The notes beneath the pieces are model-generated. The model did no database searches. It was not told where the DNA came from and saw only the letters and a program-made list of their open reading frames with translations. Below are positions 1 to 64,000 of a DNA stretch of 64,000 nucleotides, piece after piece (position 1 is the first letter of the stretch; each line of letters starts with the position of its first letter). The DNA is from Nymphaea colorata (Eukaryota > Streptophyta > Magnoliopsida > Nymphaeales > Nymphaeaceae). The stretch covers positions 29,305,206 through 29,369,205 of the forward strand of contig NC_045139.1 of the NCBI RefSeq assembly GCF_008831285.2, read 5' to 3'. A program made the translations under genes and the position numbers.

Positions 1-12505: not shown

Positions 12506-12720
12506 AAAGTTCAACACCATTCATCCTCCAGATCAACGGCAGATATTTCACAGCATCATCAAGAGTCTTGAAACTTCTTTGGGTATTGCTTTTCTCTCTG
12601 CGGGGCCATTGGACAAAATTGGAAATTTTTAACTTTTCTTTAAAGCAGCGGCAAATTTTCAGCACCGTTGATTTTACAGATCAATAGCCGAGATTTCACA
12701 ACTTCTTAAAGTCTTACAAC
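12506..12720. repeat. Imperfect duplication just after the tRNA gene
   Basis: The block GCAAAAGTTCAACACC ... CAGATCAACGGCAGATATTTCACA ... AGTCTTGAAAC, starting at 12506, recurs in diverged form at 12650. The second copy reads GCAAATTTTCAGCACC ... CAGATCAATAGCCGAGATTTCACA ... AGTCTTACAAC. The arrangement suggests a transposon-derived repeat, but no terminal inverted repeats were identified. Confidence 0.6.
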
Positions 12721-14207
12721 ATTCGCTTTTGCCACAAAATGAGCCGCTTGCCGTAGTATATCATTGGCTGGCGCCAAATCGCAAGAGATAAAGGGTGGAG
12801 AAGAAAAATCTGCTTCCCGCCCTAAATCGAAGGGCGCGGGCGATCTTTTTCTCCTCCGTTCTGGTTTTCATGGCTTCATTTTTGGATTTGTAATTTAGAC
12901 AATAGAAAATAAAATCTCCGTATTTTTCATGAACCTTGCCGCTGTTTCTCAATTCCTTCTGTAGTTTTTTGACCTCTGCGATTTACCTTGATTTGCTAAT
13001 TAGAAACTATTAGAGCGTGTAATTGTTCTCATTAAAATGGATGCAAGTGAACAATCGACATGTCCTCGATGATTTATGTTGAGTTGCATTTATTAGAACG
13101 AATTCGTGCTTTAATCAAATTTAAGTTTGTATTGCTCATTTAAACGTGAAGTCATGCTTTAATTCGTTAATTTCGAATTAATTCATGTTTTGTGTGTGTT
13201 TACGTCCTTGGTTTTAGGATTTTGCCAGAGTTTCCTTGTTTTTTTGGATGGTAAGAAACTAATGGAGTGCATAATTGTTGTTTGTTTGTCTCTTTGTTGT
13301 TCTTGTTAGTCTTGCCTCTTGAATGGTTGGTACGTCCGTGATGATGACGAAGAGTTTGCGTTTTCTCTGTTCGGGCTTTTAACAAAAAATTTACGGTCCA
13401 GTGAGAACATCGAAGTATTGAGTCGCTTTTTTCATTTTAGGGTAACTGATTGTGTTGAAAATGGAAGAAGGAAGAAACCAAGGTTTTCGAACGATCATTT
13501 AATCGCTAGTTGGTTTGATTGGGAAAGGGAAAAAGGATAAAGCGGATCCCCAAGTAACGACATCCCATTTGGTTGATGTCAGGTTGAGTTTAAAGAAGCA
13601 TTTTAAAGAGCAAGAATCTTTTTCTTTCTCTAGGATGCTATAATTATGATCAGTAATGATGTCTGCCTTTGCTAAATGTGTTGTTGATCTGCTTATCTTT
13701 TAATTTTTACGGCAAGTTTCATTTTCTGGTGATCCTCCCAGGATATAATGGGTTTTGAATACCTTGTGAATTCATCTGATCTCTTCTTAACAAAACTGCT
13801 TTTGTCAAGTTATCGTTCGAAGAAATTGGTCCTTTTAGCGTCTGCTGTTCCCATTTCCCAAGCGTCCTTAGCCTTCCCAAAGAGATTCGAAAAACATGAT
13901 TCATGTGCATGATTTCAGTGCATTTGCAAGACATTAGTGATTTTTGTTACTTTACGAGGCTCTGTTTTTCATATGATTCTGGTTATAACAATTTTTGTGC
14001 CCATGGTATGCCATTGTTCCTGAGTACTGCTGATGTTGAAATATATTTTCCTGAACATTCCGTTGGAGCTGTCAGACCTAGTATTGTTTATCTATGGCAG
14101 TGGAAACGTTATGTTGTTTCTGTTAATCCTTGCTAGTGAACTTGCCATATTTTCTTCCGATTGTTTTAGGTTCGTATGAAAATCATTTGTTCGGCGGTTT
14201 TTTGCAG

Positions 14208-14314
14208 CTTCTTCTCTATTCATCCTGCTCGTATTTTTCTACTTCTTGCCCTCAATTTGCTATTCTTCAGATGTGGACTGCACTTCGATAAAGAAATTCG
14301 CTCACAATTGTGTC
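14208..14314 (+). CDS. Possible exon encoding a signal-peptide-like segment
   Basis: The segment lies between a good acceptor (GGTTTTTTGCAG) and a strong donor (GTC|GTAAGT). If two bases are taken to finish a split codon, it is open for 35 residues: SSLFILLVFFYFLPSICYSS, then DVDCTSIKKFAHNCV. That is a hydrophobic signal-peptide core followed by a cysteine-containing polar stretch, as in small secreted plant proteins. No upstream exon with an ATG and no downstream exon in phase could be found. It may be part of a real small gene, part of a decayed one, or chance. Confidence 0.25.
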
Positions 14315-16549
14315 GTAAGTTCCATTTTTGAGCCGTTAATGGCTTTTGTTATGTCTTTGCTTTGCTTTGATCAGTATCTGTGCATTTTTTCATAGCAGGG
14401 AGCTTGAGCTGGGATCACAACCTTTTAAGTCATGGTAAAACATAAAAAGAAAAACGAGGTGTATCAGAGGCTTTCTTTACTTTGTCGAGCCATGAACTTT
14501 TTCTTACAGAAACCACATCACATCAGACACATTGCAACTTTATCTTTGGAGCGCCTTGCTTTTGTCGTGGGTGACATTTTCCATGTTATCTTTATATTAG
14601 TTTGACAATTTCTATGCGAAGGACATCTGTTCTTTTGACAGATGCTTTCAAAATCAAATCGGCATTTTATTGCTTAGACGTCTGGTCCAGTAGAGGGTTT
14701 AAATCTGAACATACTTTTTCTAAAACACGCAAGTAGGAAAAACGGATGGAGGTACGTCTCGTCTGCTTGTATAAACATAGTTTGGTTGGATGCTTGGTGG
14801 AAGAAATTGCAGGAAGTATATGAATCTTTTTTACGGTCCTATGTATCGGCTTCTTTATAATAGTGACTGCATATTTTTGAAGAGGTCCTTAAATTATGTT
14901 TTTCTGGTCTTACTGGTTAATATTTAGTTTAAATCTGTGCTTGCACGAAATTTTATACCTGTACAATTGTCACCACATTATTATTGAAGCTTGTAGAGAA
15001 CCTTTTCATTACTATTGTAGTATGCCACATATAGGAACAAATATTTATGTTTGTAGCATAGCTAGCTTGAACAATATACCGGGAGTTCAGAAAAAAAAAT
15101 GATCTGTTATCATTCCAAAAGAAAATTATTAGGTAAGAAATGTTCTATGAAATCAAATAAAATGGCCACAAGGTCCAAAATGATTGATGAAGACTTTTGG
15201 TTTTCTGGAGCCTTGATTATGTCATTTAGTGATCTGACCATGCTGTCCATATTCGATGCAAGCTAATTGATCAGCTATGCTGCCTTCAACGTACATATAT
15301 ATTGAACAGGATTTCTCTGCAGTGACCACATGGTCAGCCAGATGATATTCTTTAATGAAATTTTTGGTCATGTTATTAGTAGGCTAGGCATCCATCTCAT
15401 GGTTAAAGAACTGAGTTATACCTTGCTTGTTCAAATGAAACAACTTCCATAGGGTCATGTTTACAACCCTTACCTGTAATAACATATCGATTGCAACTTT
15501 TCATTCCTTGAACCGTTACAGAATCTTCTCCTGTTGCATGGCCTGTTTTCTTAATAAGTCAATTAGCTAACTATTGTGGAAAATGGTGAGATGGTCAATC
15601 AAGTTTAGCTAGCTTATATGGGCAGTGACATGCAAATTTGAATATCAGCAGTTAAATCATCTGTGTTGATTATTTGAACATGGTACTCTTCATTGCCTAT
15701 TTAGTAGCACAAGAATGTTTGTCTATAATTTGATTATTTGAGAGAATCGATGATGATTGCTATTTTGCTTAAACGATTTCAGCTTTTTAATGATTTCTGG
15801 ACAAAAGAGGAAAGGTTATAATAAAATATCTTTTCTTTCATTTAAGCTGAACTTGTGCAATCTTGCCTTCCTGCAGAAGTTCAACATTTTTTCACAACTT
15901 AGTGCAAGGGTATCTAGCAAATTGTTGTAGAGCACTTATTTTCTGGTCATCACATATAACCCAAATTTCTAGAGGAAGAAATTTCTTCTTCAACCTATTC
16001 CTGAATTTGTATTTTAGAATCCTTAGATTTCTCTTTTAACTATTTAGCGACGCTGACTTTGTTGAGACCTTAAGGGAATACATGTGCCTTTCTCCTTCTG
16101 TGAGCAAGTTATGCATGTGGAGTTAACATATTGGCTTGATACACAAGAAGTGTAGGAAGGTCAAAACACCGCATCCTGGTACTGGATTAGGGTGCTCCTT
16201 AATGTGTTCATTTTTAGTAGTACGTTCTTGTGTCGCACAATTGCAAACATGCCAAATCCTGTTATGCCCATGCAACTCTTCTTTTAAAGAATATATATTG
16301 CTTGTGATGCCCCATACACGATACCATTTGTAAGCATCCATAGCTATGTGACATAAGGAACAACTTAATAATGGTGATTGTTGTGGAACATTGTTCCCTT
16401 CCCTTTTTCCTTAGATGGTACAAACAAATACTTGTTTGTTGTGTCAATCATGCACTTGGGCCCCATGGTCCATTATTGCTACTATTGAGCTGAGGGTGCT
16501 CTGGAACTTGCTTATGCTTGAAATTCTAACACGCTAAGTTCTAAAACAG

Positions 16550-16747
16550 GTGGAGATTGTAGGATCTAAGATGCATCAACAGTCACAATTACAAAAATAT
16601 CATGGTTTGACAACTCTGCTTTTTTGTCTCTTCTTTATTCCGATGAATCTTCTCAGCATCGGCCCTAGATTAGGGAGGCAACCTTTTGGTTCGAACTGTA
16701 TTTCCGTGAGAAGAATCAGACCTACAGTTGCCCGGTTCTTGCTGTAG
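16550..16747 (+). CDS. Possible small protein or exon, 65 aa, unrecognised
   Basis: An open frame starts just after a possible acceptor (TTCTAAAACAG) and ends at TAG. It has a polar start (MEIVGSKMHQQSQLQKYHG), a hydrophobic stretch LTTLLFCLFFIPMNLL and a basic tail with RLGRQPFG and VRRIRPTVARFLL. The other two frames of this strand are closed by stops. It could be a secreted or membrane peptide, or the last exon of the gene hinted at 14208-14314, but the link is not shown. Confidence 0.22.
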   Translation: MEIVGSKMHQQSQLQKYHGLTTLLFCLFFIPMNLLSIGPRLGRQPFGSNCISVRRIRPTVARFLL

Positions 16748-17664
16748 TCTGGCAGATTCTGAAAGGACATAGGCTGCCATGTTTGGACTCCTTATGGTTG
16801 GTACTCGTGGATTTGCTTGTTAGATGTGGACCTTGAGTGGATAATAACTATAGAAAATCACTTTTACTTACATGGTTGCCTTCGATAAACTATACATTAA
16901 CACAAACCTTTTTGTTCATCTATTCATAAGCTCCTCTTTTTTTTCAAGGTTGAACTCTTTGGTCTTTAGTGAATGCTTTCCATCCATTGTTTCTGTAATG
17001 TTCTTGTTACAGGAGACTCCATGATTGTCCTGCAGGGACACTTGCAGTACCATATAGCAATGAAAACACCAAGACTGAGGCTTGGATGGATTCTGTTTCA
17101 TGTCTCGTGTCATTTCTTTTAGATGAAAGTTACCGAGTGCTTTTCTATAATTGGCAGCACATCAATCGAGCTCGGACCTCCTTCATAATGCAAAATTCTG
17201 CGAGTTTCAGAGGTTAAGCTCTTTGCTCAAGCTGCTCAAGTTCATAGCACAGGTCAATTCTTTACCTAGCTATGCATTCATGCCCTAGAACAGCATATTT
17301 TCTTTAGCCTAATGAACCCCTCATTCTTGGCTGTCTCGTGACACAAGATGACGGGGGAGAACATGACAACTCATGTGCTCATGACAATCAAGGTCCCTTG
17401 TCGACAAATTCTTAGGCCCCGTTGTTTCAATCTCAAAAGATTTTCATGAGATTGAATTTTGATGTCAAAATTCAGTCATACGAGGGGATCAGGACAGACC
17501 TTCTCCTTGAAAACAGCTGCTAGGAAAACCATTACTTGTTCAAGCTGAGGTCCACCTATTTCCTTCCTTGGATTGTTTGCTATAGTTTGGCCCAGAAAAT
17601 CCACCAAACACCCGACGCCATTCTAGGTCCATTTAGATGATCTGGTTATAGAAAACAGGATCTG

Positions 17665-17727
17665 TCTACAGAAAATCAGATGGAATCCCGGCTTGGTTAG
17701 GCCAGAAATGGGATCCTCCATCTGATT
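17665..17727. repeat. Inverted repeat (hairpin) of about 17-bp arms
   Basis: AAATCAGATGGAATCCC at the left and GGGATCCTCCATCTGATTT at the right are reverse complements apart from a 2-nt difference. A short GC-containing loop lies between them. It sits among repeat-like DNA and may be a small foldback element. Confidence 0.6.
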
Positions 17728-18400
17728 TGGGCCCGACCCGTGGTCATTCCCGTGAAGAAAACCCATGAGGAAAGTTTTTTGTCCTGCTGAGGGAATATGA
17801 GAAGAAAACCCATGCGAAAAGTTCTGGTTGCTTGGGGGCCTCTCTGAAATGTAATTCTGTGAATTGTTTTTTGTCCGGCTGCAAATGAGTTGAAGCGCAA
17901 AAAAGCTCATCATATTTAAAGAAATGTGACATAAGCAGTTCAAAGAAACGCCACGTAGAGATTTAACAGTAACTCCCAATCTCCCATATATGCGGCCAAT
18001 AAAGAAATTCTATAAAATCGTTTTTTCAAATAAATTATATTAAAAATTGCCATTTTTGCCCTCTCAAAACTTCCTGAAAATATACTTTAACTTTGTTAGT
18101 ACGTCTAGCTTCCCTTTCAATAACTTCCCAAACATAATGAAGAAAAGGAATTTCACATCAATATTGTGAAAGTTAAACGGAAAGATAATTAATTGAGATA
18201 TAAATTAATCATGTATTAATATTATTGAACATAACCAAACAGGAAAATAATAAAGTCGAAATTTGTCTTTATTGAAGGTATTCTCTTCTGACATGTTAAC
18301 CTGATTTTAAGTTAATGAAATCCTACGGCTAGCTGATGGAAAATTGTTTTCTACCGTGGTGTAAAATTTACATGTGCTTATAATAACACGCGGTTGAACT

Positions 18401-20577
18401 TTTATGTGGACGTGGACCCACCTAGTCGGTTAGCCTGACTTTAATGGAGAAAATTCTCGTGACGTCAGCCCTAAGGGTTTTGTTATCCGAAGGAGAGGAC
18501 GAAAGCCCTAATGGAGAGTGGTGGTGGCGGTGATGGTCAGAGAATCTCACTTGGTGTGGTGACGTGGCCCAGCAGAGGAAAACTCGTGGTGGGTGGCAGT
18601 GAAAGCCCAGCTGGGTCCCACAAGAGGTAGAAGGAAACCTTTTCTTTGCTCCCCTTTCCAAAATGACATTCTTCCCCGGCCCCCTCGAATTCGGGGCCAG
18701 CCGCGTGGGTCCCACTCATCTTCCCGCTACTGCGATTCTAGTACCAAATCAGCACCCGCTCTCACCTCTTACCCAAAACCGGTCGGGTCGAAGTGATCCT
18801 TGACCCGTTCATGCCATGACCTCTTCTCTCCTCTTGTTAGCAGGACCTTTTGTTTAGGAATAGAAACTCGAGTTTAAGCTAATGTAATATTTCTCAAAAT
18901 ATCTGCTTCTATGATTCCTTAGTTCACCTATTTTCCTACAACAATTTCATAGATTGATGGATGATTTGTCTACCATTGGCAGGCAGATCCAGTTGTGGTA
19001 GTAGAAATTTCAATTATAGGATGGGGATCCATATTCCATAGCTTCTACCAGAAGGATAGATACCAGTACAAATTAGACTCCATAAGTAGTTTTTAAGTTC
19101 TATGAGAACCAGTGACTGAGTTATAAATTTAATCTATGGTTAAAGGGTATTGTTACGTTAAATTTCAAGGACTGCAAAAGAAAAAAGAAAACTTATGAAG
19201 TATCTCTGTGTAATTAAAGCAAGTTTTGTGAGCTTGTGTGGGCAATTGCCTACTGCAGTCACAACGTGGCGGAGCTCCGCCGTTATAGAGCACTGGACTT
19301 CAGTCCTTCTGATAATGTTAGAGTTTGGGTATGTGAGAAAACCTGAAAATAGTGTTATCATACGTCTTATTGTCCTTTTTGGGTGTGGATTAAAGCTGGC
19401 TATAAAGCGGGTAGGAGTCTACCGCATCTAAAGCTTCTTGGTTATTATGACCATTTTGCTGTACCCACCTTAACCGTGGCGAATGCAACCAGATGTGGAC
19501 TTGTCTGAGCAGTTGGGACCCAAATAATTTTATTCGCTAGTGCTCCTCGGTATTCTACTACCGTTCCAATGGTTTAAAATTTTCTAAAGGATTTAAAATT
19601 AACCTCTCTCCCTATTCAGAGGTGCGCTTTCCTGGATTCTAACTTATTGAGATATGATCTCATTTCGATTGGGCGTGGATTTGAATTTGGACGTTGTGCA
19701 CAAAATTTAGTGAAATCCAGTAACTACTCGTGTTTGGTCTTTGATTAAATAGGCTATCTGTTTTCAGACGCAAGCAGTAAACGAGTACAAATTCCACTAT
19801 AACTGGATCTTTCCTTCTCAAACTTTTTTTGACTAATTGACTCTGAAATGGAGTTGTAATGAAAAAACAATTTGGTTCATTGGAAGCGAATAATTGCTTG
19901 GTTGGGCATGGTTTTACCGAGTATGAAATAGATACTAAGAAAAGGAAAGTCTACCATGAGATCTGAAGCGAGATTCAAAGTGAATTTCTGAGACCAAAAG
20001 AAAAGGTACAAAGGCCTTTTCTGGATTCATCTGGATCTGGACCTAGACCTTCACGTACGTCCATAAATATAAGGGCCTAATCAAGGGTCCAGTTTGAGCC
20101 ATGGGCTAGGTAGCCTAAGGGTGTCCAGGTTTTAATCATTTAGTTGCGTGAGATTGATTAGTCCCCTAAGGTTGCCTTGGGTCCATGATGTGATAGTTCC
20201 AATTGGGTCCACATGCATGAGAGCTTGCCTGGTACTTGAGCTGGTTGATAAGCGGGAGACAGTTCCCATGTGAGCCCCATTATCAGTTGGGCATTGTGGT
20301 CCAGTTCCCGTTTGGTTCCCGGAAAAGTTTCAGCCCAACCCGCTTTTGGGTGGGCTGGGTCCGATCCGACCCACAAAAGAAGGTGGCGCGGTCGGACGAC
20401 CAGCCAGCCAGAGGGTGGTGCGGTTTGGGCCGCACTGGATTACGCTCCGTAGCTGTTTTGGAGTTTGTGGGTGTATTGGGTGTTCAACTGGGAGGATCCA
20501 AATTCCGGATCCAGACATGTGACTCTCAGTCTTGTTAGAGAGACAAGCTCCACTGTGTTCCAGCCATCGAGGGACGT
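18401..20577. other. Intergenic region with GC-rich islands
   Basis: Two GC-rich patches (about 18410-18830 and 20240-20560) stand out from AT-rich surroundings. They create short open frames on both strands, none of which resembles a known protein. In the second patch a plus-strand frame (about 20449-20637) reads NWEDPNSG, RHVTLSLVRETSSTVFQPS and NLEFLQYLAHAEPE before a TGA. It is open from a TAG without an ATG, so it may be a fragment of a captured gene or transposon. Confidence 0.4.
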
Positions 20578-20721
20578 CAACCTTGAGTTTCTCCAGTACC
20601 TGGCACATGCTGAACCTGAGAAGTCTTTTTTAGTGGTAAAATGAGAAAACAACCTTGAGTTTCTCCAGTACCTGGCACATGCTGAACCTGAGAAGTCTTT
20701 TTTAGTGGTAAAATGAGAAAA
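20578..20721. repeat. Perfect 72-bp tandem duplication
   Basis: Bases 20578-20649 (starting CAACCTTGAGTTTCTCCAGT and ending GTGGTAAAATGAGAAAA) are repeated without any change at 20650-20721. Identity indicates a very recent event. The unit includes the end of an open frame (NLEFLQYLAHAEPEKSFLVVK and stop), which is therefore repeated too. Confidence 0.97.
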
Positions 20722-21189
20722 TAAGACAAGAAAAAGGAGAAGCAGAGCCTAATTATGAGTTGGCTGCTGGTAAAGGATTAAGATGCTTATATTGTAGCAC
20801 AACTGCTGCCAAGAGCGGAGGGAAAGGGGGCCGAGAAGAGCCCTGGTTCTCCCTTAGATTTTTAAAAACTTTAAAAAATTGGTTTAATATATATAAAAAG
20901 ATTTTAAAATTTTTATTTCAACTCCTCTTAAAAATTTTAAACTATAGTTTGACCCCTACAAAGAAACAAGTTTCTAGCTCTACCCTGACCTTACTGGTGA
21001 CCTTTGATCTTGAGAAGAATGATTTTTGGCGTCAGAGTTTACAGCTTGATCGTTGGATAGGCAAAGGAAGGAATTACTAGTTTTGTGTTTGAATATCTAG
21101 CTTTGAAGGAGAGAAAAGAAATTTCAAAAAAGCTAGTTTGTGATTGGAAGAGAGGAATTGAAAGAAAAGAATAGTGCAACTCTATCATC

Positions 21190-21223
<34 letters not shown>

Positions 21224-24200
21224 CGTCCACGCCGATGGTCGAATATTTTAATACTAAAAACACACTACGGCATCTTCGGGCGATTTGCAAACTTTTTCAG
21301 AGTGGGGGAGGTGTGGGCCTCGTCCCGTCAGCGGCGCCCCCTGTCAGACCGCTAAAAATTTTGCATTTATTTTACAATATATATATATATATATATAATA
21401 AAATCATGTTGAAGTTTTATTGTAAACAAACTTAAGTTCTTTACTTTTCTTTTTTCCTTTATACGATGAAGAGGAACATGATACTTAGACAATTCCTTTG
21501 TTTAAATAAGGCTTTACAATAATAATTTTTTTGTTTTTTTTGTTTTACTTTCATTCCATCCATCCAAAGGAAGCCATAAAGAGCACCAAACTGTCACGTA
21601 TATGACCACGTCGATGCCTTCGTTTATGTGCGGTTCTTGTCTCGTTTTTGGATAGGATAATAAGAACTAGTGAATTCCGCTTCCTATTCGTTTCTTACTT
21701 CAAGGGTTATGTGAAAATGGATGGAGACAAATCACTTAGTTGTACCAATCGAACATGGCGGTAATTTCTCACTCTTCAAATGATTTTTTGGAGGGTCTTG
21801 AAAGAGTTGGTGCAACAATCAAGACAGTAGTAGGTAGGCGGCTAGTCTTTATTTTGAATTTTTAGATAACTTCACGGATGCACAAATTGAAGCATGACTG
21901 AGGGTGGCATTCTAAAACATCAAAAACAGATCTTTTATCATAAGAATGACAAAGTGTTGGTGAGAGCTTAGACCATCTCTTAGATGAAAAAATAAAATAC
22001 TCTTCCTATTCAACCATAATTATTTTTTTGTAGCACTCTAATTTGTCAAGCCAGTTTAATCTTATAACTTTTCATGTCTAGCAAGAGAAGCCGTCCAAAT
22101 TTATATAAGGCCCCAAGCAGACGCATAAAAATTCTTATCCATTTGATAAATTCAATTGCTTTTGCATTGGTCTTTCTAACTTAACAGATACACTTAGGTT
22201 GCCCTTTTGTAATTTCTTGATTGGTCAAGAACAGTTCATGTCCCTTCCTCCTCCATAGATGGAAAATGAAATGCTAGCTGAATGCCATCAAGCCAAACGC
22301 TGAGCTTCCTGTCCTCTGAGAAACAGTTGGGTATGTTCTTTTTCCTCCTACTTCCAGCCAGAAAGACTCATTGGAGAACATGATGTTGACATTTGATGTT
22401 GATAGCCAAAATAAATCAAATGAATATGAAAAAGAAAAGATAAAGGAGGAAAAAAAAGAAGAAAAATGACTCATTGCCAACTTTATCTCATTGAAAGGAC
22501 CCAAATGGCCTTGTGAGAAAAGGAGAGGGACAGTTGAGCATGGGCTGTGGTAGACCAACCAACCCAAGCTCTGACCGGGTCAGGTTATGAGAAAAAAAAG
22601 AAAAAGAAAAACCCCAAAAGGCATTTCATGTTTAGACCCTCAGGCTTGGTCAAACTGCACCAGGACCAAAGGGGGTCGAACGTCTTGACTCAAACGATCA
22701 TAGTTTCGCTGAGGTCCAAGTTGTTTCAAGTCTAGACGTCTGATCGAGACTAACTAAGCCTTGCTTGTCTATCCCAGAGGTCAACTGAGCTATGTCTCAC
22801 CTGGCTTGACCCACTTCTATGTAAGCTCAGATTAGACTCTTGCCTATCATAGGTCAAGGGGAGTCACTTTGGCAAAGCTGTTCGAGAACTTTTTCTCGCA
22901 ACTTAATGGCATTAGTGCTTTTGACTTTGAATAAGCACACTCGCGTCGCTTTGGCTTGAAGGGCTGCTGGCAAAATCAATCGGAAAACTTAGCCCAGGGC
23001 TCGCCAGATTAGGGTTCAGATCAAACCTGGCTAGCCTATGAGACCAGAGTATGGAGAGGGTCAGAATTTCTGTAGGTTTTTTCCAGTTTTGAGTGTTCAG
23101 GTGGGGCAGATCCACATGCCGATAGATACTCAAACTTTGAAAGAAAATCTGAAATTGGATCGTTTTCAAGAACTTGTAATCCAACCAGAGCCTTTTGTTG
23201 CACGTTAAAAGTGAAAAATAGAAGGGGCTAGAATGGAGACAGGTTGGTTTCAGTTTGGGGCCTCCAGAGGTGAGTCCAATTGGGGAATGGGTCCAGCAAG
23301 GCTGTGCCACATTAAGCCAGATTTGGTTGTACCTGACAAAGTACTGTATCTGACCTGTTGATGTTCTTACATCATTTACACAAGGACCTGGATTTGGTTG
23401 GACACAGTTGTACCCAATTGGATCTGTACCAGATCCAGGACCCAAATTTCGAATCTGGTCCAAACAGGACCTGCTCCGCAGAAGATTTTTTCTAGTGCAA
23501 TTATCTCATCTTATTCAAAAGGCTAGGGATCTTGCAGGTCGGGTGCTAGGTGCTTAGGCTCCTCCTGAATCTGTGGGATCCTAAGCCTAGTTTGTACCTA
23601 GAAAAGAGATGGCTTAATTAGGGAACCTTTTAATTGCTTTAGATCTGAGATCCGAGAGATTTGAATACATCAGACTTTGGACCCTTTTCTTTCTTCTTTT
23701 CACTTTTCCCCCCCTTTTTCCAGATTTCAACATCCATGGATAGTCTCAGATTTATGTCGTTTTATTTATGGATCTCGGGTTTGGCTTCCTACAAGTACGG
23801 GACATGAGATTCCACTTGGACCCAGATTACCCAAAGATATCGGGGCAACCAACCAATCCCGTATTGACTCGGTGCGCTTTGGTACAAGCATCTGATCCAA
23901 CAACTCCCAGTCAGAGTATTTGCGTTGTCTGGTCGTTTTCTTCTTCCCCTGCTTGTGATCCGAGTACCGTCGCATCCATTTCCACATAACAAACTCAAGA
24001 AAAACACAGATTCACCAAAGCAGATCCGGTAGAAGAGACCAGATCCAGATCCACCCAAGACTAGTTTGATCAAATTCTCAGATGCAGATGCTTTAGAACT
24101 GCGCAAATTTCCTGAACCCGAATCCGAGCCTGAACTCCAAAAAGATGTGGCACCATTGAACTGAAGATCTTTATTTCTCCAGAATCCGGTCCGGCCTGTC

Positions 24201-25842
24201 TACTGTTTGCCCTAACCAGGAGCCTAACCATGGTTAAGTTTATGGAGAAAAAGGGGAATAAGGAAAAGGGCAAAAAAAAAAAAAAAAAAAAAGGAGGAAA
24301 TGAAATGATTATATATGGGTGGGATTGGGTCCCACCTCATTGAGGTCACTCAGTTTTTTGACCCAAAAAAGGGGGTTCTCCCTGGCCACCACTGTCTTTA
24401 TGAATTGAATGATAAAAAAGACCACCGCACGTGGAGTCTGAACCAAGGGACTCACCATTGTCCATTGCCCCCTCTTCTCTTCCTTTCTGTTAACCACAAA
24501 AATTTCAATTTACATGCTTTATTTTTATTTCGTTTGTATAGGCCAATATTGCCCATACATTTATATTATATCTATATAGATATATGTATAGTTGGATGTC
24601 TTATTCCCTTAGTTTTTTTGAACATTTATTAGCCTCTTGGTTTTGGTCGCGTAATCTCCTTCTTTGTCCCCTCGAGTTCTATCACTCCAAATGAGTCCTG
24701 CCGCCCTGCTGGATGAGTTCTCTCGTGGTGTTCTTCTTGTAAAACATGGTAATGAAGATTTACAGTCTGAGTTAGTGCTTTTATTTTCTTCTGACAAGTT
24801 TTTGAACTTCAAAAACATTAGTTATAGCCTATCACCTCCAGACAGATCGATAAAGTAGAGTTTCAACACGGAAGAGCACTTCAATAATTGAAAAGTTGAA
24901 TGGTGTCTGTGATTGGGATGTAATTTAACAAACATCAGTTCGATCTGCATGGTAAGAAGGTTTAAGATCACTTTTACGTTAGAGAAGGTCAACAGCTCAA
25001 TATTTGGCATGCATTTCATCTCATAAGAACGTCGTAGAAGTTTAACGAAAACAATGTGGAACTAGAGCACTTGGTTTGAGTCAATTGGTATGGCATCAAG
25101 TGATGATATGGTAAGTGCTATGCTATCTGCTCTGGCCAATCATGTGATGCCATGTGTGCAATAACTAAGGATGCGACCATGACATGGTAGTCTAGAGCAT
25201 CTACTCGGATCACTTAGCCGATAACGGGATCCATTCTTTGTAGGTCAGTTTCATCAAGAGCGCATAGATGAGAACCGCAAGAAAGCAATTTGGATTTTTT
25301 TTTTTTTTTTGACTTACATCCATGGAGCCTACAAAGAGGTGCGAAACCCAGTATGGACCAAGGCTGGCTCAAGCCCACCAGGAATACGAACAACATAGAC
25401 CCACCTAGCTAGAATGAACCAACATATTAGATCGGCCCTCAACTAGACCGATGCGGTGCCTGTAGATAGTACGAAACCGGGCCAAGCTTGAGCCCAGCGT
25501 GGACCCAACTGAGTCGAGCCCACCATGGAAGGTCGAGGGCAGAAGTGATCACTTTTCAGTCTGAGCATCATCTGCATGAACAATAATATGTGTTCCCTTG
25601 AAACCAATCACTATGGGCAATCTAGTAATTTCCTATCTTAAAAAAAGAACCCTTTCTCTTTTTTGATTGAAATTACAAAAAGAAGAAAAACAAAGGAAAA
25701 AAAAATTTATTTATTTTAAAAAAAAATTCTTAGCTTACAATTTCCTCACTATCGTTTTTTTCCTTGCTTAAAACTTTGCCTCCTCTCCCCTTATCCTTTT
25801 GTACACCCAAACGAACGCACGGACTCCCCACCGGAAAAGAAG
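20722..25842. other. Intergenic region, repeat-derived, no gene seen
   Basis: It holds two (TA)n tracts (21193-21221, 21377-21397) bracketing a short GC-rich insert, a pure A tract (24272-24292), and about 1 kb (22.5-23.5 kb) rich in words such as GGATCTG, CCAGATCC and GGTTCAGATC that look like decayed retrotransposon sequence. No in-phase exons or full transposon ends were found. The last 200 bases should contain the TCP promoter. Confidence 0.5.
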
Positions 25843-26985
25843 ATGAGACCGGAATTCTCCGACTTTTCGACACCGGGAAATGAAGGAATCCGGCGGCCGA
25901 ACCTTCCCCTCCAACTGCTGCTGGAGAAGAAGGAGGAGGACACTTGCTCGACATCTAACGGCTGTTATCTCGGAAGGAGCATGGACGCTTCCCTGGCCTT
26001 GTCTTCTTCCACTACCTCTAACACTCCCGCTGGTACCAGCGCCACAGCCGCCGCTGCCACCACCACCATCACCAACAACTCGGTCGGAAGCTGGCAGGAA
26101 ACAAAGAAGCAGGCGCCCAAGAGGGCGTCGACGAAGGATCGGCACACGAAGGTCGACGGTCGGGGCCGCCGGATCCGGATGCCGGCATTGTGTGCAGCCA
26201 GGGTCTTCCAGCTGACGAGGGAATTGGGGCATAAGTCCGACGGGGAGACAATCGAGTGGCTCCTCAGGCAGGCGGAGCCGGCAGTAATCGCCGCCACCGG
26301 GACAGGCACCATCCCGGCCAACTTTGCAACCCTCAGCGCCTCCCTCCGCAGCTCCTCCGCCGCGAGTTTGGTGGCGCCCCTCAAGGCAGCAGCCTCCGCG
26401 GCCACTGCTGCGGCTGCCAGCCACCACTGGGACGACGTGCAACGTAGAATTCTACTCCCCAACGCGGGAGTCCAGACGGAGAATCCCTACCTCATCGGCT
26501 TCAGGCCGAACCATCCTCACCAGGTGTTGATATCCAAGCCAGAGTTGCACCACCAACAGTGGATGGACGCGGCTGATCCCGAGTCCAGCACCAGCGACCG
26601 ATCGAAGAAGCAGCGACCAGGCCCGTCTGAGTTCCAAATACCTCCGCCGGCGGCCGGAAACTTCTGGATGGTCACGAACTCAAATAATCAGGGGGGTCTG
26701 GGCCAAGCCCAAGCAGAGCCCATGTGGACCACCAGCATGCCGAGCGGGCTTCATTTCATGAACTTCCCCCTCGGTTCCTGCGGCACGACGATATCGCCGC
26801 ATCTGCGGAGCATGTATGGCATGAGCGAGGGGCATTTAGACATGATCTCTGCTCTTAACATGCACAATAGCAGATCTCTAATGGCGGGAACCAACGACTC
26901 GTTGGCGGCACCGGAGTCGATGCCTGTGTCGGCGCCGGCCAGAAGGGATCATCAACAAGGGCAGGATGAGGGCCATGACCAGTAG
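25843..26985 (+). CDS. Class I TCP transcription factor (TCP14/TCP15-like)
   Basis: An intronless gene for 380 aa. The TCP domain (about residues 95-153) is textbook class [21 protein letters not shown], then [20 protein letters not shown] and [20 protein letters not shown]. It has the short class I basic region and the conserved Cys (residue 117), described as redox-sensitive in class I TCPs. The family binds GTGGGNCC-type sites as dimers in the nucleus and promotes cell proliferation and growth. The C-terminal part carries PGNFWMV-like (AAGNFWMVT), EPMWT and PSGLHFMNF motifs, seen in the TCP8/14/15/22/23 group. A Ser/Thr- and Ala-rich linker (51-82) and an Ala-rich stretch (about 175-195) are low complexity. 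The ATG at 25843 is the first in frame; Met47 would be an alternative start. GC content is far above the flanks, as is usual for this family. Confidence 0.95.
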
Positions 26986-29730
26986 TTGGTGGAATGAGGC
27001 CCTGTTAATGACAGTGGGGGCCCTGGCATTGGCACTAGCTAACATATTGCATGTGTTCTTGAACAGGCTTTAGATGAACATGCAGCCAGCTTCAACTCGG
27101 TCCTCACATGGAGGGGAGTATCAGTATCAGTTGTGTGTCTCATCTGCAAAAACAGCATCTTAATCAAGATTTGGGGTTTCTTGTTTCAAATACCAATACA
27201 AGCGATTGAAGGTTTCTTTGGTGTTAGGGTTTGCTGATCAGATGTGGGGTTTAGTTGGTTTTGGGTAGGGTTTATATGGAATTCATTGATGATTAAAGAA
27301 AGAAAAAGCTTGCCTAATTTTTATGGAAAAAGAAGAATATTGCAAGACACCTTGTTTTGTTTATTATTTTTTACACAAGTCTGAGTTTGGGTTTGTGGTT
27401 ACTTAAAAATGCTCAATGATTGTATTCCCTATTGACATAAGCTTCTCAAATTCCCCACTTTAGAGGCTGATCATTTTCTCTTCTTGGGCATGCTCTTTCT
27501 TCAGTCTTTCCTTTTCCCTTTCCATTCTGTCATTAATCCGCCTAGCTAGGTAATAGGCCTCTGGCTGGAATCATGTCGTCTGCCTTGACTTGTATGACTT
27601 CATTGATGAAACCTAGAAAAAAATTGGATGGCAGAAGCAAAACATGCAGTTGACTCAAGTTTGGTGAAAATAAAGCTACATTCAATTTTTTTCCCATTGT
27701 GTTTCTTTCGTCTTTAATTCGGCTCACTGCTTGGTCTGCTCCATTACAAACCTATCAACTTCTGCTTATGTCATTCTTTTTTTGTTTGCTTATGGACTGT
27801 TCTGCTCAACTTGGGTCTTCCGCTTTGGACCTTGGATGAAAAATTCTTGGATGAGCTTCATCTTAATATTTGTTGGATTCTCCAACTTGCAGTATTTTAA
27901 TATTGTGCAGTATGGCAACTTTGAATCTGATATTCTATAGGTATAAAATCTTAGGTCACCTCATCTCACTGTGTCCATTCTTTTCACTCTTTCTACTCTA
28001 GGCTAGATTATTCAGTCACAACCAAATTAAGGGAAGCCTTACAATGATTTGACTAACTAAAAACAATTGATCAACCGAACTGTATTTTATGTGTTTACGC
28101 GGAAGAAGTACTCTAGCAGTCTGGCACTGACGAATTCAAAATTCAAAAGAAATATTATCCCCAGGCAGCAGGACCCGATTATATAGTGAAGAATTAACAG
28201 TGTATATTAAGGACTAAATGTTGGGAGATAGGAACCAGCTAATGTACTTGAAAGGAAAAAGGTCACATTCAACATTAACCCATCTGAAGTTTATTATTTA
28301 TATAAAATGGAAATTGTATGTCTTTGAAGAGCACAGCTTGTCGGGTTTCTTCCTTCATCTAGTTTGTTTCACGGATATTTCTGCGGTTGATGTATTCGTA
28401 CGAATTATTTTTATTTATGAAATATCTTTCTTGATCTCTTAATCCAGATTCCTTGTATTTTATGCACATTGAAAGTGATAGACTTGAGATAAGATGTAAT
28501 ATATAAACACAAGACAATGTCGATTCACCGACGTTTTTCCCGAATTTAAAATTCGCAAAGAACTCCGCCTAATCTTACACAATGTCGACTTCCCACGCAT
28601 CCTCCTCAGTTTAATTACCATGAGTGCTACTCTTATGAACTGCAAACGGTACTGACATGCGCAATACTCGATGCACGGTAGAACCAACTAAGTCCCGACC
28701 CAGATCTTGTCCAAAAGGAAGGGAGGCTCTCACTCGGAGGTGGGATTCTCTTCTACCCACATGAACTTGGTACCTTAGTTTGGAGTACAATTTGTTTGGA
28801 TTGAAGTGATCTGGTTAATCTTAGTTTCTCCCGTGTATCGTAGTCATGTAAATTTCATGGCCAATGTACTCCTAGGTTATTTTCTTAATAAAAAATATCC
28901 TTCTTCTCTAAGGTACTGTTCTTCTACAATAGTCCCTGTCGGCCGAAGATTGTCATTATGCTATGCAGAAAAGGCGAGAAAAAAAAGAAGTGTATACACA
29001 CCTTTATTCCATCCTAAAATCAATTTCTAGAAATTATTGAATAATTACAACAGGAAACACTGTATGGAGGCACATAACAAGTGTGAGATTTTTTTGGCTT
29101 AATTCCATGATTCCCAGACATGATATGGCCCACTTCCAGCACTATTGATCTTCTCTTCTCTTGCTTTCCAACAGCCACATCATTTAACTACTAATCTTGG
29201 CGATTCCATTACTGGTATATGTTCAGTTCTTGTGATTGACATGAGTTGTCACTAGGTAGTAATAATAATAATAATAACATACATATATATATATATATAT
29301 ATGTAATATATAGCTTCTTTTGTGGAAGACAAGAGAATTTTGGTGTGAACTATGAAATTGCAATGTTGTTAGGTTGGCTGGCAGGTGCATAGCTTATTGG
29401 TGCCTTTTCATCATGGCAGTTCCTAGAAGAGCTGGATTGACAAACATTTAACCAATCTGGATCCAACCAAAAATGGGTCCATATGTTCCCTAAAAAGGAA
29501 AATTATCGGTTTTGCTTAAAAAGAAAAAAAAAATCCTACTAAAATTGTTTCTTTTTTCTGGAAAATTATTGGAGAAACGTCAATTATATCCCTTTTTGAA
29601 GACATAAAACCATGTTAAATGTAAACCGTATTTAAATTTGGAATTAACAAGTTGGTTTTTGTTAAAAGAAATAAAGAATGTGACCATTTGAATTAACCAG
29701 CATATGCGTATATATAATAGTTCTCACAAT
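26986..29730. other. TCP 3' region and AT-rich intergenic DNA
   Basis: The first 300-400 bases probably hold the TCP 3' UTR. After that only short, unrelated open frames occur. No gene, RNA or clear transposon was recognised. Confidence 0.55.
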
Positions 29731-30071
29731 GATTCAACTCACCTGGCTAAGTGGGTAGGCTTGCAACTTCCAAGTTGAAAGAAGTTAATTTAGATTTCAA
29801 TCCCCAGCAAGTGCACCTTGGCTTCAATGGAGGGAAGTATAACTTTCTTAACATGCAAGGGAAGGATTCATGAAATTCAGTTTTATGTTAAAAAAAAACA
29901 ACTAGCTAGCTTTTCAAATATACAGGCTAGCATAAAGTCATCTTCTAAGGCTCGGAAACAAGCCTTGTACCTTAAGGGGATGAGGGGTTGGATGGAAGTT
30001 TCGGCTCTCCTCTGAGCGGCAGTAGTGTAACCTCATCTCAAGTATAAAAAAGGAAAAAAAAAAGGAAAAAA
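29731..30071 (+). mobile_element. Candidate SINE (tRNA-type Pol III retroposon)
   Basis: The left part has a sequence fitting the tRNA A-box consensus at every position (TGGCTAAGTGGG, 29744-29755). A B-box-like sequence, GATTTCAATCC (29793-29803), matches most of GGTTCGANTCC at normal spacing. About 240 bp further on, the element ends in an A-rich tail with GG interruptions (30044-30071). Total length of about 340 bp fits plant SINEs. The 65-codon frame inside it has no recognisable product. Target-site duplications could not be fixed by eye. Confidence 0.5.
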
Positions 30072-30947
30072 TACTTCATTTCAATGTTATTATTAATTAT
30101 TAAACAATGGTTATTGAGAGAAAATAAGTAAAAGACAAGAGGTTAACTATTGCTGATGAAGATATCCTACAAAATCGCAGCTAAAAAATGAGAGTAGTGC
30201 CGTGAAGACTAATGAATATTTTTCAAGGACATTCACTGCTCTTAGCTAGCTAGCTTTTCCTCTTTTTCAGATAATCCTCTGAGTATAATGCGACTATAAG
30301 AATGAGGGCGACATCCATACGTGCCTAATAAAGCTTGTACATGAACGTGTGGCGTCCATTATTCTTGATTCAAAGTTGGCCTCCATTTCTTTCCTTTATT
30401 TAAGCATAATTTTCTTTTGTCTCTTTTCCTCCTTTTGCAATTATAAGTCTTCATGAAGTTTTTGCTTTAGTTAGCATCCACAATGTTTGTGTAGGAGAGA
30501 ACCCTACCTCTGCACAACCATTCCTTTTTTGGGTATCAATCAAACAGTGTGTAGACCCATCTCCAAATTTGGCATAAGAACCCCTCTCATTGTTCACAAT
30601 CTGGTTTTTCCGGGATCGCCACGCCGGGTGGCCGGGCGGGCGGCCGCCCAGATATGATTCATATTATTGCAACATGGATTTTATTCACTAATTTAACTTA
30701 TAAATAACCCATAATTTATCATAAAACCAATGACATCAAGTGATTGGAGTGTGTTTTGTCACCAGTGAAGTATGACAAACTTCGTGATCAAACACAGGAC
30801 CTCTACAACTGAACTTCAAAGTTTGAATCCCTTGAATGGTAGCACCTCAACTTGTCAGGTAACTCAAGACCAAGTATATATGTACTCCAAGAAATTCAGT
30901 TACAAAGCCTATAGAAGCACAGTTGCACATGATATGAAACATTGGCA

Positions 30948-30979
<32 letters not shown>

Positions 30980-31813
30980 GATGAAAACGGTAAACTTACT
31001 TTTTTTTCCTTTAAATTTCAGTATATTAGTGCAAGATTGTTGGCGGTTCACTTTGATGAGCTAATTATATTCGATAACTATACAAATCAATTGTAAATTA
31101 TCTGGTTAATATGATTAAAGAGTTAATAAAGCGTTACATGTAAATTTATTTTTAAATTGCCAATAATAATGTATAATTAAAAATAACTTAAAATATAGCA
31201 CAAATAGAACAATAATTAAGCTGATTGAATATTTCATATATCAGTCTAAACAGTTATGTATATTCATGTACATATATATATCTGAGAAGCCGAAATTTTT
31301 CTGCGTTCGACTGCGTGCGTAGCATCTTAATAGCCAGAGAAATCCGGCAGCCCGTTTGGTATATAATACGGATGGAAAATTTTATTACGAAATTCAATAT
31401 TGTTCTGCTACTTGGTCGAAATGTTATTGGACAGCTTCTGACAAGCATTAAATAAGCAACGGCAGTGTGAGCCATTGGAAGGAGGAGCGTGACGTATAAA
31501 CTGTGAAAGCTGAGTGACCTCAATCTTACTCCCACCTATCGGAGAGCCAAGCCGACGATAACTCGTCCCGTCCCTTTCACCATTTCGCTGCGTCAATAAT
31601 TGTTCGCTGGTTGTCATCCCTTGATATTTTCAATAATAAAATATTAATAAAATGCGGTCTAGTTTATATGCTATACGCCAAATTCTCCTCAAGATCCATC
31701 GGCTGGACAAGAAAAACGCACGAAGGCAAAGCGCATGGAATCACATGTATCAAGTTCATCCGTAAAGTGGTAATTCATTTTCTTACATATTGACTATTTT
31801 TAAAATATGTGAG

Positions 31814-31855
31814 ATCTGATTATATCGTAACATTTAAACACTTAAAAACATTAAC

Positions 31856-31918
<63 letters not shown>

Positions 31919-31970
31919 AATCTGATTATATAGTAACATTTAAACACTTAAATACATTAACATGTATATA
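31814..31970. repeat. Duplicated 51-bp block around a (TA)n(GA)n tract
   Basis: ATCTGATTATATCGTAACAT, then TTAAACACTTAAAAACATTA and ACATGTATATA at 31814, recurs at 31920 with two changes. The pure (TA)n(GA)n tract (31859-31918) lies exactly between the copies. Confidence 0.85.
31859..31918. repeat. Compound microsatellite (TA)n(GA)n
   Basis: About 19 TA units pass directly into about 11 GA units. The same TA-to-GA composition occurs at 38434-38476, and a pure (GA)n tract lies at 32993-33019. Confidence 0.95.
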
Positions 31971-32929
31971 TGTATATGTGTGTGTGAAAATTGATGGCTA
32001 GCCGCCCCGCATATGTTAGACTGAATGGGAATCTTATGGGTCATCGATTTAAAGGAATTGAATGGTAGACAGTAAGTAGAAAAAATTAGAAATAATCTAT
32101 ATTTTCAAGATACGGGAATATCGATTGTAGAAGGAAACAAATCAGTTTCCTCAATCAGGATCTCTTACCTTCTTTGGGAGATTTTTTAGTCTCATGAAAA
32201 TATAGTTTGGTTTATATTTCTTTCAAACTAATCTCCACCATGGAATATTCTTACAATTTACAATCGATGGTCCACACAATTCCCATCCAATGCAGTGTTA
32301 TATGTCGCCATGTGTCAGATATTTAGCTAAAAGTTTAAATTTTTTTACTAAAAAGGTTGTCGCAGGAGTTACTTAATTATGATTAAGCCATGCATCGGGC
32401 CGGCCCAATAAGGAGCGGGGCTGGGGTTGGCTTGACAACCGAAATTCGGGCTCGAGCCTGACCTCACTATTCAAACTCAAGTTTGATGATTAAATTTAAA
32501 AAAATATATTTTTAATATAAAAAATAATATATAAATGTAATTAATTGTAATAAAATTATATATATATAAAATTATCGAGCCCACCCGGACTTATCGGGCC
32601 TACCCTGGTTTATTGGGCCCAATCAGGCCGGCCCCATCACGATAAGGAATCGGGCTGGGTACCGGGTACACGCGGTGACCCGACCCAATGCCCAACCTTA
32701 ATTATGATGCAACAATACTTTGTGGTATTTTTAACAAATGATTGATGGTGGTTTTTTTTCAACAAAATGAGACTTATGCAACAATTTAATTGACAAAAAA
32801 AAAAAAAAACCATCCCGCCACATACATCAGCTGGTGGATTTCGATTTCTCAATATATATTACTTTAACACAATGTAGCTTTATAAACCTCACATGTTTAG
32901 AACACACTAATATCCCTTGATGATAAACG

Positions 32930-34440
32930 TACAATATTGATGATAAGTTGTTAAGATTATTTGAGCAGGTCTCCACCATGGGAATTGAAATAGAAGAGAG
33001 AGAGAGAGAGAGAGAGAGATAACAATAAAAAAAGTTATTATACAGGAAATGTATCAGATCAAACATTTCAAGGGAAAAAGAAGTCGATTCTTTTCAAGTG
33101 AAAATTTCCTCCTCACAAAAGATAGCTTGTGGAGGAAAGATGCCACTTGCTTGACTTGACTTCAGTTTACTTACTAGTTAAGATACTTGCATGGAATATG
33201 AAGGGCCACGAACTGCGAAGTAGTGTTAAAAGGTTTTCCTTGGGCAACCTTTTCCAAACCAAACTAAATCATAAACAGGCTTTTTTGACCAACACTAATG
33301 CTTTGTTGGAAAGCTGCTTTTAATATCATCTATACGAAATGGGATTCGAGGCAGAATTTAAATCCATATTTAGTTCAAATCCACAACTTATACAAAAAAT
33401 GGATTTCTCAATCGGGAATATGAAGTCTGTGTTACCTCGTGAAACCCACGGTCCGAAGGGGGAAAGGTCTGACCACAAATCCATGGTTTTAAAATCTGTG
33501 GTACCCTCGGATCTCAATCTGTGGTCTCATTCTCATTTACGAAACTCGACAAATAAACAAAGTTTCCAGTAATTTTCACAGCAAAAGTTGTAATTTTCAA
33601 AAATCGTCCAATCTTGTGCATTGGATCACAATTTGAAGCTAAGGCTGAAAAAACAAAAACATATTAAAGATCATTAACTTAGTGTGGTTTCATTAGGCCT
33701 TCATTGGAGCCTAATCAAAGGGGTTTTTAGCTAATTCATTTCTATATCTTTACGTGTTGAATATGTTTTTTACAAATTTAAAATCTGACTTGTCCTTATA
33801 AAGAATGTCAACATATTGTAAAAGTTGTTCTTGTATATACACATATTCATACATACATATACACATATACTTATGCATACACTCACATGGCTTTACAAAT
33901 TCTACCTACCCTTTGATGATATATAGAAGACATGTTCAACGTAAAATATCGATGATAAATTATTAATATTATGTAAAAAAGTTGGCTTGTCTCGACGGTG
34001 TGAGTTGAAACGGAAGAAGAGAGAAAAGAGTGTGTGTGTGTTTTATTTAACTAAAAAAATAAGGGAACAACTATGAGATTTCTTAGCCTAGTTATTATGC
34101 TGGAGTTGTTTTTGACCGAATATTTCAAAGGAAATAAGGAAACGGGGAGCTTTTATAAGTGAAAGTTTCCTTCTCAGAAATGCTCTCGGAAAGAAGCCGC
34201 TTGCTTGACTTAACTTCAGCTTACTTAAGAGTTAAGATACTGAGAGAGGGAATATGAAGGGCTGTGAGCAGGAGAAAGTAACTGTAGAATGATCCAACTA
34301 TCTTACTTAAGTGTTAAGATACTGAGAGAGGGAATATGAAGGGCTGTGAGCAGGAGAAAGTAACTGTAGAATGATCCAACTGTCTTACGTAAGTGTTAAG
34401 ATACTGAGAGAGGGAATATGAAGGGCTGAGAGCAGGAGGA
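32930..34440. repeat. Diverged segmental duplication with nested 82-bp tandem array
   Basis: Two blocks about 1.0 kb apart (roughly 32930-33215 and 33945-34265) share the same order of words: TTGATGATAA / TCGATGATAA, GAAATAGAAGAGAGAG / GAAACGGAAGAAGAGAG, TTTCAA(G/A)GGAAA, AAGTGAAA(A/G)TTTCCT, CCGCTTGCTTGACTTAACTT and GTTAAGATACT. At the end of the second block an 82-bp unit starting GTTAAGATACTGAGAGAGGG repeats at 34231, 34313 and 34395, nearly identical. The order of events was thus an old duplication of about 1 kb, then a recent tandem expansion in one copy. Confidence 0.75.
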
Positions 34441-35213
34441 ACTAACTGTAGAATGAATATTTTCACGCCTCAAGCGTTTGATGGCAACCAGCTCTTGGGA
34501 AGTTGCTTGATGTGAAAGCGAGCATAGTGAAGGAGCCCTGGTATGTATTGCTTGATGGGGATGATATATTGCTGTAGCTAATCTTCATTCGTAGTACTCT
34601 AGTAGTGTTCCTTGTTAATGAGTGTACTAATTTTATAATTTGTTGTAATTGTATAATGCATAATGGACAATTTTATTTGTTCAACTATAATTTAACTGAC
34701 ATCTATTGTTAAGTTGAAGTTTATTTCTAAAGGGTACTTCAAAAACTTGGTTTTTATCATTCAAGCTCTTATGGGTAAATAAATACATATCGTATACATA
34801 TATTTGCATAAGTTTTCTCAATCTAAAAAGATTTTTTCGTATTTTTTGTCACGATATATGACAAAATATAAAAAGTTTTTTGAGTTGAAACTGAACCGGT
34901 ATTTTGTCTTCCCTCCAAATTTTAACGTCAAACATTTTCCTTCCCTCCATGTAAGCGCATAAATTGAAGTTTGGCAAGAAAAGGGTTTCACTCTTCCGAA
35001 GCTCAGCGGCTTCTCGAGAAGGCGAAGCTCAAAATGGGCCCAGCTGTTGCCATCTCAGCCTCTTCCTTCTTGGGTACAAGAAAGTGGGACCCAGCAATTC
35101 CCACTTATTTGGAAACCATTGACCCGTTCACCGACGTATGGTCTTTCCCTCCATTCCTTCCCTCCAGATAGAGGAGCTCGAAAGAAGCCCTGACTGGGGC
35201 GCATGCGAGCGCG
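34441..35213. other. Promoter and leader of the 2H-like gene
   Basis: AT-rich DNA gives way at about 34970 to a GC-richer stretch that probably contains the promoter and 5' UTR of the gene starting at 35214. The open frame at 34971-35171 lacks an ATG at its left edge and has no recognisable product. Confidence 0.5.
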
Positions 35214-38200
35214 ATGGTGAGGGCGAGGGGTCCCGTGTTCCACGGAAAGGAAGCTGCCGCCGTTGTCTGGCTATCGTCTGCGGCCCTCTTCTTCGTAATG
35301 TTCAGAGTTGCTCTCGACAATTCCTCCCGATCGACCCGCGGAGGTAATGCCTTCTCCTTCCGGCCGTTCTCGACAGGCGGATTCCGGATCCCTTGATCTT
35401 TTTGAGCTCCTCTATTTTATATACCTCCCAAATCGAGCGAATTGCGTTTTCCTTTTGGCTTGATTTTTTTTATTTATTTTCGATGCGATTTCGTCGTGGA
35501 ATGTGCGGGCGTTCTTCGACAACCACAATCGCATGCGGCTTCTGTTGTGAATTCTTCTCTGTCTTCACTTTGGTGTAAGATGTTTGTTGCTCGGAGAGGA
35601 AGCTTTCAAACGCCATTCCTCCTCCAAGTCCCTCTGTACCTCTCCCTATAGTTTCCTCCCAGATGCGTTTCTTCTTCACTATCGCAACAGGTTTAGGATT
35701 TCAACACCATTGATCAGGATCACTTGAAAGATTATTAGGCCTAGCAAGTTTCTTCAGACTTCTGCAACCTGCCAATAAACCCTTATTCATCTTGAACTGG
35801 CGAGATCAAGTTTTTCCTTTGCCCAAACTCTGGTCCCCCTGTAGGAGTTCAGTGCCGGCTACTTCATGCAGAAAATGACCTTCAAGGGGAGCTTGAAGAT
35901 CACCCTCCTAAAACTAACAATCTAGTGCACAATGTATCTGATCAACTATGTTACATGGGTATGGGTATAGATGCGGGTACACACACGAGTGTTGACCAAT
36001 TTCAAAAAGCTTGGGTATGGAGATACAATTGAGTGTGTGTATAAAACATGTAATTTGCATAATTTGTATATTTGTATGTATAAATAGTGCGTTCTTATGA
36101 AAAAGAAACAATAGCATTATAATTATTTGTATAATTTGCATGCTAGCAAGAAAATGCTGATAATGCAAACACAATAAACACAATCATATTCGTGCAAAAA
36201 GCAAACTGAGCAATTAGTGAGAGAAACTGAAACAGAAACGGATGGAGAGGCAAAGAAAAAAAAGGGAAGCAGAGAGATAGAAAAGTGAAAGAGAGAGGCG
36301 GAAAGGCAGAGAGAGAAAGAGAGAGGCAGAGAGATAGAGGAAAAAAGGCAGAGAGATAGAGAAAGAGAGAAGAAATAGTAGAGAGCCTATGCACATATGT
36401 CACATGGGTACGGATACGGGTGCTATTACGGGTATAGGTGTAGAGTCTGTAGACTACTTTTAAAAGACTTGGCGACACGGTCATCTATATATATGTATAT
36501 ATAGGTACATATATGTATATATGTACATATACAGTAAGATTTTAAGCAAATAAGCACATAAATTCATTTTCTACATTTATAAAATATATATTATTAAACC
36601 AAAAATGCTAAAAATTGACCAAAAACATATAAAAATACAAAAATATATCAAAAAATTTTAAAAAATAAACTATGCAGTGTCCAAGCAGTGTCCCATGCCA
36701 GCACCACTGTCGTCATACTTCCACCTTTTATAAGTGTATGTGTTACATAACTGGGCATACGTTTTGTTGGAGAGGGGAGAATCATCTGAGATGCCCAAAT
36801 GTTACATAACTAGGCATACCGTCAGCTTTGTGCATCTCGGATGATTCTCCTATCTCCATCAATAGGTATGCCTAATTATGTAGTACACAGGAATCAAACT
36901 AGAGACGCACCCCTCACCCAACCAGTTACTCTATGCTCCTTGAAGCTACTCGGTTGAAACTTCAAAATAGAACGTACAGTATCAGACTAAATGAGTAAAA
37001 GTCCAAAATCATAGCATTACAAATCATGAAAATTTTACTGTCCTGCAGAGTTCTACAAGAAAAACTCCAGTAAAAAATAGTTCAAAATCAGCAATATGTG
37101 GTGAAACTATCAGAGCATTCACAAATGGAATGTTTAGTGTGAGCCTTATTATTAGTTTAAATTTTAATTATTTTTTGTTATAAGTTGATATCAATTTCAT
37201 TGAAAACTGCTTCAGTTTTGTTGTTAATTTTAAAAATTAAGATTGCATTTTTTAGGTTATGTTTTTATTTTTGACTGCTTAGTGCACCTAGTCCCACCTA
37301 GGCTCTGTGCTCAACACACAACACCTGGGTTTGCACCCAGCGCTTTTACAACATGAGGACCTGCTAATCAATGTCTGGACTGGCTACATGGATGTATTTT
37401 CAGGGCATGGCATCACCTCTACAATTCTGACAGTACCCACTTTGGACTTTGCATCCACAGATTTTGGTGTTCTTGAGTTACGCAATCTCATTTCTGTTGC
37501 TCTACATACTGTCATATTATTCATCATATCTTGAATGATTCCACAATGTGTTATGATAACCTGTTACCATGGCTGGTGATGTTGACTTCTTTTTGTCTTG
37601 GCTTTCTATAGTAGATTTTAATAGATTTTTGCGGCAGTCAGGAAATTGATCCCTCCAAAAGATTTTATTGATTTTGGGAGCGATGATCAGGGTCTGGAAT
37701 TTCAAATTCAATAAAAAGGTCAGACTTGTATGATAAGATGGCTAGGGATCTGGATGAACATGGACCTCGTTTTCTTGAAGCTGGTGCAACTTCTCAGTCA
37801 TTATCACTTTCAGATATATTTTCGTTAAAAGATGGGTCTGTTGTGCCCATACTGAAGGTAAGGCTTTGTTTTGCTTTTTTTTTCTTAAACATGCTTTCAT
37901 ATCATTCTATTGGTTTCTTGATAAATGGCTACTGGGAAGACAACATACATTTAATTTCGCCTTTCTGGAGCACTCCAAGATGCACTTGCTTCTGTGTTGC
38001 AGGTTGCAGATCCACCTGTTCGTGCAAATGTTTTGTACTTAAGTCCTGAATATGCAGGGCATCTGTTGTGAGTTATTTTAGTTTTAATGTCTCATGATAT
38101 AGTCTTTTCAGGCAAATTTTCTCTTCTATAATGAAAGTGTATTTGAAATTGAGAGAAAATATCTGTTGCAGGAAGGCTGTAAAGAATATTTTTCTACCCT

Positions 38201-38433
38201 ACTTTGATAAAGGTTATGTTACACCTCCTTATCAACAAATACTGATCTTAGTTTAACTGCAATTTAGTAGAGGGGTTATTTTTTCCAGTCAAGTTCTACC
38301 GAATCTAGACTTTTTAGCTTTTATCTTGTCAAGTGCACATGAATGTCTTCATGTCTTTCCCACCTCATGGTTTATCTAAGATAGCACTCTCTAGCTGTCA
38401 GTTTTGACTATCTTATTCCTCCTCAAGTTGCCT

Positions 38434-38476
<43 letters not shown>

Positions 38477-38721
38477 TGACTGAATGATGACTTTGGCTAT
38501 CCAGAGTCACCCAACCATCTAACAAGGGCCATTCATCTGAAAAAGATGGATGGTTGAGAGAAAAAATAAGGAGAAAAAAGTGTGAACTAATACTAAATGA
38601 CAGAAATGTCCGTCACTTTTTTCTCATTGTTTTTCTCTTGACTGTCCATCATGATGGATTGGACGGTGGTGATTAGAAGCTTGGGTGACTCTGAAAAACT
38701 AGAGTCACCATTCAATTTTCC

Positions 38722-38753
<32 letters not shown>

Positions 38754-41502
38754 GTATAGGTAATACTGCTTCTCCATTGAAAACTACCATAATGGGCCCT
38801 GTGGATCTTCTGACAGTAATTCAAGAGGGCCCATAAGTTCTTGAGACTTCTTGTGGACCACTTTCTTTAACAATTTGCACACACACACACACACCCCCAT
38901 GATGAGAGAGATGCTCGAGAACTTATGCATCTGCACTATATATATACATATATATATAATTTTCCTTTGCATTTTTGTTTTAGTCTCTCTATTGATCTTC
39001 TCTTTTCTTTCTATAGAAATTTGGTTCCAGAATACAAGCCTCTATCACTTTAGCATGTTTCATGCCTCACACCATCTTGAACCAGTCCCTGCAACTCCTA
39101 ATGAGGTAGTAACTAGTGTCACAATAAAGTGCTCATGTATGAACATCCAATGTTAATGCACTTATAGAATACATCCATTGAAACGGTGTTTTTGCAAGAT
39201 TGAAGCTGAAGTGGGGGCTGTTAAAGATGTTTCTGTTCATCTCTGCCCATTGAAAATTGTCCTGGATAGAGTGGTGTTGACCTCTACAGGTGTCATCCTT
39301 GGCTTATGGCAGGTTTGCTTGTGGCCTTATATCTCTGCTCCATTTTGCTTTTGTTTTATTTCCTCAGCCATACTTCAGTACCCCTTTGTGTCCCTTTCTG
39401 TAGGATGCATGATCTGCATTATCTTTCCCTTCTTCACTAATTGTAATTTTTGGGAAGTGAATGTATATTAATTCTGCATTCATGCCATTCTTCATTTTGT
39501 TCATTCATTCTCGGTTTTCTGCAGTGGAATGGGAATTAATTTTCCTCCCGATTATGAGTTTTAAGTAGTACTGATATTGTAATGCTTAATCATCGTCCAT
39601 CTTCGATGTGGTCTTCTAATAATGTGTTTTTGATGCTAAAGAATTATCTGATAAGGTTATTCTGGCTTGCTGAAGCTCCATGTATATAGCTTAAACATGC
39701 TTCTCCATCTGATTACCAGTTTCATGATGAAGCAAAGCCTTCTTTCAGCAAGTCTTTTTTAATAATGTAGTGCACTTGCCAGCTGACTAATTAACTTCTG
39801 AGTTCTGTGGATAAAATTAACTGGTTGGTCCATGATTTCATGTATTTTTACCTTCAGTAATCAAACCCTCTGTGTGCATGCAGGTAACATCTGGTACAGA
39901 CCCTGTCACAATTCGTGGTGAATTAAGAAAGGCTCTTCCACGAGCACCACAAAAGCAACTTGTAACTTTCAATGGATTCTCCTGCTCTTTATTGCTGTGG
40001 AAAAGAAGAATATAAGCAGTTGCTGTTAGCTTGATCGATTGACAAAATTTCCTTTTTCCTTTTAATTCTTATTCTTTGCAGTATGACCCCATTCTACTTC
40101 ACACTTCCTTTGCGAGGCTTCTTGGTTCCCCAAAACTCTCTTCAGGGGTATGTGTTATTTGTTTGTGTCCTTTACAAATTAGTTCTTGTTTCATGGATGT
40201 TGAGAATACCTATTTCCAATTTCAGAAAGAAAAAAAGAATATATGTATTTCTACTTCTATGAATTGCTTGGTCTATGGTTCAGATTACCATCCAACGGAC
40301 TCTTTGTAATGTTTTATGACTCTAATGAAATTGATAACCACCAATTAATGGCAATTCAATGTGTTTTGATGGCATGTCACCCTTGGGAGTTCCTTCAAGG
40401 TCTGTGACTTTAGCATGTGCAGAATATAGTGAGGCCATTTTGAACGGATTTACCTTAGGCTGTATATAGGGTTTGATTAATGAAGCTGCACAGCCACCTA
40501 CGATAAGCAAGCCTACTATTTCCACAATCAAATTATTTGTTTCAGTAAAGCAGGTTGCAGTTGCCGTAAGACCTTTCTGATTGGGATATATGTTAGCAGC
40601 TGTGGGTGCTATATGTCAGTACAAATTCTGTGGTATAACATCTCGTGCCTGCATGTTCTGCTACATTCAAGCTATCACCTTTCAATAGTAATTTGTAGGT
40701 TTTTTTCCTCGTCAAGTCAAGGGTTTCTTATAATCTAGCAATGCATGTCTTCAGAGATCACTTCCATGGATGAGTCCCACCTCTCTCATTCACTTGAAGC
40801 ATTTTGATGGTTCAGGAGAATCTCACTGCTTGTACGTGAAGAATTACAAAGATTTGACTTGTCTGCTCAAAGTCATTCTCTTGTTTCCATTATTGCACAT
40901 CTCTCTCACTGCTTTTTCACTACTGAATATCCTGTGTCATGAATATCTGTTTTGTGGATTACTTGTGACTTTTTATTTGAAACTGGCTACTTGATCGTAG
41001 ATGATTCTTAATATTTACTTTTCTTGCTTTGTTGACAGTTATCATGTTCATGTTTTTTTTGTTTTCTCCACTCAGGCTATGGGCAAGAACTCCGATCTAC
41101 TTGCATTTTTCCATAATCTGGTTGGCCAAGTCAATAAGGAACTTCATGGATTTGAGGTCTGATGACTCGAAATACATTATCTGCTTGTATTTGAAACCTT
41201 ACATTGTCTACCATGCAACCCTGAAAATGAAACACATGTCTTGATTGCCCTGGATACAGTCCCACCTAATCTTGGAAATTATGAGCGTTGGATGCCGGGG
41301 AAATGAACTCTTGGAGTTCATTGCAAACTTGTCTTTCTGCTTTGTCAAATCATCCAACAATTCCCTTACAGTTGGTCTATTGTTTCTTCATCAGGCAGTT
41401 GTTTCTGAGCTCTGGTATGTTGAAGAATTTGATGTTCTGGCACTTGCTCTTAATGGAAGGATCGAAGCTCGGAAATTCCATCTAGGTTGCTCTAAAGATT
41501 GA
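35214..41502 (+). CDS. Membrane-anchored 2H-phosphoesterase-like protein (312 aa)
   Basis: Ten exons with GT-AG introns join in one phase: 35214-35343, 37691-37857, 38003-38067, 38172-38212, 39017-39105, 39199-39312, 39884-39961, 40082-40147, 41076-41156 and 41395-41502. The product is 312 aa. Residues 14-33 (AAAVVWLSSAALFFVMFRVA) form one membrane span near the N-terminus, so it is a probable type II membrane protein. The soluble part includes YDKMARDLDEHG, GATSQSLSLSDIF, LCPLKIVLDRVVLTSTGV and ALPRAPQKQL, and ends with VSELWYVEEFDVLALALNGR. Two motifs of H-x-S form, HFS (145-147, in LYHFSMFHASHH) and HTS (235-237, in ILLHTSFARLL), lie 90 residues apart, as in 2H phosphoesterases (LigT / 2'-5' RNA ligase / cyclic phosphodiesterase superfamily). 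I recognise it as a conserved plant protein type, but its substrate is unknown to me. Exon 2 must start at 37691, because an earlier AG would read through two in-frame TGA codons. Confidence 0.82.
35945..36490. repeat. Two copies of a GGGTAYGGGTRCGGGT-type dispersed repeat with a purine tract between
   Basis: Within intron 1 of the 2H-like gene, ACATGGGTATGGGTATAGAT at 35953 and CACATGGGTACGGATACGGG at 36401 head two related pieces. Each continues with a TTT(C/T)AAAAAG-type stretch. They share words with a third copy in VPS13 intron 2 (50803-50922). Between them lies a GA-rich purine tract (36237-36380). Confidence 0.6.
36237..36380. repeat. GA-rich purine tract
   Basis: About 140 bp is almost pure purine on the plus strand, built from AGAGAGA(A/G)GCAG variants. 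The open frames on the opposite strand (Leu/Ser/Phe-rich) come from this composition and are not genes. Confidence 0.85.
38434..38476. repeat. Compound (TA)n(GA)n microsatellite
   Basis: About 12 TA units and 10 GA units abut the left end of the MITE-like element at 38481. Another (TA)n tract (38722-38748) abuts its right end. Confidence 0.93.
38481..38714. mobile_element. MITE-like element with 42-bp terminal inverted repeats
   Basis: The left end (38481-38522) starts TGAATGATGACTTTGG and contains CAGAGTCACCCAA. The right end (38673-38714), read on the other strand, starts TGAATGGTGACTCTAG and contains the same CAGAGTCACCCAA core. Aligned, 34 of 42 positions agree. The element is about 234 bp, non-coding, and lies in intron 4 of the 2H-like gene between two (TA)n tracts, which suggests TA as the target. 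The ends do not match the Stowaway or Tourist ends I know. Confidence 0.78.
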
Positions 41503-44500
41503 CTCTCTGGAAGAGGTGTGTGGGTTTGTCTTTACAAATCACTTGAATATGTGGCTCTGGAAATTGACTCTCTTGATGGAGGCTGCCCTTACGAATCATT
41601 TGATTTTGTCCTTGTACAATCTTTTCAGGCACCTTCTCAAAAGTCAAAAATAGTGCAAAGGATGAGTGCTCCTTATGCTGTGGCATAGCCACATGGCAGC
41701 CTCACAAAATTAGTTTAATATATATGTTAATGTTTTGATATATTTGATTGTTATACATGTAAGTGCGCCAAAGAAATTAAATGTATTGAATGGGTGCCCC
41801 CATCAGAAAAAATTTCTAGCTCCGCTAGTATCCTTATGCATCATTCACATGATTTGCAGGGATGATGCTGATGTTTGGCAGTCTTTGTTCAGATTATTTT
41901 ATGGGCCAAAGTTACTTGATCTTTGTAGTGTATAAAGCATTTGCGGGGTTTAGCTGGACAGGCTCTTTTTTCCTGGACCACAGTTCACTGCTTACGTCCT
42001 CAGTAAATAGGCCGATTGGCATCTATCCTTTGTAAGTTTACTTTGGTTAAGACACTTTGTTTTGCAAATCTGTCAGAAATCTTAGAATTGATCACTTGTT
42101 AAGTGCACGTTGGGGACATTTTATATGATAACATTAACCTAGAAATCATGTCATACACTACGGCAGGGGACCTTATTGCATGGCATATACATATAGAAAC
42201 AGATTGTCATATATCAGATTTTGTGTTTATATAAACAGTGTGGTCGCCTCTAGGCTACCTCCTTCCCCTCCCAAACTATATATAATACACACACACACAC
42301 ACACACACACATACAAATCTTCATAGCATTACCTGTGGAATTTGCTATTAGGATGCATGCACATGAATGCTACATAATCTCTTTGGATGCATGCACATGA
42401 ACGCTTTTAAAAGTGCTGGCTGTGCATTCAAAACTATGGTTCTGTGTGTGTGTGCAACCCTTTGGGTAAGCTCTTCATTGCCTGACACCTTGGCCCTACA
42501 AGGCCCACACTTGCATTTCCTCCTCTCCTTCTCTTAGCACTATCCACTACCGGCCCTCGTTTGAGCTCTGACTCCAGCCCAAAGTTGCATTGCACCTTCT
42601 TTATGGCCGGCACCTTCCTTGCATGGATTGCTGGGCATTGTAGATCGGTTTATCTGTGAGTTGCCTTCGTCTGGCTGTCTGTATGAAACATAACGCATAT
42701 CCATGCAGCTAGATCCCTTGTTCTGCGTCAACTATCTCTTGCACTCAGATGAGTTAGGATTTGAATGCATAATCAAGTTCTTATCATCTGTAATAACTGT
42801 GCATAGGATTGATGGTAAAGGAAAATTCCAGAACTTCAATGCTTGTTCATTTGGAATTTTAGAGGGTGTTCGGTATGTGTATTGTTTAAAGTTGTAAGCA
42901 GATCAACTTTCCTCCCGTGGAGAGCATTTGATGCCCCGAAATTAGGATTTTGGCTTCAACGGAATCAAAATTCCATATTCTATTTTCTCCCTTTCTTGTG
43001 TGTGTTTGATCGCCATGAATTTTCGTTCCACAATTAAGACTATGTATTTTGATCAAACAAGCACTGAATTTTCTTCTGCCGTTTGATCCTATGCACAATT
43101 ATTGCATAGGATAAGGACTCGATGTGACAAAATACTATGTTTGAATCCAACCTTGTCTAAGCACATGAGCGAGCGAGTTGATGCAGACGATGGGATCCAT
43201 CCGTGTGGATACGCTTCATGTTTCATGCAGATCGCAACCTCAAGGCAAATCACATATAAAAGGATCTAAAATTATGGAGATCTAACATTTGATCAAACTA
43301 CAACAATGGCAATTAATCAGGGCTGGGCCGCAGTCAAAGTGAAGGTATTGTGGATCGTGAGAGTCGCTCTCCAAAATCAAGTTTCTCTTCAGCTATGGAG
43401 CTTGGGCATACACAGAAAATTTACCTACTTTATCCTATTTTCAGCAGCAAACTGGTGTATATGTGTGCAGACATTGGCACAGGCACATATTCTCATGACC
43501 ATTCACGACCGGTGCTTCAGATGGTAGCGTAAGTTACTGAAAAATACATTGAAGATGTAAGAATTTGGGAGCTGGGGAGCTTCTGTTATCATCCCCAGTA
43601 TATGTTTATATTGTATAAATTAGTCACAAAAAATGCATTTTTTTTTCCAAAAAAAACATGTATAAAACGCGAGAAATAAGCCATCCATATAAAACTAAAA
43701 AAAAAAGAACACCTTATTTTAGGGGAAAAAATGCCAAAACGGGAAAAACACGAAAACATTTTTTTCTTGTGTTTTTGTGCGCCTTTTTCTTTTGTCTTTT
43801 TCATTTTAATGTTTTTTTTACATGTTTTAATGTGAGACTACTTGTTTTCATTTTTAAATTTTTATTTATTACTTGTTTACTTATTTTTTATATTTATGTT
43901 ATTAGTTTTCACTTATTTTATTTTTCTAATTTTTAGATTTTTTAAAATTAAAAAATGGCAGTATTTTTTTATTTTTGTTAAGTTCACCATATTATACCTA
44001 GAAAAATTTTGCTGTTTAAAGCACAATAACGTTTTTTATGATTATAGTATAAGCACAGTTTCGTTATTCCCCACGCATTGAGAATCCTTCATCTCGTGCA
44101 TGTTGGGGTCCATGATAAGTGGATTTTTGTTGGTGCCAGAATTGATTTTCCTTACAAAAAAATTTCTTAATAAATTTGTTTTGGTGTTTCCATGTTGTTG
44201 GTGCCGCTCAAAAAACAAATCATACCTTATATAGTGTTGACTGTTGAACAACAAATAAGCTCACGACCGAAGTATGTATATAATTGATAAATGGCAGAGA
44301 AATTGTACACTGAAGCTTCCCAAAGCAGTTGCAATCTCATAATAAGTTGTTCAAAACCCATTTCACTTCCAAAATATTCCTAAATTGCAGAAAAAGTATA
44401 GCAGGCTGAAGATTAAGCTCACGCAAAAACGAAAGTTAGAACAACAAAAAGGAACAAAACGAAAGTTATAACAGCAAAAAGGAACAAGGAACAACGTCAA

Positions 44501-45699
44501 CCTTGTCATCACAAATTGAAATAAGAAATCTAACGCTTCTTTTCATACACAAAAGAAAGAAAACTGAACTTTTTCCAACATAGATTACACCGCCGCTCCA
44601 CTCATGGCAGAGTTAAGATAGAGGGTTTGCATGGGCTGTGCTTAAAATTTAAAAAATTTCATTTGTTCTATATAATTTTTTTTAAAAATGATATTTCGAC
44701 CATGGTCAAAATTTATAAACTTTGATTTAGTTCCCCTCATTAAAAATTTATATCTCTGCCATGTCTCCACCTGATTAGTGTCCTAAAAACACCTAAAACT
44801 ATTTCCCACACCTCTTACCTCCCCTGTGATGTACTGTCTCACTTAAAACATCTCATTGCAAGTTTCTCTTGCTCTTCACAAGTGATCTGCGCACACACAA
44901 TCGTCTTTCGCATGCAGTGAAGGAAAGAATCTTCCCGCCGCATGGACCCAACGTAAGGTTGGTCCATGACATCGATGGCCAATTGAGATATAAGCCTCGA
45001 ACCTGATTTGATTTGTATCAATTCACAAGTATCTTACCTTGATTTTGATTGGCATCTAGTTTTGATTCCTTGTCCATAGATGTAGTTTGATTGAATTTTA
45101 GATCTCTGGGCATTGTATATCGTTTTATATGTGATTTGGCCTCTTGTCACGATCTGCATGAAACACGAAGCTTATCCACCGCCTCATTCGGAATTAATCA
45201 TCAATTAGCTTTTATTTTGATGCCTCACGTCGTCGACGGTGATGAGCAGCACTCAATTCTGAAGAAGTGCAGAAGGACATTCGGTGGCCAGACGCCGGTG
45301 CGGACGTTTGAAATTCCAGCAGACATCCAACGCTAACTTAGGCTTCTTTGGTCAGTCCCTGCGAGGTGCGTGTGGATCACGTCGCCATCAAGAAACGGTG
45401 TGTGAAAGGTGTTCCCTGCACAGAGCGCGCGAAATTTTGATATAAGGTCTTGTAACTCCCAATCTAATCTAAGGTTCCTGATTGTTATTTTCCAATCGTT
45501 TTCTTTGTTGTTCGCAGATATTCCACACAAACTTGTTCGGGTGAGAACTTCTTATCCACTTGGAGAAGCATTGGAGATTGAGGTTTCATTTGATGGGGCC
45601 GGATTTTGCTGTAGAGCTCAGACAAATGTCTGCGAGTTGAAGACTCCATCCCGACTTGTCACGCACGCTTAAAATATCGACCCTGTTGAGACCTCCACT
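41503..45699. other. Intergenic region between the 2H-like gene and VPS13
   Basis: The left end should hold the 3' UTR of the 2H-like gene. A CTGACTCTC-type repeat lies just after its stop codon. Further on are a (CA)n tract (42291-42310), T-rich DNA (43620-44020), and two related 80-bp pieces (42626-42705, 45100-45178). A spliced-looking open piece at about 45521-45672 (IPHKLVRVRTSYPLGEALEI and more) follows a TTGTTCGCAG acceptor-like site but has no partner exons. Confidence 0.5.
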
Positions 45700-45720
45700 G
45701 CAGATTCTTGCCTGCGGAAA

Positions 45721-45746
45721 AAGTCGGACCTCGCGAGGTCCGACTT
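45721..45746. repeat. Perfect 26-bp palindrome
   Basis: AAGTCGGACCTCG is followed directly by its exact reverse complement, CGAGGTCCGACTT, with no loop. It lies 160-180 bp upstream of the first VPS13 splice donor, in the promoter or leader. It could be a dimeric factor site or a transposon remnant; neither is shown. Confidence 0.9.
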
Positions 45747-47934
45747 CTATCCGTGGATATTTTTTTTTTCCTGCCCGTTAGGGCATTTCACGAGCTCGCA
45801 ACGGATAGCTTCCGCCTTCCCCCTCCGCAGCAGACACCGTCTCCAGCAGAAGCGCGCCTCCTCCTTCATCAGCAGCAGCAGCGGAAGCCACCGGCGGTCT
45901 ACAGGTACTCGCTTCATATGTTTGTGTTATTTCTGGCATGTGATTTTTTTGTCCTATTGCTTATCTAGATTGGCATGGGCGGTTGATTTGCTAGTGGGGT
46001 TTAGAAGTCTAAATTCCAAATTCCAGAAGCCGACGATCCTTGGATCGGATTGCTAATATTTCTTAGTCATCTGGTGATCATGGGTGCACGCTAGTTGTTC
46101 CTTTGGGAACTGCTCTTCCAGTTTCAGACTGTTTAGCGTTGTCTGGTGGAGCCCTTTTATTGCTAACTGCTGCTAAGTTTTTTGTTGCATTGAAAATGTT
46201 TGATGAAATGCGTGCTCATAAATCGTTTATTGGCTAGGTACTGTTTGGGTATGATCTTTTGTTTCTGTGTACTATTTAGGTAGCCACTGTATGCCTTTCG
46301 AAATTAATTATCTTTTTGGTAGTTTTGGTGATCATGGGGAAGGATTCGTCCAGTTTTGGTGATGCAAGAATTTATGGATTTTTTAGACTCGTGTTTCATT
46401 ACATTTTTATTGTTAAATCATCCAGTAGCGGGGAATAACAAAATTTCCTTTCGACCTTCTCAAATAACCTGTGTCGGTTCTTTTTTTTTCATTATCGTCT
46501 TCAGTTTCTCTCTCATGCTGTCGACCGATAGAGGGAAACTATGTTGCGGGCGGCTGGCGACCGGTGACTGGGGGATGGCAAAATGAACGGCAGTGTCTTC
46601 TTACCCTAAGCGGAGAAAACCCAAACTGTTCGCAAGTAGGTCTCGTTTTTTTTTTTGGTTTTGTTTCACGCCAGAAAAAACAGCTTTGACCATTGTAAAC
46701 GTCGGCCAACATTTTTTTCCGGTGCTTTTTTTTCCGGTACTGTTCTCGACCAACAGTTGTTTGGTCTCTTCCTCTCTCCATTGTCACTCTCTCTCTCTCT
46801 CTCTCTCGATGCAGAGGGTTTGAAAAAGAAGCCCTCGCTGTCGTCGGAAATGATCGTATGCTTCTTGTTGTTGGTTTTTGTTTTCACCACCGGCGATGTC
46901 AAACTGTCACAATAAGTGCATGTGTAGAAAGTAGAAACACATGCATGCATGCACATATACTTCTAATGCAGAATCACAAAAACTGAGAAAACTGAAAAAA
47001 AAAAACAGAAGGAAAAAAGCTGTCTCAAAATAAGAAAAGAAAGAAGATTAAGGAAGAAAAGAACAATAATTTGGGTAGTTAATGGAAAAAGTGTAGTCGA
47101 GCTTAGGTGTCCTAAGTGATGCTTTAGGCATTTTCAAGTGGTAGGTAGCTTAAGGACAGCTAGCCTATGCGATCAGGCAAGCCTGGGAGCCTAGCCAGCC
47201 TAGGTGCATGCCTAGGGGAGCCTTTGACAACATATGGCGGAACATGGCTGACATCCAAACATGGTGGAATTCCTCGTCACGACGTTTATTTGAGATATAT
47301 CACACCACCTTATCATTGTTGTTTAGAGAATTAATGATGGATTGTTAAGTTGGTGTTTGCTTCTTTGAGAATTATGTAATTCTGACCCAAATTCACACAT
47401 ACATCCTTTATACAACTAACAAAAAAGTTGGTATTAACCTTCGTTCTTTCATTCTTAATGTTGAAAAGATTTGGTTCATATCTAGATGATGGTCTGATAT
47501 AGTATTTTTTTTGACAGATATCTTATGTATATTGGAAACTTAATATTGGAACTGATTGCTTTTGCGCACCACCCAAACGGCAAATTGTCTTGATACTAGG
47601 CTCCTGTTGTAATTCATACTCATGTGGGTCCGTTACTTGGACTATGTTCGATTACACTGTATTTTCTCAGTTCATCCTGTGTTTGTAACGCTATTGAGGG
47701 CTATGCATGCATTGTGGCAGTTTGGTTCATTAAGTTTTGAATGGTCATAAGGAGTTGAAGGTGTTTGGTATAAAAAAGTTTGGCCATGTTAAAACTAATC
47801 ACAACAATAGGTTATAAACATTGACCACAAATATGTTTCACACTCTGATCTCTTAAAGTAACCCGGAAGATTACTTTGTGAAATTTTGTTGAGGTACAAA
47901 ATAACTCTCTCTCTGATTGTATGAATTAGTTATC
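45747..47934 (+). other. Probable untranslated first exon and leader intron of VPS13
   Basis: A GC- and CAG-rich piece ends in a good donor (CTACAG|GTACTC, exon end 45904). The next good acceptor with a CT-rich tract (CTCTCTCTGATTGT ... AATTAG) ends at 47929, five bases before the VPS13 ATG. This gives a leader intron of about 2.0 kb. Start of transcription is not fixed. The intron carries a (CT)n tract (46786-46807) and a CCTAGG-rich repeat-like piece (47105-47230). Confidence 0.5.
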
Positions 47935-50897
47935 ATGTTCGAGAACTTAGTACATCAGCTGCTCTCGGGCTATCTTGGCCGATATGTGAAAGGTCTGCAG
48001 AGGGAGCAATTCAAGATTGCATTGTGGAAAGGTAAGGCGAGTTTGAGTCCTCCTTACCTTTTGCCTTTTTCTTCTTCTGTGACTGTGATTCTTTAGATGT
48101 TGTTTGATTGTTGGACACAAAGACAAAAGAACAATGTATCCAGAGCATCTTGTATGGATCAGTTGGGACACTATTCCTCCATCAAAGTGTTCTTGTTTCA
48201 GTATTTGATTCACATGAACAGCAATCTTCAAATAAATTGTCCTATGTGTGATTGACTGATGGTTAAGCTGACCAATACCTTAAGTTTGACATATACATAA
48301 AAACTTGTAATGAATTGATCCATACTAAGATTAGGAACCGCTGTAATTGGATATATATATAACGCTCATATATTTGGCTGATAAGTATTCAGACATGAAT
48401 TGATAAGTTATTTTTCATGGATGAAAAGAAAAATAATAAATTTTCTTGTCATATAGCACTATTAACGTATGATTTCAGATCCAGAAAACATTGTTTCCTG
48501 TGAACTCAATTCTCATGTCATTCATAAATACTTGTTTGCAATTTCTCGTAACTTTTCATGTCATGTATATTCTTATATCTACAAAATGAAAGCAGTGAGT
48601 AACATTGGGAAGATGATGGGCTATTGGTTCGCCTGAAAACTAACACCACTCTTCCAGCTTGGCAGATCCCTGCAACACCATGGAAAAGAATGAGTGAAGA
48701 AAGAGAGAAGAAGGAGGACAACAGAGAATTAGAGGATGGCCTGCAGAGGTGTATTGCATAGACAAAAGAAAAATTAAGGCAAAGGAGGAAGAAGCCATCC
48801 AGAAAAGGGAAAAAATCAGGTGAAGAAGAATACTCACTTGAAACCCTTCACTAAGACTCATTGGCTGCTCTAAATACACAAAAGGAAAAGATTCATGCTG
48901 CTCATCACAGCGAAGAAGAAGAAGAAGAAGAAGAAGAAGAAAGCTGTAAAAAAGAGAAAATGAGGGAAGGAAAAGGAAGAACAGGAGTCATCTGAGACCA
49001 ATTCATTTGCTCCCGGTCCTTTCAGTAAGGTGACCCAGTAACAGAAGAAAAAGCTTAGGATAGCCTGTCGTGGATGGGGGAAGGGAACAAACACTGAAAA
49101 AAAAGCTAGAAACATACAGTAAAAGGAAAAATGAAGGTGAAGAAGAATAAAAATCAACTGTAACTGATGCCTGGCATTTGTTGCCAGCCATTCTAAAGAA
49201 ATTCCGGATCAACTTATCTTTTTCTGTGGAGAAGGGGGTCTCGAGGGCAGAAGAGTATGCTTTCAATGATTTTCCATAGAGTGCTTCAAAGGGTAGTTTC
49301 GAGATGAGGAGCAGGTTGTTCCTTACATTCCTCCGACCCGTGTCTGATACACCTTTGTGGGACTTATGTTCAGCAGGAGCAGTGAATCCCTTCTCCGGTT
49401 CTCCTATTTCCATTCAGCTATAAAACAGCCAATTAGCCTTCATGGTCCTTTTTCAGTCATGCTAATGTAGTTTGATTGCATGCTGTGGTTCCTTGATTTC
49501 CTTTGGAGTACCGTTTCCTGATCTTATTGTTCTTGGATTTGAGTGGTGCTGGTGGACCCTCCTTTTTTAGTAAGGAGACTGGTGTAGTAGCCTATATATC
49601 TCCCCTGCTTTTCTCTTTTAATAGCCTCATGGAAAGGTGAAAGAATGGAAGTGGGAGACTCAACCAATTGAGGCTCTTGGAACAAAGTAGATTCATTTGA
49701 GCTGAAGTGAAACTCATGTTGAGCTCAACAAAAGCTGTTGGATTCACTATAGACTTAAGGGCGCTACTATTAACTACAATACCCAACAAAAGCTGTATAT
49801 CAACCCATTGCTCACGATGGAGATATTGGCAACTCATCCTTTTAAGTCATTTGGCATCTCTGATAGTCCATCGCAAATCATCTGTTGTTTAGGCTTTAGT
49901 ATGGACATAATTCAACTGAAACACTTCTAATTCTTGAAAAGAAGTATTTTATTGCAGACAAAACTTGACTATTTGTGTCACAGTAAGATTATTTCTTCTC
50001 AGAAGCAACAAAGCTCCGGTTAGATTCTTTTAGCAAGTTGCTCACATCTCTCTGTTTTAAATGCCTTATTGTTCGTACAGTCGTGATTTTTACTGGTTGC
50101 GTTTTGGAATCTGGTGGCTAGCATTTGTTTTGGGTGGATTTGGGAATGCAGTGATCAACAATGAATGTTGCAATACTTGGCTGTAGTAACAGTTGAATTA
50201 AGATGTTGCTTCCACACTTATGAAATTGGCTAATTGTTGTACATTTCCATCCAAAGTAATCATGTCTTCTTTTGACTTATATTATCTAATTATAAATTAT
50301 TGTGCAGGGGAGGTGGTCCTAGAGAATGTTGAGCTTATACTTGAGGCATTTGACTATCTTCAGTTGCCCTTTGCAATAAAAAATGGTACTTCCCCATTTC
50401 ATTACCTGCTGTGCTTCCATTTTAAAACGAGGAACTACCATACTTAAGCTGTCAGAGTATTGCTAACATATTGTCTATCTGCATGTTTGGACAAACTTTT
50501 CTGTTTGCATTAAACTGGCTATGCACCACGATACAATTGTCTTTTGGTTTTTAACAAATACAAATGTCTTAACTCGCCTAACCTCAATGGGAATGGGTCT
50601 CTACTTGGCAATAATTTGTTGGAGGATCAAAGCTTATTTACCTGGTATTCATATGCATTGTTGGTTAAACTGCTTTGTTTTTCATCTGCAGATGCATAGT
50701 TGACCAACTTGGTAAGTTCAATACAATCATTTTGGGTCTTCCTTGTGTCTTGACAAGTCAACTCAGCTTGGTACAGCTGCTTGGGCTTTTCTCACTTTTA
50801 CAATGTCACATGGGTGTGGGGTGCGGGTACTGGTGTGGGTGCCGGTGCGAGATGCGGCAAGTTTCAAAAAAAAATTGGGTGCGGGTGTGGCGAGAGC

Positions 50898-50928
<31 letters not shown>

Positions 50929-53900
50929 TGTGTTATTTGTTTATAAGTAATTTTATTTGTCTATATTTTAAACTTTTTTTTTATCAAGGTTACCTTAATC
51001 TCATACAAAATTCAGTGTTTATTAAATAAAATAAGGGGGGAGAGAAAGAAGAGGGAAAAAAGAAGAGGGAAAGATAGGAAAAGGAAAAAAAATAAAAAAA
51101 AGAGAAAAGAAAAACGAATGCAGTCAGCAGCACCCATTCACAGAGGTTGATTTTGGACACAAGCCGTAGATGTAGGTTTTTCTTGTCAAATGTGTGTGTG
51201 GAACTACAATATAGCTGTCAAAGAAATTGCTTCTCCGTTGTCTATGTCCCTGTTCAGAGAGGTTGATTTTTTTTTTCACATAAAATTTTGCTTTACATCA
51301 CCATGCAATTGCTTTTCGGTTTTTAACAAATTGTCTTACCTCACCTTAGCCTTAATGAAATGGGTCTCTATTTTATTGTGGTTTAATACTTTTTTTTTAT
51401 TATGTTTTGTGTCCTTCCACTTCTGACTTTAGTTTGAAAAGTTTATCCCTAGTTTTTTTGACTTTGAAGTCAAGACGTATGGCAGATTGCCTAAAAACAA
51501 CCAGCCTAAGTGACTAGGTAGACCTAGGGGCCTCAGCATGTTTTTAATCAACAGAGTTTCTGCTATGTAGCTTGTTGCTATCTTAGCCTGTACCGTATAA
51601 CGTGAGAAAAAAGGCATACATGCTGTTTAATACTGCCTCGATTCTTCCAAATGATATGATGTAATCGTGCCATCATCCTATGCTTTTGTGGTTATGGCTG
51701 AGTAAAGATACGGAGGGCAAAATTCAACAAGAAAAAATTCCAGTTGAGGAAAACACTTCCTCATAGTTGGTACGAAAGATAAGGCAGCTGATTCGGTACT
51801 CGCAATATTTATGAGAAAAATCAAATAAAATGAATAAAATGGGAAAAAATCCGGAGATTTTCAAAATCTCACCAAAAATGAAAATATCACTAATTTATTA
51901 CGAACTTATTGTGATTTTCCATAAATTTTAATATTTTTTAATTTTTGAGGTTTTTTTATGATTTTTTATTTTTATTTTTTAAAAAATTGTCAAGATTTTC
52001 CTGAGGTTTACCCAAGAAGAACAACTAGGCCAAAAAGGTACCCGAAAAAAATTTCGCTGAGATTTTCCTGAGAACGATATTTGTGACAAATAAAGCACAA
52101 AAAATGCCCTTAACTATAAATTAAAAAGTACTGGCCATTTACATGAAGGAAAACATATGACCATTTTACAGCTTCTGATTTTCTGAACCAAGACAAACCA
52201 AGATAGCTGACATAGACATGCACTCGTTTGGAGGCATCTAGTTGCCAAATGTTAGCTGCAACCATGTTGGTGAAGTAACTATTGACTATGTCAATAGGTT
52301 TGCTCACCTTAGGTAGCTATAATAATGTCTTTCTTGTTTATGTGAGCTATGAACTCTTTGAAATTTGGCTTGTTTAAAACTTTAGTCTGCTTGCAGGGAG
52401 GATTGGAAGGATGTGCATCAAAATTCCGTGGACAAAGCTTGGATGGGACCCTATCATAATTAGTCTTGATGATGTTTTCATATGTACAGCTCAGCGAGAT
52501 GATTCAGAAGTATGAGTAATTTGCTGAATTTATCTATCCAATTAGCTTTATTTTGCTTAACTTCTTAACCAAAATTTGTTGCTTTTGATGCCTATCATAG
52601 TGGAGTCCTGAATCAGTGGAAAGCCGTGAATTTGCTGGAAAGAAAGCCAAGCTTGCTGCTGCAGAGCTTGCAAAATTAACAAGGCGTGTCTGTGGTGAGT
52701 TGCTTTGGTACCTTCCCAGATTTGAGTTGCTTTAGTGCCTTTTCAGATTTGGTTGTCAAGGTTATGAGTTCTCACTAGAAAAGCAGAAGCAATGTTTTAA
52801 TCACTCTATGCATGTAAGCTATCTCTTATGCCTCTTGGTGAGTCTTATGCATATTAAAATATATCTACAGTATTTTGAAGATATCATGATGTTCTTGTCA
52901 TCTTGAAACCAGCTAATAGGTGATTACATTCTCAAAAATATCATATATTTCTCAAAGAAACAAAAATACGCTGAGACATTCCTGATGTTTTTTTCTGAGG
53001 CTCCTAATAAAGGTTTCTTTTGCATATTTTTATGCATGCTTTTTTTCCTTTCTTTTCACAGTATTCAAAAAGTTCTTATAGTTGTCTCTTATTATCTAAA
53101 AGACTAGAAAACCTATTATTTCATGCATCCTTTATGTTTATTTCAAAGTTACTATATTTTTCTCATGATTTCTAGAAGAAAATAACATCTCGAGAAATAA
53201 ATCTTACAAGAAAAACCTGCCAATGGATTTCTGAGAAGAATATTCATTACAAGGGTAATTTGAACTAAGAAGTTGAGCATATGGAAAGGATATCCCTCAA
53301 ATTGAATTGTAGACTGGTGAATTCTTGGGTTTGCAAGAAGTTGGTTTCTTCTTTCTACAAGTCCTTCACTTTCATTCTTGTTACTTAGTTTTTTGAGCTC
53401 TAGTGGTTTGAAACTTGTATCTGTTTAAATGCATCAGGATTCTGTTTGTGCATTCTTCCTTTTAATTCCCTGGTTTGGATTATGCTGACTGGAATTTTAC
53501 CAGTTTTTCTATGGTTTTGGACCTTTGGTAGGTTCAATGAGAGGGCTGTCCTGATACACAGCTTTCACATGCTAATGAAGCCTACTTTACTCCTCTCTGA
53601 ACCATCGTTCTATAGCTCTGGTGGTCAAACTAAGCTTTCGCTAGACTGTCCAAGCTAATCTTGTGGCCTTTGTATGTATTTTGGGTTTGTAGTTTCCAAG
53701 GCAGATGTGAACCCACCAAGATACTTTATGACTGTTCCTATTAGATATAGTTAGGGTTTCATCCCTTGGTCTGTGAATATGATTGCTTGTGCCAGTCACC
53801 AGCTTTACTTTGTGCCCTGAAAAGTTATCGAACCAGGACCAGTAGTATGGAACACAAGCTTATCACCCTTCAAAACTTCTCAAAATTATTTTTACAACCA

Positions 53901-56900
53901 ATCCACTTTAGGATGTTATTGTGGGCCCATTATTACCTAGAAAGAATAAAGTGATACCCCAGTAAAAGTCACAGAAAAGGAAAATGTTACATTCCTTCTT
54001 AAACTGACCAGGCTGTTGGGACAATGGTATTTGAAATTTTGAAGTGCATAAAGATGTTTTTGTTCAGTTTTTCATATATCCATGCATACAGACATACATA
54101 CATACATATACATATATACATGCATACATACATATACATACATACATGCATACATCCGTACATACATACATATATGCACATGTGAATGCTTTGTGTACAT
54201 ACAACATATAAAAAGAGAACTGCACATAATTGTTTTTTTCTTTTTGTGCCAGACAACCAATCAGGGCAGTCCTTTATATCTTACATGTCTGCCAAGGTAC
54301 GTGATATGCTCAAACATTACTTTTTTCACACTGTAAATATCCGAAGGGCAGTTTGTACTTCTTGTTTTGCTTTATTTATGCCTGTACAGTTCTAGCATGT
54401 GAGAAGCAAACTTGGTGCTTCTGTTTGATCTTTTGTATTGATGTTTGAGGTGGACCAATGTGTGGCTGGTTAATTCATGTTGCTTATGGTTTGCCCTCTG
54501 CAGATACTTGACAATGTTCAGGTGTCCGTTCAGCGGCTCCATGTTACTTTTGTTGATGCAAGTACTGATTCTGATGTAAGTTTATTCCCTTTCCAATACT
54601 TTTTGGACACACTTTTTGCACAATTGGTCATTTATATGTTTCATCTTCAGGTAATGATCTTATCAAATATAAGAATCAAGAAATCATTTCTTTTTAATCT
54701 GAGTGATTTCACACAAGAATTTGTTTAAATATAGAAGCAATGTTGTATGTATCGTACGATACGTATCGTATCGTTTAGGAAATATGATACGATACACCCC
54801 CCGTATCGTAAATAGGTGTATCGTACTTTTATTGTACAATACATACGATACAGGGCCCCGTATTGTACGATACGGTACGATACACCTCGTATCGTACGAT
54901 ACGGGCTGATTTAAAAAAAAAGGGGGGGGGTGGAATCTTTCTTTTTCGATTTTTTCTTATAAAAACCCGACCATTCTTCATTTTTAACCTAGAGATAGTG
55001 CCGCCGTGGAGGGAAATCATTGATTTCTATCATTAAATCATCGACTTTCAAAGTGAAATCATCGATTAAACCATGAATTTGTGTGTGGGTGGCTGATTCC
55101 CGTTGGGAGGAAAGGGGTTTTTTTAAATCGTGAAGATGAAAATGAAGAAGAAGATGGAGATGAGGATGAGAATGAATATGATGAAGATTATGAATGAGAG
55201 TCGAGAGTGCTTTCATTTTATATGTATTGACATTGAACATTTTCATAATTTCATTATCATCTTGTGATGTAATCCACAACATCTAAAACTTGTTTTTTGA
55301 TGTGGTATCTCATAGACTTTTGGACCTTATGACTTATGAGTCTGTGTTTTTTTGAAGAACATATTATTCTTGATTTTTACTGATTTTTTATGAATTTTTT
55401 GAAATTTTTTTCTACATTTTCTGATTTATTAAAAAAAAAAACGATGCGGTTACGATACGTTACGATATTTTATGATATTTACGATACACTTTTTACAACA
55501 TTGCATATAAGTCAAAAGACTCAGAACAATTAGTGAAGTACTTTTTCATCAGGCATGGCACATGCTGCATGATGAAGTCTAAGTTGAGTTCTGAGGAGAA
55601 ACTAATGATTGATAATTGTGTAGCAAGGGGGTACTGTTAAAATTCCATCTGTTGACATATTACAGTGTATTCTGTCTGTCTATATTTCATCCTCCTTGAA
55701 AGAAAGTGCACACTGGAATTCAATTATGTGGGGGCAGTAAGGTCTCTCATTTACATAGTTAATGAGATGTTGGCCTTATTTTAGGTCTTTTGGATCTAAA
55801 GTTTCCTGCATTTTTTCTGACATTTTTTGTCTACATAATCTTTCTCCTACTACCTGGCTTTCCCTCTTCATGTCAGACTTGTGAATTCTATGAATAAGAC
55901 TTAGTTGACTTGCTTAGGTGAAACATTCAGTTCTGGAGTTTAGACATTTTATGTTACTGTTAATTGGTGAGGAATGCTTATTGATCAAGGAAAATGAAAT
56001 CTCATGATCGTATTGCCCTCAAGTTTAAAGATTGTTGCTTGAAGGAGGATGAAAATGTTATGCCATCTGGTCAAATTCATGTGAATAATAGAAAGGGCAC
56101 TAAAAGATTTTTGCTCAAGAAAAAGTCAGTTTTCTTGAGGATAGTGGCAAGATGGAAATCAGTATGCTGCATTAGGAAGTTCATTTCTGTTTATGTTCTG
56201 TGTAGAAATTTACTCTATTGTATTCATATTCTTTTCCATGAGTGGACTCCAGGGACAGTTCGTTTTTGGTTTTCGACTTTCCAGTCTCACTGTGATGACA
56301 GACACCAGACCAAAGGGGACCACCGTTGGGTATGTGCCATATCTCTCCACCTTGCTTTGTTTTCTTTGTTTCTTGGATGTACAAGAAGGTGAAACCTTTT
56401 ATTTACACAACCATTCAAGGGCCGAGCTGGCTGTTGGCCATCTTCAAATGCTCTAATTGGAGCTATTGGAATTGTCAGCTCTCTTTGTCAAAGTCCATAT
56501 TTGACCAAAACAAAAAATGCAAGATTAATGCTGTAAATAAATACAATAAGGAGAAATAGATACATGTTTAACTTGTATGTACTATATATTTTGATAGTAT
56601 ATACACTGACACACAGTACACATGTATTGCAGTAGCATAATGAACATTTATTAACTTTAACTTTAACATGCATTACAGTGGCAAATGTCTTCCATATTTT
56701 GGAAATGTCTGGATACCATTGCCATTTTGAGACAGGCTGTCAGTATCTGCAAGATATCTAAATATTTTCAGAATATCACTGAAAATGAAGATGTTGTGAT
56801 GTTATTGTTACAATTCCCAAGATCTTTTTGGACCTTAATAGAAGACACTTTTTTCATATTTTTTGAGCATGCAAATTTTTCAGTTTGTTCATTTTATGAT

Positions 56901-59900
56901 TTTAAAAGTCATTTTTCCTGATTTATTTATATTTTTGCAAAAAACATATCAGAAAACTAATAACTCATTATTTTATGTTTGTTCTTTATATTCTTTTAGT
57001 TTTACATTTTCAAGATTTTCTTGATATTTTCTCGTGACTGTATATTTTGAGAAAAGCTCTCGCAAAAAAATTCTTGCCTTGTACAACTGGCTACTTAGGT
57101 CAGGGTAAAATAACCAGGATTATTTAACTATTTTTTGTGCGATCTAACTGTGATCTTAAGAATGGTCTGGTAGAAACATGCATTAAGTTGGTCTTTTTTT
57201 AAGTTTTATTGTGTCTTTTTTAGTAATCATAAAATGAGGGACTCTCGTGACATCAAAATTTTGATTATAGAAAAAAAGAAAAGATTTTCATGAAAACAAC
57301 TTGGACTAAATCACACTTTATAGTTTATATTAAATTAGTGCTCATAACATGTTAAGCTGTTTACAGTTTGATTTAAACATTTTTTAGCAACAATTTGAGA
57401 GGGCTTTATCCCTGGTCTAAGTGGTCTGGGATATGCCAAGTCCTCCAGTCACCCACACCCACACCCACATATATATAGTATCCTTGTGCCCATATTTTTT
57501 GAATTTGTCGGAAGAAACTTGGGATAAAGTATTGGTCTCATTCCATCTCAAAAAAGGGGATTATAAAAACTTTTAAGCTCATTTTTGTGTCACGGTAAAT
57601 CCCTCTCTTTGTAAAATTTTGATATATTACCACCAGATGGAGTCTCAAGAAGATGCGAGAGGAAGAGAGGAGAATGAGGCTGCTCGAGAAAGGAGAGAGA
57701 GAAGAAAAATTCGGGCCTTAGGGTGTGAGCACCCGCCTCTTGTCATTATTTAAACTAATTACACTTAAGTGTTACAAATAAAATACACAAAAGAACAATA
57801 AATATTACAAGTTGCCACTGCCCATTATGTGCTACGTGAGGTGAAAATGGGTCGGGTATGACTTAACCCAAACCATATCTTAACACTATTATGTCACCTT
57901 CTGGGAACGGGGAAAATCCGCTTTATAATAAAGGAAATGTGCAACTGTCATAAAATTATTAGAGATTTAAAACCAAAGAGAAGGGTCTCATGTCTTGCTA
58001 GTTTTGTCACCTCGTCCAAAGTTTTGGTTCTTCTGATGAATTTTTGTTTATTTTAGACCAGTAACGATGAGCTATGTTTATGACTTGTTGTAGAAAGTCA
58101 TGATTGAAGTGAGTTTATTTAATTGTATGTGTTATGATTAATGAAGTCCTCAAAAATGAATTGGGAAATTTTTAAGAATCAGTAGTAAGTGCTTTGAAGC
58201 CAGGAAAACTTTGACATGATCTAAAACTTGTGGGCATACATTAATGCACATTTTATTTATTCAATTGAAGTCTGATTTTTATACAAACGATGATAAAATT
58301 CAAAGCATTTTGATCAGTTTGATATTGGAATAACTATCATTCAATCTTCTAGACTTAAATATACTTAAAAAGATAAAATAAAGTATACGTAATACTTATA
58401 ACTGAAAAAACATAATTCAGAATCTCAGATTTAATATTTAATAGTACACTAATTTGTAACTTTTCTTAGGCAAGGCCAGGCAGTTGCATCTTAATGTAAC
58501 ACCATCAACAACTAAGTTCCATAGGTATCATTAATTTGTGTTGGGAATATGAAATTTCGTATAGGACTGAATACCTTTTCTTGGTTGATAAGCTTTTAAA
58601 CACTTGAAACTTCTTGTTTTGATGTTCTGGTACGTGCTGGACATTGAGATTGGGTATACAAACAGTTGTTTTGCCTTTTCTTATTAGGTCCAGGAAGATC
58701 AGAGGCGGTCAAGTTTGCAAGAGACTGGATATTTCAGAGTTTGGAATTTATTGGAACCCTTGGGCAGATTTCTCAAGCTCATCAATTGCAGATTTTCATG
58801 GTGCACAGTCACATTGTAGCAGAGTGCCTGAAATTGAAGAATATAAATACATAATAAAGCCATTTGATGCGACAATCTCCTTGATGGTATGCTTATGCTG
58901 GTTTGCTTTATTCTTTAATCTTTGGAATTGAGAGGGCGTTTCATACTGATGGACATTGATTTATGTGCAATTTTCTTGAACAATTCTATTTGCTGCCATG
59001 CATCAAGTAGGAGATGCTGGTGCCAGTAAACAGCAAAGTAAACAGCATCTTGCTTAAAGGCATCAATAAAATATTAAAATGTATAATCTCTTTGTTTGAT
59101 AGATTGGAAATTCAAAACATTTTTGGTCATTTTCTGAAAGATTGTTCGCTGTAGTGAGATGTTTCTCTTCGCACCTTTTAATTTTTTGGATGAGTTATTC
59201 TTTGTGAGTGATCAATCTAGAGCTTGCAATGGATGCTTCACCAGAAAATGGGTTGGGTATTTTAAGAGATAATGCTGCCAGATCTGGATTTGGATTCAAA
59301 ATTCAGATAACTCCTGATTCAGAGCATGGATGTCTGGGCATGCAGATGTTAAGGTGTAATAATAAGAGCATCTTGATTTACTATTTATATTACTAGCTGT
59401 GTTACCATGCAGCATAGATGTCTGTCTGATGAGGAGTATCTCACAGTCCCCCATTGGGAAACTTTGATTTCAGCCCATAACATTAGTTTGTCTTGTTCCT
59501 TTTCTTCATGTTCCCTTTGGATTATCGAGATGGAAAATCTACTATGGTATTAAAATAAGGTTGATGATTCCATCTATCCAATTTAAGCGATGGGGTACCT
59601 TCCCCAATCCAGCTCTCGATGATGCTTGTTGCTATGGCTCAACTCCAAGGGCATTTCTCAGGTTGCATTATTGAGCCTCTTTTGTGCTCTCTAGTGTCAC
59701 CATCCTTGCATCCTATGGCAGGGATGAACAGATTACCTGCTGCCAGCCCCCTTTGCTGCCCCTTTTCCTCGTTCAAACTCCAGTGGTTTCTTTCGGTAGC
59801 CATTCCATGGTCGATGCCCCCTGGTTTCCCCTTCCCAACAAGTTTGAGTTCTATGCGTTCTCTTCTGCCACTCCTTCCTTCGTTAGTACCTCGTTCAACT

Positions 59901-62900
59901 CTGCATAGAAGATTTCATCTGTGATGATTTTTGGCTTCTTGCTTATCTGAGACGCTATCCTAGAGCCATCGAGGAGCAGTACAAGGACCTCGTCTCTGAT
60001 GTGAAGTCATCCTTGCACCCTGTCATAGGGTCGAAGAGATGATCAAATGCTCCTTCAATTATTTTTTTCTCGTTGCAACCCATCTTCCTTTGCCTTCCGG
60101 TAGTCATTCCACTTTCAAGTTTTTAACGCTTCCTTGGTTCACCTTCTTTGTTAGGGTCAGAGTCTGAGCGTCATCTTCATCGGCTCCTTCATCACGCTTG
60201 CAATAACGTCGATCAGCAGTCTTGCAGCTTTCTCCCTATGGGCATTTCTGTTTGCATTTTTCTAAATTCCTCAGGATTTGTTCGATCAACTGTTGTCTGG
60301 TCTCCACCTTAGGATTGTGCTTAGGCGATACCCAACTCAGCCCTGAAAACTGCAATAGACTCCCCTTACTTCCTGGTTTCACGCCTAACCACCAATAGCC
60401 ACTATCTAATCTCTCTATTTCTTCTTCCAACTCCATCGTTGAAGGTTGCTCCTTGGTCCAGATTGGCCAGAAGGGGACTCCCTCAAAGATGCACAACTTC
60501 TGGTATTGCTCCTTGCCTTGGAAGATGAACAGTTTCCATCAAAACCATAAACTGAAGCTTGCAAGGTTACCAATGTACTCGTCATAGTCCTTGGGCGGTT
60601 TTGGATTCCAAGACGCAGGGCTGGGAATGCCATACACCTGCGATCCAAGCTGCAGAAGCATGTAGTCTTCTGGAATTTCATCCGCCGGTTGAAGAGGCCC
60701 ATAGATGATCATCGGCAGCAGCGGCTTGCTGGGTTCCGGCTCTGATACCATTGTTAGCCTCTGCTAACCAGTACCAACCTTCACCAGCCAGCCCTTGAGA
60801 AACTCACACACACCACTCCCTAATCCCATGTTAGGGATTCCCTCCCGGAGGAATCACCAATAATGTCTGCGATAACCCTCCCTCCCTTCTGGCTGTTACC
60901 CCTATTTATGGATGTTATTGGGTCAGTCCAGTGGACCGGACCCATGATCCCATTCTCGATATCTAACATATTTATAGATTATTTCCAGTTGAATATATGA
61001 TGTCTTAATCTGCCTTATTGCTTGTGCCATTGTTTGTACTTTTGTGTGATATGCACAATTTTTTTTCCCATTAAGTACTATGTGAATTTATGATGAGCAA
61101 TGTTCTCTATCTTTAGAAAAGATGGAAGTGGCTTTTATTCTTGAAAATGTTTTCATTTATGTAGGTTAATAAATCCGGCAAGTTTGAGAAGGGCATTCCA
61201 CATTACTGTGTCATGTCAGAGCTGAATTTCTTGGTCTGATTCTGTTCAAAAGATAATCCTTCGACTGATATATCAACTCTTCTTTTGACTCCACTCAGCT
61301 GACTGATTTTCATGAGCCATTTTTCTAGGTTATCTCTTTGAATGAAATCCAGCTGCAGCAAGTCTTGATGCTTTTAGATTCCTTCGCAATAGGTGGATTA
61401 CGCCAGAAGTGAGTTCAGCTTTTCCTCTTAACGTCTTCATTAATATTCCCTTTTCCATTAAAAGAAAGGAAAAATCTCTTACGTGCGTTGATCCCTCATT
61501 TTTAATTTGGTGCTTCTTTCACAAATGTTTGTCATTATATATGCCTCTAAATGATTCATGTTGATAGAGTCATAAAGCATCATCGTGGATAAGCAGTTGA
61601 AATTATCCTCTGTATTCGCTCTGTTCAAGAATGAGCGATATGAGGACACTGTTTTTTTCCTTTGCTCTAATGCATTGAAAACTCATTTTGCTTCTTGTTG
61701 CTTTCTTCGCAATCAATTTTTTTTTTTTTTTTGGTGAGAGCTAGCAAGGAAGTATTTTTGTTTGAGTTGTGTACACAAATTGTTTGATGGCTGCACTATT
61801 TTCTCTTTCTTTTCTGCAATATAATACTTTTACACAAGGCTGTAAAAATATCTGAAGCCGGTATCTGTTGAGCCCAAAATAAGATATTCTACCATGTCTT
61901 ATCATAAAATCGTGATTCTGAAGAATTTTTGTTGAAAAGAATAATGCTGCTAAATGATGTTAGAATGGCTACTGGCATGGACTACATCCAATGACCAAAT
62001 AATTTGCTATAATAAAAAAATGCAAGTATGAACTAATATACATGTTAAACAAATAAACTATGGTGGCTGAAAATAATCTACGTGAGGAAATCTATCCCTT
62101 GCACGTTCACATGCCCTACCTTTCTTTTACACAGACACACACAGTAATTTGTTCTTTTCATACCCACACGCACACAAATGCATAGTTCATGTAAAAAGGC
62201 TTATACAAATCAGAAGCCCAATTTTGCAAAAACTTTTGTCAGTTGGGTAGATTTCGTTGGGTTCTTTCTTATTAGTGGTAAATGTGGTCAGTCCTAAGAA
62301 GCTTCATGCGTCTCTCTCTCTTGAAGAAATGCAACCTTGTTTCACAAACTATTGTGTGATTCACTTGCTAAGTTAAGACACCTTTCAATCAGCTTTCGGA
62401 GGTCTCTGGTTTTTTTCCAATTCCATCATATCAATGTGATATATCAGATCTATCTTAAGATTTTGTACTACCAGAGGCAGTTCACTTCTTTTTTCTATGT
62501 ATGATTGAACAGCATCTTGTTTCATTGAACAAATGGATTTTAAAATATCCTGTTGTCCTCTAGCAGGCCAAGGATCTTGTGCCTTGTTGTCCTCAATCTT
62601 GTTGTTTACTAGCCTTGAATTTAATAGTTGGTTTCCTTACCATTTGTTGCGTGGCATGTGCAATGCAGCTGTAACATTTATCTCATCCACCTTGTGGTTG
62701 TCCTTATGTCTACCCAACCTGAAGATCAGTAAAGTTCTTCCATATTTAGGTTGAGGATGACTTTTCTGAAACAACCTTTATGCAGCATTAGTTTAAAGAT
62801 GATCTGTAGCAATGTGCTCACTGAATATTTTATTACTTCCATGAAAAGATGGTGATTTTGACTGTGATTTAGTACTATAGGGTGGATTGCTGTACATGCT

Positions 62901-63257
62901 TTCAGATTATCGTTTTAGACACACTTGGACAAAGGGCTGAGATTCTAGAAAATCCCATACCATCATATTGAGCACACTTGTTTTCTTGATCTCAAAGGGT
63001 CTCTCTGACAAGTTTTTTGACTTTATCAAGAATGTTTTCTGTTTCATGTGATTCATATTAAGGCAAACCTCTTTTTATTTTCATGACACTTTTGCTGTTG
63101 ATTGCAGGTATGGTCGATACAGGCCATGGCACAATCCCTTACTGAAAAAGCTGAGCGGTTGGCAAATAACATGGTGGCACTACGCACAAAATGCCGTTCT
63201 CTCTGATGTCCGTAAAAAATTAAGGAAGAATTCTTGGCACACTTTTGGTCAGAGAAT
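47935..63257 (+). CDS. VPS13: VPS13-type lipid-transfer protein, N-terminal part (runs off the window)
   Basis: Eleven coding exons with GT-AG introns keep one phase: 47935-48031, 50308-50385, 52397-52509, 52601-52694, 54253-54296, 54504-54575, 56253-56329, 58694-58886, 61165-61233, 61329-61408 and 63108-63257. The last ends in a split codon (AGA AT|GTAAGT), so the gene continues rightward. The 355 residues seen begin MFENLVHQLLSGYLGRYVKG and LENVELILEAFDYLQLPFAI, then IKIPWTKLGWDPIIISLDDVF and FAGKKAKLAAAELAKLTRRV. This is the Chorein_N domain, which opens the lipid-carrying groove. Later come FGFRLSSLTVMTDTR, KIRGGQV and LRQKYGRYRPWHNPL. VPS13 proteins move lipids between membranes at contact sites. 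The start resembles plant VPS13M-type proteins rather than the SHRUBBY type. A full gene would encode several thousand residues, so most lies outside. Confidence 0.93.
48912..48941. repeat. (GAA)n microsatellite in VPS13 intron 1
   Basis: Ten GAA units. The surrounding 48650-49160 is purine-rich, which opens spurious frames on the minus strand. Confidence 0.93.
50803..50922. repeat. GGGTGCGGGT-type dispersed repeat in VPS13 intron 2
   Basis: CACATGGGTGTGGGGTGCGG, then GGTGCCGGTGCGAGATGCGG, a TTTCAAAAAA stretch and GGGTGCGGGTGTGG, running into (TA)n. It belongs to the same family as the copies at 35953 and 36401. Confidence 0.6.
54081..54180. repeat. Imperfect (CATA)n tract in VPS13 intron 4
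   Basis: About 100 bp of CATACATACATATACATA variants. The Cys/Met/Tyr-rich frames on the minus strand here are artefacts of the tract. Confidence 0.93.
54737..55504 (+). mobile_element. 768-bp terminal-inverted-repeat element with CGTATCGTACGATACG palindromes
   Basis: The ends are GCAATGTTGTA (54737) and its reverse complement TACAACATTGC (55494-55504). Just inside both ends lie many ATCGTAC/GTACGAT units that form palindromes, denser at the left. The middle has a plus-strand stretch encoding an acidic Asp/Glu-rich tail (EDENEEEDGDEDENEYDEDY, stop at 55195), which recalls the acidic C-terminus of some hAT-like transposases but is too short to assign. The flanks (ATATAGAA left, ATATAAGT right) may be a worn target duplication. 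The element sits in VPS13 intron 6. Confidence 0.7.
60236..60751 (-). pseudogene. Broken retroelement-associated reading frame
   Basis: From an ATG overlapping the primer binding site, one minus-strand frame runs about 170 codons to a stop at 60236, with a single in-frame TGA at 60541-60539. On both sides of the stop the reading is protein-like: EIPEDYMLLQLGSQVYGIPS before it, and LCIFEGVPFWPIWTKEQPS and LDSGYWWLGVKPGSKGSLLQ after it. Position suggests a gag-like or captured coding region. I recognise no gag zinc knuckle or other domain. Confidence 0.55.
60738..60750 (-). other. Primer binding site for initiator tRNA-Met
   Basis: On the minus strand the sequence is TGGTATCAGAGCC. This is exactly complementary over 13 nt to the 3' end (GGCTCTGATA plus CCA) of the initiator tRNA encoded at 12371-12442. 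It starts one base inside the LTR end, the normal place for a PBS. Confidence 0.92.
60752..60968 (-). repeat. Long terminal repeat (5' LTR of the element)
   Basis: 217 bp from TGTTAGCC to ATCTAACA on the plus strand. The ends are inverted repeats (TGTTAG / CTAACA). Minus-strand CCATAAATAGGGG is a likely promoter TATA region. Confidence 0.75.
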
Positions 63258-64000
63258 GTAAGTGTAGCTTTTACCAATGAGTGTTATTCTCTCTTTTTTG
63301 AGAGAATATTTGTAATCTATATGTTTGTTTTTTGTACCAGATATGCACCTTTCTGTGTAGAATGTTTGTTATCTATATGTTTGTACTTTGTGGTTTGTGC
63401 CATTGCTGCATGTGTCTATGTAGAAACCATGCATCCAGCAGCTTTCTCCTACTACTGGTTTTCATCATCAGTGCCTTTGTCGGGCAAAGTTCATTGGTTT
63501 ACCTTCTCTGGTTGCAGATTATCTTGGAAGGTTTACTGTTCTTTATTAATACTCATTCCAAATATCCAACGCCATCTTATAGACAAGATTTTGCTTTGTC
63601 AAGAAATGCTTTAGTATTCCGAGTACAAATCAACTCAAGAACTAGAAAACTTTTACGAAGGCTGTGAAGTTCCTATAAAACCTACTATTGGAAATGATTC
63701 TTTCTCAATCATGACATTTGGCTGTGAACTGACCTAGACAGCTTGGATACAATAAATGCCACATCCTCTTAATGAACTTTTCATCTGTCCATGATTAGGC
63801 TTGTGCAAAAGTTACTTCTTGGTGACATTTTTCCGTTTAGTTTTAGAATTCGTTTACAGCTGTTTGGTGGCTTCTACACAAGATTGATTTGCAGGCTAAC
63901 TGAATAAATACTACGTAGAACTTGTTTTATATTGTTTGGCCCTTGACATGGTGTCAAACGTGAGTGTGAAGTCTTAAGAAATGTTGGACTTGGAAACTTA
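63258..64000. other. Start of VPS13 intron 11
   Basis: After the donor at 63258 no further VPS13 exon is seen up to the window edge. It holds a small stem-loop (63284-63307) and a 55-bp local duplication (TTTGTAATCTATATGTTTGT at 63309 and its relative at 63364). Confidence 0.6.

Follow-up and report, generated by a model that had tools for sequence, protein, structure and literature searches.

A Nymphaea colorata gene for a putative membrane-anchored protein with 2H phosphoesterase-like motifs

The locus raises the question of whether a plant gene whose product carries an N-terminal hydrophobic stretch and paired H-x-S motifs encodes a membrane-anchored enzyme of the 2H phosphoesterase superfamily. 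The gene lies in the window, i.e., the whole 64-kb stretch of DNA that was analysed, and its exon model was read from the DNA sequence alone. The first-pass annotation had described ten exons at 35214..41502 (+) and a 312-aa product, and this description proved exact: the exons join without a break in a single frame (Table 1). The joined 939 nt make up 312 codons and a stop, with the predicted start codon ATG at 35214 and the TGA ending at 41502, and GT-AG borders were found at 9/9 introns. The coding GC content per codon position is 0.58/0.40/0.36, and that of the introns 0.28-0.40.

Table 1. Positions of the gene parts, protein motifs and other features in the window
Feature	Position	Strand	Remarks
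Exon 1	35214..35343	+	Residues 1-43; GT donor, frame; carries the predicted membrane span
Exon 2	37691..37857	+	Linker from span to putative domain
Exon 3	38003..38067	+	
Exon 4	38172..38212	+	
Exon 5	39017..39105	+	First HxS motif
Exon 6	39199..39312	+	
Exon 7	39884..39961	+	
Exon 8	40082..40147	+	Second HxS motif
Exon 9	41076..41156	+	
Exon 10	41395..41502	+	Includes stop codon
Predicted single membrane span, residues 14-34	35253..35315	+	Hydropathy; limits approximate, by eye
H145-F-S147 and H150-A-S152	39046..39069	+	Residue positions placed on the sequence by hand
H150-A-S152 alone	39061-39069	+	Third HxS motif
H235-T-S237-F-A-R240	40100..40117	+	Cf. LigT H125-I-T127-L-L-R130
Cullin gene main exon, 688-aa open frame	5260-7326	-	Cullin E 1e-216, cullin neddylation E 1e-27
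Open frame with TCP transcription factor domain	25720-26985	+	E 3e-31
tRNA-Met (CAT)	12371-12442	+	ARAGORN and Rfam
Open frame for a small secreted-like protein	2881-3276	+	Signal peptide and four cysteines, by eye; no Pfam match up to E 0.01

Repeat structures were observed in two introns. Intron 1 (2347 nt) contains, at window positions 36739-36887, two 61-nt arms that are 82% complementary and have 27 nt between them, and this arm pair resembles a short transposable element of the hairpin type. In intron 4, a stretch at window positions 38433-38750 is flanked by two TA-repeat runs and holds a 21-nt hairpin, the arms of which (38562-38582 and 38614-38634) are 90% complementary. The ends of the stretch resemble inverted GAGTCACC by eye, and the stretch may represent another small mobile element.

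The N-terminal membrane span claimed previously was supported at the level of a hydrophobic stretch: residues 16-34 are the most hydrophobic of the protein, and the top 19-residue stretch, beginning at residue 16, has a mean Kyte-Doolittle value of 2.04. The net charge is +2 for residues 1-13 and +1 for residues 35-49, located after the predicted span. For type II signal anchors, the difference in charge between the N-terminus and the segment following the span is used as a topology rule. Applied to this protein, the rule leans towards a cytosolic N-terminus, by one unit of charge. N-glycosylation sequons are present at N36 and N140, and the latter (N140-T-S) lies five residues from H145.

Both HxS motifs of the first-pass annotation, at H145 and H235 and 90 residues apart, were found as claimed, and the distance agrees with the approximately 80-90 residues that separate the two H-x-[ST] motifs of 2H proteins. 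A third HxS motif, H150-A-S152, had been missed; it is placed five residues past H145. Since the LigT motifs are H43-L-T45 and H125-I-T127, the functional pair is by analogy likelier to be H145 and H235 than one that includes H150. The latter occupies the position of LigT Phe48 (H+5), the base-stacking residue of that enzyme (PMC5283653). R240, at +5 of the second His, takes the place of E. coli LigT Arg130, which is invariant in 11/11 aligned LigT sequences. By eye, the sequences around the two motifs, LYHFSMFH and LLHTSFAR, are similar, as a twofold symmetric 2H active site (PMC5283653) would suggest. Resemblance seen by eye between LigT and the protein around the motifs was excluded as a test.

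To estimate how often the motifs arise by chance, the protein was shuffled and 84 E. coli open frames served as decoys. In 19.3% of 20,000 shuffles an H-x-[ST] pair without further context was present at a distance of 60-120 residues, and the HxS pair as originally put forward is therefore weak evidence. Once each motif also had to be preceded by two hydrophobic residues and followed by one, the share fell to 0.225% of shuffles. With a single hydrophobic residue required behind each motif and a distance of 70-110 residues, the pattern was found in 3.6% of shuffles and in 2/84 E. coli open frames. With Arg added at +5 of the second motif, the LigT-derived pattern becomes H-x-[ST]-hydrophobic, 70-110 residues, H-x-[ST]-hydrophobic-x-R. 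It was present in 0.19% of 200,000 shuffles, a value that is optimistic, as are the other shuffle percentages, because contexts and spacings were chosen after seeing the protein. The same pattern was seen in 0/84 E. coli open frames (at least 150 aa) and, with a spacing of 60-120 allowed, in 90/94 sequences of the LigT set. In these 90 sequences the motifs are 77-86 residues apart, and the spacing of 90 in the window protein is outside this range.

The earlier 2H reading held in part. The two-motif layout, R240 and the hydrophobic N-terminal segment are in keeping with a membrane-anchored 2H type, but the protein was unrecognised by 2H family models, solved structures and a LigT profile, and threading was no better than for shuffles. 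In Pfam, the 2H models (PF02834, PF13563, PF10469 and PF22547, among others) gave no match up to E 10 to either the whole protein or its C-terminal 206 aa. The sole row for the whole protein was FliMN_C (E 0.036, below the cut-off). Controls included in the same run as the C-terminal piece scored above the cut-off: E was 3e-22 and 2e-25 for two LigT proteins, and 3e-8 for a 99-residue fragment of a viral LigT. NCBIfam and PHROGs contained no match to the protein. The phmmer search of the PDB, up to E 10, returned no 2H structure, its single row being an unrelated RNA-binding protein (E 1.3); no CNPase or Arabidopsis CPDase chain was among the matches at that threshold.

Comparisons with LigT were made with sets for which 10/39 plasmid records with a LigT match were taken and the best 80 of 551 relatives were kept. 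With hhalign, an alignment of 11 LigT sequences matched the protein at a probability of 0.2%, and LigT motif 1 was placed on motif 2 of the window protein. Alignment to the whole LigT profile (94 sequences, comprising 11 aligned rows and 83 loci) scored -28.9 vs a shuffle mean of -27.0, and 93/150 shuffles were equal or better. For an ordered chain of eight LigT blocks (14 of those 94 sequences), equal or better scores were reached by 162/400 free shuffles, 149/400 motif-keeping shuffles and 16/55 E. coli decoys. Without overall significance, the block chaining placed LigT H43 on H145, and H125/R130 on H235/R240.

To gauge the reach of such comparisons, a LigT profile was run against the PDB, where it found AKAP7 (A-kinase anchor protein 7) with E 2.7e-6, ASCC1 with 1.3 and Acb1 with 1.6; CNPase was absent from the list of 22 rows. 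Because the LigT profile misses true 2H enzymes, the negative sequence tests neither exclude nor support a 2H fold. The curated 2H models are not known to recognise all members of the superfamily. The identity between CNPase and LigT is slightly above 10%, and 2H structures superpose at identities down to 7% (PMC5283653).

Relatives were searched for at several levels. The protein search of its own genome (an assembly of 407,766,735 bases in 783 contigs) gave 9 matches among the best candidates scored. As 9/9 fell within this gene, there was no paralogue for alignment, and no second copy was found in the own genome among the candidates scored. In the 64-kb window, tblastn with the protein produced 14 rows: eight were pieces of the gene itself (E < 1e-12), and the remaining six, one of them within intron 8 of the gene, were chance matches (E at least 0.63). 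With six peptides, 4 stretches were matched in viral contigs and 110 in prokaryote genomes, 0 of which were confirmed as relatives in either set. These searches used short peptides of one sequence and therefore reach close relatives only. In phages, tblastn with the window protein gave zero matches. Among the literature matches listed, none dealt with the protein.

The reading given somewhat better than even chances is that of a putative single-pass anchored 2H-like enzyme, with a 2H fold and 2',3'-cyclic phosphodiesterase activity. On the sequence features described above, membership of the 2H superfamily is plausible, not established. The protein would have a short basic N-terminus, one span (about residues 14-34) and a linker reaching to approximately residue 100, followed by some 210 C-terminal residues that would fold into the two lobes of a 2H phosphoesterase. 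The motifs H145-x-S147 and H235-x-S237 would be located on paired strands and face one pocket, where one His would activate water, the other would protonate the leaving oxygen, and the serines and R240 would grip the phosphate. A 2',3'-cyclic phosphate, of a nucleotide or an RNA end, would be opened to a 2'-phosphate. In LigT, His125 activates water, His43 protonates the leaving group, and the HxT motifs and Arg130 hold the phosphate (PMC5283653). According to the same source, Arg130 joins His125 in coordinating the nucleophilic water and also binds the product phosphate. If the fold is 2H, 2',3'-cyclic phosphate is therefore the most likely substrate.

The protein might instead be a plant membrane protein of some other, undescribed fold with coincidental HxS motifs, a possibility with appreciable weight but the less likely one. 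The homology and threading tests, all negative, agree with it, and three HxS motifs in 312 aa together with a bare pair in 19% of shuffles make coincidence easier to accept. It fits poorly with the rarity of the fuller pattern with hydrophobic residues and Arg at +5 (0.19% of shuffles, 0/84 decoys), and the tests in its favour lose force from the true 2H members that the LigT profile overlooks (ASCC1 at E 1.3, Acb1 at 1.6, CNPase unlisted). With a fold other than 2H, the gene would be that of an ordinary uncharacterised membrane protein. Improbable is a 2H-fold membrane protein that binds a ligand or another protein and is non-catalytic. Its spacing and sequence have diverged from LigT, and some 2H-fold proteins, e.g., AKAP7, serve in anchoring, but this copy has both His and both Ser residues as well as the Arg.

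Under the preferred reading of a single-pass anchored 2H-like enzyme, a domain that faces the lumen of the secretory pathway and clears 2',3'-cyclic nucleotides released there by T2-type ribonucleases is doubtful: the charges of +2 before and +1 after the span, plus the linker, resemble a type II signal anchor, but the difference is one unit, and a glycan at N140 might obstruct the pocket, which would speak for a domain in the cytosol. More speculative, and improbable as a whole, is the proposal that the gene represents a divergent unnamed plant 2H family in endomembranes, whose lumenal or cytosolic domain would destroy 2',3'-cyclic nucleotides that arise from RNA breakdown under stress and in this way set the level of the stress signal at the membrane. 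If the fold is 2H, an additional membrane-held enzyme, beside the putative plant one already named for removal of the 2',3'-cyclic nucleotide signal, would provide this signal with a location and a genetically testable off-switch.

Among the known systems, LigT/ThpR (PF02834 LigT_PEase, PF13563 2_5_RNA_ligase2) resembles the window protein in its two H-x-[ST] motifs, with a spacing of 82 in E. coli vs 90 here, and in the Arg five residues after the second His. It differs in that sequence similarity to the window protein is undetectable, also at the level of profiles, and E. coli LigT (176 aa) is without the N-terminal hydrophobic span and linker. Arabidopsis CPDase, a plant enzyme of the proposed activity, is known as soluble, unlike the predicted membrane-anchored protein of the window. 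A 2H-type label has been given to another plant protein (PMC4202796). The same label is used for At5g40190. This locus is listed among ubiquitin-related genes in PMC6022867, and divergent transcription is described at the promoter of At3g28140 (PMC7049701). A putative Arabidopsis 2',3'-cNMP cyclic phosphodiesterase is cited in PMC8968299; the terms 'phosphodiesterase' and 'CPDase' were absent from a paper on plant cAMP isomers (PMC13155313).

A parallel for the membrane attachment is CNPase of vertebrate myelin, which has a 2H-type motif pair and is membrane-held (PMC4643303). The earlier remark that a membrane-tethered 2H enzyme would be unusual was overstated, as the tail of CNPase, itself a 2H enzyme, is anchored in the membrane. 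This tail is C-terminal and bears an isoprenylated cysteine, and CNPase also has a kinase-like domain (PMC4643303). Anchoring by an N-terminal span in place of a lipid-modified tail would nevertheless be a variation among membrane-held 2H enzymes.
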